From: a virus
Virus record (IMG/VR): IMGVR_UViG_3300026488_000012
Span: 1 to 64,000 of that record
Reading direction: 5' to 3' (one strand)
Length of the DNA stretch: 64,000 nt
The notes under the pieces were generated by a model. The model saw only the letters and a list, made by a program, of their open reading frames with translations, was not told the origin of the DNA and made no database searches. Shown here piece after piece: positions 1 to 64,000 of this stretch. Each line of letters begins with the position of its first letter. Position 1 is the first letter of the stretch. The translations under genes were made by a program, and so were the position numbers.

Positions 1-117
1 CCTCTCTACCAAGTACTGCTCCTCTGGTGTGAAGGAGAAGGTCGAGACTAACCCCGGTGGTATAAGGGGAGTCAGAAGACCTTCTCGACGAAGAGGAGAC
101 GTGGAACGGTAGAGAGG
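1..117 (+). ncRNA. Structured leader RNA, copy A
   Basis: One extended hairpin of four helices. P1 pairs 1-10 with 108-117 (perfect 10 bp), P2 pairs 19-25 with 92-98, P3 pairs 35-43 with 78-86, and P4 pairs 46-49 with 70-73 and 52-55 with 66-69 around a 2-nt AA bulge, closed by a 10-nt loop. The internal loop next to P1 has AGTA on one side and GGAA on the other, the pattern of a bulged-G (loop E) motif. The second loop has GTGTGAAG opposite GACGA, and the third has AGAA on its 3' side. Copies B and C have the same fold with compensating changes. It ends 4-5 nt before the ribosome binding site of the next gene and no U-run follows, so a translational or mRNA-stability role is more likely than attenuation (inference). 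P1 may extend beyond the window edge. Confidence 0.85.
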
Positions 118-133
118 TTAAAAGGAGATGAAT

Positions 134-544
134 ATGAGAAAATTATTTTTGACAGGTTATTATTATCAGGATAGTACTTGCGACGGGTGGATCTTGGAAT
201 TATGGAATCTCGAAAAAGATGAGTGTTTACTCACATTAGATTTAACTGACCCCTATGACTGGAGGAATGCCCAATTCCTCCACCTCAGGGGTATACTAAT
301 AACCCCTGAGGTGGAAGATTATGAACTGTTAAAGTTACCTAGTGATAGGTACGATACCACTGCATGCGTTCTTTTACTGAACCCGGACGTTGTTATAGAT
401 GAAGATCAGAGATATAGAATAATCAATGTCTCTGATCTCACCGACGCCGAATTAAAAAGGCTAGGGAAATATACAACCCTGGCCAAGGAGGAATACTTAA
501 GAAGATTAAAAGAGAGATATCAGAAGGCAATAGAAAGCCTCTAA
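134..544 (+). CDS. Unknown early protein behind leader RNA A
   Basis: A 136-residue soluble protein of no family I recognise. An in-frame ATG at 128 abuts the Shine-Dalgarno sequence AAAGGAG (121-127) with no spacer, so the ATG at 134, six bases downstream, is the better start. The N-terminal half looks like mixed beta-strands (KLFLTGYYY, GWILELWNL), followed by an acidic middle and a charged helical C-terminus (KEEYLRRLKERYQKAIESL). No signal peptide or membrane segment is visible. The gene is monocistronic: its last codons form the 5' arm of a terminator. Its main distinction is that its mRNA begins with the structured RNA shared with the 3247 and 62761 genes, which suggests co-regulation with them. 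Function unknown. Confidence 0.8.
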   Translation: MRKLFLTGYYYQDSTCDGWILELWNLEKDECLLTLDLTDPYDWRNAQFLHLRGILITPEVEDYELLKLPSDRYDTTACVLLLNPDVVIDEDQRYRIINVSDLTDAELKRLGKYTTLAKEEYLRRLKERYQKAIESL

Positions 545-560
545 TATCTCTCTTTTTTTT
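511..560 (+). terminator. Rho-independent terminator
   Basis: Stem AGAGAGATAT (511-520) pairs with ATATCTCTCT (544-553), with an inner AGGC/GCCT pairing, followed by a T-run. The stop codon lies inside the hairpin. Confidence 0.85.
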
Positions 561-594
561 TCTTTTACGTGAAGTTATTTTTAAAGGAAAAACT

Positions 595-1389
595 ATGGAT
601 GCTATAACTAAAGCTTTAAACGATATAAAATTTGAGATACCTAGAGATATACTTAACTTAGCATTCGTTAACAGATACAACTATTACACTGCTGAAGTTA
701 TATCTTTAGATAAATCTATAACTGATAACGTAATCAATGCTAAAGTACTACCAGATTTAAACGTCGTTAGAGGACAGGAAGTCTCTATACCTTTAGAATA
801 TTGCGATATAATAAATGTGACACCTAATCCCTACGTAATGGAAACAGTTATAAAAGTACCTGCTAAATTACTTAACGGTAGAAACATCATAACACCTTTG
901 GCGATAGTATTCGAATCAGGTCCTATTACACCATATCAAAATGGTAATAGATTATTACAAACAGCTAATGCTGCTATAAATACTACTATAGGTACCGGAG
1001 GATTTTCTACTACAGATTTAGAACTCATAGGCAATAATACAGTCTTAGTACATGAGAATCTACCTATAGTATTAGGATTCTTAAGAGTTATGATAGAAAA
1101 TGATAGAAATATGAACAACCTTAATCCTAGATTTTACAACTACTTTTCACAGCTATGTATATATGCTACCAAGGCTTATATTTATAATACTCTAATCATA
1201 GACATAAATAAAGGGATAATAGTAGGAGGACACGAGTTATCTATTATTAAGAATATTATAGATAGTTATCAAGACGCAATAGAAAACTATAAAACATATT
1301 TAAAGGAATATATGGGTAAAATACTCTTTATGAACGATGATAAATCCTATAGTGATTATGTTAAAATGTTAGTAGACCCATTTGTGTAA
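595..1389 (+). CDS. Probable virion structural protein
   Basis: A 264-residue protein started by ATG after TAAAGGA. It has no enzymatic motif I can see. The first half is rich in predicted beta-strands (AEVISLDKS, QEVSIPLEYCDIINV, METVIKVPAKLL) with Asn/Thr-rich linkers; the second half is helical (YFSQLCIYATKAYIYNTLIIDINKG). This composition and its position directly before the prohead protease, with no terminator between them, suggest a structural or neck/head component of the virion, but this is inference from context. A late-type promoter-like stretch (ACGTGAAGTTA) lies just upstream. Confidence 0.6.
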   Translation: MDAITKALNDIKFEIPRDILNLAFVNRYNYYTAEVISLDKSITDNVINAKVLPDLNVVRGQEVSIPLEYCDIINVTPNPYVMETVIKVPAKLLNGRNIITPLAIVFESGPITPYQNGNRLLQTANAAINTTIGTGGFSTTDLELIGNNTVLVHENLPIVLGFLRVMIENDRNMNNLNPRFYNYFSQLCIYATKAYIYNTLIIDINKGIIVGGHELSIIKNIIDSYQDAIENYKTYLKEYMGKILFMNDDKSYSDYVKMLVDPFV

Positions 1390-1400
1390 GATATCCCGAG

Positions 1401-1424
1401 TATACGATGATTTAATACTATATA
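1401..1424 (+). promoter_or_regulatory. Late-type (class II) promoter candidate
   Basis: TATACGATGATTTAATAC lies just upstream of the protease ribosome site and closely matches 11648-11665 (TACGATGATTAAATAC). It belongs to the motif family found before structural genes in this window. Confidence 0.5.
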
Positions 1425-1435
1425 AGGAGTAAAAT

Positions 1436-2224
1436 ATGTCAAAGGTAAAAACTATTGCTACAAAAGCCATAGAAAAAGGCGTGAAGAACACGTATGTGAA
1501 AGATGAAAACGGATATTACAAAATAAGATTAGGTAGGTTTAATACTTTTAATAGATCTGGTATATACTATAGGGTAGCTAATCTAGATGAAGTAACTGGT
1601 CCAAATAGTATATTTTACAAAAGACTCACATCTGGTTACTTAAGATCAGAGGTATCCCATCCTGAAAGGATAAGAGAGATAGGTGAAAAATTAAGAAGAG
1701 ACCCTAGTAATGTTAAGTTAAGAACAGAACTTGTAAAAGCCGTGATGTTTCTAGACCTAGAAAACGTATGTGCGCATATTAAGAAAGTAGAATTCGTTAA
1801 CACGGATAAAAGAGAACCTGGATTCAATCTACCTATAATCGATGTATGGGGTTGGGTGAAACCATCCGGACCTAAAAAACAGATATTACAAGAAGCCTTA
1901 GATAACCCAGATGAGAATGTTGCCTTCAGTATAAGATCAGTAACTACGGATAGTTTTATAGGTAGGACTATTGTGAAGGACATTAAAGTCATATCTACAT
2001 GGGATTATGTATATGAACCGGGTATTAGTGGTAGTAGTAAATGGGCTGGTGCTGGTATAGAATATAGTCTAGACGCATCTATAAAAGAAATAGATGATAA
2101 GGTAATTTCAGAAATATCATATGGCATAGAGTCGGCTTGTGAAGATGGTCAATGTGCTTTAGACGCTATTAAAAGAATTAAAGAAAAATACCAAGATACA
2201 TTTAAAAAATGGTTATTTAAATAA
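1436..2224 (+). CDS. Prohead maturation protease (S80/U9, T4 gp21-like)
   Basis: A 262-residue protein likely to cleave scaffold and head proteins during capsid maturation. The visible signature is that of the phage prohead protease family: an early segment FNRSGIYYR (38-46, the family's 'NGRVY' position), SEVSHP at 71-76 (family form GELDHP) containing the first catalytic His (H75), then CAHIKKVEF (112-120) and AFSIRSV (163-169), where S165 would be the nucleophile. The order His-(about 40)-His-(about 50)-Ser fits the family. The C-terminal 70 residues are charged and helical. SD AAGGAG precedes the ATG. The phiKZ family uses such a protease (gp175 in phiKZ). The identification is from motifs only; the GELDHP box is degenerate. 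Confidence 0.7.
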   Translation: MSKVKTIATKAIEKGVKNTYVKDENGYYKIRLGRFNTFNRSGIYYRVANLDEVTGPNSIFYKRLTSGYLRSEVSHPERIREIGEKLRRDPSNVKLRTELVKAVMFLDLENVCAHIKKVEFVNTDKREPGFNLPIIDVWGWVKPSGPKKQILQEALDNPDENVAFSIRSVTTDSFIGRTIVKDIKVISTWDYVYEPGISGSSKWAGAGIEYSLDASIKEIDDKVISEISYGIESACEDGQCALDAIKRIKEKYQDTFKKWLFK

Positions 2225-2253
2225 CATATGTCGGGATCATCCCGACATATGTT
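2223..2253. terminator. Bidirectional terminator hairpin
   Basis: Perfect 14-bp stem: AACATATGTCGGGA (2223-2236), loop TCA, and its complement (2240-2253). It sits between the convergent protease and transglycosylase genes. Confidence 0.8.
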
Positions 2254-2262
2254 GTTATAATA

Positions 2263-3018
2263 TTAATCAGATTTTACGAATAAATATCTATCGTTTATTA
2301 ACCAGTCTTTTTTATACTTCATTAATCTTACCTTTAAAACGTCATAAACGTGATGTCTGGATATATCGCAAGGACTCCTCCTACCATATAAAGGTTTATG
2401 ACTAGCTGTACAAGTCCTTTCTACATTACCGAACCATTTATTAGGATTACAGTTTTTAGTCATCTTACACAACATTCTATCTCTATACGTTCTATAATAT
2501 CCTTGATTATAACTAGCGTCAGACATAGCTAATCTATTATAATCATTTATGTTTTTAGAGAATTTATACCAGTTACCTTTCCACAGTAATAACATAGCTC
2601 TTATTTGTAAGTCTGGTCTATTGTAAACGTTATTCCAGGATAACTCATTGAGCTCTTTTCTATATCTTCTTTTTAAAGTTTTTATAATATCAAATCTAAG
2701 CTTACCATTCTTTTTCCATACTCTCGTTAATTGAGCCAGTCCTGCACCTTCCTCTCTTTTAGTCTTAAGTCTGGCTTTAGGATTCCAACATCTTTTCCAA
2801 CAAAGACTGATACACGATTCATGTTCTATTAAACTACCAAAGTAGTAAGGATATTTAAAATCTTTACCTATTAGTCTGTATACCTCTTCATACATGGTGG
2901 GTAAGTACTTTCTGGCATTCTCGGGTATATCCTTTCTAACATCCAAATTACACTTAGCGTGTGATAAGTCAAAAACAATTAACAATAGTGTTAGAATAAT
3001 GAATAACATTCTAAACAT
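2263..3018 (-). CDS. Secreted lytic transglycosylase-like endolysin
   Basis: A 251-residue protein with a clear N-terminal signal sequence (residues 1-21, LFIILTLLLIVFDLSHA followed by K), so it should be exported to the periplasm. It has an SLT-type core: the EHES segment (65-68, with E67 as likely catalytic Glu followed by Ser) and GAGLAQL (91-97), corresponding to the family's GAxGLMQ box. The domain would cleave the glycan strand of peptidoglycan. Several Cys (CISLCWKRCW and further ones towards the C-terminus) suggest disulfides formed after export, and the protein is strongly basic. Secretion by signal peptide means lysis timing may not need a classical holin; no holin was recognised here. 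SD AAGGAG, 7-nt spacing. The spanin pair at 14.4-15.2 kb would complete outer-membrane disruption. Confidence 0.75.
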   Translation of the reverse strand: MFRMLFIILTLLLIVFDLSHAKCNLDVRKDIPENARKYLPTMYEEVYRLIGKDFKYPYYFGSLIEHESCISLCWKRCWNPKARLKTKREEGAGLAQLTRVWKKNGKLRFDIIKTLKRRYRKELNELSWNNVYNRPDLQIRAMLLLWKGNWYKFSKNINDYNRLAMSDASYNQGYYRTYRDRMLCKMTKNCNPNKWFGNVERTCTASHKPLYGRRSPCDISRHHVYDVLKVRLMKYKKDWLINDRYLFVKSD

Positions 3019-3037
3019 AAGTCCGCTCCTTGAAAAA

Positions 3038-3050
3038 ATAAATTCACACT
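3038..3050 (-). promoter_or_regulatory. Late-type (class II) promoter candidate
   Basis: The minus strand reads AGTGTGAATTTAT upstream of the endolysin SD, like the TGAATTTA form before the spanin gene. Confidence 0.4.
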
Positions 3051-3082
3051 AAATGAAAAAATAATTTGTACAAAAAAAACAA

Positions 3083-3108
3083 TTATATATAGTTAAACTG
3101 TAACAAAA
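3083..3108 (+). promoter_or_regulatory. Early-type (class I) promoter candidate
   Basis: TATATATAGTTAAACTGTAA followed by CAAAA matches the variants at 4507, 30758 and 62590 (TATATAT-n-CTAAAnTGYAA). It ends seven bases before helix P1 of leader RNA B, so the transcript would start almost at that helix. Confidence 0.6.
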
Positions 3109-3114
3109 TAAAAA

Positions 3115-3231
3115 ACCTCCCTGTCAAGTACTGCTCTCCCGGAGAAGGAGGAGACTAAGACTCATCCCGTTGTTAGTAGGGAAGTTAGAAAGTCTCCTCG
3201 ACGAAGGAGAGATGTGGAAAGACAGGGAGGT
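3115..3231 (+). ncRNA. Structured leader RNA, copy B
   Basis: Same architecture as copy A. P1 pairs 3115-3125 with 3221-3231 (11 bp), P2 pairs 3134-3139 with 3206-3211, P3 pairs 3148-3156 with 3191-3199, and P4 pairs 3159-3162 with 3183-3186 and 3165-3168 with 3179-3182 around a 2-nt bulge, with a 10-nt terminal loop. Conserved loop segments are AAGTACTG (3126-3133) facing GTGGAAA, and GACGA (3200-3204). P1 and P3 differ in sequence from copy A at several positions, but every pair is kept. The 3' arm of P1 contains AGGGAGG, itself like a ribosome binding site and hidden in the helix; the functional AAGGAG follows five bases later. Confidence 0.85.
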
Positions 3232-3246
3232 ATATAAGGAGAAAAT

Positions 3247-4014
3247 ATGGAAAAAATAAAAGAAACTTATTTAAGAGTTTTCAAAGAAGTAGCAGATAAA
3301 AACGCTACTTTAGATTTCTTTAAGGGAGGACTTACAAACGACTACTTCACAAGTCATGAATATGATAGTTATTTTGCGGGAGAACAAAAACTGCAAAATA
3401 ACTATCAATTGTTTTCACGTATTATTTTGGAAAATGATAAGGAGGCTATTAATTTATTTTATGGTTACTTTATATCTCCTTTTGCCAAAAAGGATCTTAG
3501 TATATTCAGAATTGGATATTACTTTTATAAGAACAAATGTCTTCCTAAAGTTACAATTGAAAAAATTAATTTACTTCTATTAGAGAGGCTCGAAAATGAA
3601 TTCGAGAAATTTCAATTTGATATTATAAAGGAAATGGTTCAGAGAAAGGGGTACTTGAATTTTACAGTGGTAGAAGAAAAGATAAAGCTTAAGAATGAAA
3701 GGAGAAGATTATTCGAAGAGAATATTCCTTTTAAAGAAATTAATTATAATTATAGTAGGGGTATAGTTAATTATATCTTTGAAGGTGAGAAATGTCTTTA
3801 TAATCTGGGAGACTATAAAGGCATTCTAATAAACCACAAACTTACGGACCTTGAAGTAATTCCTGCTCTATCTAGCAGGGCGGGATTTTTTAAGAAGAAC
3901 GGCGAGTTATATTACTACGCCGGGTATGGTCGTGAAGAAAGAATAGGGGAATGTCTCTACTATGATGTAAACCGTAATGGGGATGCAATAATACTAAAAA
4001 GGAGAAAAAAATGA
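3247..4014 (+). CDS. Unknown early protein behind leader RNA B
   Basis: A 255-residue, Lys/Glu/Tyr-rich protein with no family I recognise. No signal peptide or membrane segment. The first two-thirds are helical and charged; the last third has short beta-like segments with Gly (YNLGDYKGILINHKL, YYYAGYGREERIGECLYYD). The stop overlaps the start of the following gene (ATGA), so the two are translationally coupled as one operon under one early-type promoter and leader RNA B. Function unknown. Confidence 0.8.
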   Translation: MEKIKETYLRVFKEVADKNATLDFFKGGLTNDYFTSHEYDSYFAGEQKLQNNYQLFSRIILENDKEAINLFYGYFISPFAKKDLSIFRIGYYFYKNKCLPKVTIEKINLLLLERLENEFEKFQFDIIKEMVQRKGYLNFTVVEEKIKLKNERRRLFEENIPFKEINYNYSRGIVNYIFEGEKCLYNLGDYKGILINHKLTDLEVIPALSSRAGFFKKNGELYYYAGYGREERIGECLYYDVNRNGDAIILKRRKK

Positions 4015-4472
4015 ACAAAATATATAAACTAAATGACGTTGTTTTCGTCGTAGTAAACGAGAATGAATTAGGCGTTATGATAAATAACGATATATATCCG
4101 TTAAGAGACAAAAAGGACGCTATTCTTCTAGCGTCTATAATAGGAAAAGAGACTAAAGAGGACTCAATATTTACCTCAATACGTCTCGAAAGGTTAGTAA
4201 GCAGATATATAAACTCTATATATAGCGATATATATAGAGCCTACGATTTTTTACAATTAAACTATGGGCATCTATACAAGGATACCTTCAAAATAGCGAG
4301 AGCACGTTACTGCGCTCTTTGCCACTGTAAGGGGTATTCCCCGGTCATTTACTACGAGGGGAACTGTAGTCATAATACAGAGTTCTGCGACGAAGACGTC
4401 GCGCTGTGTATAAAGAAAGGTTTTGTAAAGAAGTTTAAAAGAATCTTAAAGGAAAGAGGGTTTTTGAAATAA
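4011..4472 (+). CDS. Unknown protein with Cys-rich, possible zinc site
   Basis: A 153-residue protein overlapping its upstream neighbour by four bases (ATGA). The N-terminal half is helical. Around residues 103-135 it has CALCHC followed by GNCSH, FCDED and ALC, a Cys/His cluster that could bind zinc, though the spacing matches no zinc-finger family I can name. The C-terminus is basic (KKGFVKKFKRILKERG), so nucleic-acid binding is possible (inference). It shares promoter and leader RNA B with the 3247 gene. Confidence 0.75.
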   Translation: MNKIYKLNDVVFVVVNENELGVMINNDIYPLRDKKDAILLASIIGKETKEDSIFTSIRLERLVSRYINSIYSDIYRAYDFLQLNYGHLYKDTFKIARARYCALCHCKGYSPVIYYEGNCSHNTEFCDEDVALCIKKGFVKKFKRILKERGFLK

Positions 4473-4500
4473 TCCTCTTTCCATTTGTATTTCTATTTTT
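4451..4500 (+). terminator. Terminator of the 3247-4472 operon
   Basis: GGAAAGAGG (4451-4459) pairs with CCTCTTTCC (4474-4482) across the stop codon; T-rich sequence follows. Confidence 0.75.
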
Positions 4501-4506
4501 TTTATT

Positions 4507-4531
4507 TATATATAGCTAAAGTGCAACAAAA
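4507..4531 (+). promoter_or_regulatory. Early-type (class I) promoter candidate
   Basis: TATATATAGCTAAAGTGCAA then CAAAA. Nearly identical to the motifs before leader RNAs B and C, but followed here by a plain 5' leader without the structured RNA. Confidence 0.6.
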
Positions 4532-4549
4532 AAAAATTAAGGAGTCGAA

Positions 4550-5140
4550 ATGAAAAGAGCAATTGAAAGTTTAAAAAATCTAGTAGTTAATCCGGATATA
4601 TTTCACGTAGAGAATACCGATGACTTTGATATAGGTAGAACAGAATTTAGATTACTTATACCGGATATCAATAAGAACATTAAAGTTATTAGAAAGGTGA
4701 CTGAAGTTTTGAATATCGTTATGGCTAAAAGAATTGAAAATAAAATAGTAACCGACTATTATATAGAAGGTTACGACAGAGTAAGAAAAATAAAAAATGA
4801 TGATAGCGTTAAATATTACGACATAGAGGGACATACCGTCTTTAAAACAATAAGAGAAATAGAAAAAGACGAGTTTAAAGAACTCATCAAAAAAAGTCAT
4901 ACTACCGTAATAAAACACATAGCGGCATACAAAAAAATAGCAGAAGACTTCGAAGTCTGTTTTGAATATATAATACATGGTAACAGACTTCATTTTAGTG
5001 TTGAATTAGAGGTCAACGATATCCACGACGGGTTAAGCTGGTTAGAAAGTTTTGTAGATTTATTAAATTTAAAATCAGGGGATTATCATATATCCTCTGA
5101 GCCGTTGATAGATTTATTATACGATATAAACAAGAAGTAA
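4550..5140 (+). CDS. Unknown early protein
   Basis: A 196-residue charged, soluble protein with SD AAGGAG six bases before ATG. It has alternating beta-like (EFRLLIPDINKNIKVIRKV, VCFEYIIHGNRLHFSVELEV) and helical segments. No motif identifies a function. It is monocistronic, behind an early-type promoter, and ends in a bidirectional terminator shared with the next, convergent gene. Confidence 0.75.
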   Translation: MKRAIESLKNLVVNPDIFHVENTDDFDIGRTEFRLLIPDINKNIKVIRKVTEVLNIVMAKRIENKIVTDYYIEGYDRVRKIKNDDSVKYYDIEGHTVFKTIREIEKDEFKELIKKSHTTVIKHIAAYKKIAEDFEVCFEYIIHGNRLHFSVELEVNDIHDGLSWLESFVDLLNLKSGDYHISSEPLIDLLYDINKK

Positions 5141-5167
5141 CGGTAGGGTTATCCCCTACCGTTACTT
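5135..5167. terminator. Bidirectional terminator hairpin
   Basis: AAGTAACGGTAGGG (5135-5148) pairs perfectly with 5154-5167, between convergent genes; both stop codons touch the stem. Confidence 0.85.
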
Positions 5168-6232
5168 TATTTTTTCTTTTATATTCTCTATCATAGATTC
5201 TACTAACATCCTGTCTATAGGTTCAAGCTTTCTACTTATACTTCTTTTTTCATAGTCAAAAATAGTTAATAAGATATCGTTAGTAAATTCTCTATCCTTC
5301 TTTATATAATCAGTTATAGAGGATAAGTTATTAAGCATTGCCAACATATATACCCACATATTCTCATTATCCACATAAGATACAAATCTATTAAGTTCAT
5401 CTATAGTTTTATCCATTATCAAGACTCTTTTAGCAAAATCATAGTAGTCTTTATATCTCTGTTTAAGTATTATTTTCTTATACTCGTTGTTAGCTCTATA
5501 CAGAAAATTATCAAGATTAGTCAATCCGCCTACGTTTTTATCGTATAATGTTTCCAACTCGTATTTGTTATTTAAATAAAAAAACAAATTGTTATAATAA
5601 GTATATTTGTTTAGACTGTCTATAATACTTAAAAAAGGATATTGATGTAAGTAGATAGCTATATCTATATTATCGTTATTTTTTACTCGTTCGATCATCC
5701 ATAGTTTATACTGTAAAACAAGCTCGACGATGTTTACTTTATAAATAACAAATGATGCTTGTAGGGATACACCATAAGGATGCGATATGATTAAGTTTAA
5801 GTTATCAGTAGAAATAACTTTTATAGGTTTTAAATCTCTCCAGTTATCTTCTAACTCTAACAGATTTACATCGTCATATTCTTCTACTATAAATATTTCA
5901 GCAACATTGTCAAATATAACATTTGTTAATCCTTTTCCTATATTAGCACTACTTACAAAACCAAACTTATTACTTAAATGGATATGTACCTCTGTTAATA
6001 TATCGTATAATTCAAATACATCCTTATCCATATAAATACTCATATCGTGTATGAGTGATATAAATGGATTAGGTCTCTTTATAGAGAAGTTTCTTGTCCT
6101 ATAATAATACTCTAACTCATACAGATTGTTATAGTAACTAGATACAAAATATGGTAATGATTTAGGTAGTTGTCTTGGGGGTTCTGAAATGGAATCTTCA
6201 AACATAGAGAAATAACTCATTAACTTTAACAT
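5162..6232 (-). CDS. Unknown, possible virion protein
   Basis: A 356-residue protein begun by ATG after AAGGAG. It is rich in Tyr, Asn and Leu with many helical stretches (ENMWVYMLAMLNNLSSITDYI, KIILKQRYKDYYDFAKRVL) and a central beta-like section (NVAEIFIVEEYDDVNLLEL, KPIKVISTDNLNLIISHP). No enzymatic motif or membrane segment. Minus-strand genes in this window are mostly structural or processing genes with late-type promoters, so a virion role is plausible but unproven. Confidence 0.65.
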   Translation of the reverse strand: MLKLMSYFSMFEDSISEPPRQLPKSLPYFVSSYYNNLYELEYYYRTRNFSIKRPNPFISLIHDMSIYMDKDVFELYDILTEVHIHLSNKFGFVSSANIGKGLTNVIFDNVAEIFIVEEYDDVNLLELEDNWRDLKPIKVISTDNLNLIISHPYGVSLQASFVIYKVNIVELVLQYKLWMIERVKNNDNIDIAIYLHQYPFLSIIDSLNKYTYYNNLFFYLNNKYELETLYDKNVGGLTNLDNFLYRANNEYKKIILKQRYKDYYDFAKRVLIMDKTIDELNRFVSYVDNENMWVYMLAMLNNLSSITDYIKKDREFTNDILLTIFDYEKRSISRKLEPIDRMLVESMIENIKEKIK

Positions 6233-6253
6233 GTATACTCCTTGAAGTTATAA

Positions 6254-6395
6254 AAATTTTATTTCCAAATACAAACAGTCCTATTTAATTCATATGAAGG
6301 AGTGGTAACTATTGAAGAAACTCCTTCACTAATAATTGAGTTTACTCGCTTTAAAGCGAGAGTGTAGAAGCGGTAGAAGGAAATTTTATTTCCAA
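6254..6395. repeat. 15-nt direct repeats flanking a hairpin-rich intergenic unit
   Basis: AAATTTTATTTCCAA occurs at 6254-6268 and again at 6381-6395. Between them lie two hairpins: TGAAGGAGT (6295-6303) with ACTCCTTCA (6320-6328), and CTCGCT (6345-6350) with AGCGAG (6355-6360). The second repeat copy is part of a small inverted repeat, GGAAAT/ATTTCC. No ORF of note is present. It lies upstream of the early-type promoter of the shell-protein candidate, so it is probably not in that mRNA. Confidence 0.6.
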
Positions 6396-6404
6396 CAGCA
6401 AATG

Positions 6405-6427
6405 TTGTTATCTTACTAAATTGCAAA
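6405..6427 (+). promoter_or_regulatory. Early-type (class I) promoter of the chimallin candidate
   Basis: GTTATCTTACTAAATTGCAA matches 22908-22930, 60768-60786 and 9471-9490 almost exactly. A short A-rich leader (AAATTTAAGAAAAGGAG), shared with the 22957 gene, joins it to the start codon. Confidence 0.65.
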
Positions 6428-6458
6428 ATTAAACCAAATTTAAGAAAAGGAGTCAAAA

Positions 6459-8258
6459 ATGGCTGTAAACGTTAAAAAAGGAACAGTTGAAAATAAAGTA
6501 GAATTAGGTTTCGGAATGGAAGAAAATGTAACTGCAAGAGTTGAAAATGAATCTAAAGGAGGTTTCGGAATGAAATCAAGTATATTTTCAAAATTTATGA
6601 AATTTAATATGGGTAGCGAATATACTAATAAAATCAAAGATAAATTAGCAGAAATCCTAAGAGAACAAAACGAATTCTCTTATAAAATCTTTGTATTTGA
6701 TAATACAAGCGGCGCGTATAATGGGTGGCCGTATAGTTTTATTGTACCAGTATTGTTTAACAATAAAACTAAAAAGGCTTTTTATGTACCGTTGCTATTA
6801 GAAGCTACTGGCAGAGGCCCAGTAGACATTAGACAAGTTTTGGAAATCGATCCTCAAAGAGGATTTGTTAAAATCAAAGATCAGAGTGCATTGTTTATGC
6901 CTAGTGACTACTTTAACGATATCGTACTAGGTGAAATTGAGAAAGTAATTCAGACAAACTTGCCTGATAGAGAAGTTACATATGTAGATGGGGAAATCAT
7001 CCCTAGTGAGGCAGATATTGATAAAATAGGTTTCTTCGTTGCGTTGGATGTATATAACGGCGCGTTTGTGTACGAATTATATACAGACGGAGATTTCGTA
7101 GACCTATACGCAGGTGAGTTAGTAGAGGATAAAAGTTATCAGCTATTTGAAGATGTAGTTTTGAATGTTGGAAATGGTATTAACAGACTTGGCAGAGTAA
7201 CTGCCCTCGATTTTAATATCAAACTACAATTAAGAAAACAAAGTAATAACCAACTGCCTACGATGATGAATTATAATAGAAATATAGGCGATGTGACTGG
7301 TTATATAGAACAGGCACTAGTTGTACAGAAAGATATAATGGGTAACACCATTAGAAAAGGGGTACCAGTTATCATAGTTAACGATATAGACACTGAGTAC
7401 CCTACACTAGGATATACATTATTGAACCTTGCCAACACTGCTGTGTTTGGTCACCAAAACATTTTACTGAATGCTCTCTACAATAAACCAAATATCGGAG
7501 CTTTGAATTATATTGTTAACGTAGAAAAAGCTCAAGAGTTTGGTAAGAAAGTTAACTTAAAGGATACTAAATACACTATTGACAAAGCATTTGCGTTCTT
7601 GAGCAAAATGTTCATTGTGAATAATTATGCAGTAGCATTTGAAACTGAACTAAATGGTAGAGAGTATTTCAAGACTTCGGTATTTGCAGCGTTAGTAGAT
7701 AGAAACGCTTGGAAGTCTGCGAATGATTTTATCGTATCTACTGCTGAACAGTTGACTGGTTCTAATTTCGAAAATAGAACTGTATTTACATATGCTATTG
7801 AAGTTCCAGTAGGGACATGGGTAGACGCGAATGGTAATATCAGAGATATTAGAGAAATTGACTTATCCACTATCTGTTCATTAACAAATGATATTAACCT
7901 AATCCAAAAATGGTTGCTAAGTAATGAGGACCCTGCGACTTCAGGTATCGATCCGTTCATTACGAAACTAGAAGTTTTACTAAAATTAGGTATCGATGCT
8001 AAAGTTGAAAATAAAGCTGTAAGGGTAATGATGAACCCAGGCTTTATGAGTGAACTCATTACTAAACTACAAAGCATCGGGATTAATCCAGTTGTTAACG
8101 CTAATGCTATCCAGACAACAGCATTCATCGATATGGCTAGCCTCGGTACTAGCAGCATTACAGCGGCTATGCTTAACGCACAATTCGGGGCTATGCCTGG
8201 ATTCGGCAATAACTACAATATTCAGAATTTTGGTAGATTCAGCGGGTTCTTCAGATAA
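6459..8258 (+). CDS. Candidate phage-nucleus shell protein (chimallin-like)
   Basis: A 599-residue protein with the best-conserved early-type promoter and leader in the window and its own terminator, so probably made early and abundantly. The size, single-gene layout and overall pattern fit the phiKZ-family shell protein ChmA (phiKZ gp54, about 600 residues): a short variable N-terminus containing two GFGM boxes, a folded core beginning near residue 75 with AYNGWPYSFIVPV and PLLLEATGRGPVDI, and a flexible Gly/Asn/Phe-rich C-terminal tail (GAMPGFGNNYNIQNFGRF), like the tail by which chimallin subunits link. ChmA forms the lattice around replicating DNA in infected cells. Identification is from pattern and context only; an abundant structural or internal head protein is the main alternative. 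Confidence 0.45.
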   Translation: MAVNVKKGTVENKVELGFGMEENVTARVENESKGGFGMKSSIFSKFMKFNMGSEYTNKIKDKLAEILREQNEFSYKIFVFDNTSGAYNGWPYSFIVPVLFNNKTKKAFYVPLLLEATGRGPVDIRQVLEIDPQRGFVKIKDQSALFMPSDYFNDIVLGEIEKVIQTNLPDREVTYVDGEIIPSEADIDKIGFFVALDVYNGAFVYELYTDGDFVDLYAGELVEDKSYQLFEDVVLNVGNGINRLGRVTALDFNIKLQLRKQSNNQLPTMMNYNRNIGDVTGYIEQALVVQKDIMGNTIRKGVPVIIVNDIDTEYPTLGYTLLNLANTAVFGHQNILLNALYNKPNIGALNYIVNVEKAQEFGKKVNLKDTKYTIDKAFAFLSKMFIVNNYAVAFETELNGREYFKTSVFAALVDRNAWKSANDFIVSTAEQLTGSNFENRTVFTYAIEVPVGTWVDANGNIRDIREIDLSTICSLTNDINLIQKWLLSNEDPATSGIDPFITKLEVLLKLGIDAKVENKAVRVMMNPGFMSELITKLQSIGINPVVNANAIQTTAFIDMASLGTSSITAAMLNAQFGAMPGFGNNYNIQNFGRFSGFFR

Positions 8259-8283
8259 GGACCCGTCTCTACCTTTTTTTTTT
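8232..8283 (+). terminator. Terminator after the shell-protein candidate
   Basis: GGTAGA (8232-8237) pairs with TCTACC (8268-8273), and CGGGT (8243-8247) with ACCCG (8261-8265), followed by a long T-run. Confidence 0.8.
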
Positions 8284-8315
8284 GTTTTATTGTGATTTAA
8301 AGACAAGGAGGTACG

Positions 8316-9404
8316 ATGTCAGATTTTATCAGTTATAGAAATAGTAAAATTAAAACAGATGATGAAAACGATTCTGTGTTAGGATTTACGCCTTGTTCAT
8401 ATATGCCTAAACCTTGGATAGATTATGGAGGAGATGAAATAACCGATACTAAAATAAGAGAGAAGTTTTTTGATTATTACCTAAAAGACATGGAGATCAT
8501 GACAGGTCTGTCTAAAGAGACTATAATAAGGAAATTGTTTAAAAAGTCTTTAGAAAGACTCTTAACGTTAAAGAAAGATAACTTTCCAGTACAGAATTCG
8601 TTAAACAACGAAGAAATAGACCCGTTTATTAGTTTCTATGTAAATAACGGAACACTAGAACCACCTAACTTTCTATATACTGGTTTCAAATATCCTTTTG
8701 AGAATTACTCTGATAGTACTGATATTATTAATATACCAGAAAGAGTCATATACGATAAGGAGCATAAAGCAGTTATCGAAATAGAGACATCAAGTATTTC
8801 TGAAACAGAAGAATCCACGGAGACAGAGACTACAACTACATCTAACTCTATAATACCTCTCTTTAACATAGATGACAAATACATATTTGAATACAGTGTA
8901 AATAATGATAATATAGAATTGTTTTATAGTAACAGTCCTACCCCTATAACGATAACAGATAAATTAAGAGTTATAAAAGATATGAATGGTATAACTATAA
9001 GAGACGTTAATTATAATATTTTTAATAAGTATATTCCTACGTTAGAAGATATGAAAAGGTTTATCCTGAGTGAGTTGGTAACTGTATTCTTTTACCTACA
9101 ATATGTTAAATACAGACTAGTATGGAAGGATAGAAGTGAAGAAACAGTATTTATTTCGATACCTTACAAAGATGCTAATAGAACCATAGAATGCGGTAGA
9201 AGATTTAACAAACATATAACAGATGTTTCACTAAACCCTGATTTATTAACATTAGAAAAAACAGGTGATTTCTTTTATTATTATGGATATCTTATTCTCT
9301 ATGGTGAGATACTGTATAAATTCACAATCAGTGATTTAGAGTTTGAAAAATTGAATTCCGAGGATATAAAACCATTCATTAACTTAGAAATACTGAACAT
9401 CTGA
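8316..9404 (+). CDS. Unknown phage protein
   Basis: A 362-residue protein with a strong SD (AAGGAGG). A Ser/Thr/Glu-rich low-complexity linker at about residues 160-185 (many ET, TT and SE pairs) separates an N-terminal helical part from a C-terminal part with alternating strands and helices. No catalytic motif is seen. The region before it (TGTGATTTAAAGACA) resembles the late-type promoter, and it ends in its own terminator before the non-virion polymerase gene, so it is not in that operon. Confidence 0.65.
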   Translation: MSDFISYRNSKIKTDDENDSVLGFTPCSYMPKPWIDYGGDEITDTKIREKFFDYYLKDMEIMTGLSKETIIRKLFKKSLERLLTLKKDNFPVQNSLNNEEIDPFISFYVNNGTLEPPNFLYTGFKYPFENYSDSTDIINIPERVIYDKEHKAVIEIETSSISETEESTETETTTTSNSIIPLFNIDDKYIFEYSVNNDNIELFYSNSPTPITITDKLRVIKDMNGITIRDVNYNIFNKYIPTLEDMKRFILSELVTVFFYLQYVKYRLVWKDRSEETVFISIPYKDANRTIECGRRFNKHITDVSLNPDLLTLEKTGDFFYYYGYLILYGEILYKFTISDLEFEKLNSEDIKPFINLEILNI

Positions 9405-9417
9405 AAAAGTAAGATAT

Positions 9418-9450
9418 ACTATCATAGGGTAGTCCCCTATGATAGTTTTT
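9418..9450 (+). terminator. Terminator hairpin with T-run
   Basis: ACTATCATAGGG (9418-9429) pairs with CCCTATGATAGT (9435-9446); a T-run follows. Confidence 0.85.
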
Positions 9451-9460
9451 TGTTTTAAAC

Positions 9461-9490
9461 TTTATATATTGTTATCTTACTAAAATGCAA
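9461..9490 (+). promoter_or_regulatory. Early-type (class I) promoter of the non-virion polymerase operon
   Basis: TTTATATATT then GTTATCTTACTAAAATGCAA; it combines the TATATAT element and the TTACTAAA-TGCAA core. Confidence 0.65.
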
Positions 9491-9550
9491 AGACATGAAT
9501 GAATCATAGTATAAATACAAACAAACTAAATTAACAAAAAGGAGTTAACT

Positions 9551-10996
9551 ATGCCTATTATCCAACATTTTAAAGATTTAGATAATCTGTTCTTAGAAAC
9601 TGAAAACAAAATCATAATTAATGATTTACCTATCGATAGTATAGAGGACTTAGTAAATAACACGTTTGTTGTTTACGATAAGAAGTTAGATATGGTTCCT
9701 AAATGTTTATGCGGAGAGCTAAGAGGGATGTATCTTAAGGGCGAGTATTGCAACAAATGTGGTACTAAAGTAATGGATAGGTTTAGAGATTTAAAACCAT
9801 TATTCTGGATTAGAAAGTTTAAAGATGATTTACCATTCTTATCTCCATATGTATGGGGTATGTTTAACCAGTTAATGGGTAAAGAAGACTATATGCGTTG
9901 GCTAACTGATACGACGTATAACCCGAAACAGCCTCCTGCATTTCTACACACGATAGCAGCGGTTATAGGAGGGAGAGGTTATAAGAATGTAATAGAAAAT
10001 CTTGAACTTATAATAGATGTTCTAAAAAACAATTCGAAGTTTAATAAACCGGATAAACAGTTAGATTTAAAGATATTAGCAGATCTAATAAAGAATCATA
10101 AATCAGAGATATTCAGCGATTATATACCTGTATTAGATAAGAACTTCTTCATTAAGGAGAAAGTTAATAAAGAAATATTCACGTCTGATTTACTGGGAGA
10201 TGTTAACAATATAGTAACGCTGGCTATAATAACTGCAAACAAATCTAAGGTGACTGATAAACGATATGAGATAACAACGGCTAAGATAATAAGTTATACA
10301 AGTAACTTATTTAACAAATACGTAAGAGAGAACTTATCAGGTAAAAAGAAGTTAGTGAGGAAACATATATATGGAGCTAGAGCACATTTTACTGCTAGGG
10401 CAGTTATTACAGCTATCTCTGGTAAACACCAGTACGATGAACTACATATCCCATGGATAATAGCAGTGGAGTTATTGAGACCACATTTGATCAATAAGTT
10501 AACTAAAAGAGGATATAATTATAGGGTAGCAAGTGAAAAAGTATTCGCTGCTGAGACTACGTATGATAAAGAAATAGATGAGATATTTCAGGAGTTAATA
10601 AAAGAAAGTCCTGAAGGAGGAATACCTGTCTTATTCCAAAGGAATCCGTCTCTGTTACAAAGTTCATCGTTATATTTAAGAATAACAAAGATTAAAACAG
10701 ATTTACAGGATAACACTATTAGTTTATCTACTATGGTGGTAAAACTCCCTAATGGAGATTATGATGGTGACGCTATGAATCTAATATTACTAATAGATAA
10801 CAAAATGGCTGATTTAGCCAAGACTTTAGAACCGCATTATGGAATTATTAATCTGGATTACTTTAAAATAAACGGGTTACTATATATACCGTCTACGATA
10901 CTACCAACAGTTGCTTCTTATTTAACTAGTGAAACAGAGGAGGTAAAGGATGACCCAGTAGCTAAGAAATTATTAGAATTAGATAAACAACATTAG
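9551..10996 (+). CDS. Non-virion RNA polymerase beta-prime, N-terminal piece
   Basis: A 481-residue N-terminal part of an RNA polymerase beta-prime subunit. It has a zinc ribbon near the start (Cys 52, 54, 67 and 70), a middle section with ARAHFTARAVITAISG (family form 'GRSVIVVGP'), and NGDYDGDAMNL at 401-409, the equivalent of the universal NADFDGD that holds the catalytic magnesium. The protein stops soon after this motif, so the beta-prime chain is split, as in phiKZ-like phages; the other part is outside the window. The early-type promoter fits the rule that the packaged polymerase transcribes the non-virion polymerase genes, which is why I assign it to that enzyme. The following 196-residue gene is ten bases away and co-transcribed. 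Confidence 0.85.
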   Translation: MPIIQHFKDLDNLFLETENKIIINDLPIDSIEDLVNNTFVVYDKKLDMVPKCLCGELRGMYLKGEYCNKCGTKVMDRFRDLKPLFWIRKFKDDLPFLSPYVWGMFNQLMGKEDYMRWLTDTTYNPKQPPAFLHTIAAVIGGRGYKNVIENLELIIDVLKNNSKFNKPDKQLDLKILADLIKNHKSEIFSDYIPVLDKNFFIKEKVNKEIFTSDLLGDVNNIVTLAIITANKSKVTDKRYEITTAKIISYTSNLFNKYVRENLSGKKKLVRKHIYGARAHFTARAVITAISGKHQYDELHIPWIIAVELLRPHLINKLTKRGYNYRVASEKVFAAETTYDKEIDEIFQELIKESPEGGIPVLFQRNPSLLQSSSLYLRITKIKTDLQDNTISLSTMVVKLPNGDYDGDAMNLILLIDNKMADLAKTLEPHYGIINLDYFKINGLLYIPSTILPTVASYLTSETEEVKDDPVAKKLLELDKQH

Positions 10997-11005
10997 GAGG
11001 TAGAT

Positions 11006-11596
11006 ATGATACAAGCTAAAGTAATAGAAGTACCAAAGGGAATCGGTGTAGAAAATATAATAAACCCGTATTTCGATCCAGGGTTATTAAGTTATGCACA
11101 AGAATCACTTATGAGTTTACAAAATAAACTTACAGATATAGGACAGTCGTTCTTAAATAAAACTCAAGAGCTGTTAAACTTTTACCAGAGTAACGATATA
11201 ATTAACCAAGTCAAAGATACGATTATTAAAACAGGTAATGTCAACCAGAACAGTATCCATTATGTCGATTGTAATAATATAAACCAAGCAGGATTAGTTA
11301 TGGCTGGTTGGATTATGTCTAATCCAGTATTATGGAACCTATATCAAAGTTTTGCTATATCTGGTTATGACGATTCGTTTAGACTTGACAACCCTAATGA
11401 CATAGAGGATATGTATAGAAGAGTGATAGATGGCGTAGTTGAGGTAAATGATGAAGGTTGGGAAGTTAATTTCTATGGTGCAGAAAATGATTTAACAACA
11501 AGACAACAAGTAACTATACTCGATGCTTGGGATTGTGCTTTAGAATTTATAAATGAAGGTAAAGACCCAACAAGTGAGAATTTTCAAGATTTGTAA
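11006..11596 (+). CDS. Unknown protein co-transcribed with the non-virion polymerase gene
   Basis: A 196-residue protein starting nine bases after the beta-prime stop with SD TAGGAGG, so almost certainly in the same early transcript. An amphipathic N-terminal half (LLSYAQESLMSLQNKLTDIGQSFLNKTQELLNF in shorter heptad-like units) is followed by a compact segment with HYVDCNN, AGLVMAGWIMSNP and WNLYQSF, then an acidic C-terminus. No known motif. Partnership with the polymerase or DNA-transaction machinery is inference from operon structure only. Confidence 0.7.
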   Translation: MIQAKVIEVPKGIGVENIINPYFDPGLLSYAQESLMSLQNKLTDIGQSFLNKTQELLNFYQSNDIINQVKDTIIKTGNVNQNSIHYVDCNNINQAGLVMAGWIMSNPVLWNLYQSFAISGYDDSFRLDNPNDIEDMYRRVIDGVVEVNDEGWEVNFYGAENDLTTRQQVTILDAWDCALEFINEGKDPTSENFQDL

Positions 11597-11628
11597 CAAG
11601 GGATATATATCCCTTGTTATTTTTTTTT
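11594..11628 (+). terminator. Terminator of the polymerase operon
   Basis: TAACAAGGGA (11594-11603) pairs with TCCCTTGTTA (11610-11619), followed by a T-run; the stop codon is in the stem. Confidence 0.9.
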
Positions 11629-11647
11629 TATACGAATCTACCGTGAA

Positions 11648-11670
11648 TACGATGATTAAATACCTAATAA
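11648..11670 (+). promoter_or_regulatory. Late-type (class II) promoter candidate
   Basis: TACGATGATTAAATACCTAA matches the element at 1403-1420 before the prohead protease in position and sequence. Confidence 0.5.
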
Positions 11671-11679
11671 AGGAAAGTA

Positions 11680-12723
11680 ATGGAAAACATTAACTTTACA
11701 CAATTGACAGATATGAGTAGTAAATACAAGGATATAAGATATTCAGGGTTGATTAATACTATACTCTTACAAAATGGTAAGAAACCTATAGACGCTGGTT
11801 TAGAAGATATTAACTATATAGCTACTATAGTTAATACAATAGAAGAGTTCATGTATGATACGTATAAAGGTTTACTAGACTGGATAGCTACTACTGAGAT
11901 CGTTGTTGAGAAAGCCATATATAAGACAAGACAAAATAATATCAGATTACTAAAGGATTTTATAGATAGTAAGAATAAATACTCATCTATAAACTTTTTA
12001 GAAGTTAAGGATTTAAAAGTACCAGTATTATTAGGATTAAAAGTAGATTTACACACCGTAAATAAAGAGCTTGCTAACACGAGCTACGTTAAACGAGTAA
12101 TAGATGAAATCCAGTACGCAAATGAGTTATTTAACCTACTCAAAAGTAATAATGGTATAACCGTGGATAAATTAGGAAATAAAACTATAGATATTGATGA
12201 ATTAGAAAACAGATGTAAGCTATTAGAGAAAGATATAAGTAACATAAAAAAGACAATAAAAAAGATTATTGATGAAAAGTCAGTAAAAGATGTTAAACCG
12301 TTAAAAGAAGTAGTTAGAAATATGAGTGATTTAATTAAATCCTCTGAAGATACTCTTAAACTAGGAGTGATGTATAGTGTAGAAAAAATAGAAGCTATAG
12401 ATAGATATTACGAAGATCTTGTATCTAACATAGATGAAACATTAGAGTTAATGAACGTTAAAAAAGATACTAAATTGAAACACGATAAAGATACCATAAT
12501 CGTGTTATCTACTTATATAAGAGACTTAGCAGACTTAATAAGTATGGTTAGTATGTTATTCTTCTTATACAGTACTACTGTAGATATGGAGATAGGTATA
12601 TTTAAAATACTCGATGCATATATCGAAAAAAGAAGTCCTAGTAACATTAAACAAATAGTTGAACTAACCATAGATGGTATAAAGAGTACCATAAACGATA
12701 TAGGTAATTTATTTAAATTCTGA
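11680..12723 (+). CDS. Helical, probable virion protein
   Basis: A 347-residue protein that appears almost wholly alpha-helical, with long charged coiled-coil-like stretches (about residues 150-240, many K/E/D heptads) and a hydrophobic helix at about 270-300 (IIVLSTYIRDLADLI, SMLFFLYSTTV) that could be a membrane or core segment. SD AAAGGA, 8-nt spacing. The late-type promoter and architecture suggest a virion or internal protein; no named family recognised. The small 12741 gene follows 17 bases later in the same unit. Confidence 0.65.
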   Translation: MENINFTQLTDMSSKYKDIRYSGLINTILLQNGKKPIDAGLEDINYIATIVNTIEEFMYDTYKGLLDWIATTEIVVEKAIYKTRQNNIRLLKDFIDSKNKYSSINFLEVKDLKVPVLLGLKVDLHTVNKELANTSYVKRVIDEIQYANELFNLLKSNNGITVDKLGNKTIDIDELENRCKLLEKDISNIKKTIKKIIDEKSVKDVKPLKEVVRNMSDLIKSSEDTLKLGVMYSVEKIEAIDRYYEDLVSNIDETLELMNVKKDTKLKHDKDTIIVLSTYIRDLADLISMVSMLFFLYSTTVDMEIGIFKILDAYIEKRSPSNIKQIVELTIDGIKSTINDIGNLFKF

Positions 12724-12740
12724 TACAGAAAGGATAAGTT

Positions 12741-12929
12741 ATGGATAAGGAGAAAATAAAGGAAATTTTGAAAGAACTTGAAGAAGCCAAACGGGAAGGA
12801 ACCTATGGCGAAGACAGGTTAGAAAAACTAAAAACAGAGTTCTGTCTAGAAGAACTAAAAGAGATAAAAGCTTTTTTAAGGACACGTTGTCCTAACTATA
12901 AAAAAATAATAGATTGTGAAGATAAGTGA
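12741..12929 (+). CDS. Small charged unknown protein
   Basis: A 62-residue protein, Lys/Glu-rich and probably helical, with three Cys (FCLEELKE, RCPNYKK, DCED). SD AAAGGA. Co-transcribed with the 11680 gene; its stop codon lies in a bidirectional terminator. Function unknown. Confidence 0.6.
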   Translation: MDKEKIKEILKELEEAKREGTYGEDRLEKLKTEFCLEELKEIKAFLRTRCPNYKKIIDCEDK

Positions 12930-12948
12930 GGCAGATACCTCACTTATC
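12921..12948. terminator. Bidirectional terminator hairpin
   Basis: GATAAGTGAGG (12921-12931) pairs with CCTCACTTATC (12938-12948), between convergent genes. Confidence 0.8.
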
Positions 12949-14308
12949 GTTTATATAAAATACCTCTGTATTTACCCATAGTTATTAACCATTCACCATT
13001 ATCCAACTTAATGTAATAACCTATATCATACATAGCGTTTTCGTTCTCTTTATAAAAAACAACAACATCGGTAACGTTATTTTTAATCTTCTTAAATAAC
13101 GCTTGTTCAGGTAAATCTACTTTAAATCTTATTTTAGCTTTAACTCCATTTTTAAATTTATACTTTATTATATCGTTAGATATGTTATCATAGACTACAT
13201 TTTTTATATCCTCAGTAACAATACCTTCACTATCGTTTTCAATCATATCTCTTATCTCGTATAACTCTTTAAAATATTGAACTGTATACCAAGATAGGGA
13301 TTCTGGATAAATTTCAGTAGCTAATATCGACATAGTATTATCATTAGTTACTACCATATCTTTAATCGTTCTTATCTTTCTTATATAGTTAATATCATAC
13401 ATATTTAATCTTCTTGATATGTTCTTGTTAAAAAGTTCCTGTAGTATAATTGTAGTTGGTTTTAATAAATCAGAACCATCATTTATAGTATCGACAACCA
13501 GTTGTATCTCTTTAGGAATATTATTAGTTTTTATAATAGTGTAATTAACCTCAGGCATTTTTTTACCGGTTTCTTCAAGGTCTGATTTCTTATAATTAGT
13601 TATACAGTGTAGGTTACCATTATCCAGTATATAATCGTTCTTTAAAGTTATAAGTAGTTGTTTGTACTTCTCTAATAAAACAGACATTTCTGGTTTATAT
13701 CCCCAGTATTCATAGAACTCCATCTGATGCTCGTTAACAATGAATAAATGATTGTCTATATTTACGTTATCTTTTGGTTTCCTTATAAGTCTCCCTATGT
13801 TTGATAAAATATCTGCTTCTTCATTTCCGAGATGACCTACATGAGCTGTTATCTTAAATACTTCGAAATCATAATTTACTTTATCTAACATCCTTTTTAA
13901 TGTTTCCAAATATTCGGTATTTTTATTATAGTTGTTTTCTCTGTTGTTAATATAACTATTTACAAAGTAATAAACATATTCAGAGTCTATATGAACTATC
14001 AGCTTGTCGTCTTTATTAAGTCTTTCATTCGCTAATTTTAATACATAAATCATAGCGTCTAACTCGGCTTGATTACTGGTTAAAGAATTAACATTCTTAC
14101 CATATACATCTATTACATACAGAGGATTTATTTCAGGTACCTTACCCTTTTCTTTTTTATTAACATATCCTTTATCACTGACTATCCATTTAGAATCTAT
14201 ATTCTTTTTATTTTTACCGTCTTCACCTATAACGATATGTATTCCAAATCCTGTATTACCTGGATTAGGCTTTGCAGAACCATCTACATAAGCTATCATA
14301 TACTTCAT
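12944..14308 (-). CDS. rnhA: RNase HI with long C-terminal extension
   Basis: A 454-residue protein whose first 170 residues are a type 1 RNase H domain, degrading the RNA strand of RNA-DNA hybrids such as replication primers. The motif set is complete: D9 in YVDGSAKPNPG, E82 in SNQAELDA, D108 in IDSEYV, and HVGHLGNEEAD (156-166) with the catalytic-loop His and final Asp. An insertion near residues 35-75 lengthens the domain. The remaining 280 residues match nothing I recognise; they include a beta-rich end (GVKAKIRFKVDL, YYIKLDNGEWLITMGKYRG) and may bind nucleic acid or a partner (inference). SD AAGGAG, 7 nt before ATG. Typical phage or bacterial RNase HI is about 150 residues, so the fusion is unusual. 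Confidence 0.85.
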   Translation of the reverse strand: MKYMIAYVDGSAKPNPGNTGFGIHIVIGEDGKNKKNIDSKWIVSDKGYVNKKEKGKVPEINPLYVIDVYGKNVNSLTSNQAELDAMIYVLKLANERLNKDDKLIVHIDSEYVYYFVNSYINNRENNYNKNTEYLETLKRMLDKVNYDFEVFKITAHVGHLGNEEADILSNIGRLIRKPKDNVNIDNHLFIVNEHQMEFYEYWGYKPEMSVLLEKYKQLLITLKNDYILDNGNLHCITNYKKSDLEETGKKMPEVNYTIIKTNNIPKEIQLVVDTINDGSDLLKPTTIILQELFNKNISRRLNMYDINYIRKIRTIKDMVVTNDNTMSILATEIYPESLSWYTVQYFKELYEIRDMIENDSEGIVTEDIKNVVYDNISNDIIKYKFKNGVKAKIRFKVDLPEQALFKKIKNNVTDVVVFYKENENAMYDIGYYIKLDNGEWLITMGKYRGILYKR

Positions 14309-14363
14309 AACTACTCCTTATCCGTTATTTCCAGTAATTATTCCACTATTAAAAATAGTAGTA

Positions 14364-14382
14364 TTTTGTGAATTTCAGTATA
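14364..14382 (+). promoter_or_regulatory. Late-type (class II) promoter of the spanin genes
   Basis: TTTTGTGAATTTCAGTATA, 14 bases before the start codon, in the divergent gap with the RNase H gene. Confidence 0.4.
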
Positions 14383-14395
14383 GAAGGAGATAAGA

Positions 14396-14893
14396 ATGAT
14401 TAACAAGATAATTAAACTAAATAACTGGAGAGGTATAATAAACGTTATCATTATAGTAGCAACTATATCTATGTTATCTATAGTTATATACGGTATCTAT
14501 AGTACTCTAAAAATGTTCGGTGTAATAGAGAACAAAGATGAGAAAATAGCTGTATTACAAAACGTTACTAAATCTTACGAAGAAAAGAACAAAGATTTAG
14601 TTAATACTATTAAAGAAGTTAAAAAGCATAGTGAAACTTCTGTAAAGATTATAACAAAATACGAAGAAGAAAAGATTAAAATAATTAAGAAGAATTTTGA
14701 AATAAAAAGGAAAATTAAAAGTAAAGAAGAAAAAGTTAAAAAGATAAAGACTATAAAACCTAAGGAAACAACTAATAACGTAATAAAGATAGACAGACAT
14801 AAATACATAGAAACGGGTAAAATACATATAAATAGTATATGGATAATGTATAACGATGTAAAAGGAGTTAACGATGAGAGTAATAATAAGTAG
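14396..14893 (+). CDS. Inner-membrane spanin subunit (Rz-like)
   Basis: A 165-residue protein with a short N-terminal tail, one membrane helix (about residues 13-37, GIINVIIIVATISMLSIVIY) and a long Lys/Glu-rich coiled coil (about 45-125), the layout of an i-spanin. It would span the periplasm and pair with the outer-membrane lipoprotein encoded by the next gene, fusing inner and outer membranes at lysis. The next gene begins inside this one (20-base overlap in another frame), the classic overlapping Rz/Rz1 arrangement. Presence of a two-component spanin implies a Gram-negative host. No sequence identity to a named Rz is claimed; identification is by topology and context. Confidence 0.75.
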   Translation: MINKIIKLNNWRGIINVIIIVATISMLSIVIYGIYSTLKMFGVIENKDEKIAVLQNVTKSYEEKNKDLVNTIKEVKKHSETSVKIITKYEEEKIKIIKKNFEIKRKIKSKEEKVKKIKTIKPKETTNNVIKIDRHKYIETGKIHINSIWIMYNDVKGVNDESNNK

Positions 14894-15179
14894 TCTTCTA
14901 TTGTTAATAATGATGACAGGATGTGCTACAAAAACGGAAATAAAAGAAGTAAGAGTAGTTAAGAAAATAAAACTAATACCTCCTAAGAAATTAATTAATG
15001 ATGATATAGCGCTACCTGAACCTCCTAATAAGGAAAAATATATAAAATCAGGACCTATTACAAGAGAGAATATGTTAACGTTCTATATCATAGACTTATT
15101 GTCCGTTATAAAGGAATATAAGTTAAAATTAAAATCCATTAATAACTGGTACAAGGAAACAAACACTACAAGTAGGTGA
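14874..15179 (+). CDS. Outer-membrane spanin lipoprotein (Rz1-like)
   Basis: A 101-residue lipoprotein with a signal sequence ending in the lipobox MTGC (residues 14-17), where C17 would be lipidated, and a Pro-containing mature part (LIPPKK, LPEPPNKE). Residue 18 is Ala, not Asp, so outer-membrane sorting is expected. It overlaps the Rz-like gene by 20 bases in a different frame with its own SD (AAAGGAG). It should pair with the i-spanin coiled coil across the periplasm. Larger than lambda Rz1 (60 residues). Confidence 0.75.
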   Translation: MRVIISSLLLLIMMTGCATKTEIKEVRVVKKIKLIPPKKLINDDIALPEPPNKEKYIKSGPITRENMLTFYIIDLLSVIKEYKLKLKSINNWYKETNTTSR

Positions 15180-15196
15180 TATCACCTACTTGTAGT
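15165..15196. terminator. Bidirectional palindromic terminator
   Basis: A perfect 32-base palindrome; ACTACAAGTAGGTGAT (15165-15180) is followed directly by its complement. Lies between the convergent spanin and spike genes. Confidence 0.75.
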
Positions 15197-15199
15197 TAA

Positions 15200-16534
15200 T
15201 TATATTCCAAGAGATCTTTTAATGGATTTAATAGCGTTTTCTAATTTAGATATTAGATTCCTTATGGTTGATGTATTTTTCGTGTTAACTCCGTTGAAGA
15301 GGTTATTTGTGTTATTTATAGTCTCGTCTAATGATTTCTTAGGTGTTTCCATAGAGTCTGGAGGATTTTTAACACTTAGTTTTTTAGGACTTTTAACGCT
15401 ACCAGCACTACCACCTCCTGATTTACATACACAACAACAAGGACAACTACCTGGTGATACGGTATCTGGGAAAAACCCTCCTGATAAGACTGTATTGCCA
15501 GCGATATTTATAGCAGTAGCTTTTATGGTTAAAGCAGCTCCTGCGTCTATCGTGATATTAGCATCTGCTTTAATTAGTATATTTCTACTTGTTATCTGTG
15601 TATTATTCTTAGAGTTCATAATTAAATCTTTATTAACTGCGTTAATGGTGATTTCATTATTCTTAGTAGCTAATAAGATATCGTTATCAGCTATCATTGA
15701 CATATGACAGGTCGAATACATTTCAAAGGTACTCTCGCAACTACCTGCATTTACATCGGCGTCTATAGTTAGGAAATTACCTTTATGATCTGTATAAGAA
15801 TATAAACTACCATACCCTATAAATAGTCCATTATATTTCGGTTTATCTCCATCCATAAAAACATTTAAATTAAAAGATGGTTTAGATGGATCATTGACGA
15901 TAGATACTGAATTAGTGTATTCTACATTACAATCAGAGCCATGTGAATGTATCCATAGTTTCTTTTCTACTTCTCCGCTTGAGGTAGATTTATTTTTTAT
16001 AAATAATCTTTCCCAGAAATAGATATCTGTTTCTCCTAACTTATATAGCATAACAAAATCACCTACATCCAAACAGGGAGGAGAGACAGTTCCGGAAGTC
16101 TCAGTCCTTAAAAATTGTGCTTCTACTACTCTATCTTCTATTACGGTATATTCTATAGGTTCTGTTCTTTCATAGTCTTTACTAGAATCTATTACTAATT
16201 CTGATTCCTCTACATCTCCGTATTTAATAGGATAAACCTTTATATCGAGTTTCCTTTCTACAGGTTCTTTGAGTTTAAGTATTAACTCCATTAATTTATT
16301 TTTATCTATGGTTTTAGACATTAATCCGTTATCTAAGATATAGTTTATTATTAAACCCTCTAAGTCATACGACTGTTTATATAAAGGAGACTCTTCTATA
16401 GGATAAACTTTTACAACACTATCACATTTACCTGGATTCTGGTTCGATTCAACTACTAGACCTATACTATATGGTCTTAATATACTCGTATAATCCTTCC
16501 TAAAGGAAGTATATAAATCCTTACCTATATACAT
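15200..16534 (-). CDS. Baseplate central spike, gp5/VgrG-type
   Basis: A 444-residue protein likely to form the tip of the contractile tail. Residues about 145-185 (PPCLDVGDFVMLYKLGETDIYFWERL) look like the OB-fold-like domain of spike proteins. Residues about 250-350 show short repeating strands (MSMIADNDILLATKN, EITINAVNKDLIMNS, NTQITSRNILIKADA, NITIDAGAALTIKAT), the pattern of the triple-stranded beta-helix of T4 gp5 and VgrG. After it comes a Cys cluster, CPCCCVC (about 356-363), then a Gly/Ser linker and a charged C-terminal helix. The N-terminal 140 residues are unique. SD AAGGAG; a late-type promoter lies upstream. Confidence 0.7.
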   Translation of the reverse strand: MYIGKDLYTSFRKDYTSILRPYSIGLVVESNQNPGKCDSVVKVYPIEESPLYKQSYDLEGLIINYILDNGLMSKTIDKNKLMELILKLKEPVERKLDIKVYPIKYGDVEESELVIDSSKDYERTEPIEYTVIEDRVVEAQFLRTETSGTVSPPCLDVGDFVMLYKLGETDIYFWERLFIKNKSTSSGEVEKKLWIHSHGSDCNVEYTNSVSIVNDPSKPSFNLNVFMDGDKPKYNGLFIGYGSLYSYTDHKGNFLTIDADVNAGSCESTFEMYSTCHMSMIADNDILLATKNNEITINAVNKDLIMNSKNNTQITSRNILIKADANITIDAGAALTIKATAINIAGNTVLSGGFFPDTVSPGSCPCCCVCKSGGGSAGSVKSPKKLSVKNPPDSMETPKKSLDETINNTNNLFNGVNTKNTSTIRNLISKLENAIKSIKRSLGI

Positions 16535-16550
16535 ACCTATTCTCCTTGAA

Positions 16551-16567
16551 GCCGTTAATTCAAAGTA
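16551..16567 (-). promoter_or_regulatory. Late-type (class II) promoter of the spike gene
   Basis: Minus strand TACTTTGAATTAACGGC, 17 bases before the start codon; close to the element at 58109-58123 (GCTTGAAATTAACGT). Confidence 0.5.
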
Positions 16568-16635
16568 TCAATTTCCATCATAAATTAAGCAATCTTAACA
16601 TCTACTGAAACAATAACAGTTAATAAGGATAGAAT

Positions 16636-19056
16636 ATGATAGTAAAAGAAATAACATTAAATAAATATAAGAGAATGAGTAACCTCCTAGTAGATAAAAT
16701 CACTTATAAACCTAATAAACGAATACAGATAATAATAGGTAGTAACGGAATGGGCAAATCATCTTTATTAAAAGAACTTATACCTAACGCTGAGAACCTC
16801 AAAAATGAATATAAAGAGAACGGTTATAAGAAACTAGTTATCAAACATAGAAACAGTGAGTATGTTATCACTTATACCAGAGATGATAACAGTTATTCTA
16901 TTACAAGGGATGGTGTAGAGCTTAATCAGTCGTTAAATGTTAAAACATTTAAAACCATCTTAGAAAAAGAGTTTAATATAAACAAACACATACACCAGTT
17001 ATTAATAGGAGATATATCTTTCTCTAATATGTCTACAACAATGAGGAAAGTATGGCTGACTGAAATCTTATCAGATACCAACTTTGAATTCGGATTAAAT
17101 CTTTATAATAAAACAAGAGAACGTATAAAGACAATAAACTCTGTTATAAAGATGTTTGAGAGTAAACTACTTAATAAGTCTAAAGAGTTAGAAGAGATGA
17201 AAAACGTTAACCTAGCAGAGATAGAAAGAAACATATCTGTTTTGGAAGATTCTAAAAGAAAGATTCTAACTGACATAAAAACAAATATAAAGACATATGA
17301 CAGAGAAATGTTATTAAATAAACTCGAAGAGTATTTAAAGCTTTATGAGAGATACAGTAATGTTAAATATGTAGATAACTTAGAAAGTAGAATAGAAAAC
17401 CTAATCTCTGAGATAGAACACTTAGAAGGCAAGAAGAAGACTATACACGATTCACTAACAATGGTAAATGAGTTATTAGACAACATAAAGATGGTAACAG
17501 AGCTAGAGAATAAGAAACTTAAACTCGAAAAAGAGTTAATAGAGTTTAACGAGAAGTATGTAGAAGACTTAGAATTAAGTATGGATGACATACTTTATCT
17601 GTTAGACAATATAACAGACGATTTGTATATATTAAACAATTTCTTTGGTGAATTAAAAACATTAGATATTGATACAAAGGACTTACCTAAATTAGAAGAG
17701 GATTTAATAAATACACAAAAAAATAAAGAATCATTAACATCTAAACTCATCAAGATTGAAACTGAATTAGAACATATGAATAAAGCAAAAGAGAATAAAG
17801 TAGTATGTGATAAATGTGGTAATGTTATAATACCTGGATTTAGTAGGGATAGATACAAACAACTAGAAGAAGAACACGATAGGTTAATTAACCATCTTAA
17901 AAAACTTGATGATACCATAAACACACTTAACAATAAAATAGAAACTATTAAGAGGAAAAGAGATATCATAAATAATATTAAATCATTTGTAACTGAACAT
18001 AACATATATCTTAAATTGTTTAAGAAATGGTTAAATGGTAAAACATTTGAGGAAGGATATAGAGACATAGAGCTAAGGCTTACAGAACTTAACAATTTCA
18101 TCAATACTTACAACAATGAGATACTTAAATACTTTAGTCTTAAAAAACTGAAAGATAAGTTATCCAACATAAAGGACCTTAAATTAAACAATAAAGAAAA
18201 CCTTTTAGAACGATATAAAAAACTGAGTGAAGACTATAATAAAATAGTAGATGAATTTAATAACAGAAAGAAAGAGCTGAAACATTTAAAATCTATAGAA
18301 AAAGCAAACAGGGATAAAATATTATACTTAACTAAATTAGAAAAAGGATTGAAGGTATTAGGTAAGAACAGAATTAATGAATACCAGGAGTTGAAGAATG
18401 AGTTTCTGAAAAAACTATTGAGAGTAGTAGAAGACTTATTGAAACAAGAAACCATTAAACTATCAGATATAAAAACTATAGAAAATGAAGTTATTAACAT
18501 TAAGAATGATATATTAGAACTAAATAATAGACTTAAGGTGTTAAAGTTATTAGAAAAAGCATTATCACCTAAGACCGGTATATTAGCTAAAGGACTACTT
18601 AATTACATAAACAATTTCATAGATGAGTTAAATAAAGTAATTGACTCCATATTCGACTATGATTTAAAAATTAAACATATAGATTTGGACGAGGATAAGT
18701 TAGATTTTAACTTTAAACTAATGGTTAAGAAAGTAAACATCATACCTGATATAAGTAAAGGAAGTAGCGGTATGAAGGAAGTAATAGATTTAGCATTTAG
18801 GTTAGTGGCTATGAAGATGTTAAATCTTACTAACTATCCACTTATACTGGATGAATTCGGTAGAACTATGGACCCTATACATAGAAAGAAAGCATATGAC
18901 TATATAAGCGATATAGCTACTGATTTTAGTAATGTATTTATAACAAGTCACAATGACGACGTAATAACTAGATTCCCTAATGCTGAACTGGTTATTTTAG
19001 ACAGAGAACATTATAATCTACCTAATGTAAAAAATACAGCACTAGTTAAGGGGTAG
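16636..19056 (+). CDS. Rad50/SbcC-like recombination ATPase (T4 gp46 type)
   Basis: An 806-residue SMC-family ATPase that would work with an Mre11/SbcD-like nuclease (not in this window) in DNA end processing. Visible landmarks: Walker A GSNGMGKSS (35-43); a long coiled coil (about 170-650) split by a zinc-hook CDKCG (C391, C394); an ABC signature region SKGSSGMKEVIDLAFRL (about 707-723); Walker B PLILDEFGRT (D739, E740); and a downstream ITSHND switch. Both ends come together to form the ATPase head. SD AAGGA. The coiled coil is shorter than in bacterial SbcC (over 1000 residues), as in phage forms. Its stop codon abuts the convergent structural gene at 19057. Confidence 0.9.
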   Translation: MIVKEITLNKYKRMSNLLVDKITYKPNKRIQIIIGSNGMGKSSLLKELIPNAENLKNEYKENGYKKLVIKHRNSEYVITYTRDDNSYSITRDGVELNQSLNVKTFKTILEKEFNINKHIHQLLIGDISFSNMSTTMRKVWLTEILSDTNFEFGLNLYNKTRERIKTINSVIKMFESKLLNKSKELEEMKNVNLAEIERNISVLEDSKRKILTDIKTNIKTYDREMLLNKLEEYLKLYERYSNVKYVDNLESRIENLISEIEHLEGKKKTIHDSLTMVNELLDNIKMVTELENKKLKLEKELIEFNEKYVEDLELSMDDILYLLDNITDDLYILNNFFGELKTLDIDTKDLPKLEEDLINTQKNKESLTSKLIKIETELEHMNKAKENKVVCDKCGNVIIPGFSRDRYKQLEEEHDRLINHLKKLDDTINTLNNKIETIKRKRDIINNIKSFVTEHNIYLKLFKKWLNGKTFEEGYRDIELRLTELNNFINTYNNEILKYFSLKKLKDKLSNIKDLKLNNKENLLERYKKLSEDYNKIVDEFNNRKKELKHLKSIEKANRDKILYLTKLEKGLKVLGKNRINEYQELKNEFLKKLLRVVEDLLKQETIKLSDIKTIENEVINIKNDILELNNRLKVLKLLEKALSPKTGILAKGLLNYINNFIDELNKVIDSIFDYDLKIKHIDLDEDKLDFNFKLMVKKVNIIPDISKGSSGMKEVIDLAFRLVAMKMLNLTNYPLILDEFGRTMDPIHRKKAYDYISDIATDFSNVFITSHNDDVITRFPNAELVILDREHYNLPNVKNTALVKG

Positions 19057-19072
19057 TTACCCCTTAACTAGT
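19041..19072. terminator. Bidirectional terminator hairpin
   Basis: ACTAGTTAAGGGG (19041-19053) pairs with 19060-19072. The 3' arm lies within the coding end of the convergent minus-strand gene. Confidence 0.8.
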
Positions 19073-19656
19073 TTACTTAAAATATTGACTTGTTTACTTA
19101 GTATCTTGTTAATCTTCTCACACTCTTTAAGTCTAACAAAAACAGACCTTAGTGATTTCATTTTAGTTTTTCTTTTTTTAGTTAATAACTCACTATCTTC
19201 CCTGGTTACTTTAATAACAGGAGAGGCATCTATAAGTTTAACAGTAGCGTCTATACCTAGCTCTTGTAATGTTAAATCTTTTAGTTCATCTAGAAAATAT
19301 GACAAATCCTCATTATCTCTTATTAAATCCAGGTCTATAGCAATAATTTTTTTCCTATAGTTAACTCCTGTTATATCAGGAACACTTAATATAAAACTAA
19401 CAGGTACTGCATAATAGTTGCCATCCGAATCATTAAACTCTACTATAGGTATGTTGTTAATTACATCGTTTTTGTAATTAGTCTCGGGTATACCTAAAGG
19501 TTTATATACATACTCATAGACATCTACGCCTGATATGGACAGATTCTCTATACTCCTTATCCCTTGTACCACTAATTCTGTTCCCGGGATATGCTCATTA
19601 ACAGGAGGTGAAAATGTAAACAATCCTTTTGTTCCTATATACGGTATATATGTCAT
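19057..19656 (-). CDS. Probable virion structural protein
   Basis: A 199-residue protein with a beta-rich N-terminal half (GLFTFSPPVNEHIPGTELVVQGIRSI) and a Lys-rich helical C-terminus (KKRKTKMKSLRSVFVRLKECEK). No enzymatic motif. It is last in a minus-strand cluster (21489 to 19057) that also carries the RuvC-like resolvase, with SD AAGGAG. Segment style (GTELVVQG, VPVSFILSV) resembles phage baseplate or tail components, but the assignment is inference. Confidence 0.6.
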   Translation of the reverse strand: MTYIPYIGTKGLFTFSPPVNEHIPGTELVVQGIRSIENLSISGVDVYEYVYKPLGIPETNYKNDVINNIPIVEFNDSDGNYYAVPVSFILSVPDITGVNYRKKIIAIDLDLIRDNEDLSYFLDELKDLTLQELGIDATVKLIDASPVIKVTREDSELLTKKRKTKMKSLRSVFVRLKECEKINKILSKQVNILSKLVKG

Positions 19657-19665
19657 ATCTACTCC

Positions 19666-20238
19666 TTACCAGATACTTATTAAAGCTTCTTTTCTATTTT
19701 TTAATTTGTTATATAAAACGTACGTTATAGCTACTGCATCGAACTCATGTTCTGTTAGTTTTGATACATCAACGAACTTATGTATGAAATCCATAGACTT
19801 AACAGAATCCTCTGTTCCTTTTTTATTATAATAGAATTCATTACTCATCATCCGTTTAACATATAGTGGTGCAAACTTAACAATTTTTGCTTCTTTATAA
19901 GTATTGTAGTATGCTAACTCTATAGTCTGTATAACTCTTGATAACGGTAAAAATGATGAAATCTTTCTAATATTTATAAAAGCACTTTCTATGGCTAACA
20001 TATTTATATAATACTTGTTAAATATCTCGGTAAAAAGATTATGGATATAAATGTTCTTATATGTATGTTTATCTATGGAATCAGGTATTCTTAGATTAGA
20101 TAAATCTAATGTTTCGGTATGGACATCGGTTATTTCGAAATCTTCAGGATTTATGGTAAATATTGAGACTCCTATAAAATTTGTACTTGGGTCTATACCC
20201 ATAATTTTAATATCATTGACAGTTCTTACTGGATTCAT
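19666..20238 (-). CDS. RuvC-like Holliday junction resolvase
   Basis: A 190-residue RNase H-fold nuclease that would cut branched DNA during recombination or before packaging. Motifs in order: GIDPSTNFIGVSI (14-26) with catalytic D16; LAIESAF (81-87) with E84; and EHEFDAVAITYV (163-174) with D167 near the C-terminus. This matches the RuvC D-E-D pattern, and the length is close to RuvC (about 170). It begins 26 bases inside the end of the upstream structural gene, so the two are translationally coupled. The SD (AAGGAAAG) is inside the upstream coding sequence. Confidence 0.8.
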   Translation of the reverse strand: MNPVRTVNDIKIMGIDPSTNFIGVSIFTINPEDFEITDVHTETLDLSNLRIPDSIDKHTYKNIYIHNLFTEIFNKYYINMLAIESAFINIRKISSFLPLSRVIQTIELAYYNTYKEAKIVKFAPLYVKRMMSNEFYYNKKGTEDSVKSMDFIHKFVDVSKLTEHEFDAVAITYVLYNKLKNRKEALISIW

Positions 20239-21076
20239 CTTCTTTCCTTAACGGTATCAGTTCACCGCCTCCTAACTCAACATCGAACTTAATGTTAGGA
20301 GAATCTAATACTTGTAAGTCTAAGTTTACATCTATAAAAAATCCCACCTGTGTAAATACCGATTCAAGACTACCGTCTGGTAACTCATAATCTATACCGG
20401 TACAGAATCCTATTTCCGTTATAAGCGTATCTTCTAACTCTAATATATTTTTTACATTATATAACTCCTCTAGTTCGTCTTTATCTAGTTGGAATGGAAC
20501 TCTTATAACATTTACAGCAAACTTAGTATTTTCAAGATTAACTAAGTCGTTGTTCTTATCTGGTTTTGGTGATAAAATGTCGTCTCTATATGTGTTAAGT
20601 ATCTTAGCTGATGGTATAACCTCTGAATAGTCTATATAGAGTATCTCTGGTCTATACCATATATTACTCATATCTAATTTTTTCATATAGTAGAGAGCAT
20701 ATCTGGTTCCTTTTATATTCTCTTCTACTCTTAGTCTATAGTTTTTTCTTGTCTCAGATATAAGGTCGTCGCTAACTGGTCTTATTATAAAAGGTATATG
20801 CTCGTATAAAGCAGCGTCTAAAGGACTATGTTTACCCACTTTTAAATTTAATAAATTAGAATTAACTACTTCTTTACCTCCTCTACCTATAACAACACCT
20901 GATATGGTAGGATATCTGTAGTTCTCATTAGTTATATATTCAAACTGAGAATGTTCTAAGACGTTAAATTTTTCATTAAGAGTTGTATTTGGTAAAGGAT
21001 AATAGTTTATACCAAACATCATACAGGTTTGAAGTTTAAGATTATAAATGGTCCTTGTAGAATTATAAACGTTCAT
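20213..21076 (-). CDS. Probable virion structural protein
   Basis: A 287-residue beta-rich protein without a recognised enzymatic motif. It includes SGVVIGRGGKEVVNS, HIPFIIRPVSDDL and ITEIGFCTGIDYELPDGSL, with a C-terminus that reads like a strand-rich tail or baseplate component (TQVGFFIDVNLDLQVLD). Its start overlaps the stop of the upstream 137-residue gene (ATGA), and its own end overlaps the resolvase start, making a tightly coupled three- to four-gene unit. Confidence 0.6.
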   Translation of the reverse strand: MNVYNSTRTIYNLKLQTCMMFGINYYPLPNTTLNEKFNVLEHSQFEYITNENYRYPTISGVVIGRGGKEVVNSNLLNLKVGKHSPLDAALYEHIPFIIRPVSDDLISETRKNYRLRVEENIKGTRYALYYMKKLDMSNIWYRPEILYIDYSEVIPSAKILNTYRDDILSPKPDKNNDLVNLENTKFAVNVIRVPFQLDKDELEELYNVKNILELEDTLITEIGFCTGIDYELPDGSLESVFTQVGFFIDVNLDLQVLDSPNIKFDVELGGGELIPLRKEDESSKNCQ

Positions 21077-21489
21077 CAGTTACCCCTTATCTCTTCTAAA
21101 GATATTTCTTCATAGCCTATTTTGTCTTCACCAGGTACTACTTCTATAGGTATCTCATCACTTACTTCTATCTGTTTATATTCGTTAGAAACATCTACGG
21201 GTTCTTTTTTACTTAAGTTAATGAGTAGTTCTTTAACCATAGCAGTGACATTGTTATTGTTATCATCTTCTTGTTTTTTAAGTCTTCTATCTACTCTACC
21301 TAAAACATTAGCATCCATAGCGTTTAGTACTTCGTTTAAGACACGTATGTCCCTACTATTAACAGGTACTCCATCCTTTGTTAATTCATCCACTATCTTC
21401 TCTCTTATACTAAGGGTCTTATTTAATATTCTCATCTCTTCTGGTAAGAATAACTCTGTATCTGGTGTGTTAATTATTTCTAAATCCAT
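21076..21489 (-). CDS. Unknown, first gene of a minus-strand unit
   Basis: A 137-residue acidic protein, helical in the first half (ILNKTLSIREKIVDELTKDG, VLNEVLNAMDANVLGRVDRRLKKQ) and disordered and Glu-rich at the end. It overlaps the next gene by four bases. A late-type TGAATTAA lies upstream on the minus strand near 21525. Function unknown; a structural or assembly role would suit its neighbours. Confidence 0.6.
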   Translation of the reverse strand: MDLEIINTPDTELFLPEEMRILNKTLSIREKIVDELTKDGVPVNSRDIRVLNEVLNAMDANVLGRVDRRLKKQEDDNNNNVTAMVKELLINLSKKEPVDVSNEYKQIEVSDEIPIEVVPGEDKIGYEEISLEEIRGN

Positions 21490-21582
21490 AGGTAATCCTT
21501 TTTTACCGGTGATTTTTCTATTGAACTTAATTCAGTTTATACCGGGTATTAGTTAATGTAAATAGTTATTCAAGGAGAAATT

Positions 21583-22089
21583 ATGTTAACGTTTTTGAAG
21601 AAATTAGTAAGAGGGAGTCCATTAGACCAGATATTAAAATTAAAAAATGAGAATAACTACAAGTATAGAGAATTATTAGTAAAATACCTCTCCAAAATAG
21701 ATTATGAAGTTTTTAATCCTGAGAGTAAAAACAAGAGAATTAAAATTAATACTTTCCACGCATTCATAGACGATTACATAGAAGACGTGTATCATCTTCT
21801 TGAATATAATTTTAATAAAGCTATCTCTAATTCTGTTTTTAATAAAACAAAGAAAGAGATATATTATTACGATTTCTTTATAGATAAAAAGAGATGGGAG
21901 TTTATCGACTGGAAGAAATCAATACACGAATATTTAGAGATATATATAGGACTTGTGGAGTTGTTCTATATCTCTAAAGAATTAATGGAATCGGGACAAG
22001 ATTTTTTAATTTTCAAAGTTTTAAATTATTATCTTACTAATATGGAAGAAATCATTCTTCCGATTTTATTAAATAATGAAAGGAGGTAA
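21583..22089 (+). CDS. Unknown protein of a three-gene cluster
   Basis: A 168-residue protein, aromatic- and Lys-rich and mainly helical (HAFIDDYIEDVYHLLEYNFNKA, YLEIYIGLVELFYISKELM). No motif, signal or membrane helix. SD CAAGGAG. It is first of three same-strand small genes (21583, 22096, 22505) with tiny gaps or overlaps, so they form one operon. Confidence 0.7.
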   Translation: MLTFLKKLVRGSPLDQILKLKNENNYKYRELLVKYLSKIDYEVFNPESKNKRIKINTFHAFIDDYIEDVYHLLEYNFNKAISNSVFNKTKKEIYYYDFFIDKKRWEFIDWKKSIHEYLEIYIGLVELFYISKELMESGQDFLIFKVLNYYLTNMEEIILPILLNNERR

Positions 22090-22095
22090 GTATGT

Positions 22096-22512
22096 ATGTA
22101 TATTAAACCGATTATATTAGACGCTCTAGAAGAAGCGGAGAAATTATTAACACGTGTAGAGGAAGGTATAATTAAATATGTTGTAGAAAACTTAAATCTT
22201 AACAGCTTGTATTATACAAGCGTAAAATTTATAGACCGAATAAATGAACTCGGTCGGGAATATTCGAAAATATACTTCAACAATGATGAAGTATACAGGG
22301 CCCTGTATACAGACATATCGACAAAGATAAAGACGTTTATTACGATAAACGGTTTAGAGAAAAGAATAAAAGAAGAATTGAATATACGTCTATCGCTATT
22401 AGATAAGATTTATATAGACAAGGATGTCGTCGACGTATTTCTAATAGCACCTGTATATCTCTTAATTTACAAAAAATTATTATACGACGATAAAGGAGAC
22501 AAAAATGAGTAA
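22096..22512 (+). CDS. Unknown protein of a three-gene cluster
   Basis: A 138-residue mainly helical protein, similar in style to its upstream neighbour. SD AGGAGG (22081-22086) serves the ATG at 22096; an ATG at 22092 is closer but runs into a stop after four codons, so it is excluded. Its end overlaps the next gene by eight bases. Function unknown. Confidence 0.7.
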   Translation: MYIKPIILDALEEAEKLLTRVEEGIIKYVVENLNLNSLYYTSVKFIDRINELGREYSKIYFNNDEVYRALYTDISTKIKTFITINGLEKRIKEELNIRLSLLDKIYIDKDVVDVFLIAPVYLLIYKKLLYDDKGDKNE

Positions 22513-22903
22513 GGGTACTAGATTAGAGGAACTTAAAAAACTAAGTTACGAAGGTACTGCTAGTGATGAGCACGGAATCTTAGCTAAACTATGGAGGAAG
22601 ATACTATTAGAGAACAAACTAATAAACCAGTTACTATTTAATATTAACAAGTATGAGAGGACACCAGGTCCTAAGAAGAAAAATAAGTCTGTTATAATAA
22701 AGTCAGTAATTGACTCCAGAATAAGCTTTAAAACATTTCTATTTCTACTCTTCGAAATACTAAGAGTAAAAAAGGTTAAAATTAGAGTAGAGATAGATTT
22801 CGGTATGAAGACATCTGCGCACGAAATCGAAATAACTGCAGATGATTATAAAAAAGGTACGGTTGAAGAAGAAGAAAAAGATGAGAAAAATAATAAGAAA
22901 TAA
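22505..22903 (+). CDS. Unknown protein of a three-gene cluster
   Basis: A 132-residue protein beginning inside the end of the 22096 gene, with SD AAAGGAG in that gene. A basic centre (GPKKKNKSVIIKSV) is followed by a hydrophobic helix (FKTFLFLLFEILRV), a beta-like stretch and an acidic tail. No known family. Confidence 0.7.
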   Translation: MSKGTRLEELKKLSYEGTASDEHGILAKLWRKILLENKLINQLLFNINKYERTPGPKKKNKSVIIKSVIDSRISFKTFLFLLFEILRVKKVKIRVEIDFGMKTSAHEIEITADDYKKGTVEEEEKDEKNNKK

Positions 22904-22904
22904 A

Positions 22905-22930
22905 GTTGTTATTATCTTACTAAATTGCAA
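22905..22930 (+). promoter_or_regulatory. Early-type (class I) promoter candidate
   Basis: TATCTTACTAAATTGCAA (22913-22930), identical to the core before the shell-protein candidate, including the following AAATTTAAGAAAAGGAG leader. Confidence 0.65.
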
Positions 22931-22956
22931 AACAAATTTAAGAAAAGGAGCTAACA

Positions 22957-23700
22957 ATGAATAGAACAGAAGTAAGAATAAATCTACCATTTAACAATAT
23001 CTACATCCCAGGTGAAGATTTTGAAAATAATGTACTTGATGTTAAAATAAAAAATGAAGACAGAGAATTAAACTTAGGTGATTACCTATCTATCACGTAT
23101 CCTAGATATTTCATCAGCTTTTTAGGACCTGTTAAAACAGTTAAACAAGCTCTTGTATATATGAATAGTAACACAATGCCTGTTGAACTATTAAATAGTT
23201 ACTACTTCTTAACATACAGTAAAATAGAAAAACATGAAAGAAAAACACATAATGTTCCAAACTACAAGTCGCTTATGTTATACTTAATTATAGATAGTAT
23301 ATTTGCGCATAGAGAGTTAGTGGAACTTATCTTTAAAGAAATGGAAGAAGGTATACTAAAAGACCTTGATAACGTATATCTAATTCCTACACATAAAATA
23401 ATAAGTGGAGTTATCGAGAAGGAGGTTAGTTATGAAAAGGGTAAAATCTATGCAAGAATGACAAAGAAGGTATTAAGATATATGAATAATACCCTACAAG
23501 TTCTTAAAGAGGATACGGAAGACTCTGTATACAAAACAATAAAAGACTTAGAATTAGAAAAATATAAAGCTATTAAGAATCACGTCAAAGAACAGGCTAT
23601 AGAAGATACTAAGGATAAAGTAGTAGAACCTGTCCTCAAAGGCGTGAGGGGAGCCAAAGAATTAACAAAAGAAGAATTTTATAAACTATGGACGAGATAA
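22957..23700 (+). CDS. Unknown early protein
   Basis: A 247-residue protein with SD AAAAGGAG. The N-terminal third is beta-like (EVRINLPFNNIYIPG), the middle helical (YKSLMLYLIIDSIFAHRELVELI), and the C-terminal third a charged helix. It has the same promoter and leader as the chimallin candidate, so similar timing and level are expected. No enzymatic motif recognised. Confidence 0.75.
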   Translation: MNRTEVRINLPFNNIYIPGEDFENNVLDVKIKNEDRELNLGDYLSITYPRYFISFLGPVKTVKQALVYMNSNTMPVELLNSYYFLTYSKIEKHERKTHNVPNYKSLMLYLIIDSIFAHRELVELIFKEMEEGILKDLDNVYLIPTHKIISGVIEKEVSYEKGKIYARMTKKVLRYMNNTLQVLKEDTEDSVYKTIKDLELEKYKAIKNHVKEQAIEDTKDKVVEPVLKGVRGAKELTKEEFYKLWTR

Positions 23701-23720
23701 CTCGTCCATAGTTATTTTTT
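23684..23720. terminator. Bidirectional terminator hairpin
   Basis: AACTATGGACGAG (23684-23696) pairs with CTCGTCCATAGTT (23701-23713), with a T-run on the plus side. Confidence 0.85.
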
Positions 23721-26700
23721 TATTTTCTTATGTTAACAGCAGGTGCTGGTGCGTATTCGTAATGCCTATTAGTATTGTGCTTAGTATGTCCATAGTTATG
23801 TTTAGTATCATTTCCTTTATCTGTTAGAATCTCTACTAACTGATCTAATCTTTTCAACATCTCTTCTTGTACGGACGTTGATTTTTTAGCTACGTCTACT
23901 AACTCTACACTACTACTATGTAACTTTTCTAAATCTCGTATATCATTTTTAATGTGTATATTTGGTTTAGTTACGATAGGAGTGACTGAATTATTAGGTT
24001 TGATGTTTATGATTGGTTGTCTAGTTTCTATAGGGGATATAGTTTTTTTATCTGGTTTTATATCCGGTATCGTGTTCATAGTTATAGTATTATTATTTTC
24101 ACCGGTTGTAACTGGTATACTAGTAGTCTCATTTTTATTAGTATTAGATACATCGCTATCATCTCCCATACTCATAGTAGCAGCTGTTAACGCAGTCGCT
24201 GCAGCTGTACCGGGACCAGGTATTTGTGATAACACTGTAGATGCTAAATCGACTGCTGCTTTAGTCCATTGTCCCTTTATAATATCGTAACCAACAGTAC
24301 CTAAACCTGTTATTAAGCCTGCTATAGGTATTTTATTTATAAACGGTAAGACTGCTTTTAATTTAGGTAGTATTTTACTTACACCGGGTAAATGCTCAGC
24401 TATCTTAGTGATGATAGACGTAAATTTCTTTTTGACCGTATTTAACATACCTCCTACTACAGATTTAGCTTTATCCCATGTTCTTGATAAAAATCCACCT
24501 ACACTATTTAATTTATCTTTAACCGTCGTTACTACAGTAGTAGCTTTATCTTTTAACCAACTACCTATAGATCCTAACAGAGATGTATTCTCTGCTGCTG
24601 TAACAACACCTCCTAAAGTCTTAGTTTTATTAAATATATTTTTAATCCAGTCCCAAGTCTTCGTTACTACATTCTTTAATAATGACGGTAGACCTAATAA
24701 CGACTTAGCTATCTTAGGTAGATAATCAAATATACCTTTAATTAGTTTATTTAATAGTTTAGGAATTAACTTAATACCTCCCCAAATAAGACCAAGGTAT
24801 TTTAAGAAATCATTTTTATTCTCAGTTTTAGTAGTTTGTTGCTGTTTTTCATCAGCTTTCTCGTATGTTCTTAGTTGCTTGATCTTCTCAAGACGTTTAT
24901 TTAAGCTTTCTACATGTTCTTTAGTTCTTTCCTCTCTCTCATTCTCTAATTTATCTTTAGTTGTCGTCGTTAATCCTGTTACATTCGCTAAACCTTTTAC
25001 ACCTTTAATACCTACTTCACCAAGTGTTGTATATGTAGGTCTTAGTATAGTCCTACCTACCTTAGCCGCTATAACAGGTGCTTTAACTAAACCACTTACA
25101 ACATTAGAGAGTATAGATTTATTGTTCTTAGTTCTTTTATTATCAACTTCTACGTCATCATTATGTTTGATTTCTTTGTCATCGGTTCTAGTCTTATTCT
25201 TAGTTTTAGTCTTATCTGTTTTCTCTCTATGATTTTCCTCAGTCTCTTCTTCATTTTTAATATGTTTTTCTCTTTTCAATAAGTCTTTTACTTTGTCTCT
25301 TAGTTTAGTTTTAGTAGATTTTAGAATTTCAGTATTTGATTCCATAACTACCCTACCATCGGTATCTGTATATTTATTAACTTCAGTAGGATCGTTATAA
25401 TCAGGCATAATACCTCCTATGACATTACTTACAGTATCTAATCCTGGTAATTCTACATCTCCTAGATATTCTTTTATTATATCTTTATAAGACATTCTCA
25501 TAGACCTCTTACCTACATCCTTAACCTCTTCTAAGTGTTTCTTAACTTTTTCTGAAACATCACCCATCTTCTTATTTAACCATAAATCCTCATCGTTTAT
25601 AATCAGTGTCTCGAATGGTAACTTAGCTGCTTTCTTTATAAGACTACCAGTGAATTTAGCCGTACCACCTATTATCTTACCTGCTTTAGTATTAGTTACT
25701 TTATCTTTAACTTCTTTAGCCTTACCTTTTATATAAGTATCTAACTCTTCAGAATCTCTACCTGTTATAAGACTTAATACTTTCATTCCTAACTTCCACA
25801 TACCGGAACCAAATTTCTTAACCATATCGGACATAAATCCCCATACCTTTTTCAAAGAGTCTCTAGCTTTTTCCATAGTAGCAGAAATAGACTTACCTAT
25901 CTTATCAGCTACTTTAAAAGGAAATTCCATTACCTTTATGATACCTTCTGCTACAGCTGGATTTAATCCTAATACGTCAGTTAGCATAGTTCTTACACCA
26001 AACTTAGTTATCTCTCCTAATGATTTAAAAGCTTGCTTATACATAGGTCTTAGTATATTTCTACCAGTCCACCAGCTTCCTTTGAAATATCCAGTAGTAG
26101 CTAGTTTTAAGACGTCTAAAGCAGTCAGTTTTTTATTATTCCAGTTGTCTCCAAATATCTCTTTCAATAGTTCCTTAGTAAGTGACGTGTCGTTATTCTC
26201 TTGTAACTGTTTCTTGATCATCTCTTTAAATTTAACTTCTGTCTCTCTATCTAACTCGAAATAAGATACTTCATTCTTTCTTAGTTTTCTAGCTATGTCT
26301 CTTAAATCATCTTTTCTCATAAACTTAGAATGTTTCTTTGTTAGAACTTTCTTATTAAATAATTCTATATTACCGATACCTTCTCCCAGATTTTCACCGA
26401 TACTGTTTTCTAAAATATATTTAGCATAATCTGGATCGTTTAATAACTCTTCGTACTCCTCAGGTTTCATCTTCTTAACAAGGATATGTAAATCTTTCAG
26501 TTCTTTAAAACTTTGTTCATTATCACCTACTGTAAGTTCCCAGAGTATACTAGTAGGGTCTATGGTATCAAATACACTCTTTAATAACTTATATTCATCT
26601 TTATCATCCGGTTGTACTGATATATCTCTTAGACTTATCATTATCTTAGTAAGTACGTCATATGGATCACCATCAGTAAGAGACTTAAGTTGTGATATAG

Positions 26701-29700
26701 TTTCATCTTCCACTAATTCTAATTTAGGTCTATGTTTATTTATAATACCTTTTATATTTCTAGCCTTACCTGTTAATCTATCCTTTATTCCAGATAAACC
26801 TTTAGATATTAATCCTCCTATGTTCCTTGCTTCAAATAACGATACTCCTAATCCTGCTTTTAATCCTTTGTTACCTGTATCGATAGTCTTATCTAAGAAG
26901 CTCTTAGTGTAATCTTTTAATTCTCCTGTATAATATCCTAACTTAACTAAATCTTCATCACTAAGTAAGCTGCTAATATCTATATTAGTAGTCTCTTTAA
27001 GAAGAGGTATATGGTCTATAATGTTTTCTCGTTTTAATATATCTATTAGTTTCTTAGGAGACAATTCTATCTCTCCAGTATCTGTTTTTAACATTATTTT
27101 ATTGTCATCTGTTTTATATAACCTATCAGCTATATCCCCTGGTAGGTATTTCTTAATAGTTTCAATATCCAGTCTTTTAGCTAACTCAGATTCTTTAATA
27201 CTCTCAACTACTTCATTTAGTTTTTCACTTGTGAAAGGTATTTTAGAAGATACTGTATCGGTTACTCTTTTAAACCTATTCTTTAGAGATTCGGTATCTC
27301 GTGTTTTTATGTCTTTATAAATATCAGTTACATTCGTTTTTATGGTTCTGTATTTTTCAGTTACTTTTGTTTGTACGTTCTCTACCACATTTGAAAACAC
27401 ATCTTCTGGTAGTTGTTCTTTTAAATCTTTAAATAACTTTATAGGATTTTTGAGATCTTCTACAGGTACTGCTACAGTATGCTTACCTATAGCTATCAGG
27501 TAGTAAGGTATTTCTTTACCATCTATATTCTCTGTATAAGGTATGATATTATCTTTCAAATCCTCTATGAGAATCTGTGCTTGTAAAGATAACTCGCTAT
27601 TAGCTATTTTATTAATAATAGGATTAATACGCTCTTTATAGATGTTAGATTCTTTAAATTCTGTAAGTTTAGAACTCGTAAATTCTGATATATTTGTTTT
27701 ATATTTAGATATTCTGTTATTTACCTCTTTATATAGTTCGCTATTTCTAATAGTAGCGATTTTCTCACTTATGTTTTCTGATAAATCCTTAGAGAATGTA
27801 GTTAACCAGTTCTTATAGTCTTCTAATTGTGTGTTCTGTAGCCTCTTCCAGTTTTCTTCTAAAGTAGTTGTTACATTAGTGAATGTGTTTGTGATACTAT
27901 CTTTAATATCATTCTCAAATACAGATTTAACAGACGATGTAAATTCTTTTGTAAATGCTGTTATAGATTTCTCTAATCCTTTAATATTCGCCTCTTTTAC
28001 ATTTATAACAGCTCGCTGTAAGTTTAATGTTATACTTGCTCTACGTATGAGTGGATTAATGTTAGTAGTCTGTTTTGTATTCGTAATGAGTTTAGGATGT
28101 TCATTACTGTTTGGTAATACATCAACATCTATGATTTCACTGTCTGAGTAGTTTTGATTATTTATAGGTCTTACTGTATTCACTAATGAGTTACTAGTTG
28201 CATTAACTATCTTGGTTACTGCATTATTACTGACATTACTTAATCTACTAAGTATATGTCTATTGTTAATAGTTCTACTAAGAAGATTAGTATTTACATT
28301 ACCACTGTTAACGTAATCTAATCTATTTATCGATTCCCTAACGCTAACAAACCTATTATTATTGTTATTAGGGTAACCTAGTCTATTAATCGGGTATCCA
28401 GTGTTAATGACTCTAGATACTGTATTTCTAGAACTTCTGTCTGAATGTCTGATATAACGAGAATTCGTTATAACTCTAATACTGTTACTTAGTCTATCGC
28501 TTATTGTGTTTATAGCGTTTATGATACTAGTACTTGATTCTCTTATAGCATTAACTATAGGTGTTACATTCACCTCAGCTTTTATAGTTATCTTCTTAAA
28601 GTAATTTTTAAGTTTGTCAAGAGCTTTGTTTTTTATGTCTTTAATAACTACTGTTATATTGTTAGGTATGTTAACTTCTATTTCCGGATTAACGTCTATT
28701 GAATTTATCTGGTTACCAACAGTATTTCTAGTGTTAGATAGTCTGTTAGGAGTATTAACAGCGTTTTCTGTCTCTTGTAATAATTTATGTTTACCTTTAA
28801 ATAAGTCGGCTATTGTTCCTGACTCTATAGTTGTCGAATCTTTAGAAATAAGGTCTAATTCTTCTAAACCGGATATATCTGTAAAATTAGAGAATTTCTG
28901 TAAAGATTCAGATTGTATTTTTACAGAGTTTCTAAGTCCTTCTAAATAATTAGTAATATACTCCAAATCTCTTAGATTTCTGACGGTTGGTTTATCCATC
29001 ATTTCTTTTATTCTATTAACTATTTTACGTCTTATATTAGATTTAAAGACTTTTAATGGAGTAGGGTCTTCTATCCATCTAAAAGGGTCTATCTCTTTAC
29101 CGGATAATACAAGATTTAAAATACCTTTCTCAAAGTCTGCTTTATCTTTAGGATTTAAACCAGATTCACCAAAGAAATAGTAAATAATATTATTTGTCCT
29201 ATTAGCTAAGTTATCTCTAAATTCGTTAACATTATCTTTTATCTCGCTTGTAATTTTACTTAAGAGATTTTGTTTTGTAACGAATCTATTAGTTTTATAA
29301 TCAAAAACTAACTCTTGTTTTTCATCAGGTAACTTTCCCGTTCTTAATGCTTTTAATTCTTCTAATATCTTACTCAACAATCCTGGTATAACAGTTGTTA
29401 TGGATTTCTTAGTAGCTATGTCAAAATGAGTAGCTTCATTGATGTTACTCTCTCCTAAATCTATACTTTGTAAACTTGCCTTGTTTTTAAAGGCTTCGTC
29501 TAATATTTCGTTAAAATCCCTAAACAGATTACTTTCCCTAACTTTCTCAGGCATAATCTTTTCTAAGAATTTAGAAGGTGATTTAGTTACTCTTCTTAAA
29601 CCAAATCCTACTTTACCTAGTAAACCAAATTTATCTGATTTTTCTATAACTTTCTTCCCTACTCTGTTTAACACAACATCATCTATTAACATTTCAGCCA

Positions 29701-30676
29701 TCATAGCTAACTTCTGTTCAGGTGGAACCATATCGCCCATATCTTTCATCATCTTTAAGGCATCGTTAGCCATCTCTGTAGTAAGTAAATAATTACTAGC
29801 TTTTTCAGTCATAAAGTTAGCAAAACTTTCTTTTAGATTCTCTATAGGTTTGGATTTAGTTATAAGGTTAATACCTGTCTCTATAGCTTTCTGTCTTATA
29901 GTATGTTCTAATACGTCACTACTATTTAATTTTACCGTATCTGGTAAAGCAGTATTTTTAACTATGGCTTTTATATACTTACTCCATTCCTTACCTATGT
30001 TTAATATGTTCGTTCTTATGTCAGCTAAGATTAGAGTTTGTTTCATTTGTAGTTCTAAACTTTTCTTAATATATTTATAATGGTCTCCTACAAGGTACCC
30101 TTTAATGTACTCTAAATTAACAGCGTTTCTAAGATTAAGCTCTGTATCTGCTAGTCGTCTTATCTCTTCTTCTTTTTCTTTCAATCTCTCAGATACATGT
30201 TGTTCTCCGAATATCTCATTAACAACTGAGACTACTTTATCATCTTCGGATTCTTCTACAGAATCGTTTCCTTCGTCGTCTTTACTTATAAAAGCTTCAG
30301 CTATCTTCCTAGCAGTAGAACTAACGCCTGGTATCTCTGGTAAGATATCTGTAACAGCCATGAGTAGATTACCCGTTGTATTACCTATAGTCTTCAGTGT
30401 TTTAGTAAATGGTTCAAGTATACCATCTCTGACGTCTTTTAACGTATTTATATCTTCTTTTATAGGGTTTGGTAGATTATTCTCTATTATGTTAGATATT
30501 TTACTAGCTAATAAACTTGGATCGGTATAAGAATTCACTACCTCCTTAGTAACTATTTTAGCTACATCCACTGGTTCCCTGGAAGAAGGGTCTATGTCAT
30601 CCTCCATTGATATATTATTCGCTTCACCAAGTAAACTATCTAATTCCTTATCAAAATCTTCAAAACTTTCAGCCAT
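23720..30676 (-). CDS. Tape-measure-like giant virion protein
   Basis: A 2318-residue protein, the largest in the window. It has long Lys/Glu/Asp-rich helical stretches, an Asn/Arg/Ser-rich low-complexity part (about residues 740-880), and amphipathic or hydrophobic segments concentrated in the last third (LLGLPSLLKNVVTKTWDWI near 1990; AGLITGLGTVGYDIIKG and LSQIPGPGTAAATALTAAT later). That layout is typical of tape-measure proteins, which set tail length and may enter the host envelope. In phiKZ-like phages several giant virion proteins of over 2000 residues exist, one carrying a transglycosylase domain; I see no convincing SLT box here. SD AAAGGA; upstream is a late-type promoter in the divergent gap with the 30804 gene. 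Confidence 0.65.
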   Translation of the reverse strand: MAESFEDFDKELDSLLGEANNISMEDDIDPSSREPVDVAKIVTKEVVNSYTDPSLLASKISNIIENNLPNPIKEDINTLKDVRDGILEPFTKTLKTIGNTTGNLLMAVTDILPEIPGVSSTARKIAEAFISKDDEGNDSVEESEDDKVVSVVNEIFGEQHVSERLKEKEEEIRRLADTELNLRNAVNLEYIKGYLVGDHYKYIKKSLELQMKQTLILADIRTNILNIGKEWSKYIKAIVKNTALPDTVKLNSSDVLEHTIRQKAIETGINLITKSKPIENLKESFANFMTEKASNYLLTTEMANDALKMMKDMGDMVPPEQKLAMMAEMLIDDVVLNRVGKKVIEKSDKFGLLGKVGFGLRRVTKSPSKFLEKIMPEKVRESNLFRDFNEILDEAFKNKASLQSIDLGESNINEATHFDIATKKSITTVIPGLLSKILEELKALRTGKLPDEKQELVFDYKTNRFVTKQNLLSKITSEIKDNVNEFRDNLANRTNNIIYYFFGESGLNPKDKADFEKGILNLVLSGKEIDPFRWIEDPTPLKVFKSNIRRKIVNRIKEMMDKPTVRNLRDLEYITNYLEGLRNSVKIQSESLQKFSNFTDISGLEELDLISKDSTTIESGTIADLFKGKHKLLQETENAVNTPNRLSNTRNTVGNQINSIDVNPEIEVNIPNNITVVIKDIKNKALDKLKNYFKKITIKAEVNVTPIVNAIRESSTSIINAINTISDRLSNSIRVITNSRYIRHSDRSSRNTVSRVINTGYPINRLGYPNNNNNRFVSVRESINRLDYVNSGNVNTNLLSRTINNRHILSRLSNVSNNAVTKIVNATSNSLVNTVRPINNQNYSDSEIIDVDVLPNSNEHPKLITNTKQTTNINPLIRRASITLNLQRAVINVKEANIKGLEKSITAFTKEFTSSVKSVFENDIKDSITNTFTNVTTTLEENWKRLQNTQLEDYKNWLTTFSKDLSENISEKIATIRNSELYKEVNNRISKYKTNISEFTSSKLTEFKESNIYKERINPIINKIANSELSLQAQILIEDLKDNIIPYTENIDGKEIPYYLIAIGKHTVAVPVEDLKNPIKLFKDLKEQLPEDVFSNVVENVQTKVTEKYRTIKTNVTDIYKDIKTRDTESLKNRFKRVTDTVSSKIPFTSEKLNEVVESIKESELAKRLDIETIKKYLPGDIADRLYKTDDNKIMLKTDTGEIELSPKKLIDILKRENIIDHIPLLKETTNIDISSLLSDEDLVKLGYYTGELKDYTKSFLDKTIDTGNKGLKAGLGVSLFEARNIGGLISKGLSGIKDRLTGKARNIKGIINKHRPKLELVEDETISQLKSLTDGDPYDVLTKIMISLRDISVQPDDKDEYKLLKSVFDTIDPTSILWELTVGDNEQSFKELKDLHILVKKMKPEEYEELLNDPDYAKYILENSIGENLGEGIGNIELFNKKVLTKKHSKFMRKDDLRDIARKLRKNEVSYFELDRETEVKFKEMIKKQLQENNDTSLTKELLKEIFGDNWNNKKLTALDVLKLATTGYFKGSWWTGRNILRPMYKQAFKSLGEITKFGVRTMLTDVLGLNPAVAEGIIKVMEFPFKVADKIGKSISATMEKARDSLKKVWGFMSDMVKKFGSGMWKLGMKVLSLITGRDSEELDTYIKGKAKEVKDKVTNTKAGKIIGGTAKFTGSLIKKAAKLPFETLIINDEDLWLNKKMGDVSEKVKKHLEEVKDVGKRSMRMSYKDIIKEYLGDVELPGLDTVSNVIGGIMPDYNDPTEVNKYTDTDGRVVMESNTEILKSTKTKLRDKVKDLLKREKHIKNEEETEENHREKTDKTKTKNKTRTDDKEIKHNDDVEVDNKRTKNNKSILSNVVSGLVKAPVIAAKVGRTILRPTYTTLGEVGIKGVKGLANVTGLTTTTKDKLENEREERTKEHVESLNKRLEKIKQLRTYEKADEKQQQTTKTENKNDFLKYLGLIWGGIKLIPKLLNKLIKGIFDYLPKIAKSLLGLPSLLKNVVTKTWDWIKNIFNKTKTLGGVVTAAENTSLLGSIGSWLKDKATTVVTTVKDKLNSVGGFLSRTWDKAKSVVGGMLNTVKKKFTSIITKIAEHLPGVSKILPKLKAVLPFINKIPIAGLITGLGTVGYDIIKGQWTKAAVDLASTVLSQIPGPGTAAATALTAATMSMGDDSDVSNTNKNETTSIPVTTGENNNTITMNTIPDIKPDKKTISPIETRQPIINIKPNNSVTPIVTKPNIHIKNDIRDLEKLHSSSVELVDVAKKSTSVQEEMLKRLDQLVEILTDKGNDTKHNYGHTKHNTNRHYEYAPAPAVNIRK

Positions 30677-30690
30677 TATTTATCCTTTAT

Positions 30691-30708
30691 TAAATATTGT
30701 TTCAACCA
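30691..30708 (-). promoter_or_regulatory. Late-type (class II) promoter of the giant virion gene
   Basis: Minus strand TGGTTGAAACAATATTTA, 15 bases before the start codon. Confidence 0.4.
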
Positions 30709-30757
30709 AAAACCTAGATACACGTATAAGCTATTATAACATTTCTAATTAATTATG

Positions 30758-30785
30758 TTTATATATTAGTAAAACGTAATAAAAA
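30758..30785 (+). promoter_or_regulatory. Early-type (class I) promoter candidate
   Basis: TTTATATATTAGTAAAACGTAA then TAAAA; a variant of the motif before leader RNAs B and C. Confidence 0.55.
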
Positions 30786-30803
30786 AAACACAAGGAGAAG
30801 AAA

Positions 30804-32729
30804 ATGAAAGAATTAAGAAATAAAAAATACAGTAACGAGTTAATAGAGTTACTAAGAGAATTTTATTCTAAAGCAAAAGAGATAAATAATGAGGTAACCG
30901 ATTCCTATAGTTTTAACTCTATATCAAAGATACTTAATATACCTGTTAGAGGAGGTATATTAAGACCTATTGATATATTAGTTATCGGAGATATCTATAT
31001 CTTCAACGATATAGAATATCTATCACTTAGAGAGGTCTTAGACTATTATAACCTACTAGATAAGGTCTTCAAAAAGGTAATAACTAGAAAAAGTAGAAGA
31101 GAAAAACTAAGAAACCTAAGAAACCAAGAATTATTAGAAATGGCTATAGATTACAACGTAGACCCTAAATTATGGTACTACGTTGAAGAAGTAGCCGAGA
31201 ATGTGGGGGTAGAAATAGATGACTATGGTATAGATTGTTTTCCGGTAAGAGAAATAGTACAAGCCTACTATAATAGTGGGGCTAAGTTAGGTGGGAAATT
31301 AAGACTTTATTTGTACGAGTTATTTCACGCTACAAAAAAGTCTCTAGGCGACGAAGATGCTATCATCTTTTATCCATCTATACCTGATAGAAGCGAAACC
31401 GCTAAGGAGTACAAATACAGGTTAAGATTTTGGAGAAGGATGAACAACGTCTTTCCTAATAATCATCGTTGGGAACTGAGAGCTACCAAGTATGTTCAAA
31501 AATTACTTGGTAGGGTATCAGTCAAAGCGTTCTATCTCTTAATACATGGTATAGAAGATAAATTCTTAGATAATAAACCAGTCAGGTACGAAGACCTGAA
31601 CTGGGATTTATATTTATCTAAGAAAGATAAAACACTTAAAGAAGTAGCTAAGTTTCTACCAAACAGACTATTATGGAGATTAAAAATAAAAAGACTACCA
31701 AAGGGATTTGAAACAGGTATTTGTCCGAATCCATTTAAATTAACTAAGAGTGGATTTAAAGTATTTAGAAAATTACACTCTATAATAACAAAAGATAATG
31801 AGACCGATAACGCAACAGCGTTAGCAGCGTTTAGAATAGCTCAAATATTCAAAACTTGGGATAATGTAGAAAGGTGGTTTAATGCCATCTATGGTGATAG
31901 GTATGCACACCTAATATACGTACCTATATTTATACACGACGCGGGACAGATACAAGATGTTGAGTTATCCCAGGACGCTATAAACTTCTTAATAGCGTAT
32001 CCTGAGACAAGATGGAAAATAAAATTCTTAGAGAATTTTGAAAAGAACTTTGGAAGAGCACCAAGATCTAGAAAAGAATTAGAAGAATACGCCGCTAGAT
32101 TAGAATATATCGGCATTGATAACGAAATCGTTGAAATCTGTGCCAAATATAATTTAGACCAGGATGAAGCTGAAGATTATGATAAATTCTTCAGAAGAAA
32201 TCCTGGTAAAAAATACGAATCGCTCCCATACGTATGCGTAGAGTATAGAGGTTATACATTAGAAAAGATGAACGCGTACGACAAGGAGGGTCCATTCCTA
32301 GGTCTAGCGACCGCGTGTTGTCAGCATCTTCATAACTCTGGTGCAGATTGTGCTAAAGCAGGATGGAAAAGTCCCGTTAGTGCTTTTTACGTAATCAGAA
32401 ATAAAGAGGGTAGAATAGTTGGACAATCTTGGGCGTGGAGATCATCCTGCGGTAAGTACATAGTATTTGATAGCGTGGAGGGTAGATCATTTGTCCCTGT
32501 TGAAATAATAGCCGAACTAATCAGACTAGCAGCTAAAACTATATCGTCCCAGTATAGTCTAGGTGTACAAGAACTATTAATAGGCGACACTAACTATGGG
32601 TTAACTAAGGCTCTACATAAATACTTTGGTTACCCAGAAGTTGATGAAATAGCTGAAACACCAGATTCTCTAAGCTGGGTAGACTACTGGGACGGAGATG
32701 AAGGACAATGGAGAGTACCGATAAATTAA
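30804..32729 (+). CDS. Large unknown early protein with Cys-rich C-terminal domain
   Basis: A 641-residue protein with an early-type promoter and SD AAGGAG. The first 450 residues are helical, basic and Trp/Arg-rich (RNLRNQELLEMA, EYKYRLRFWRRMNNVFPN, RWFNAIYGDRYAHLIYVP). Residues about 490-600 form a distinct domain: ATACCQHLHNSGADCAKAG, SAFYVIRNKEGRIVGQSWAW, KYIVFDSVEGR. This strand pattern and the 'comment on the residue, then QSW' arrangement recall PcfJ- or GNAT-like folds, but I cannot assign a family. The long last exon-like C-terminus is acidic with Trp. Early non-structural role likely; activity unknown. Confidence 0.75.
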   Translation: MKELRNKKYSNELIELLREFYSKAKEINNEVTDSYSFNSISKILNIPVRGGILRPIDILVIGDIYIFNDIEYLSLREVLDYYNLLDKVFKKVITRKSRREKLRNLRNQELLEMAIDYNVDPKLWYYVEEVAENVGVEIDDYGIDCFPVREIVQAYYNSGAKLGGKLRLYLYELFHATKKSLGDEDAIIFYPSIPDRSETAKEYKYRLRFWRRMNNVFPNNHRWELRATKYVQKLLGRVSVKAFYLLIHGIEDKFLDNKPVRYEDLNWDLYLSKKDKTLKEVAKFLPNRLLWRLKIKRLPKGFETGICPNPFKLTKSGFKVFRKLHSIITKDNETDNATALAAFRIAQIFKTWDNVERWFNAIYGDRYAHLIYVPIFIHDAGQIQDVELSQDAINFLIAYPETRWKIKFLENFEKNFGRAPRSRKELEEYAARLEYIGIDNEIVEICAKYNLDQDEAEDYDKFFRRNPGKKYESLPYVCVEYRGYTLEKMNAYDKEGPFLGLATACCQHLHNSGADCAKAGWKSPVSAFYVIRNKEGRIVGQSWAWRSSCGKYIVFDSVEGRSFVPVEIIAELIRLAAKTISSQYSLGVQELLIGDTNYGLTKALHKYFGYPEVDEIAETPDSLSWVDYWDGDEGQWRVPIN

Positions 32730-32756
32730 TAAAGGTACCTCCTTGTCTTTTTTTTC
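32703..32756 (+). terminator. Terminator with imperfect stem
   Basis: The 5' arm (32703-32719, GACAA-GGA-GTACC with bulges) pairs with GGTACCTCCTTGTC (32734-32747), followed by a T-run. The 5' arm is in the last codons of the gene. Confidence 0.65.
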
Positions 32757-32770
32757 TTCTAAAGAAAATC

Positions 32771-32791
32771 ATCGCTTGATTTAATTTAAAT
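32771..32791 (+). promoter_or_regulatory. Late-type (class II) promoter of virion polymerase beta-prime piece
   Basis: ATCGCTTGATTTAATTTAAA, matching ATCGCTTGAAATCATC before the virion beta gene (35212). Confidence 0.5.
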
Positions 32792-32805
32792 AAAAAGGAC
32801 AACCT

Positions 32806-34443
32806 ATGGATAAAAACATAAATAAGTATGTATTCAGTAATAAAGTACCTTTTAACTTAGAAATACTAAAAGTAACAAAGGATACTATAAAACTACTCGG
32901 AGAAGTTAAATCTATAGATATATTCCAAGCCAGCTCTAATGAATTTAACCCTGAGGGATTATTCTCTACAGAGATATTTGGTAAAGTAGGTTCATCAGAG
33001 AGAAATGAAAAATTCGGGTATATAGATTTAGGTTTAACAACCCTACATCCACTTATCTATGAAACTATTATATCTTTAAAACAGTTCTATAAACAAATTA
33101 TAGAGGGTAAAGCATATGCTAAATTCGATCCTAAATTAAAAGACTTTGTAGAAGCTTCTATAGACGATGGTGAAACTGGTTTTAATTTCTTTATTAAATA
33201 TTACGATAGTTTACAACCAGAAAAAACTAATAGTAAAGAAAGAGAAAACAAGATAAAACTAATTAAAAAGTATATGTTAACAGATGTAGTAACTGATAAA
33301 TGGTTAGTACTACCAGCTGGGTTGAGGGATTATATAGTTAAAGATGGTAAACCTATGGAGAATGAAATAAACAATTATTATAGAGAAATAATAAAAGTAT
33401 CCAAGACAGCCAAGATACTAGCTAAATCAATTACTGATAAAAGCGACCCTATTCTGAACATAGTGATACTTAAATTAATTAGATCAGTAACCAGTCTATA
33501 TGATTATATATTAGGAATACTAGAAGGTAAACAGGGATTTCTACAGGGTAAATGGGCTAAGAGAGCTTTAGCATATGGAACAAGAAACGTTATTACTTCT
33601 ATCCCTCTAGAAACTAAACACGCAGATGAACCAGTCTTATCTTTTAACGAAACTATGATAGGATTATATCAGTTTGTTAAAGGATTAGGAACTAAAGCGT
33701 TATATGAACTAAAAACAAAACTATTAGATAATGTATTTTCAGAAACATCCACTGATGTTTTCTTAATAAATCCTAAGACTTTAAAATTAGAACAAATCCC
33801 TCTATCTGATAAAGAAAGAAAAACTTGGCTAAGTCCTGAGGGGTTAGAAGAATTAACAAATAAATTACACCTTGACAGTATTAAGTTGTCTCCAGTAACA
33901 ATCGAAAAGAAATATTATTTATATTTAGTCGTTGATACTGGAGATACCATAGAACTATATAGGGATATTACTGAAGTACCTGAAGATAAAAGACCGTACG
34001 TTAGACCTATCAACTATGCAGAGCTTTTCTTCTTAGCAGTAAATGACGTGGTCAAAGACGCATATGCTACTGTTACAAGATATCCTATAGATAGTTATGG
34101 TAGTATTTATTTTAGTAGATTAAAGTTAAAGGTAACTGTAAAAGATAGAAAAGTAAAATTTAAACCTTATAATGGATTAGAATACATTACTATAAATAAC
34201 TACCCTCGTTTTGATTCAGAATTTTATAACTCTATGTCAGTACACGTTACTAAGTTACCTGGACTTGGTGGAGACTATGATGGAGATATGACTAACCTTA
34301 ATATAATACTTACTGAAGAAGCTAAAAAAGAAGTAGAAGAAATATTAGGAAAAAGAGAATATTACATAGACGTAAACGGTAGCTTAGCATTCCCTGTAAG
34401 TAATTTAATAACGGATATAACGTTGAAAACATTAACAGAATAA
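32806..34443 (+). CDS. Virion RNA polymerase beta-prime, N-terminal piece
   Basis: A 545-residue beta-prime N-terminal part, clearly distinct from the 9551 copy. It opens with a beta-prime-like start (SIDIFQASSNEFNPEGLFSTEIFGKVGS, in short matching units) and carries GLGGDYDGDMTNL, with DYDGD at 490-494 as the magnesium-binding site. No Cys zinc ribbon is present, unlike the other copy. It has the same late-type promoter as the adjacent beta gene, so it should belong to the polymerase packaged in virions, made late and injected to transcribe early genes, as in phiKZ. The frame ends at TAA (34441), 98 bases before the terminator, an unusually long gap here; see the separate small-ORF entry. 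SD AAAAGGA. Confidence 0.8.
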   Translation: MDKNINKYVFSNKVPFNLEILKVTKDTIKLLGEVKSIDIFQASSNEFNPEGLFSTEIFGKVGSSERNEKFGYIDLGLTTLHPLIYETIISLKQFYKQIIEGKAYAKFDPKLKDFVEASIDDGETGFNFFIKYYDSLQPEKTNSKERENKIKLIKKYMLTDVVTDKWLVLPAGLRDYIVKDGKPMENEINNYYREIIKVSKTAKILAKSITDKSDPILNIVILKLIRSVTSLYDYILGILEGKQGFLQGKWAKRALAYGTRNVITSIPLETKHADEPVLSFNETMIGLYQFVKGLGTKALYELKTKLLDNVFSETSTDVFLINPKTLKLEQIPLSDKERKTWLSPEGLEELTNKLHLDSIKLSPVTIEKKYYLYLVVDTGDTIELYRDITEVPEDKRPYVRPINYAELFFLAVNDVVKDAYATVTRYPIDSYGSIYFSRLKLKVTVKDRKVKFKPYNGLEYITINNYPRFDSEFYNSMSVHVTKLPGLGGDYDGDMTNLNIILTEEAKKEVEEILGKREYYIDVNGSLAFPVSNLITDITLKTLTE

Positions 34444-34468
34444 TCTTATTAGAAGGAATAAACACGAC

Positions 34469-34543
34469 ACGGATAAGATAAGAAATCTTAGATATCTTAA
34501 ATATGATTCAGACGGAATAGATACTGAATTCATTTTACCGTAG
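34469..34543 (+). other. Open +1 frame between stop and terminator (possible small ORF or frameshift tail)
   Basis: The +1 frame relative to the beta-prime gene is open from 34439 and reaches TAG at 34541-34543, just inside the terminator stem, which is where nearly every real stop codon falls in this genome. The peptide from an ACG codon at 34469 would read TDKIRNLRYLKYDSDG and so on, about 24 residues; an SD-like AGAAGGA lies at 34451-34457 but no ATG is present. Options are a frameshift extension of the beta-prime chain, a gene whose start decayed (ATG to ACG), or chance. Confidence 0.3.
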
Positions 34544-34559
34544 GATAGTCCTACGGTAA
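34536..34559 (+). terminator. Terminator hairpin
   Basis: TTACCGTAGGA (34535-34545) pairs with TCCTACGGTAA (34549-34559); T-rich sequence follows. Confidence 0.75.
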
Positions 34560-34587
34560 GGTATATTTATTTTTAACATTTATCGGT

Positions 34588-34609
34588 TACTTATTACTAA
34601 ATTGCGAAA
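34588..34609 (+). promoter_or_regulatory. Early-type (class I) promoter candidate
   Basis: TTATTACTAAATTGCGAAAA, one base different from the core of the shell-gene promoter (TGCGAA for TGCAAA). Confidence 0.6.
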
Positions 34610-34632
34610 AACCATTATGAAAGGAGCTAAAT

Positions 34633-35169
34633 ATGAAAAGAAAAGAACTAATCAGTATTAACAAACTAGAAGATAATGTTAGAAGAACATGTAAATTAAG
34701 AATCAAAGACTTAGAGAGATATAAAACAAAGTTACAGATAAAGGTTAATCGTCTTATACACGAGTACTCTGATTACGTAAACAGAGTGATAAAAGACATC
34801 AACTTTGATTATGATTTTTATAAAGGTTTACCTAAAACCGGTGATGCAATTTCCGTAGAAAAATGGATACAGTCTATATCAGATTTACAAGCCTTAATTA
34901 ATAAATATAACGTATTAAGAGGTGTAAGAATAGGTAGCGACGATGAACAATACTACGATGAAACACCAGCTGAGATAGCGGGAGCGCTAACAGGACTAAT
35001 GAATGCCTTGTACTGGGATCTAATGGTATATGCTTCACTAGAGCAGGACCAAGAATACCATAGGAACATATTAGTGGATGGTGGCGAATCTGTGAAAAAA
35101 GTAAAAAATGATCTCAGTATAGTATTGAACAAGTATTTTAAAAATGCTAAAGCCACAGAGACTCCTTAA
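34633..35169 (+). CDS. Unknown early protein
   Basis: A 178-residue mainly helical protein with SD AAAGGAG. An Arg/Lys-rich N-terminal helix region (RRTCKLRIKDLERYKTKLQIKV) is followed by a middle with GDAISVEKWIQSISDLQALINKY and an Ala/Gly-rich helix (AEIAGALTGLMNALYWDLMVY). Basic N-terminus could contact nucleic acid (inference). Monocistronic between an early-type promoter and a strong terminator, inserted between the two virion polymerase genes, which use late-type promoters. Confidence 0.75.
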   Translation: MKRKELISINKLEDNVRRTCKLRIKDLERYKTKLQIKVNRLIHEYSDYVNRVIKDINFDYDFYKGLPKTGDAISVEKWIQSISDLQALINKYNVLRGVRIGSDDEQYYDETPAEIAGALTGLMNALYWDLMVYASLEQDQEYHRNILVDGGESVKKVKNDLSIVLNKYFKNAKATETP

Positions 35170-35194
35170 CGTAGGAGTCTCTGTATTTTTTTTT
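35155..35194 (+). terminator. Terminator hairpin with T-run
   Basis: ACAGAGACTCCT (35155-35166) pairs with AGGAGTCTCTGT (35173-35184), followed by a T-run. Confidence 0.9.
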
Positions 35195-35210
35195 TCTTTT
35201 AATACCCGTC

Positions 35211-35233
35211 AATCGCTTGAAATCATCTTCTAT
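35211..35233 (+). promoter_or_regulatory. Late-type (class II) promoter of virion polymerase beta
   Basis: AATCGCTTGAAATCATCTTC, 12 bases before the start codon; nearly the same as the element at 32771. Confidence 0.55.
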
Positions 35234-35244
35234 AAGGAGTAAAT

Positions 35245-38200
35245 ATGAATACTTTGTTACTGAGAGATATAGTTAAGTTTAGTAAATACTTAACTAATTA
35301 TAAAGCTACCTATTTATTAAAACCAAGAGTTTTTGCTAAAACTGATTTCGTTTATCCTTGGTATAGTATATTAATCTATGACAGAGACAGAGATAATATC
35401 ATACCTAGCCCAAAGATACCTATTTTACACAACGTGGATGATTCTATTGTATTTAATATGTTAGACCTGATAGATGATAGTATTATATTTGGGGATGAAT
35501 GTAAATTAATAACAACTAATCCAACCGCCATAATTAAAAAGCATATGAAAAAGACTGATACTCCATATACCATATACATACCAGGAAAACCTGTAAGATG
35601 GAAAGAACATCTGGCAAGGAAATACCCTCTTATAGTAAGCTATAACCTATTTACAGAAGCACATAGGTGTAAAGAGTTATTAGTATCGGAAATGAAGAAA
35701 ACAATAGACAAATTTTATACTAAGATTAATCTACTATACAAAATAGATAAAGATAAAAAGTACCTTAACAGCATAGATGATAAAACTATGGACGGTCTAT
35801 TAAAAGTTAAAAAGAATACTTATAAGAAAGGCGTCAATGCGTTCTTTATGTATTTTAAGATACCTGGTTATTTACTACCATTTCCAGTATACTTAAGATA
35901 TGCTGAAAAAGAACTCGACACAGGTCTTTTGAAATACTTAACTAGTCAGGAAAGAATGGAATTATATCTACTGTTTAAAATCATATACGAAGCAGGTAGA
36001 AATAACATATATGACATATTTAACTACATAGGTTTAGATACATTAGAGAAAACATTTCTTATATTAGAGGTTGATAACAAGATAACAATTACTCCATTGT
36101 ATTTCATACTGTCTCTTATAAAAGAACTAGAAATAGAACCATACCTAGGGATCAAAACTAATAAGTACAAACGTGAGCTTGTTCTTAAACTATTTTATAA
36201 ACATCTACTCTCTATAATAGAATCACCAACTTACACATTTACAGAAATAAGCGAAAACATAAATATAGCAGCTGGATTTGATAACGATAAAGGTATTTTA
36301 GATAAATTAATAAAAGGAGTTGAGTCTGGTGAAATAGATATAAACGAAAAAGAATTAGAAAAAGAGTTAGAGAACTTAGAAAACGAAGATATCGAGGACA
36401 TAACAGAAAACTTAGAAGAGACGCTTGATGTTGATCCAGAATCAGGAGACATATTAGAAGAATTAGAGGATGAGATATCAGATATATATAAACCAGATAG
36501 AAAAGACAGTGATTTAAATAAAGACTTATCGGATATAGAAAAAGGCATAGAGAAGATAAAACATAAAAACATTAAGAAGAAGACTAAGAAAGCAAAAGAT
36601 GAGTTAGAAAAACTCAAAAATATGACCATAGAGATAGATGATAAAAAAATCAAACTTAAAGACTTATTAAAAATAGAGAAAGATGAAGTAATACTTAAGG
36701 AAGACGAAATAACGTTACCGGATTCATCGGTTGTATTTGAAAAAGAGTATTTAAAAGACCCTATTAATAATTTCGATAAAAAGTATATTAAGAACTTATA
36801 TCATAAAGACATCCTTAGAAGTATAGTTTCACTAGCTAGAGCTGGTTTTATTCCTAAGAAGATAGAAGTAATAAAAGAACTGGAAGATAGCGTTTTAGGA
36901 GAGGCTGAAACTTATCAAATAGAATATATAGATTTGGTAGGTAAAACACATAAAGTAAAAATAAGGATACCTAAAATAAAAGAAGACGGAACATATAAAA
37001 TATCCGGTAATACATACATACTTAGAAAACAACGAAGCGATGTACCTATTAAAAAGACTAGCTGGAACAGAGTAATCTTATCATCCGGATATGGTAAAAT
37101 ATTCATAGATAAAGCACCTATGAAAAAATATGACGCTGGTTATGTATTAAGGAAAAAATTAGTTAAAATGTCTGAAGAGGGTAAAATCAAAAACTTAGTA
37201 GCTGGTTTTGGATTAACAGACTCAGTAGACTTCCCTATAGAGTATAGTTTAATAGCCAGATATAATAAATCATTTACTTATGGTAGTTATAATTTTATCT
37301 TTGATTATGACAACAGAAAATCTATCTTTATAAAACTTGGATATACAGAGGAGGAATTAGAAAAATATGAAAAAGATAATAAAATATTTGTAGGACACAA
37401 AGGAAAGACTCCTATTTTCATAGATACTAATAACCAGCTTTACGAACTACACAATAAGAAACTTAAACCACTTAATAAAACACTATTTCAATTATTGTCT
37501 ATTGAAATCAAGGACTTAAAAGTAGAATACCCTATGGTTAAGATATATAAAAAATATATACCTGTAGCTTTTCTATTGTTGTATTACTTAAATCTCAAAG
37601 GTCTTGAGAAAGCATTAGGTGTTAAGATAAAAATAAGTGATAAAGCTATGAAAGAAGAAAATATCTACAATTTAAGATTAGCGGATAAGGTTATAAATAT
37701 AAGATATACTAACGAACTACAGAGAAACATACTTCACGGGTTTGACGAATTTAAGAAAGAATTAAAAAACATACCTTTAGAAACATTGTTAGATAATACG
37801 TCTTTTATAGCGTTCTTATACGATTTAGGTTACCCTATTAACGTAATTACACAGATTAAATTACTAGGTTCGCTATTCGTAGACCCAGTAACTGCTAATA
37901 TATTAGAGGATATGAATGAACCTACTACCTTTACAGGATTATTAATAAGAGCTAGTGAAATGTTATTAAACGATAATTATCAACATCCATCATCTTTAAA
38001 AGGATATTTAATTAGAGGCTATGATAGGATACCTATGCTAATATATAAGAACTTGATATCTGGTGTTACGAATAAAACTAACGAAGATAACTTCTCAACT
38101 GGTACATTTGCAGTAGACCCGTACACTGTTTGGAAAACACTAAACGAAGATAGCGCTAGTGTATTACTAGACGATACTAATCCTGTTATATTTGTTAAAC

Positions 38201-39600
38201 AGAAGGAAGATACAACTTACCTAGGAGAAGGTGGGAGAAAGAAAGAATCTATGAGTAAAGATACCAGGGTATTTCACCCAGACGACATAGGTGTCATCAG
38301 CGAAGCAGTAAAAGATAGTGGAGATGTAGGTATTACTGCTTATTTATCAGCATCACCGTTATTAAACAGTATAAGGGGTGATAAGAAAGATAAAAAAGAT
38401 TTAAAATATGTTAATATTTTATCAACACCTGCTATGTTAATGCCTTTTACAATAAATGACGACTCAAAGCGTCTTAACTTTATTAATATACAAATGGGTC
38501 ATTTAGTACCTATAGAAGGAAGTATAGTATTTCCAGTAAGGACAGGATACGACGTAGTATTTCCTTATAAACTAAATAGGAAATTTATAGGTTATGCAGA
38601 AGAGGATGGAGTAGTAATTAACATTACTAAAACTGAAGTTACAGTTAAGTATAAATCAGGTAAGAAGGATAAGTTTCCTTTATCAGACTGGTACGCTAAA
38701 GAAGAATCGTTTTCTACTATGAGGATGGAATTAGTTCCTAATGTTAAAAAAGATGATAAGGTTAAAAAAGGTGATATAATAACGTACTGTAAACAATGGT
38801 TCGAACCAGACATGTTCGATCCTAAAAGAGTAGCATTTAAGCAAGGAGTGATAGTTAAGACTGCATTACAAGAAATCATAGAGACATTAGAAGATAGTTG
38901 CGTATTAAGTAAAAAGCTATCAGATAAGTTAAAACTAAGACCTGTTAAAACAAGAAGTATAATACTTAAAAAGACGGATAAGATAATCAATCCTATTTTA
39001 ATAGGAGAAGAAGTCGAACCTAACACACCATTATTCACAATCTTAGGTGAAGTAGAAGGTATCGAAAAAGATGAATTTACAAAAGAAGAACTTGAAGTAT
39101 TACAAAACTTTATAAGAGAAACTCCTAAAGCTAAATATAAAGGAAAAGTAACAGGTATAAAAGTATTCTATAACTGTGAAAAGAAAACAGTTAATAAAAC
39201 TATAAGAAAATTAATAGATATAGCTGAGTCTACAGTAATAGACCCTAGTGAAGGTAAGAAATTCAACGGTAGAGTAGATAGTAGTTACAGTGTAAAAGGT
39301 ATTCCGTTAGAAGAAGACCAAATAGAGATAAAATACTATATAGAAGGCGAAGATATACCTACTACAGGTGATAAGTTTGTATTCGGTAATCAGTTAAAGA
39401 CTACAGTAGGTGAAGTAATGAACTATGAAGTAAAAACAGAGAACGGTGAAGAAATTGAAGCTATATTTAGTTCTAAATCTATAATAGCTAGAATAGTAAC
39501 ATCTTCCACATATATGGGTAGATTAAGCACTATCTTAAGGAAACTAACAAAAGATGCTGTAAATATGTATTTTAACGAAACAAAGAAAGGAGATAAATGA
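35245..39600 (+). CDS. Virion RNA polymerase beta subunit, fused N and C parts
   Basis: A 1451-residue beta subunit. The C-terminal half has beta hallmarks: the RIPMLIYKNLISGV region (around residue 930), DSASVLLDDTNPV, GITAYLSASPLLNSIRG, LVPIEGSIVFPVRTGYD, and GDKFVFGNQLKTTVGEV (about 1375-1390), matching the bacterial GDKMAGRHGNKGV loop at the active centre. It stops shortly after that loop, so the final clamp module seen in bacterial beta is missing; the 54056 gene encodes something like it. Residues about 355-500 form a very acidic and Lys-rich insert. In phiKZ the virion beta is two proteins (gp178 and gp149); here they appear joined. Late-type promoter, SD AAGGAG. The next gene overlaps its stop. 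Confidence 0.85.
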   Translation: MNTLLLRDIVKFSKYLTNYKATYLLKPRVFAKTDFVYPWYSILIYDRDRDNIIPSPKIPILHNVDDSIVFNMLDLIDDSIIFGDECKLITTNPTAIIKKHMKKTDTPYTIYIPGKPVRWKEHLARKYPLIVSYNLFTEAHRCKELLVSEMKKTIDKFYTKINLLYKIDKDKKYLNSIDDKTMDGLLKVKKNTYKKGVNAFFMYFKIPGYLLPFPVYLRYAEKELDTGLLKYLTSQERMELYLLFKIIYEAGRNNIYDIFNYIGLDTLEKTFLILEVDNKITITPLYFILSLIKELEIEPYLGIKTNKYKRELVLKLFYKHLLSIIESPTYTFTEISENINIAAGFDNDKGILDKLIKGVESGEIDINEKELEKELENLENEDIEDITENLEETLDVDPESGDILEELEDEISDIYKPDRKDSDLNKDLSDIEKGIEKIKHKNIKKKTKKAKDELEKLKNMTIEIDDKKIKLKDLLKIEKDEVILKEDEITLPDSSVVFEKEYLKDPINNFDKKYIKNLYHKDILRSIVSLARAGFIPKKIEVIKELEDSVLGEAETYQIEYIDLVGKTHKVKIRIPKIKEDGTYKISGNTYILRKQRSDVPIKKTSWNRVILSSGYGKIFIDKAPMKKYDAGYVLRKKLVKMSEEGKIKNLVAGFGLTDSVDFPIEYSLIARYNKSFTYGSYNFIFDYDNRKSIFIKLGYTEEELEKYEKDNKIFVGHKGKTPIFIDTNNQLYELHNKKLKPLNKTLFQLLSIEIKDLKVEYPMVKIYKKYIPVAFLLLYYLNLKGLEKALGVKIKISDKAMKEENIYNLRLADKVINIRYTNELQRNILHGFDEFKKELKNIPLETLLDNTSFIAFLYDLGYPINVITQIKLLGSLFVDPVTANILEDMNEPTTFTGLLIRASEMLLNDNYQHPSSLKGYLIRGYDRIPMLIYKNLISGVTNKTNEDNFSTGTFAVDPYTVWKTLNEDSASVLLDDTNPVIFVKQKEDTTYLGEGGRKKESMSKDTRVFHPDDIGVISEAVKDSGDVGITAYLSASPLLNSIRGDKKDKKDLKYVNILSTPAMLMPFTINDDSKRLNFINIQMGHLVPIEGSIVFPVRTGYDVVFPYKLNRKFIGYAEEDGVVINITKTEVTVKYKSGKKDKFPLSDWYAKEESFSTMRMELVPNVKKDDKVKKGDIITYCKQWFEPDMFDPKRVAFKQGVIVKTALQEIIETLEDSCVLSKKLSDKLKLRPVKTRSIILKKTDKIINPILIGEEVEPNTPLFTILGEVEGIEKDEFTKEELEVLQNFIRETPKAKYKGKVTGIKVFYNCEKKTVNKTIRKLIDIAESTVIDPSEGKKFNGRVDSSYSVKGIPLEEDQIEIKYYIEGEDIPTTGDKFVFGNQLKTTVGEVMNYEVKTENGEEIEAIFSSKSIIARIVTSSTYMGRLSTILRKLTKDAVNMYFNETKKGDK

Positions 39601-39857
39601 TGTATAGTATGTTAGATTTATATGGAGTAACTCTAGAAGAATATCTTAAAAGACAGGATATTCTTCCTCTGCATTTGTATAAGAAAACATTAAAAGACAT
39701 TGAGTTGTTAGAAAGTAATAAAAGAAAGCTTGTAGAAGAAAATAAACATATAGAAAAGACTGACCTTATAGTAGAAATAAACAAGAGGATTGAAATAAAA
39801 AGAAAAAAATTAGGCGATATTAAGAGAATACTTAGGAAAAACGGTGTGAATATATGA
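39597..39857 (+). CDS. Small helical protein coupled to polymerase beta
   Basis: An 86-residue, strongly charged helical protein (KKTLKDIELLESNKRKLVEENK and following heptads) whose start codon overlaps the beta stop (ATGATG). SD AAAGGAG is inside the beta gene. Coupling suggests equal amounts with beta, perhaps a packaging or assembly partner (inference). Function unknown. Confidence 0.65.
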   Translation: MMYSMLDLYGVTLEEYLKRQDILPLHLYKKTLKDIELLESNKRKLVEENKHIEKTDLIVEINKRIEIKRKKLGDIKRILRKNGVNI

Positions 39858-39863
39858 TAACGG

Positions 39864-39886
39864 TTAACTTGATGAAATCTTAATAT
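39864..39886 (+). promoter_or_regulatory. Late-type (class II) promoter candidate
   Basis: TTAACTTGATGAAATCTTAA, 13 bases before the following start. Confidence 0.4.
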
Positions 39887-39898
39887 AAAGGATTAAGT

Positions 39899-41530
39899 AT
39901 GGGAGAAGTGTTGAATATAGTAAATATTAACCCTATTAAGAATGCATATAGAGAGAGAAACATTCTCTATAAAAGGTATATTTCAGACATAGTTGAAAGA
40001 TCGTTGAAAAAATCTATCCACGATGATAGATTTAAACATTTGATAACCAGTAATATAGATGTAACTAAATTAGAATCTATGTATTTAGTAACAGCAGAAG
40101 CTATAGTAAATGATAAATTCAGAAGGATAGATGACGACATTAAGAGAGAGTATGGTAATGAAGCACTATATACTATAGAGCCAGTAGACCCTGAATTAAT
40201 ATCCACTGACATAGAAGCTTTAGAGAGAGTTTACTTTAAAGATAGACGCGGTATTAAATTTGATTTAGCAACACTTGTTAAGAAAGAGTTAACAGAACTG
40301 ATAACAGATGTTACGCTTGACCTATTAGAGACTGTTAAGAATAAAGCTAAAAACTTCACAAATGAGTTCTCTAAAAATGTAAGAGAACTTGTATCTAATA
40401 TAGACAATAACGGAAATATAGAAATTAAGACAACCATAATGGGTATATTACAGATAGACGAAGATATCTTAGAGTATGGAGTAGTTAGCAAACGTTATTC
40501 TAATAACTATACATATGATTTTAGTAGGGAAGTTAAAAATATGGACACTACTATATTTAAAGATTTAGATATGTCATATTTTAATCCTGAAAATATAGAT
40601 ATTAATAAATTCGATTTAAACATCGATTCGACAGTTAAAGAGTACTTATCAGATTTAGAGGTTGATGTAATAGAAGATTTTATAGAAGATGTATCATCGT
40701 ACGGGTATACAGACATATATTCGTTAATAAATGAATTAGCTTCACTTGGTGTTATTAAGAAGTTAGAACCTTTAAGATTATTATGGATTTATTTAATACA
40801 AAAAGTTGACGAAGACCCTAGAATAAACTCGGTATTAGGTTTAATAGAATCATACATTAACAGAACAGTAAGCGCTATTAGAAATAATAAAGAACTTTTA
40901 GCTATCAGAAGTAACGAAATTATAAGAGTAGGTAGTATAAGAACGGAACTACCTGCTGAGATTATATTAATAGATAAATCATTAGCTAAGATTACGGAAA
41001 AATATCCAAACGCAATTAAAGCTATCATAGGGGAATTTATAAAGACAGAAGTACATGCGTTAAATATTTCGGATTTAAGCGATGACGAAATAAAAACAAA
41101 TATCTCTTATTACGAAAAATATATGACGTCTTTACGCTATAAAGATTTAGTTAAAAAAGTTAGTGAGTTAAGAGATGCATATATTTTAGGATTGACTAAA
41201 CTTATGAGATCGTTTAATGATTATTTCGGTGATTTAACAGAGAAGTATGGTGAAAATATTTACATTATTAAAAACAACCTATTAGATATTGTTACAGAAT
41301 ACGTAAATGGATTATCTATAGACGAACTACTTAACGTTGAAGAAACTACGTATAAGATAGTTAAAGAGTTTATTTTACCAGATATATTAGCAACAATAGA
41401 ATCTTTTATGAAAGCAGGTGAAGAGAGATTTAAAGATGACGATGATATTCTAATTTTTACATACTTGAACACACTTGTAGAGATAGTATTTAGTTTATTT
41501 ACATTTAGAGTATTGAACAAGATAGACTAA
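39899..41530 (+). CDS. Probable virion structural protein
   Basis: A 543-residue protein, almost wholly helical and rich in Ile, Lys, Asp and Glu, with no enzymatic motif. Examples are LVKKELTELITDVTLDLLE, YLSDLEVDVIEDFIEDV and ELLAIRSNEIIRVGSIR. SD AAAGGA. It sits first in a row of late-type genes (39899, 41592, 42378), each with its own terminator and promoter, so each may be made at a different level. A head or tail structural role is inferred from context only. Confidence 0.6.
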   Translation: MGEVLNIVNINPIKNAYRERNILYKRYISDIVERSLKKSIHDDRFKHLITSNIDVTKLESMYLVTAEAIVNDKFRRIDDDIKREYGNEALYTIEPVDPELISTDIEALERVYFKDRRGIKFDLATLVKKELTELITDVTLDLLETVKNKAKNFTNEFSKNVRELVSNIDNNGNIEIKTTIMGILQIDEDILEYGVVSKRYSNNYTYDFSREVKNMDTTIFKDLDMSYFNPENIDINKFDLNIDSTVKEYLSDLEVDVIEDFIEDVSSYGYTDIYSLINELASLGVIKKLEPLRLLWIYLIQKVDEDPRINSVLGLIESYINRTVSAIRNNKELLAIRSNEIIRVGSIRTELPAEIILIDKSLAKITEKYPNAIKAIIGEFIKTEVHALNISDLSDDEIKTNISYYEKYMTSLRYKDLVKKVSELRDAYILGLTKLMRSFNDYFGDLTEKYGENIYIIKNNLLDIVTEYVNGLSIDELLNVEETTYKIVKEFILPDILATIESFMKAGEERFKDDDDILIFTYLNTLVEIVFSLFTFRVLNKID

Positions 41531-41565
41531 GATGGTAGGGAATTTCCCTACCATCTCTCTTTTTT
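41530..41565 (+). terminator. Terminator hairpin with T-run
   Basis: AGATGGTAGGGAA (41530-41542) pairs with TTCCCTACCATCT (41544-41556), followed by T-rich sequence. Confidence 0.85.
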
Positions 41566-41591
41566 TATGAACTAACATCTAAGGAGTTTAT

Positions 41592-42320
41592 ATGGAAACA
41601 TTAGATATAACTAAGTTAAAACGTGATCCAAATTACATAAAAAGTAATCTGATTATGAAAGATGAGTTTACATTAACTAAAAAGGATACATATATAGTCT
41701 TTCCTGAAAAATATGAAAAGAAAGACCTCGCAGAGCTTGGTAACGTTTGTTTAGTAACCGGTGTATTTGCCATCGTAATGGGTGATAGATACGGAGTTAT
41801 GACGATTCCCAACCACATAGAAATAACACCTGTGGAAATAGAGCAAGTTGACATAAATGGAGATGTTTACTATAGGTTATTTATAGAAGCTAATACTGAT
41901 ATATTCAGTAATAACAACATAGTAAAAAAGAGTGACAGAGTATATAATCTGTTAGACCTATTTTTAATGCAAGGTAAAGTTCCTTGGTATATAGAATATG
42001 AAGATTTAGTAAAAGTATTTACTAACGTTGGTAAATATACAGGATTAACAGCTACTGATAAACTATTACCTGTGGAAACTATTATATCTATTATTTCTAA
42101 ATATAAAAAAGACTTAACTAAAGACTATAGACTTGTCATCAATAAACCACAAGATTTAAAAACTAAGCCTGTTGAATACGTAGGGTTAATGGACGTGTAT
42201 TATACGTATAAATCAACTGTTAGTAAACTTCTTGGTAACTTCTTTAAGAAAGCAATAGACAGTACCATACTGTATCCTGAAAAAGAGGTAACCGATATAG
42301 AGAACGTCTTAAGGGAGTAA
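41592..42320 (+). CDS. Probable virion structural protein
   Basis: A 242-residue protein with a beta-rich first half (TYIVFPEKYEKKDLAELGN, CLVTGVFAIVMGDRYGVMT, IPNHIEITPVEIEQVDING) and a Pro-Trp-Tyr signature in the middle (GKVPWYIEYEDLVKVF) that I associate with conserved structural proteins of large myophages, then a helical end. No catalytic motif. Placed between two other late-type structural genes with SD AAGGAG. Confidence 0.6.
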   Translation: METLDITKLKRDPNYIKSNLIMKDEFTLTKKDTYIVFPEKYEKKDLAELGNVCLVTGVFAIVMGDRYGVMTIPNHIEITPVEIEQVDINGDVYYRLFIEANTDIFSNNNIVKKSDRVYNLLDLFLMQGKVPWYIEYEDLVKVFTNVGKYTGLTATDKLLPVETIISIISKYKKDLTKDYRLVINKPQDLKTKPVEYVGLMDVYYTYKSTVSKLLGNFFKKAIDSTILYPEKEVTDIENVLRE

Positions 42321-42340
42321 ATCCCTTAAGACTATATTTT
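42306..42340 (+). terminator. Terminator hairpin
   Basis: GTCTTAAGGGA (42306-42316) pairs with TCCCTTAAGAC (42322-42332), then T-rich sequence; the stop codon is in the loop. Confidence 0.85.
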
Positions 42341-42377
42341 TGATTTTGATGAACTTAATATAACAAGGAGCTTAAAG

Positions 42378-44468
42378 ATGAATAACGATATAAATTTTTA
42401 TGGCAATATAGAACTATACATAGATGATAGAGATGTATATAAGGTTAGAAAAGATGATTTAACAGTATTGGATACTGAATGGATTTCAGATATATTTATG
42501 ATTAAACCGGAACAGTTGGACGAAGTAGTAAAAGACGCAAGATTCTGGACTACTGCCGAGATGAAAGTGACGGATACTAGTTTAGGTGGTAATACCAGTA
42601 TAAATAACTTACCACAATTTACAAGGTATACTGATCCCAGAGTAAAAGGATTAAGAAAAGATAGAGCCGACGTTAAAGTAAACCATGTAACTGGTAATAT
42701 AGGTATGGGTAGGTATTACTCTGAGAAAATAGATGATAACTATATACGCTGCTTTATGGAATTCGGTGTTCCTGAGTTTAACGGAGTGTTTAGTTTCCTA
42801 ACATCAGCTGTGGATTACAAAGAAGCAGTTATAGCTAATAGTGCTAGATCACCAGTTCCTTATATGGTTGGACACTTAGCTGGTAGTATAGCTATGTTTG
42901 CAGCGTTCCCTATAGCCAGTACTCTTATCTGGTTAGGTAGTTACGCTAAAGATTTATTAATAGGTCCAGGTAACTTCGATTTCTACTATATGAAACCAGC
43001 TATGTTTAAATACTGGTCCGTAGTTAACAGTTTAGTAATAATGATGGCTACTGAATTAGGTATATTAGTTCCGTACTTCGAATCAAATACTAATGACAAT
43101 ATTATAGGTACTCCTGTAAAATTTGATAAAGATGACTTAAACTTTCTAAAACAGTATATGCCTAACTTAATTACAGATGAGAATAATATAGATATTATGG
43201 CTGTTGTTACAAAAACACAAAGAGCTATAAATCAGTACTTGGACAAATCATATACAGAGATTCTGCAAGAGAATAGTTTAGGAAGCTTACACGAGTTAAT
43301 AGAGAAGTCAAGGAACATAGATATACCTACTCCAACTACAGAAACATCATTTTGGAAAAAAATGAAAGACCTTTTAACTGGTTCTTATTTTTACGATTCA
43401 AACTCCAGCAATAATAATAACGAAAATAAACCTGAAACTAGTAAGGATAAAACTCCTAAGAAAATATCTGCTAATGACGACGGTACTTATAATAAAGGAG
43501 ATTTACATTTTAAACAAAATGAGCAAGGACCTGCTAGTAATTTTTTTGAAATCGCAAAAGCTACAGCTTACGAAGGAGCTCAGTATGCTGTCTTTAATGT
43601 TGAATATCTAGGAAGTAGTACTACTTCATTTAGCAATCAGACAGGTGAGCTAGAACTAGAAGGTATATTAAAAGGAGTAGGTAGTAAAGCAAGAAGTGTT
43701 AAGTTTAATTTAGGAGGAGGAGAGATTATACCTGGATTACAAACAATGCTTAATGCAGCTAAGGATACTGCGGTAGGATTACTAGACGGTGCTACATTTA
43801 ACGTAACAGGTAAAATACTTACATTATTACTGGGAGATGGTAACGTAAGTCTACCGTTAAGATGGATGGATAGTAGTATAAGTCTACCATCACATACATT
43901 CAAGATGAAATTAGTATCTCCATATGGAAACCCTATATCACAATTGATAAATATCTATATACCGTTAGCATCTATAATGGCTGGGGCATTACCATTAGCT
44001 ACAGGTAGAAGGTCATACACATCACCATTCTTATGTAGTATGTTTATAAGAGGATACCAGAGTATAAAATTAGGTATGATTACGTCTTTAAACATAACTA
44101 AAGGGACTACCAACTTAGCTTTTAATAAATCTAGAAAACCATTAGGAGTGGAAGTAGAATTTAGCGTAACCGACTTTAGTCAAGTTGTAGCTCTACCTGT
44201 TGGACATGATTTAGTTTCATCTTCTAATATAATAATGGATGATGAAAGTCCTCTTAATAGATTTATACAAAGTCTTTGTGGTAGAGATTTATATACCACT
44301 ACATATCTCTTCCCTAAGGCTAAACTAAGAATAAGTAGAGAGATACAAGAATCTAGTATGGTAACTAAACCATCCTACTGGGGTATGAGGATAGGAGAGA
44401 TATTTAGGCCGCTATCAACTCTTATTCCAGGTGCTACTAGATATGAAAATTATTCTGAAGCATACTAG
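42378..44468 (+). CDS. Large virion structural protein with hydrophobic segments
   Basis: A 696-residue protein that I recognise as a type conserved in phiKZ-like phages: FWTTAEMKVTDTSLGGN and PQFTRYTDPRVKG near the start. A hydrophobic stretch (about 164-195, AGSIAMFAAFPIASTLIWLG) and another near 525-545 (YIPLASIMAGALPLATG) could enter a membrane or line a channel. A Ser/Asn/Lys-rich linker (about 330-380) separates the halves; the C-terminal half is beta-rich and Gly-rich. I would place it in the baseplate or tail rather than head, by inference. Late-type promoter (TTGATGAACTTAATATAA) and SD CAAGGAG. Confidence 0.6.
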   Translation: MNNDINFYGNIELYIDDRDVYKVRKDDLTVLDTEWISDIFMIKPEQLDEVVKDARFWTTAEMKVTDTSLGGNTSINNLPQFTRYTDPRVKGLRKDRADVKVNHVTGNIGMGRYYSEKIDDNYIRCFMEFGVPEFNGVFSFLTSAVDYKEAVIANSARSPVPYMVGHLAGSIAMFAAFPIASTLIWLGSYAKDLLIGPGNFDFYYMKPAMFKYWSVVNSLVIMMATELGILVPYFESNTNDNIIGTPVKFDKDDLNFLKQYMPNLITDENNIDIMAVVTKTQRAINQYLDKSYTEILQENSLGSLHELIEKSRNIDIPTPTTETSFWKKMKDLLTGSYFYDSNSSNNNNENKPETSKDKTPKKISANDDGTYNKGDLHFKQNEQGPASNFFEIAKATAYEGAQYAVFNVEYLGSSTTSFSNQTGELELEGILKGVGSKARSVKFNLGGGEIIPGLQTMLNAAKDTAVGLLDGATFNVTGKILTLLLGDGNVSLPLRWMDSSISLPSHTFKMKLVSPYGNPISQLINIYIPLASIMAGALPLATGRRSYTSPFLCSMFIRGYQSIKLGMITSLNITKGTTNLAFNKSRKPLGVEVEFSVTDFSQVVALPVGHDLVSSSNIIMDDESPLNRFIQSLCGRDLYTTTYLFPKAKLRISREIQESSMVTKPSYWGMRIGEIFRPLSTLIPGATRYENYSEAY

Positions 44469-44490
44469 GAGTATTCACTCCTAGTATGCT
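44459..44490. terminator. Bidirectional terminator hairpin
   Basis: AGCATACTAGGAGT (44459-44472) pairs with ACTCCTAGTATGCT (44477-44490), between convergent genes. Confidence 0.85.
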
Positions 44491-45553
44491 ATATTACATA
44501 ATTTAATACGGTTTCATCGATATCGTCATCTGTATCTGTTTCCATATTTACTATATCCAATAAATCAGACTCATTAACATTAACATTTAAATAATCAATC
44601 CTACTATCAGATTCACTATGTGAATTAATAACAGCTGATACTATAGCAGAGTTAATTATATCTTCTTTTAACTTATTAGATTCAGCATAGGAGTAACTGT
44701 TATTACCGGGTATATTTATGTCTTTAAGTTTATCTATTATTTCACTACCGCCTATATTAACAGCATCGGAACCTAGAGTAGTAATCTTAGATTTATTTAA
44801 GCTTTTAGTATTATCTACTGCGTTCTGGATTAAAGCTATTTTAGCATCAGACCCATTTAAAATATTGTCTAACTCTATTGCTGATTTAGCTAATGAATGT
44901 AAGGTGTCACTATCTATAGTCCCTTTAGTAACGACATTTTTAACTATTAAATCAGCAGTATGTTTTCCAACACCTAAGTCTCTTAAACCACCTTTTAACG
45001 TATCCCTTAATAAACCTACCATAGCTTTATCATCTATACTACAGCTGATAGCGATTATAGCCGTACTTATTAATGCTAAATTAATACTATCTCTTACAGA
45101 ACCAGCAAAACTAGCGTCTGCCCCGGAACATAGTCGTTCAACTACTTTATCTATACCTGCTTTAACATCAGGTGGAACCATTTTAGCTATTTCAGAAGCA
45201 GCTAGTTTTTTTATGGTATCTATATTTGAAAATTTCTCGTATACACTTTTAGAAGTATTTACAAGGTCTTTAATGTTATTAATCTCTGTATTAGCTTTCT
45301 TAGCGTTTTTTACAAAGTCTTCAAGCTTCTTTAATACACTATCGCTCTCTGTATCATTCTCTAAGATATTCTTATTATTTGTTTTATTTTTAACACTCTT
45401 AGTTTCATTTTCTGTTAAGTCTGATAAAGGAGCTTTTTGTAAACCATTAAAGTTTGTTTTTTTATTATCCAAATTTTTATTAGTATGTTTAAGTTTATCA
45501 GCTATGTTACCAACAGATGGATAATCATAGACTCCCACGTTACTAAGCGCCAT
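44489..45553 (-). CDS. Unknown, probable virion protein
   Basis: A 354-residue protein rich in Asn, Ser, Lys and Ile. The in-frame ATG at 45577 lies before the ribosome site AAAGGA, so the start at 45553 (MALSNVGVYDYPSVG) is preferred. N-terminal 100 residues are disordered and Asn/Lys-rich; the middle contains an Ala/Ile/Gly-rich helical region (DSINLALISTAIIAISCSIDD). Probably a virion component with its own late-type promoter (TACGTGATATGATTTT on the minus strand); function unknown. Confidence 0.6.
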   Translation of the reverse strand: MALSNVGVYDYPSVGNIADKLKHTNKNLDNKKTNFNGLQKAPLSDLTENETKSVKNKTNNKNILENDTESDSVLKKLEDFVKNAKKANTEINNIKDLVNTSKSVYEKFSNIDTIKKLAASEIAKMVPPDVKAGIDKVVERLCSGADASFAGSVRDSINLALISTAIIAISCSIDDKAMVGLLRDTLKGGLRDLGVGKHTADLIVKNVVTKGTIDSDTLHSLAKSAIELDNILNGSDAKIALIQNAVDNTKSLNKSKITTLGSDAVNIGGSEIIDKLKDINIPGNNSYSYAESNKLKEDIINSAIVSAVINSHSESDSRIDYLNVNVNESDLLDIVNMETDTDDDIDETVLNYVI

Positions 45554-45656
45554 TGTATATCCTTTATTAAAAATCATATCACGTAATTCCTAGATAAGTC
45601 AAATATACAGTAATACAGATAATTAGTAAAAAAAAATTGATTTCCAAGGGTTTTCT

Positions 45657-45680
45657 TATGTATCTTATTAATTTGCAAAA
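45657..45680 (+). promoter_or_regulatory. Early-type (class I) promoter candidate
   Basis: TATGTATCTTATTAATTTGCAA, close to the TATCTTACTAAATTGCAA core. Confidence 0.55.
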
Positions 45681-45705
45681 CCAAAACAAATCTAAAGGAG
45701 TCAAC

Positions 45706-46167
45706 ATGGAAAACAAAATTATGGACATATTAAGTAGTGTAGAGTTTGAAGTAATTAAAGAGGACAATGTTGCTACTATCAAACCTAAAAATGAAGAGCT
45801 ATATTTCGAGGCCGCTAAAGCCTACGATGAAAGCTTAACTAAGAAGACACTGAAAACGGTTCAAAAATTTGAGGATGAGCTGTTAAAAGCCGGGTTAGAA
45901 ACAGCAGCTAGTAAAGCTAAAGAACTATTTAAAGAAGACGAGAACATTAAGGATTTCGTAATGGAAATGCCTTTCGGTGTGAACAAAACCGATACAGTAC
46001 ATTACGAAATCGAGAGAATGAGAGAATTTAAAGTACCAGGAGAAGATAGGGTTGTTAAAAAGACCTACATTAAAGCACCTATGATTAAGAAGACAGGTTG
46101 TAAAGTAAGCAAAACGATGATTAAGTCTTTAGAAGAGGATTTAACTACAGCATTAGGAATTAAATAA
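45706..46167 (+). CDS. Unknown early protein
   Basis: A 153-residue protein. A longer reading frame begins at a TTG (45637) within the promoter, so the ATG at 45706 after AAAGGAG is used. N-terminal half charged and helical (AAKAYDESLTKKTLKTVQKFEDELLKAG), C-terminal half basic (EDRVVKKTYIKAPMIKKTGCKVSKTMIKS). Basic C-terminus could bind nucleic acid (inference). Single-gene unit with early-type promoter and bidirectional terminator. No known family. Confidence 0.75.
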   Translation: MENKIMDILSSVEFEVIKEDNVATIKPKNEELYFEAAKAYDESLTKKTLKTVQKFEDELLKAGLETAASKAKELFKEDENIKDFVMEMPFGVNKTDTVHYEIERMREFKVPGEDRVVKKTYIKAPMIKKTGCKVSKTMIKSLEEDLTTALGIK

Positions 46168-46195
46168 CAGATACGGGATAATCCCGTATCTGTTA
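46165..46195. terminator. Bidirectional terminator hairpin
   Basis: TAACAGATACGGGA (46165-46178) pairs with TCCCGTATCTGTTA (46182-46195), with T- and A-rich flanks. Confidence 0.9.
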
Positions 46196-46221
46196 TATTT
46201 TTTTTTTTATTTAGTCATTTT

Positions 46222-47184
46222 CTAAGATTTAGCTGTTTGTTCGAAATAAATATCTTTATCAGATTCTAGAGTAGGGTCTACCTCTTTAGCAGGCGGTAGT
46301 ATATAGTCATTTGTTAATTTATATAGTTGTAGTTTATCTAAGAAATCTTGTGCTAATTTTCTAACATTTAAGTTAGAGCTATGAATAGCAAATCCACCAA
46401 GCTCAATACTGAGTTCTTCAATTTCTTTATCTGCTTTCTTATCTTTTTTACCTATAATGTTTGGTACTGCTCTAGGGAACATATTAGAAACTAACCAAGC
46501 ATTGTTTACTCTAGCATTAAGAATATCTGGTTCGATGAATAAACATGTCATTGTGTAATATTCAGTAGACCATACGTTTTTATTAAGAGGAACTTCGATA
46601 GATCCGTTATCGATTAATAACCCATTATCTCCGTCTGATTTTAACCATTGTGCAATCAACGGTTGTTTAGTATCTGGGTCCATAATTAAGAATCTAATCC
46701 ATACATCTAGTAGATTCTTAACAGCTTGTCCATATTTTTCTGTTAAAGATATAGTAACATTTGAAGCAGCTCTTGTAACGTTAACAGGCTCTTGGTATGT
46801 GGCACCATCTAATCCTAAATCATGTTCACCCACGTTAACGGTTAAGCTACTATCTAATCCTTCGATAGTTCTTGCGTGTTTTTCAATAAGTGCTTTAGCA
46901 GCTAGTTTAAAATATTCTCCGTTAGGTAGGAGTTCAAATCCTTTAGGTACTTGTAATACAATAGGAATGATATCTCTTCTTATATAAGCTTGGTCAGCCA
47001 TCCAAGCATGTCTATTTTTATCGTCACCTATAAGTGGTAAAAATCCCCACTGTCCACCTTTTAATAAATTAGAACTAGGTATACCATACAATCCCGCATT
47101 ATCTTCATTTACGATATTATAAGCAGACTCGTTGTAATCATATATACCTTCAGAACTATTTAAAGCTACTGTTGAACCAAACAT
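46222..47184 (-). CDS. Tail tube protein
   Basis: A 320-residue protein likely to build the inner tail tube. It follows the tail sheath gene on the same strand with a 42-base gap, the usual sheath-tube order, and has the features of phiKZ-like tube proteins (phiKZ gp30): a start with GSTVALNSSEGIYDY, a beta-rich core (RDIIPIVLQVPKGFELLPNG, EPVNVTRAASNVTISLTEKYG), and a conserved WIRFLIMDPDT segment. SD AAGGAG, 6-nt spacing. Identification rests on neighbourhood and pattern. Confidence 0.75.
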   Translation of the reverse strand: MFGSTVALNSSEGIYDYNESAYNIVNEDNAGLYGIPSSNLLKGGQWGFLPLIGDDKNRHAWMADQAYIRRDIIPIVLQVPKGFELLPNGEYFKLAAKALIEKHARTIEGLDSSLTVNVGEHDLGLDGATYQEPVNVTRAASNVTISLTEKYGQAVKNLLDVWIRFLIMDPDTKQPLIAQWLKSDGDNGLLIDNGSIEVPLNKNVWSTEYYTMTCLFIEPDILNARVNNAWLVSNMFPRAVPNIIGKKDKKADKEIEELSIELGGFAIHSSNLNVRKLAQDFLDKLQLYKLTNDYILPPAKEVDPTLESDKDIYFEQTAKS

Positions 47185-47226
47185 TTTTTCTCCTTAAAAT
47201 AAATTTAATAAAAAAGAAGATAGACA

Positions 47227-49323
47227 TTAAAGTCTATCCGCGTTAACTGTAAGTTGCATTTCTGTTTTCATAGTCGGAGAATAGATATTAATATCAGTAC
47301 TCCAGCTATATCCTTCTAACTCGTTATTTTCAGTTAGATAAGAAGTAGCTTCAACCTTAAACATATCACCAAATGCTCCGTCTAACTTACTCATAATGAA
47401 ACTATCAACTTTTTTCAAGAACTCTTTATCAGGTAAGCTAACAGAACCACTGAATCTTCTATGTGCTTCATATGCAACTTTATAAATCCAAACGATAGCC
47501 ATAGCTGTAAAGTAACTATTAAGAACAGATGTATCATCTGGATAAACTGTTTGAAGAGCAGTAAAACAGTATGTGCTTCTATCGATAGGTTCTGGATATA
47601 CCATATTGATAGACCATAGGTTAGCTTTAACTGTTTCAGGTACAAATTTAGGTTCTATGTCTATCATAGATTTAATTATGTTTAATTCTCCTCTATCGAA
47701 TAGTTTGTTTTTATTCCATTTAGCTCCGCTAGCTCCCATAAAGCTACAAGATTTCTCAGTTATATCAAGTGTTAATGGATATCTAGATAGGTTAACATCT
47801 GATTTAATTCTACCAGAACCTGCTACTATCATAGCTCTCATAACCGGAGTACCGTACTCTTCAGATTCAGGAGCTAATTGACATCTACTGTTAAGAGCAA
47901 CGGCTATAGCTCTTTCTTCTTCTAAAGTAAACGGTTTATCACTTTCAGATTTAACATATGTACTTAAAATCAAGAACGTGTCATGTCTTAGCGCTATGAA
48001 GTTAACAAGAGATTTTTTAGTTTCTACACCGAAACCACTATCCACAAGTACTGTTTCAACATTAACTAATGGATCCATATATGGACCATCTACTTGCAAA
48101 TATAAATCCATTTGTTCTCTTACTAAAGATTCAAATGTTTCATCATCTATTTTACCATCTTTACCACCTTTCATAAATAGTGGTAAGTTTTTACCAAGAG
48201 TTACATCCACCATACCATCAGATAACGTAGCTTCATCTTTATCGTGTACGAATCCAAAATAAGGTACTCTGCTTAAAGTTCTAAATGATACTGGGTTAAG
48301 CATATATTTATTCTCATCATCAGTTGCTTCTTCTATAAAGTCATACCACTCAGAAGTATTAACAGTACCCTCTTCTGTTTCGATATCTTTACCATACCAC
48401 TCTTTTTCTTTTTCGTAAAGTTTAGTTAGTACTAAATCAGCATTATCTGCATAGAAGTATGGTTTTAAGATTTCTTTATATTCGTCTTCTGTATAGTATT
48501 TATCAAGAATTCTACTAATATCTAAGAATTCGTTTGTTATAGGATGTTTAGCTTTAGGATTTAAAGCGAATGTGATATTAGGTCCGTTATAAATATTAGG
48601 GAATACTCTAGGTGTTCTAGTTTCATTGTCTTTTCTATAATAATAGAAGTACAGTGGAAATGTTCTGAATTTTTCTAAATCCTCTTTACTTACTTTATTA
48701 ATATCTGCAGTAGCGAATGCGAATCCTAAATCGTTACCATACTCACCAACATCAGCTGCCCTAAATTCAAAAATAGGATACATCGTTGATTTGTTACCAT
48801 CGGCGTCTTCCATCGTTCCTGTTTTAACAGTTTTAGTTCCATACTCTTCAGAACCATCTGTGTATTCAACTATCCATTTAACTCTGTATCCTTTAAAAGG
48901 AGAATTATCTTCATCGACTACTGGTTCTCCATTATCGTCATATACTATAGAACCATCGATATGTCTTTTATATACATCGATATCGTCTTCTAAAATATCT
49001 AAATATAGTGTAATATTAGACCTCTCTTTTACAACAGGGTCTACTAGTCTATGAACTACAGCCACGCCACTATTAGATAAAACAGTCTTTAATAACTGGT
49101 TAGTGTGTTTAAAATATTTACTATTAGAGTCGAATATCTCTTTACCATATAAGTTAATAGCTAATGAACTATTAACAACTTGTCTAGTTGTAGGTCCTTT
49201 TCTACTCATAACGAATACCAGCGGTAAAAACTGTGGTAATGAAGTAGTTTTATACGGTACTTGTCTTAAAGATTTATCATTAGTACCTCTTACGTTTACC
49301 CTAGGATATGCATTTGTAGCCAT
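47227..49323 (-). CDS. Contractile tail sheath protein
   Basis: A 698-residue protein, close to the roughly 695 residues of phiKZ-like sheath proteins (phiKZ gp29). The N-terminus (PYKTTSLPQFLPLVFVMSRKGP) and early AVVHRLVDP match sheath proteins, where this part makes intersubunit strands. The C-terminal region (KEFLKKVDSFIMSKLDGAFGD, then MKTEMQLTVNADRL) resembles the conserved sheath core that packs on the tube. Together with the tube it forms the contractile injection apparatus. SD AAAGGA; no late-type match as clear as elsewhere (a GATAATTAAATCAG stretch is upstream). Confidence 0.8.
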   Translation of the reverse strand: MATNAYPRVNVRGTNDKSLRQVPYKTTSLPQFLPLVFVMSRKGPTTRQVVNSSLAINLYGKEIFDSNSKYFKHTNQLLKTVLSNSGVAVVHRLVDPVVKERSNITLYLDILEDDIDVYKRHIDGSIVYDDNGEPVVDEDNSPFKGYRVKWIVEYTDGSEEYGTKTVKTGTMEDADGNKSTMYPIFEFRAADVGEYGNDLGFAFATADINKVSKEDLEKFRTFPLYFYYYRKDNETRTPRVFPNIYNGPNITFALNPKAKHPITNEFLDISRILDKYYTEDEYKEILKPYFYADNADLVLTKLYEKEKEWYGKDIETEEGTVNTSEWYDFIEEATDDENKYMLNPVSFRTLSRVPYFGFVHDKDEATLSDGMVDVTLGKNLPLFMKGGKDGKIDDETFESLVREQMDLYLQVDGPYMDPLVNVETVLVDSGFGVETKKSLVNFIALRHDTFLILSTYVKSESDKPFTLEEERAIAVALNSRCQLAPESEEYGTPVMRAMIVAGSGRIKSDVNLSRYPLTLDITEKSCSFMGASGAKWNKNKLFDRGELNIIKSMIDIEPKFVPETVKANLWSINMVYPEPIDRSTYCFTALQTVYPDDTSVLNSYFTAMAIVWIYKVAYEAHRRFSGSVSLPDKEFLKKVDSFIMSKLDGAFGDMFKVEATSYLTENNELEGYSWSTDINIYSPTMKTEMQLTVNADRL

Positions 49324-49401
49324 ATCGAATCCTTTATAACTGATTTAATTATCATATAAAACCGATATATTTATCGGAGAAAAAATATCAGAAACTATAT
49401 A

Positions 49402-49432
49402 ATATCATCTGGAGATTAACTCCAGATGATAT
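49402..49432 (-). terminator. Terminator hairpin after the fibre-like gene
   Basis: ATATCATCTGGAG (49402-49414) pairs with CTCCAGATGATAT (49420-49432); the stem overlaps the gene end. A T-run on the minus strand follows. Confidence 0.75.
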
Positions 49433-51266
49433 CTGTAAATTCTTTTTTGTCGTTGAAACCTGCTAACAAAACATTACCAGATTTAAGTCTGACTAAATTA
49501 ACAAGTTTTGTATCGTCATCGATCATAAGAGCGTATTCATTTGTTTTAACATCATTTTTACCAGTAGAATCAAACTCGGCAGAATATAATCTACTATTAT
49601 CGTCTAGCTGAGTAGTAAACAGAATAAAGTTACCATTATCCAGAGTTGTTCCTAATACGTTTTTGTTTCTCACTTCCTTAGGAACTGTAAATAATTTATA
49701 AACTTCATTTTTACTTACATCATAGGTAAACCCAAAGAACTCGTCTTCGTCTCCATAATAAATAGGAATAATAATAAACCTATCTTTCGTTATCCTACCA
49801 AAACAGACATTGTCAATTTCTTTATCTCCATTTATAACATTATGGTATAGTGTTGTTATAGTTTTACCATCATTACTTAGTTTCTTAATTATGATCTTAG
49901 TCTTATCATCCTTATCTATACTAGCCCAGTAGAATTCATTATTTAGAACACCATATGTGTTAGTATTAAAATCAGTTACTAACTCATCATCCCTAACTAA
50001 TGTACTCAATGATTCAATTGTTGAGTTATAAGGATTAACCTTGTAAGTTTCTAAAACCTTATTATTATCTTTGTCTACTTTATCTATAATAAGTATGTCA
50101 TTATCCATTAACTCGAATTTAATATATGGAGTTTCTTTTATATCTATATTCAAATTCTTGTTAAAGTATAGTTTATTGTTCGTTTTAGATAATAGATATG
50201 TACTTAATTTATTATTTCTATTAACCATAGGTATAAATCCTATGTATGTTTCCTCTGTTAAGACTTGTAAATCAGGATTAAGTAAATCATCCGGTTTTGT
50301 ACCGCCTACAAGATAGTCAGATTGACTGTTAGATTCTATAACCTTAGCAACATAGTTATATCCTCTTTTAGTATCGAATCTAATTTTTTCATCGATACCT
50401 TTAGTAAAGAAAGTATAGCTCGTTGTAAACATAGTTGTTTCGTCATTATCTAAGTATAACCATAATCTAACCCTATAACTATTCTTAGGAACTAGACATC
50501 CCATCTTGAAACTAAACTTGTTATCTTCAACATCCCCACTACAGATATATTTTCCATCTACTGTGAATAATTCTGCTTTCTTTAATTTAATATCTCTTAT
50601 AGTAGTCTGTTTTATTTCACCTTTATAATCCTCATATATAGGAACTATTTTCTTATTAGCAATTATTTCGTAATATTTTCTGGATAGTTGAAGTGTTTCA
50701 CTATGCATAGGAGATTCTGTACCTAAACTACTTATAAATGAAACATAAACTTTTATATACGGAATCTGTGTAAAATCTATCTCATCGTTTTTAATGTTTA
50801 AAGATGTTAGATTTTCTTCATCGTTTAATTTAACTACTAAGACTTCATTGTTCTCTACGTTCTTGATTATCCAGTTTGTAGCACGGTGTGGTACATTTCC
50901 TTCATAATCAGCTAGTTCTATCGTTAAACCATCTTCATAATCTAATGTAATATTCTTAATATAAGGCTCAGTTATTTTAACAGGAGGTTTAATAACTTCG
51001 TTAGTACCTGCTTCTTCAGATATAATAGGTTTAGGACCTATCCAAACATCGTTCTCAACTTCTTTAAATTTCCTTTTAGCTCTTACATAATAAACCTTAC
51101 CTACAGGCACAACTATATTAGTCTTATAAAAATTCTTATACTCTTCACTATCTATAACTTCATCTATTACATTTGTGAATTCTTTATCAGTAGCTATTTG
51201 CCAAGTAGTAGCAATATGAGTCACACCAGAATTATTGTCCCATTCTTGTAGTCTAAATATCTTCAT
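49416..51266 (-). CDS. Virion appendage protein: FN3-like N-terminus, propeller-like C-terminus
   Basis: A 616-residue protein. The N-terminal 85 residues fit a fibronectin type III or similar immunoglobulin-like domain (TTWQIATDKEFTNVI, VPVGKVYYVRAKRKF). A second immunoglobulin-like segment lies near 95-200. The C-terminal half holds spaced short blocks (KLSTYLLSKTNNKLYF, DRFIIIPIYYGDEDEFFGFT, GNFILFTTQLDDNSRLY, GNVLLAGFNDKKEF), which look like blades of a beta-propeller. Such proteins serve as fibres or surface decorations that bind host glycans. Located beside the sheath with a clear late-type promoter. Adsorption or decoration role is inference. Confidence 0.6.
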   Translation of the reverse strand: MKIFRLQEWDNNSGVTHIATTWQIATDKEFTNVIDEVIDSEEYKNFYKTNIVVPVGKVYYVRAKRKFKEVENDVWIGPKPIISEEAGTNEVIKPPVKITEPYIKNITLDYEDGLTIELADYEGNVPHRATNWIIKNVENNEVLVVKLNDEENLTSLNIKNDEIDFTQIPYIKVYVSFISSLGTESPMHSETLQLSRKYYEIIANKKIVPIYEDYKGEIKQTTIRDIKLKKAELFTVDGKYICSGDVEDNKFSFKMGCLVPKNSYRVRLWLYLDNDETTMFTTSYTFFTKGIDEKIRFDTKRGYNYVAKVIESNSQSDYLVGGTKPDDLLNPDLQVLTEETYIGFIPMVNRNNKLSTYLLSKTNNKLYFNKNLNIDIKETPYIKFELMDNDILIIDKVDKDNNKVLETYKVNPYNSTIESLSTLVRDDELVTDFNTNTYGVLNNEFYWASIDKDDKTKIIIKKLSNDGKTITTLYHNVINGDKEIDNVCFGRITKDRFIIIPIYYGDEDEFFGFTYDVSKNEVYKLFTVPKEVRNKNVLGTTLDNGNFILFTTQLDDNSRLYSAEFDSTGKNDVKTNEYALMIDDDTKLVNLVRLKSGNVLLAGFNDKKEFTDIIWS

Positions 51267-51290
51267 GGAGTCATCCTTTTATATTAAGTG

Positions 51291-51307
51291 TATTCGAATT
51301 TCAAAGC
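51291..51307 (-). promoter_or_regulatory. Late-type (class II) promoter candidate
   Basis: Minus strand GCTTTGAAATTCGAATA, 25 bases before the start codon. Confidence 0.5.
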
Positions 51308-51391
51308 ATTTGTACCGATACCTATAAAAAACTGATAAACTAATATATCGGCTTTGTATTTCAACTGAGAAACAGATTTTAAGGAGTAGAT

Positions 51392-52828
51392 ATGGCTAAA
51401 TTCTTTAACTTAGGAAGTAACAGAAAGATAAAAGTTAAACCATTAATAAACATAGGATGTCTTATGGACATCCCAACTGGTAACTTAGTAAAAGGTAGAA
51501 AAGGAGAAACTATAGTAAACGGAGGATTAGGTACGTTCGATGGTATAGCTGGACCACCTAACAACTTTAAATCCAGAATATTAAGATATATGTTAATAAC
51601 CGCTGGTGATAGAATATCAGCAACAGTACCAGCTCCTATACATATATACGACACAGAAGACAGCTTACTGCATAACCCAGAGGGATTATTAAAAGAGTTA
51701 CAAAAAACAGAATGGTTAGGAGAAGAGAGTATAGAATCAGGACAGTTCACGCTTGTAAGTAAGTCTGAAATGTTAGCAGATGAATGGGCTAAGGAATTAT
51801 ACAGTATGGTTGATGATAAAATAAAAGACAAAAGCTCGATAGTAGAGTATTCATCATTTACAGAGAGTATAAAATCAGATAAACCATTAAAATATTTTAT
51901 CCCTTCTTTTATAGCTATAGATAGCTTAACTAAATTAGAACCGAGTAATACTGTTCAAGAGCTAGAGAAAGGTAATTTAGATAATAATACACTAGAAATG
52001 AGAAAGAACCTATATAAAAGCAAATTAGTGGGGGACCTACCAAGATTAGCTAATAAAGCCGGATTGTATATAGCAGTAACAGCACATATGGCTAAAGAGA
52101 TAAATATACCATCTGGTCCAGGTATGAATATGCCTACTAAATCTATACAGTATCTAAAGGCAGGTGATAAAGTAAAAGGGGTAACTCTAGATACTCTATA
52201 CCTAACTACTCATTTCTGGATAGCACATATGAGTAAATTATTAAAAAATAAGAATACAGGAGAACCTGAATTTCCTAATAAAGAAAATGATTTAGATACA
52301 GATTTACACTTAGTACAGTTAACGCTGTTAAGAAGTAAATCAGGACAATCCGGTATAACATTAGAAATTATAGTAAGTCAAACAGAAGGTGTATTACCAG
52401 ACTTAACGCAGTTCTATTACATTAAACAAAGGGACTTTGGTTTGGAAGGAAGTCCTAGAAGTTACTGGCTAACTTGGTTACCCGATATTAAATTACAGAG
52501 GACAACTGTTAGAAAGAAGTTACAGGAAGATGAGAAATTAAGAAGAGTAGTAGAGATAATGAGTGACTTATTACAACTATATACTTTTAAACCTGATTTA
52601 AGAGGCGTGTTATTCGACGATTTACTACAAGGTCGAGATTTTAAAGAATTACCAAAGATTATGTTAGAAAAAATGAAAGAGAAGAACATCGATTTAGATA
52701 CAGTTCTAAATACAAGAAACTGGTGGACTATTGATAATTATTCGGATAAGCTTAAACCATATTTATCCACAGTTGATTTGTTGAACTGGCTCAGCGACAA
52801 ATACGTTCCATTTTGGTATAAAAAATAA
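51392..52828 (+). CDS. RecA/UvsX-like recombinase ATPase
   Basis: A 478-residue RecA-fold ATPase. Walker A is GPPNNFKS (54-61) in GIAGPPNNFKSRI, with a Walker B-like FIAIDSLTK (D177), then GLYIAVTAHMAKE and a region like the L2-to-C-terminal part (TLLRSKSGQSGITLEIIVSQTEG). phiKZ-like phages encode a RecA-like protein of this type that supports recombination-dependent replication and repair. It fits well with the Rad50-like, RuvC-like and RNase H genes of this window. SD AAGGAG. The two following genes (52847, 53254) are in the same unit. Confidence 0.75.
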   Translation: MAKFFNLGSNRKIKVKPLINIGCLMDIPTGNLVKGRKGETIVNGGLGTFDGIAGPPNNFKSRILRYMLITAGDRISATVPAPIHIYDTEDSLLHNPEGLLKELQKTEWLGEESIESGQFTLVSKSEMLADEWAKELYSMVDDKIKDKSSIVEYSSFTESIKSDKPLKYFIPSFIAIDSLTKLEPSNTVQELEKGNLDNNTLEMRKNLYKSKLVGDLPRLANKAGLYIAVTAHMAKEINIPSGPGMNMPTKSIQYLKAGDKVKGVTLDTLYLTTHFWIAHMSKLLKNKNTGEPEFPNKENDLDTDLHLVQLTLLRSKSGQSGITLEIIVSQTEGVLPDLTQFYYIKQRDFGLEGSPRSYWLTWLPDIKLQRTTVRKKLQEDEKLRRVVEIMSDLLQLYTFKPDLRGVLFDDLLQGRDFKELPKIMLEKMKEKNIDLDTVLNTRNWWTIDNYSDKLKPYLSTVDLLNWLSDKYVPFWYKK

Positions 52829-52846
52829 TGTTAGAGGAGGTTGAAA

Positions 52847-53257
52847 ATGGATAAGAAAGAATTAGAAAAAGAGATTTACAAATTAAAAAACATTATGGAG
52901 ATAGAGAGAGAAGAGAATGAAGATGATTTATACGCTAAGATTATGAGATTTATAGATGAAATAAATTCGACAGACGATAATAAGGATAAACTAAAGACTC
53001 TTATAGATAACTTACATCCTAAAATAAGTAAGTTAAATAACTTAGCTTTTAGGACATTAGTAAACATGGCGTTTACTAAACTTCTGCTTATAGGTAAGGT
53101 ACACAATAATAAAGTTATGTCTGAATTCATTATACCTGTCTTGAATATAGAAGACCCTGAAAAAGTGTGGTTGGAAAATATGAAAGACATGGTACTTAAA
53201 TATATGCTTAACAGCGGTATTTTAATGTTAATAACTGTTCCTAAGGAGGAAAAATGA
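52847..53257 (+). CDS. Unknown helical protein after the RecA-like gene
   Basis: A 136-residue charged helical protein. The open frame extends back to a TTG at 52841, but the SD GAGGAGG is six to ten bases before the ATG at 52847, which is preferred. The second half has a short hydrophobic helix (KYMLNSGILMLITVP). The next gene overlaps its stop (ATGA). It may be an accessory recombination factor, by position only. Confidence 0.7.
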   Translation: MDKKELEKEIYKLKNIMEIEREENEDDLYAKIMRFIDEINSTDDNKDKLKTLIDNLHPKISKLNNLAFRTLVNMAFTKLLLIGKVHNNKVMSEFIIPVLNIEDPEKVWLENMKDMVLKYMLNSGILMLITVPKEEK

Positions 53258-54012
53258 GTTCAAATAACAATTACTTAGTTAGGATAAAGAAAGTAAATGA
53301 AGATAGATCTGATAATGATTTAGCCATAAGGTTCTATCCAACCAACAGTTTACCATTTATAGTAATAGAAGACAGTATGTTGGAAGAACTTGGTTTTGAA
53401 GAGTCAAATAGTATCAATACTAACTTTGGTAAAGAACTATATAAGCAATCAGAAGACGAAGATGGATACATTAACATAATTAACGTTATTTTAAATAGAT
53501 ATGGGTATAGTTTAAGATTAATTTATGATTCAGATGTAGGTAAATTATTTTTTACTTATAACCTAGACTACATACCTCTAATAAACACTGTAAGAAGATC
53601 TGAAATTATACCTAAATATATGTTAGGAGGATTGAAAGACAATAGAAGACTTAATATAGATAATCAGATACTAGACCATAGTCTAACAACATCTTCTGAT
53701 AGATATGACGATATAACATATCCTGAACCGGATACTAACAGTAGTAACTTTAAATTATATAGTCTAAACCTTAGAGGAATTATGAATCCTATTAAAACAA
53801 GAAAAAGAATATCTGACAATAGGACTGGAGAAACAAATTACTACGAAACTAACGAGATTTATTTTCTACAAATAGATAAGAAGAAAGTATTAGGCGATGA
53901 TACTTCTCCTTATATTTATTCAATACTACCTGTAAGTGGTAACAAGTTTAGTTTAAACTACATAGGCAGAGTCTCTGATATAGACTACTTGTATATACCT
54001 ATCATACTCTAG
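53254..54012 (+). CDS. Probable virion structural protein
   Basis: A 252-residue beta-rich protein with no enzymatic motif (NDLAIRFYPTNSLPFIVIED, GKLFFTYNLDYIPLINTVR, SILPVSGNKFSLNYIGRVSD). It overlaps the upstream gene by four bases, so it is co-translated with the 52847 gene. Such strand-rich, Tyr/Asn-rich small proteins in this genome are mostly structural. It ends in a palindromic terminator. Confidence 0.6.
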   Translation: MSSNNNYLVRIKKVNEDRSDNDLAIRFYPTNSLPFIVIEDSMLEELGFEESNSINTNFGKELYKQSEDEDGYINIINVILNRYGYSLRLIYDSDVGKLFFTYNLDYIPLINTVRRSEIIPKYMLGGLKDNRRLNIDNQILDHSLTTSSDRYDDITYPEPDTNSSNFKLYSLNLRGIMNPIKTRKRISDNRTGETNYYETNEIYFLQIDKKKVLGDDTSPYIYSILPVSGNKFSLNYIGRVSDIDYLYIPIIL

Positions 54013-54030
54013 AGGTTAACCTCTAGAGTA
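54005..54030 (+). terminator. Palindromic terminator
   Basis: TACTCTAGAGGTT (54005-54017) followed directly by its complement to 54030; the stop codon is in the stem. The T-run is weak. Confidence 0.6.
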
Positions 54031-54055
54031 TAATTTATTTAAACAAGGAGTAACA

Positions 54056-54739
54056 ATGGGTAAAGAACACTATAAAAATAGAAAAAAAGTAGAGGAATTT
54101 ATACTTAAACATATAAGAGAACTCACTGACAAGGATAACGAAGAACTTTATAAGCAAATGTTTAAGAAAATGAGTAACGAAGAATTCGATAAACTAATGG
54201 AGGACTTTAAAAATGAAAGAAAACTGTTACAGGTTATTATACCACCTGAAAAAGCTAAAAATTACACCATACCAAAAATAACTAAATATGGAGAGAAGTT
54301 AGGTATTAAATTCTTTCAGAGATTAGAGTATGAAATAGATGGTAAAAGAGTAATGACTCCTGAAAAATATGAAGTTCTAGATTTACCATTAAGAAGATTA
54401 AGACAAACAATTGAGAAGAAAATAAGTGTTGCGACTGATATCAGAAAAATAGATATGTTAACAGGACAGGTAACAGGCGATAGTCAAGCTTCCAAAGTAA
54501 CACTACCTGAGATACAATTGTTAATAGGTATGGGAGTTAAGGATACACTCGTAGAGTTCTTAAAATTTAGAGGAGGGGATTTAGGAGGTATGAGAGCGTT
54601 AAACAGTTCTTTGTTCCATTATGGCAAGGTCAGTATGAATGTATTAAAAGACTATGCTGAAGGTGTTATAAGTACTAAAACATTAAAAGCATATTTTAAC
54701 GCTATGCACTTTAAAGTAAATGAAAAGAACCAACTCTAA
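54056..54739 (+). CDS. Probable RNA polymerase beta C-terminal clamp fragment
   Basis: A 227-residue protein whose last 130 residues line up in order with the end of bacterial beta: LDLPLRRLRQTIEKKISVA (position of MLKLNHLVDDKMHARSTG), TGQVTGDSQASKVTLPEIQ (position of QPLGGKAQFGGQRFGEME), and IGMGVKDTLVEFLKFRGGD (position of [20 protein letters not shown]). The first 90 residues are charged and helical. The virion beta encoded at 35245 stops just before this module, so this could complete it, or belong to the non-virion enzyme. The alignment is by eye and needs a profile search. SD CAAGGAG; own terminators on both sides. Confidence 0.5.
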   Translation: MGKEHYKNRKKVEEFILKHIRELTDKDNEELYKQMFKKMSNEEFDKLMEDFKNERKLLQVIIPPEKAKNYTIPKITKYGEKLGIKFFQRLEYEIDGKRVMTPEKYEVLDLPLRRLRQTIEKKISVATDIRKIDMLTGQVTGDSQASKVTLPEIQLLIGMGVKDTLVEFLKFRGGDLGGMRALNSSLFHYGKVSMNVLKDYAEGVISTKTLKAYFNAMHFKVNEKNQL

Positions 54740-54764
54740 CGGGTGCTATAACCCGTTAGAGTTG
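54731..54764. terminator. Bidirectional terminator hairpin
   Basis: CAACTCTAACGGGT (54731-54744) pairs with ACCCGTTAGAGTTG (54751-54764), between convergent genes. Confidence 0.9.
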
Positions 54765-54768
54765 ATAT

Positions 54769-57700
54769 TTAAGTTTGTATATGTATTATAGGTATATCAT
54801 TTACCTCATCATCTGGATTAACATGTATGGTAGGTGTATCTATATTATCGGCGATAGGCATATTTGTAGTTTTATCTTGGACTATATCTTCATTAGGATC
54901 GTACCCGGAGGCATCTGGTTTATGGTTCTCTGGAATGACCTCAGTATTACCAGATTGATAAGTATCTGTTATTTCATTATTCTTAGTTATATGTAACTTC
55001 TCAGGTGGTATAGTTTTTATATCTATGTCTTTATTCGTTTGTGAAATATCCATATTAACATTACCAGGGTAGATGATGTCTGGTGTCAGATGTTTTAGAC
55101 TTCTATTGTCGTTGTAACCTATATAGAGTTCGGATACTTCATCTACTTCACCTATGATTAATCTCTTAGGTAATTCATATCCAATATTTGATAAATTATC
55201 TATTACTATATCATCGTTAGGATCATAACCAGAAGCTGAAGGACTATATCCTGCTGGTAGTATATCATCTGTTACCTGTTTCTCTATATATGTTGTTATA
55301 TTGTCATTATCAGAAACTATATTAAGAGTTTCTGGTTTAACTCTTGTAATAGTTCTATCTATACCGTCCTGTACATCTATTTTAGGACTGTCTTTTACTA
55401 TACCAGGTTTATACGGACTAGGAGGATTAATACCCTTATTTAGATATATGTTTGTAGATAGGTATTCATCTGTGGAATCTATTTTTAATTTTCTAAATTC
55501 AGTAACATCAACTTGTCTTGTAGATTCGTTTTCATTTATTGTATCTCCGTAGTTAGTTACCAAGTTAGTTTCAGGAGAAAATATCTTAGGTAATCTATAA
55601 TAACTACTATATTCTGTTACTACTGATTCAGTTAGTTCATTAAGTTGTAATAATTTAGGTATAACTGGTCTTGTTTCAGAATAGACTTTATCGGATTTTA
55701 TATGTTCACCTATCTCTTCATCAGTAATATAAATAGGTGGTTTATATAGACTCGTAATATATCCTGTAGTTAAAGGTGAATATACGTCCAAGTCGCCGTT
55801 ATCGGCTTTATAAACTGTAGAGTCTGATTTAGATAGAACTCCTGTAGTTATCTCATCACCTGTGCTTCTTATAGTAACAGGTCTTTCTAATATCTTTTTA
55901 GTATTATCAACTTCGTATTCATCTATATCGTATTTAGGTATATAAGTAGTCTTGTTGAATATAGGTTTATAAAAGTCAGGTAACCTATTTCCGAAATTAG
56001 TAAAACAGATGCCCGTATCTATCATATTTCTACCCTGTATATTCTGTAACTTTAAACGATAATTACCATAGATACTGAAAGTATACAGACTGTTTTTACT
56101 TATTACTTTATCAGATATTTTAATAAACCTATTATAAAGACGTTTATCAACTTTATCGTATAACCTTATATCTGAATCCATAACCGATGCAAAACAACTC
56201 ATACCCGTACTTGGTTTCAGAGTCTGATATTCTCCTGTTATCGTATATGGTATTTTATTGTCTAGTAATATCTGAACTGTATATCCATTTGTCTTTTTAA
56301 AAATATTGATTAATTGTGCAATCTTACTATTAAATAAATCGAAGTCGTATATGTTACGACCTATTATAGTTTCTATCAGTTTCTTAAACGTATATTTATA
56401 ATAAGGTTCTGCTATATCCATATTAGGAAAATTCACTAATTTTTCTAAATCTGATAATTTTAATCCATTTACTAAATCAACATTACCAGATATAAAAAAT
56501 GAGTTAAACAGATACATTAAGTCCATACTGTATAGTACATCGTTAACATTAGACAGGTAAAACCAGAATTTATCCATGACTTTAAAACTTATATCGAAAT
56601 ACTTATTAAATCTTTCTAAAGTTGTTATATCCTTAGGTAAGTTTTTAAAATCATTAGTTATTTCGTTTACTATATCTTTTAGACTGTTACCTGTAAACGG
56701 TAACGGTTCAAATTCGTAGTTTTTAGCCTTTTTAACATCTAGGATGTTTGTATAATATAGATTTCCTATGGTTGGATTAGTTTCTTTATTATAGTAGATA
56801 TTAAACATAAGTTTCAGAAGTAATGCAAACACTTGTCTACTATTTAAGTTGTAAACTATACCATCAGATGGATTATGGAACATTAAATAAGAACCATTTG
56901 AATCATTGTTTATTTCATATATTAGAGAATTTATAAAATAAGTGAACTTATTGACATCATCAGTTATAAGAAGTATAAGTTTATCAATCTCTAATACTTT
57001 CGATGTTTCCTGTGTAGGGATACTGAATCTGAATTTCTCGTCAGCTTCCATAGATATGGAGGTTACCTTATTATAATCATTAAGGTATCCCTGTGAATAT
57101 TCCTTTTCTAAGATATCTTCAAATGTCTCTTTACGCGCAAGACTGATACTATACTTATCGTTAGCCTTGACTCTCTCTATAAGTGTTTTCCTATCATACG
57201 AGATATATGTATTACTATTATACTCTACTGTTGTAGCTATAGGTCTCGATTTAACAACTAACGTCTTACCTATACCTAACCCAGTATCGTTAAATACTTT
57301 ATCCAGTAACATATCTAATACCTCGTTTTTACCTATATTAGTTTTAATATAAGATAAAGCACCGTATAACCAAGTTAACGTCTTCCTATCCAGTACAGTT
57401 ATATCCTCATCCATAAATTTATAACTTCTAAAGTACTGTAATATGTGAAAATCATCTGCGTTAGAAGTTAAAACATATTTAAGTTTTTCGGTAAGTATAA
57501 CAGCTGGTAATACCGAATAAAGATTAGATACTAAACCGGCTGGATATAGTTCATCTATAACATATTTATCATTATCGTATCTTTTTAAGAAATCATATAT
57601 AAAGTTTTGAACATTATGCATTACTAACTTATTATCACTATTAAATAACTCGTTATTATACCATAATATTTCTCCGTTGTTACTCTCTATTATTTTATCT

Positions 57701-58095
57701 ATAGTAAAACCACCAGCTATACAACCCTTTATATATGTTATATGTTCAGGATACTTAGAGACAAGATTATCGTAAAAATTACCAAATGTTTTAAGTTCCT
57801 TAGCTAGAATTTCATACTCATTAACTAAATCGGGGGTAAGTATCATCTCTTTTTGTATGTCTGGTACATAAACCATAACAGGTACATCCCTATCGTAGTG
57901 AATACCAGCTAAATTTAAACAATAACGATTACCATAACAATCTAAGACATTCTCTCTAAATAACTTCCATTGTACGATTCTACTAAGAGTAGCTAACGTA
58001 TCAAGTTTGATATGTATAGACTTAGATATTCGAATAGAACGTTTAATATATTCAGTCAGACTCATTTTTTCTAATTTAACAGAATTATCAATCAT
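54769..58095 (-). CDS. Large virion structural protein with C-terminal repeats
   Basis: An 1108-residue protein of unknown family. The first 700 residues are globular, mixed helix and strand, rich in Tyr/Asn/Leu, with no catalytic motif. From about 730 it becomes a long Pro/Thr/Asp-rich, probably extended region (e.g. SPLTTGYITSLYKPPIYITDEE). Near the end two copies of a repeat unit, ASGYDPNDDIV (about 953) and ASGYDPNEDIV (about 1060), each follow 'ILPAGYSP' or 'VIPENHKP'. Extended repeated tails of this kind suit a fibre, an internal head protein or a protein that docks on several partners (inference). Late-type promoter and SD TAAGGA. Confidence 0.6.
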   Translation of the reverse strand: MIDNSVKLEKMSLTEYIKRSIRISKSIHIKLDTLATLSRIVQWKLFRENVLDCYGNRYCLNLAGIHYDRDVPVMVYVPDIQKEMILTPDLVNEYEILAKELKTFGNFYDNLVSKYPEHITYIKGCIAGGFTIDKIIESNNGEILWYNNELFNSDNKLVMHNVQNFIYDFLKRYDNDKYVIDELYPAGLVSNLYSVLPAVILTEKLKYVLTSNADDFHILQYFRSYKFMDEDITVLDRKTLTWLYGALSYIKTNIGKNEVLDMLLDKVFNDTGLGIGKTLVVKSRPIATTVEYNSNTYISYDRKTLIERVKANDKYSISLARKETFEDILEKEYSQGYLNDYNKVTSISMEADEKFRFSIPTQETSKVLEIDKLILLITDDVNKFTYFINSLIYEINNDSNGSYLMFHNPSDGIVYNLNSRQVFALLLKLMFNIYYNKETNPTIGNLYYTNILDVKKAKNYEFEPLPFTGNSLKDIVNEITNDFKNLPKDITTLERFNKYFDISFKVMDKFWFYLSNVNDVLYSMDLMYLFNSFFISGNVDLVNGLKLSDLEKLVNFPNMDIAEPYYKYTFKKLIETIIGRNIYDFDLFNSKIAQLINIFKKTNGYTVQILLDNKIPYTITGEYQTLKPSTGMSCFASVMDSDIRLYDKVDKRLYNRFIKISDKVISKNSLYTFSIYGNYRLKLQNIQGRNMIDTGICFTNFGNRLPDFYKPIFNKTTYIPKYDIDEYEVDNTKKILERPVTIRSTGDEITTGVLSKSDSTVYKADNGDLDVYSPLTTGYITSLYKPPIYITDEEIGEHIKSDKVYSETRPVIPKLLQLNELTESVVTEYSSYYRLPKIFSPETNLVTNYGDTINENESTRQVDVTEFRKLKIDSTDEYLSTNIYLNKGINPPSPYKPGIVKDSPKIDVQDGIDRTITRVKPETLNIVSDNDNITTYIEKQVTDDILPAGYSPSASGYDPNDDIVIDNLSNIGYELPKRLIIGEVDEVSELYIGYNDNRSLKHLTPDIIYPGNVNMDISQTNKDIDIKTIPPEKLHITKNNEITDTYQSGNTEVIPENHKPDASGYDPNEDIVQDKTTNMPIADNIDTPTIHVNPDDEVNDIPIIHIQT

Positions 58096-58108
58096 AACTA
58101 GTCCTTAT

Positions 58109-58123
58109 ACGTTAATTTCAAGC
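58109..58123 (-). promoter_or_regulatory. Late-type (class II) promoter candidate
   Basis: Minus strand GCTTGAAATTAACGT, close to the element before the spike gene (CTTTGAATTAACGGC). Confidence 0.55.
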
Positions 58124-58175
58124 TAAACCATTACCTGATTAACCGGAATTAATTTATATAGAAAGGAGAATAAAA

Positions 58176-60713
58176 ATGGGTAAAAAATTAGTACCTGAAC
58201 ATATAGACGCTAAGAAAATATTGAGAGAACTCGATAAAAAAGAACCTATAAACGTAGACATAAGTGAGTTATATAGAATAGTATCAGATACTGAAGAAAA
58301 ACTAAATCTAAACGAAGATATATTTAATCTATTCCCTAACATAAGTTTAGCTATAGAAATTATGACAAGTAGTATAGTTTCTGCAAACACTATGATAGAT
58401 AGTGATTATAGTCTTACTCTTAAAACTAAAATACTACCTAATGAAGTTGTGAATAGCATTATGTCTTCTATTAAAGAACACGTGGATACACATTACAAGT
58501 TTAAGGATAAACTATACACTATAACAGAGGAGAGTATATTTACAAAAGGAGCATATATAGAATTGATTTTGCCTCCGGACATACTTGTAGATATACATAA
58601 GAAACTGACAAGAATGGAAAGAAAATTATCAGCTGGTGTTGAAGACGCGCTCTCATACTTCGATAATAAAGTAAGTAGTAAACTTATTGACTTTAGAAAG
58701 GCTAATAAAATAAGCACTGATTCTGAAAAAGAGTTAAAAGCATTAGGCCTTAATCCTGGATTATTAGACATTACTGAAAATTATGCATTATTAAACTCCG
58801 AGAAAGTCATTGAAGATTTTGTAAACTATAAAGATAAGAGTCTGAATAGATTATCAGAAGGATTAGAGGACTTTAAAATAATAGACCAGATGTTAACTAT
58901 AGACGAATACATAGAATTAGAAAATGAATACAGTAAAGCATTTGTTAAGAAATTAAATCCTAGTAATGTAATTCCTATAGCAGACATAGATGACCCATCT
59001 AAACACTATGGATATTTCTTAATCCTGAATTCAAATGGTAAACCTATAAACATAGACGACGAGAAGAGTTATGAAGATAAATTAAAAGAAATGTTCAGTA
59101 TAACTACGGAAAGTAGTACTAAAACTCCTGGTAGTAATATAATCAGTGAAGCTAAAAGGAATATATCTAGTAAAACTAAAAACACACCAGCTTTAAGCGG
59201 TGCTGTAAACATAATAAACAGATTATTAAGAGAGAAGATAGATAACGCTATTAAGCATAGTGTATTTAAAGATATGGTTAAATTTGATTTAGAACTAAAA
59301 GACGATATACTAATGGCTATATATGAAAAAATGAAAAGAGGAGATAAAGTTAAAATAGTGTTTGTTCCTAAGAGGTATATACAATATACAGCAGTAGACT
59401 ATAGAAGTAATGGTACAGGTAAATCAGTTATGGAGGATTTATCAGTATTAGCTAGTTTAAAAGCGATGTTGTTTCTAACAAGATTATCAGGGATGATAAA
59501 ATCGCATATAACTATCACAGAAGTTGATATAGAGTTAGACGAAGATGATCCTAACTATGAATTTACATTAAAGAAAATAATTAATCAGATAAAGAGAAGC
59601 AGACAAATGCAGCTACCTATAGGTATGCTAAAATTAGATAGTATGGTAGACTGGTTACATAATGTAGGATTTAAGTTTAATCCTAAACACCCCGGATTAG
59701 CAGATATAAAAGTAGAAATAAATGAGAAAAGATACGATCCTCCTAGCGATGATAATGGATTAGAAGAACTACTTGATAAATATATGATATTAAGATTAGG
59801 ATTAACGCCAGAGATAATTGATAACAGTTACAGTCCTGACTTTGCTACTACTATAGTAGCTAATAACTTACTACTGAATAGAAGAGTCTTAAAAAGACAG
59901 AATCAATTATCTCCACATCTAACAAACAATATAGTTAAATACGTAGAAAATGACCCTATCCTATATAACAAGATATTGTCTATACTAGAGTCTAACCTAC
60001 CTGAAATCAAAAAGAAATTAAAGAAAACTATTACAAACACTGAACTATCTAAAAAGATTTTACGTCTGAATAAGAAGTCACTGGTTAACTGGCTGTTTCA
60101 TACAGTTCTTAAAAATTTAGACTGTAGATTACCAAAACCTGAATTTAAAGACGAAGATATTCAAGGAGATATGTTCGAAGAATATGTAAGTAGGTTGGAT
60201 AAATTGTTAGATAACTTCTTAAACACAGATTTATTCACAGATGACTTAATAGGAGAGTTAGGAGAGAAAATAGAAAATCAAAAAGCAGTAATTAAAACTA
60301 TACTTCTTTATAAATGGTTAAGCGAGAATAGACCTATACCAGAACTTAACGATATGCTAAGCCTCGATGAAGATGGTAAACCTGTTTTAAAACTTAGTGA
60401 TGAGTATAAGAACTTAGTGGAAGTATTGAAAGAGAATATACTAGACCTATTAAAAGAGATGAATAAATTTAGAAAGAAAACAGATGAGAAAATAGAAAAA
60501 CTAGATGAAGAGTCGGATGAATATACAGATGAAGAAGACAACGGAGAGGAAAGTAATATAGAGGAACCGATAGGAGAAAACGAAAATAATGAAGAAGGAA
60601 ATAATGAAGAAGAAGGCGATGAAACAGGAGGAAGTGAAGAAGGTGAATCCGAAGAAGACGAGTCTGAAGAAGGTGAAAACCCTGAGGATGATTTAACAAA
60701 AGGATTATTTTAA
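58176..60713 (+). CDS. Portal protein
   Basis: An 845-residue protein close in size to phiKZ-like portals (phiKZ gp129, about 870), which form the ring at the capsid vertex through which DNA passes. Typical features are an N-terminal helical region with NISLAIEIMTSSIVSANTM; a long central alpha-beta part including VKIVFVPKRYIQYTAVDYRSNGTGKSVME (in shorter units), LAMFLTRLSGMIK-like KAMLFLTRLSGMIKSHITIT, and DPNYEFTLKKIINQIKRS; and a helical crown region. The last 75 residues are extremely acidic (EEDNGEESNIEEPIGENE and similar), unusual for a portal. SD AAAGGAG. Confidence 0.75.
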   Translation: MGKKLVPEHIDAKKILRELDKKEPINVDISELYRIVSDTEEKLNLNEDIFNLFPNISLAIEIMTSSIVSANTMIDSDYSLTLKTKILPNEVVNSIMSSIKEHVDTHYKFKDKLYTITEESIFTKGAYIELILPPDILVDIHKKLTRMERKLSAGVEDALSYFDNKVSSKLIDFRKANKISTDSEKELKALGLNPGLLDITENYALLNSEKVIEDFVNYKDKSLNRLSEGLEDFKIIDQMLTIDEYIELENEYSKAFVKKLNPSNVIPIADIDDPSKHYGYFLILNSNGKPINIDDEKSYEDKLKEMFSITTESSTKTPGSNIISEAKRNISSKTKNTPALSGAVNIINRLLREKIDNAIKHSVFKDMVKFDLELKDDILMAIYEKMKRGDKVKIVFVPKRYIQYTAVDYRSNGTGKSVMEDLSVLASLKAMLFLTRLSGMIKSHITITEVDIELDEDDPNYEFTLKKIINQIKRSRQMQLPIGMLKLDSMVDWLHNVGFKFNPKHPGLADIKVEINEKRYDPPSDDNGLEELLDKYMILRLGLTPEIIDNSYSPDFATTIVANNLLLNRRVLKRQNQLSPHLTNNIVKYVENDPILYNKILSILESNLPEIKKKLKKTITNTELSKKILRLNKKSLVNWLFHTVLKNLDCRLPKPEFKDEDIQGDMFEEYVSRLDKLLDNFLNTDLFTDDLIGELGEKIENQKAVIKTILLYKWLSENRPIPELNDMLSLDEDGKPVLKLSDEYKNLVEVLKENILDLLKEMNKFRKKTDEKIEKLDEESDEYTDEEDNGEESNIEEPIGENENNEEGNNEEEGDETGGSEEGESEEDESEEGENPEDDLTKGLF

Positions 60714-60714
60714 T

Positions 60715-60744
60715 ATATCTTACGGGTCGATGCCCGTAAGATAT
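60715..60744 (+). terminator. Terminator hairpin
   Basis: ATATCTTACGGG (60715-60726) pairs with CCCGTAAGATAT (60733-60744); T-rich sequence follows. Confidence 0.8.
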
Positions 60745-60756
60745 TTAATTTTCAAG

Positions 60757-60786
60757 TTTATATATTATTATCTTACTAAATTGCAA
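60757..60786 (+). promoter_or_regulatory. Early-type (class I) promoter of the 60843-62515 operon
   Basis: TTTATATATTATTATCTTAC then TAAATTGCAA; has both the TATATAT element and the exact TTACTAAATTGCAA core. A small hairpin (CGGGTATAGACCCG, 60796-60809) lies in the leader. Confidence 0.65.
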
Positions 60787-60842
60787 TAAAGCAGCGGGTA
60801 TAGACCCGGTAAAGAATTTAAATTTATTAAAAGGAGTAAACG

Positions 60843-61085
60843 ATGGTTAGTGCATATGTAGAACAATACACAATCGGAAAAAGAGGTTTAATGTTGATTT
60901 CTATGGATGGCGATATTATCATTTTCCATAGAGAGACTATCTCAAACTTGAAAATATACAAAACAGAAGAAGGTTTAGTATTCGAAATTAAAGATACAGT
61001 TGGAGATACATATAAGTTTGTTCTAGCTGACGGTGAACTTAACAATTCAGATGTTAAACTATTAAAAGAACTTTTAGTTCTTTAA
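60843..61085 (+). CDS. Small unknown early protein
   Basis: An 80-residue, probably all-beta protein (RGLMLISMDGDIIIFHRETISNL, then LVFEIKDTVGDTYKFVLADGE), ending in a short helix. SD AAAAGGAG. First of three genes in the operon with the Q/N-rich protein. The compact beta-barrel-like pattern suggests a small binding domain (inference); function unknown. Confidence 0.75.
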   Translation: MVSAYVEQYTIGKRGLMLISMDGDIIIFHRETISNLKIYKTEEGLVFEIKDTVGDTYKFVLADGELNNSDVKLLKELLVL

Positions 61086-61105
61086 CAAATAAAAAGGAGT
61101 AAAAA

Positions 61106-61771
61106 ATGAGCCCATATGGAAATAATAGTTTTGGAAATTTCACTAGACAACCTAACCAACAGCAGCAGTACCAAGGTCAACAACAAGGATTCCAGCAACA
61201 AGGATTCCAACAACAAGGATTTCAAAATTCTGGTTATCAACAACCACAATATAACCAAGTAAACCAGGGTGGAACTTTCGGTAATCAACAATTAACGCCA
61301 CAGCAAATGGCTATGTTGCAGCAACAGCTATTATTACAGCAAATGATGCAACAACAGGCTGCTATGAATACCCAGCCTATGACTAACATGGGGATGCAAA
61401 ACACAATGATGAATAACCCTATGACAAATAGTAGTGTAATGAATAACGCCATGGGTACAATGATGAACAACATGGTAAACCCTGGATTTAATAGCGTTAC
61501 GACGAACTCTACGAGTAGCATAGGTAGAAGAACATCGGGGTTTGCTAAACCGACTCAACAGCAAACTCAACAATCTACAAGTAGTTTCAATAACAAATTC
61601 AATTATAAAAAACAAGAAGAAAAATCTAAAGAAGAGCCTTTAGACTTTTCTAAGATGTCTCCTGAAGATGGACACGAATTTCCACCATACTACGACCCTG
61701 ATACACAAGTATTAAGGATAGTGGCTACTAGCAAAACTACATACAAATATGAAATAATAAACAAGAATTAG
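61106..61771 (+). CDS. Prion-like Q/N/M-rich early protein
   Basis: A 221-residue protein. Residues 1-150 are low-complexity: runs of Gln and Asn with Gly/Phe/Tyr (GQQQGFQQQGFQQQGF), then Met/Gln- and Met/Asn-rich blocks (MLQQQLLLQQMMQQQAAM, MNNPMTNSSVMNNAMG). A Lys/Glu linker (160-175) precedes a short C-terminal part with MSPEDGHEFPPYYDPDTQVLRI that looks ordered, possibly a dimer or partner-binding module. This composition is that of proteins that phase-separate or form amyloid-like assemblies. It is early-expressed and not obviously structural. SD AAAAAGGAG. Function unknown. Confidence 0.8.
   Translation: MSPYGNNSFGNFTRQPNQQQQYQGQQQGFQQQGFQQQGFQNSGYQQPQYNQVNQGGTFGNQQLTPQQMAMLQQQLLLQQMMQQQAAMNTQPMTNMGMQNTMMNNPMTNSSVMNNAMGTMMNNMVNPGFNSVTTNSTSSIGRRTSGFAKPTQQQTQQSTSSFNNKFNYKKQEEKSKEEPLDFSKMSPEDGHEFPPYYDPDTQVLRIVATSKTTYKYEIINKN
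61178..61225 (+). repeat. Tandem 15-nt coding repeat
   Basis: Three near-identical units of CAACAAGGATTCCAG encode QQGFQ repeats in the prion-like protein; silent differences occur between units. Confidence 0.75.
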
Positions 61772-61780
61772 GAGGTAAAT

Positions 61781-62515
61781 ATGAGTACTAAAACAAATGG
61801 AAAAAGAAAAGTAGAGTTGGATAACATTGTAGAAGATGAAATTCTAATAATAGAAGACCCTATAACAGAGCCTAATGCGTTAAAGGCTCTTGTTGACAAT
61901 TTAGATAAACCTTATATAACACATACTGTAAGGTTTGATGATGGAAAACAAATATCTAATAAAGATATAGTATTAATGAATGATATATTAAACACTAAAA
62001 TTACAGTAGATTCCAAAACCAAGAACATTATAGATAGTATACTAACTATGATAGTCAATAGGGAATTAAAGATGTCCACTAATGTCATAAGTATTGATTC
62101 CGTGGATAACGACTTAAAAGATTTGAGACACATAGAGGATGCCTTGTTGATGATGGGAATTAACAAATCTGTTAATTATCTACAACATTTATTAAAAATA
62201 AACGTAGATATCAAATTCAAACATACAGTAACTATCGTAGAAGAGGTTAATATTATCAGAACAGGAGTTAAAATAAAGATACCTCCTGAGTTAATAAATA
62301 CGCCTATGGATATAACGAGACATAGGATAATGATCGATTTGTTAAATGACTTAGGTATAGAAAATGACGATGAAATTCCATTAGTTAAAGATAAGTTAAA
62401 CTTGCTAATGGATGGAAATATGAACCTATTTATAATTAGTAGGAATATGCATAAAAGGATAGTAATTAAATTGTTTACCATTAGTGATTGTTATGTTGGT
62501 AAAATTATACAATAA
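61781..62515 (+). CDS. Unknown early protein, third gene of the operon
   Basis: A 244-residue protein, Asp/Ile/Asn/Lys-rich, with alternating strands and helices (ITHTVRFDDGKQISNKDIVLM, FKHTVTIVEEVNIIRTGVKIKI). SD TAGGAGG. It follows the prion-like gene by nine bases. No recognised family or motif. Its stop is beside a terminator, closing the operon. Confidence 0.75.
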   Translation: MSTKTNGKRKVELDNIVEDEILIIEDPITEPNALKALVDNLDKPYITHTVRFDDGKQISNKDIVLMNDILNTKITVDSKTKNIIDSILTMIVNRELKMSTNVISIDSVDNDLKDLRHIEDALLMMGINKSVNYLQHLLKINVDIKFKHTVTIVEEVNIIRTGVKIKIPPELINTPMDITRHRIMIDLLNDLGIENDDEIPLVKDKLNLLMDGNMNLFIISRNMHKRIVIKLFTISDCYVGKIIQ

Positions 62516-62550
62516 GACATAACCCGGGTATACGGGTTATGTCTTTTATT
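62515..62550 (+). terminator. Terminator hairpin
   Basis: AGACATAACCCG (62515-62526) pairs with CGGGTTATGTCT (62533-62544), followed by a T-run. Confidence 0.85.
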
Positions 62551-62589
62551 TTTTATATTTGTAATTTTTGAAATTAAAAGAAAAATGAC

Positions 62590-62614
62590 TATATATCGCT
62601 AAGATGTAATAAAA
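62590..62614 (+). promoter_or_regulatory. Early-type (class I) promoter candidate before leader RNA C
   Basis: TATATATCGCTAAGATGTAA then TAAAA; same variant as 3083-3108 and 4507-4531. It ends about nine bases before helix P1. Confidence 0.6.
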
Positions 62615-62622
62615 CCGCAAGT

Positions 62623-62740
62623 CCTATCTGTCTAGTACTTATCTCCTGGTGTGGAAGGGGGAAGACACGACTAACCCCGTTGTCATATAGGGGGTCAGAA
62701 GTCTTCCCTGACGAAGGAGATTTAAGGAACGACAGATAGG
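62623..62740 (+). ncRNA. Structured leader RNA, copy C
   Basis: Same fold as A and B: P1 62623-62632 with 62731-62740 (10 bp, perfect), P2 62641-62647 with 62715-62721, P3 62659-62666 with 62701-62708, and P4 62669-62672 with 62693-62696 plus 62675-62677 with 62690-62692 around an AA bulge. Loop elements TAGTACTT facing AAGGAAC, GGTGTGGAAG facing TGACGA, and AGAA (62697-62700) are conserved. Relative to A, P1 differs at four pairs, all compensated. It ends eight bases before the AAGGAG of the MYG1-like gene. Confidence 0.85.
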
Positions 62741-62760
62741 CGGGCTACAAGGAGTCAGAA

Positions 62761-63609
62761 ATGACACAAATGAGTAGAGTAAATAAAATCGGAACACATA
62801 ATGGTGTTTTTCATGCAGACGAAATCACTGCAATTGCAGTGATTAAAATATTTACAGGTTCAAATCCTGAAATAATAAGAACCAGAGACAAAGACGTTCT
62901 TAACAATATCCTCCAAGAAGGAGGGATACTGATTGATGTTGGTGGTGAATATAACTTTGAGAAAGGGATATTCGACCATCACCATAGTAAGAATGGAGTA
63001 AATAACATGGCATCTGCTGGTATTATTGCAGATGCTCTGGGCATTACTGAAGAGAAATACCCATTATTGGTCTCATTAATCAGGGAAGTAGATGCTCAGG
63101 ACCTAGGCATTAAAAGAAATCCTGAGCATCACTTTTCAAATATAGTTAAATCGTTTAATGGATTAGCAGATAATCCATCTAATAACGATGATGCTTTTGA
63201 GAAAGCATTAGAGTTTGCAGTTAATTATATAACCACCCTTAAAAAACAAGACGAGCTAAACTTATTCTACAAAAAAGAAGTAGAAGAAACAGTAATAAAG
63301 GAAATAAACGGAATTAAGGTCGCAGTTCGTAGGAAAGATGATAAGTTTGTCCCAGCTGTAGAATTCACTGGAGAAGCCGATTTAGTACTAAGTTGGGACA
63401 AGCAACAGAACTGTTGGAGTCTCCAGGCAGTACCTCTAACCAAAGGAGACTTTAAAAGTAAATACAAAATTGTAAGTGCAGATAATCCGGTTTTCATCCA
63501 CCCGGCTGGATTCATTGCTAAAATAAAAGATACGGGCGAAGGTATCAAGTTTGAAGTTAAAGATGGAGATAGTAACAAAACCATCACCATCCCATATCCG
63601 GGAGGATAA
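62761..63609 (+). CDS. MYG1-like DHH-type exonuclease
   Basis: A 282-residue protein of the MYG1 (UPF0160) family, which shares the DHH phosphoesterase fold; the eukaryotic member is a 3'-5' RNA exonuclease. Visible signatures: GTHNGVFHADE (11-21) with metal ligands; IIRTRD; ILIDVGGEYN (57-65); FDHHHSKN (71-78); SLIREVDAQDLG; and a C-terminal substrate-binding-like region (LVLSWDKQQNCWSLQAVPL, FIHPAGFIAKIKDTGEG). Length fits bacterial members. In a phage it may trim RNA or degrade a nucleotide signal; both are inference. It is preceded by leader RNA C and an early-type promoter, so it is made early and under special 5' control. SD AAGGAG. Confidence 0.8.
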   Translation: MTQMSRVNKIGTHNGVFHADEITAIAVIKIFTGSNPEIIRTRDKDVLNNILQEGGILIDVGGEYNFEKGIFDHHHSKNGVNNMASAGIIADALGITEEKYPLLVSLIREVDAQDLGIKRNPEHHFSNIVKSFNGLADNPSNNDDAFEKALEFAVNYITTLKKQDELNLFYKKEVEETVIKEINGIKVAVRRKDDKFVPAVEFTGEADLVLSWDKQQNCWSLQAVPLTKGDFKSKYKIVSADNPVFIHPAGFIAKIKDTGEGIKFEVKDGDSNKTITIPYPGG

Positions 63610-63637
63610 TCCCCTTGACTCTTTTTTTTTTATTAAA

Positions 63638-63663
63638 ATAACAGAGATATATATCTCTGTTAT
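63638..63663. terminator. Bidirectional palindromic terminator
   Basis: ATAACAGAGATAT (63638-63650) is followed by its complement (63651-63663). An upstream T-run (63622-63631) also follows a weak hairpin at the MYG1-like stop codon. Confidence 0.7.
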
Positions 63664-63972
63664 CTATTTTATTTTTATTAAAGATTCGTATATATCCTTA
63701 ATGTTGTTAATAGGTAAATGGACATAATTACTTATACTATTAACAGCTATATCTTCTGTAACTTCTTCTAAAACTTCTTCTGTATCAGGATTTTCCTCTT
63801 CTATCTCTTCTGTTTCCTCTTGTAATACTTCTTTAGGTATCTCGTAAGCAAACTTATTATCAGTTATGAGCTCTACTCTATCTTTAGAGAGATTTAATAT
63901 AAATAAATCTCTTTGGGTTATGTTAAGCTTATCACCTGTATCTAATTTTACTATATAAACAAAACATTTCAT
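63664..63972 (-). CDS. Small acidic unknown protein
   Basis: A 102-residue protein: a compact beta-like first half (KCFVYIVKLDTGDKLNITQ, DRVELITDNKFAYEIP) and a very acidic linker (EETEEIEEENPDTEEVLEEV), then a short helical end. Begins with ATG after an AGGACAGG ribosome site. Unknown family; the first gene of a minus-strand unit whose neighbours are beyond the window edge or none. Confidence 0.65.
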   Translation of the reverse strand: MKCFVYIVKLDTGDKLNITQRDLFILNLSKDRVELITDNKFAYEIPKEVLQEETEEIEEENPDTEEVLEEVTEDIAVNSISNYVHLPINNIKDIYESLIKIK

Positions 63973-64000
63973 ATCCTGTCCTAATCTATATATCCTAGCT

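Follow-up and report, generated by a model that had tools for sequence, protein, structure and literature searches.

Early mRNAs of phage T7 carry RNase III hairpins between their genes, and phage 5′ stabilisers are stable irregular hairpins upstream of early ribosome sites. The HK022 put antitermination RNA forms two hairpins close behind an early phage promoter, while ribosomal-protein leaders such as L10_leader (RF00557) fold into a long irregular hairpin with a possible kink-turn. The early promoter mapped in the Bacillus jumbo phage AR9 has the form AAATATATATTAT-N6-G, and the same study describes a motif in early 5′ UTRs with a suggestion of translational control (PMC5312081). In nucleus-forming phages, early mRNA is made inside a vesicle and has to reach the ribosomes from there (PMC12908238).

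Here, we analysed a 64,000-nt stretch of viral DNA (the window; positions 1 to 64,000 of the 179,975-b record IMGVR_UViG_3300026488_000012, ~180 kb), for which an earlier note had described a structured RNA in front of three early genes. This element is similar to the T7 RNase III hairpins in being a stable irregular hairpin just upstream of early ribosome sites; however, it is longer (117 nt) and contains conserved loop-E-like and kink-turn-like loops. It resembles L10_leader in that the leader forms a long irregular hairpin and may contain a kink-turn, but its genes are unrelated to ribosomes, and the L10_leader model hits the element only at chance level (14.8 bits against a cut-off of 44, antisense). 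The early promoter architecture is the same as that of AR9 (TATATATTAT-N6-G; PMC5312081), whereas the AR9 early leaders that we extracted are mostly short and AU-rich, without a comparable repeated fold.

Copies and predicted structure of the element

To find all copies of the element, we built a covariance model (R1) from the three copies in the window and searched the whole 179,975-b record. Copies A (1 to 117), B (3116 to 3230), and C (62623 to 62740) scored 139, 129.9, and 128.5 bits, respectively, bearing out the claim that three genes in the window carry the element. This whole-genome search, which the earlier note had proposed as a check, also recovered two full copies outside the window, namely D (124328-124444 of the record), which is identical in sequence to A, and E (142672-142787; 109 bits, E value 2.4e-21), together with a truncated copy at the contig end. 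Copy E was thus detected by a model that had not been trained on it. A second covariance model that included E (R2) yielded no copy beyond these, leaving five full copies in the record. All lie on the plus strand, sense to their own genes, and the distinct copies are 66-84% identical to one another. The element had been described as much more GC-rich than its surroundings; its GC content is 47-55%, compared with 30.5% for the genome.

Copy A is predicted to fold into one long irregular hairpin with a minimum free energy of -57.7 kcal/mol, compared with -36.8 +/- 3.5 kcal/mol for shuffled sequences (z -6.0); the corresponding z values for B and C are -5.7 and -4.4. The single hairpin of the earlier note therefore stands, though its helix count of four does not, as we count five: P1 (1-10/108-117), P2 (19-25/92-98), P3 (35-43/78-86), P4 (46-49/70-73), and P5 (52-55/66-69), all in copy A coordinates and assigned from the predicted fold and pair counts. 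RNAalifold, when supplied with no structure, yields the same helices. The P1 arms are exactly complementary in A, B, and C, as had been stated, and the compensatory changes reported for the helices are readily seen: across these three copies, 98% of pair cells hold standard pairs, and 14 of the 35 pairs changed on both sides, against a shuffled mean of 4.5 (none of 500 shuffles reached 14). Sliding the 3′ partner by 1-3 nt lowered pairing from 98% to 40-54%. With E added, both sides changed in 15 of 35 pairs; these counts come from four distinct sequences, all paralogues of one genome. We also considered a coding function for the element and rejected it, as most frames contain stops and the indels between copies are 1-3 nt long.

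The internal loops are conserved as well. In copy A, the AGUAC strand (12 to 16) of a loop-E-like, bulged-G internal loop faces GGAA (103-106) and is invariant in all copies, as is the AGAA bulge between P4 and P3 (74 to 77); the earlier note had listed both segments as conserved. Compared with the loop E motif at the sequence level, AGUA and GAA are invariant among the copies. The middle internal loop, in which GG(UGU)GAAG (26 to 34) faces GACGA (87-91), had been described as conserved GTGTGAAG facing GACGA; the GG, GAAG, and GACGAAG segments are invariant, but the full GTGTGAAG is not, since B and E read GGA-GAAG. A kink-turn pattern, consisting of a 3-nt bulge followed by G.A and A.G pairs, fits B and E, while the bulge is longer in A and C; the middle loop of B and E may therefore be kink-turn-compatible. 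With the apical loop excluded, 24 of 35 unpaired columns are invariant compared with 33 of 70 paired columns (p = 0.03), a modest gap. A rod that merely stabilises the message would not need invariant loops, which makes specific recognition or a defined three-dimensional fold the more likely explanation of this conservation pattern. Outside the rod, copies C (62611-62622 with 62741-62745) and E resemble each other upstream of P1, where the stretch ends in AAGT, and also downstream of P1, where a segment is rich in G, which suggests that these two copies have a short extra helix outside P1 and that A and B are without one.

Early promoters, ribosome sites, and downstream genes

All five copies sit between an early promoter of the phiKZ/AR9 type and a Shine-Dalgarno (SD) sequence, in line with the placement directly upstream of early-gene ribosome sites given in the earlier note. 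The upstream motif resembles TATATATTACTAAA-N-TG(T/C)AA(C/T)AAAA and contains TATATATTA(C/T)-N6-G. Copies A and D match the motif canonically, whereas those of B (3084 to 3108) and C (62590 to 62614) deviate at TTAC; the box of E is canonical, but the base at its expected start is an A. Because the AR9 start rule places initiation at the G of this motif (PMC5312081), transcription of A-D would start 16-17 nt before P1, for example at G3100 for B and G62606 for C; the corresponding base of E lies ~26 nt before P1. On the other side of the element, the SD sequence AAGGAG (122 to 127 for gene A, 3236 to 3241 for gene B, and 62749 to 62754 for gene C) follows P1 by 4, 5, 8, and 9 nt in A, B, C, and E, respectively. 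In all copies, any pairing of the SD is local and involves bases that follow the element, not the element itself, and no terminator or alternative hairpin was found after P1 in any copy.

We compared these leaders with those of other early genes that have the same promoter type. In about 20 further genes, 15-55 nt separate the motif from the start codon. Of the 29 leaders called in a looser promoter search (one site being covered by two overlapping calls), the five copies of the element alone are both longer than 70 nt and folded far below their shuffles (z -3.3 to -6.8). An upstream ORF (ATGTGGAAA), small and present in B and E, was considered and rejected because A and C lack it.

The five downstream gene products share no common theme and are otherwise unrelated. 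Gene A (128 to 544; 138 aa, with the ATG at 134 the more likely start) is followed by a hairpin resembling an intrinsic terminator (511-520/544-553) with a T run. Gene B (3247 to 4014; 255 aa) has a weak DUF249 match, and its unit runs to a terminator at 4451-4482, after which a new early promoter begins at 4507. Family matching gave nothing above the cut-off for genes A, B, D, and E. Gene C (62761 to 63609; 282 aa) belongs to the MYG1/UPF0160 exonuclease family (PF03690, 1.6e-25; PDB MYG1 exonuclease, 2e-10); this phage thus encodes a protein of a DHH-type exonuclease family, and its relatives have orthologues of it. For the 728-aa product of the gene behind E (142809-144995 of the record), the only matches are to Microcystis phage proteins, at ~36% identity within residues 528-687.

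Phage identity and distribution of the element

Judging from its proteins, the source is a chimallivirus-like (nucleus-forming jumbo) phage, because the window encodes a relative of chimallin (phrog_4795, 1.2e-21) and multisubunit RNA polymerase proteins (phrogs at 8.7e-159 and 7.9e-259); the elements would therefore be leaders of early mRNAs. The RNA polymerase is only ~36% identical to those of named phages. We retrieved relatives from IMG/VR via alignment queries, and the nearest fully read ones, G001 and G003, have ~95 genes in common with this phage at a mean identity of 37%. The gene C orthologues in both have the same type of early promoter without the element.

A family spread among other jumbo phages, which the earlier note had entertained, has not been borne out so far. 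R1 found no match in 12 characterised jumbo phages (AR9 included), in 66 IMG/VR relatives searched over their entire records (a set from which near-identical records may be missing), or in 79 regions surrounding the RNA polymerase gene, and R2 found none in the nearest nine relatives. Large sets were searched under stricter filters. DNA-pattern scans of viral_contigs gave one GC-rich chance match, 42 chance matches, and none in a further scan, and those of genome_contigs gave 12, again by chance only. None of these one, 42, and 12 matches scored with the covariance model. Similarly, blastn gave only weak partial matches to Gordonia phages (E 0.03) or nothing among phages, and nothing among plasmids. 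A search of Rfam 15 with permissive thresholds returned nothing near the gathering threshold for any copy, which upholds the view that no Rfam-type RNA matches, and searches of open papers gave no account of such a leader in jumbo phages. The element is not a core function, since it is absent from all relatives examined; it appears, on sequence comparison, to be a new RNA family of its own within the known kind of structured mRNA leaders.

Other early leaders in the relatives are structured too. Some early leaders of G001 and G003 begin with hairpins of unrelated sequence (z -3.6 and -1.8); among them are the predicted chimallin leaders (starting at 130359 in G001 and 52033 in G003), whose 5′-terminal hairpins are strong. 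Such leaders would be consistent with a more general requirement for structure at the 5′ end of early mRNA. A single strongly folding 134-nt early leader of G001 (~140490-140624, minus strand; -46 kcal/mol) is unlike the element. By eye, the MYG1 homologues in the related contigs L186 and L187 have a different-looking long leader with apparent hairpins, which lies behind an early-type promoter upstream of 3001.

The ends of the record (window position 1 and record positions 179910-179975) overlap by 64 nt and break inside the element. The first 64 nt of the window recur at the contig end, where they are preceded by 60 nt that match the sequence before D. Given the truncated copy, the end overlap, and the match to D, the window edge inside copy A is a break that stems from assembly or circularisation; probably the record is circular or was broken at the 187-nt repeat in common with copy D. 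If the end is joined to the start, A and D have 187 identical nt in common, spanning the tail of the upstream terminator, the promoter, the leader, and the SD.

Possible roles of the leader

Our working interpretation, held with slightly less than even confidence, is that some early mRNAs of this chimallivirus-like phage carry the element as a structured 5′ leader that acts in cis, through recognition of its loops and common post-transcriptional treatment. On this reading, the leader would be specific to the lineage, be recognised by a protein, and coordinate, tag, or protect a small early regulon. The virion RNA polymerase would initiate ~16 nt upstream of the element, the leader would fold into a single rigid rod (P1-P5), and a phage or host protein would read the loop-E-like and kink-turn-like loops, such that five unrelated early messages would be marked for common treatment. 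This treatment would most likely be protection from decay together with efficient loading of ribosomes onto the SD, which is left open next to P1. As the earlier note proposed, the element may control translation or protect the 5′ end. New early genes could gain this control through a copied promoter-leader-SD cassette, as in A and D. We found no homologue of L7Ae or RNase III in the phage as an obvious partner. A bolder and improbable version is that of an address tag on early mRNA, in which a phage protein would read the loops so that chosen virion-polymerase transcripts are exported, retained, or selectively translated. It concerns transcripts leaving the early infection vesicle and, if true, would make the element the first RNA signal of this type known from a phage. 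A conserved RNA fold on a few early messages offers a handle on the sorting, protection, and translation of early transcripts, and promoter-leader cassettes are here seen copied to new genes.

It is possible, though rather unlikely, that the element is a generic 5′ stabiliser or an RNase III processing hairpin, for which only the double-stranded rod matters and no dedicated reader of the loops exists. A very stable rod does adjoin the SD, and this explanation is kept alive by G001 and G003, where some early leaders, that of chimallin included, begin with sequence-unrelated hairpins. However, the core loops are more conserved than the stems, and the ~16 nt expected to be unpaired before P1, unlike a classical 5′-terminal hairpin, weaken the model of protection by such a hairpin. 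A ligand- or protein-operated ON/OFF switch (a riboswitch or an autogenous repressor site) with one state in which the SD is masked would suit the 5′ UTR position, and the 5′ strand of P2 (CUCC) could pair with the SD in place of P2′; even so, we consider it a poor candidate. The SD lies outside the fold in the ground state, opening P1-P2 would cost most of ~50 kcal/mol, and the downstream genes are unrelated. That the fold does not sequester the SD argues against a simple translational OFF-switch, and together with the missing terminator after P1 it favours a positive or protective role, as far as the predicted fold can indicate.

Two further explanations are each quite doubtful. In an antitermination RNA like HK022 put, the nascent leader would bind the transcribing RNA polymerase so that terminators are read through, and the element, like put, is a structured RNA close behind an early phage promoter, the first such structure in several units. 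The units it leads are nevertheless short, with the terminator-like hairpin directly after gene A and the terminated unit of gene B followed by its fresh promoter, and the element is one rod rather than two hairpins, probably transcribed by a phage and not a host RNA polymerase. Were the leader instead cut free to act in trans, decoying a host protein or RNA, its several copies on early transcripts and unusually elaborate fold would make sense, but an SD follows every copy after 4-9 nt, a placement that speaks for a role in cis. By far the hardest to sustain is a copied promoter cassette with incidental RNA structure. The 187 nt common to A and D would suit it, as would another promoter-leader cassette repeated elsewhere in the record, but compensatory changes keep the helices across copies that are only 66-84% identical, and this covariation is strongly opposed to incidental structure. 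The other cassette (GTTATCTTACTAAAATGCAATAAAACTACAAGATTAGGAGGTAAATATG) is identical at three genes outside the window (record positions 113412, 121977, and 126156), and its copy at 126156 precedes an RNA polymerase subunit gene.
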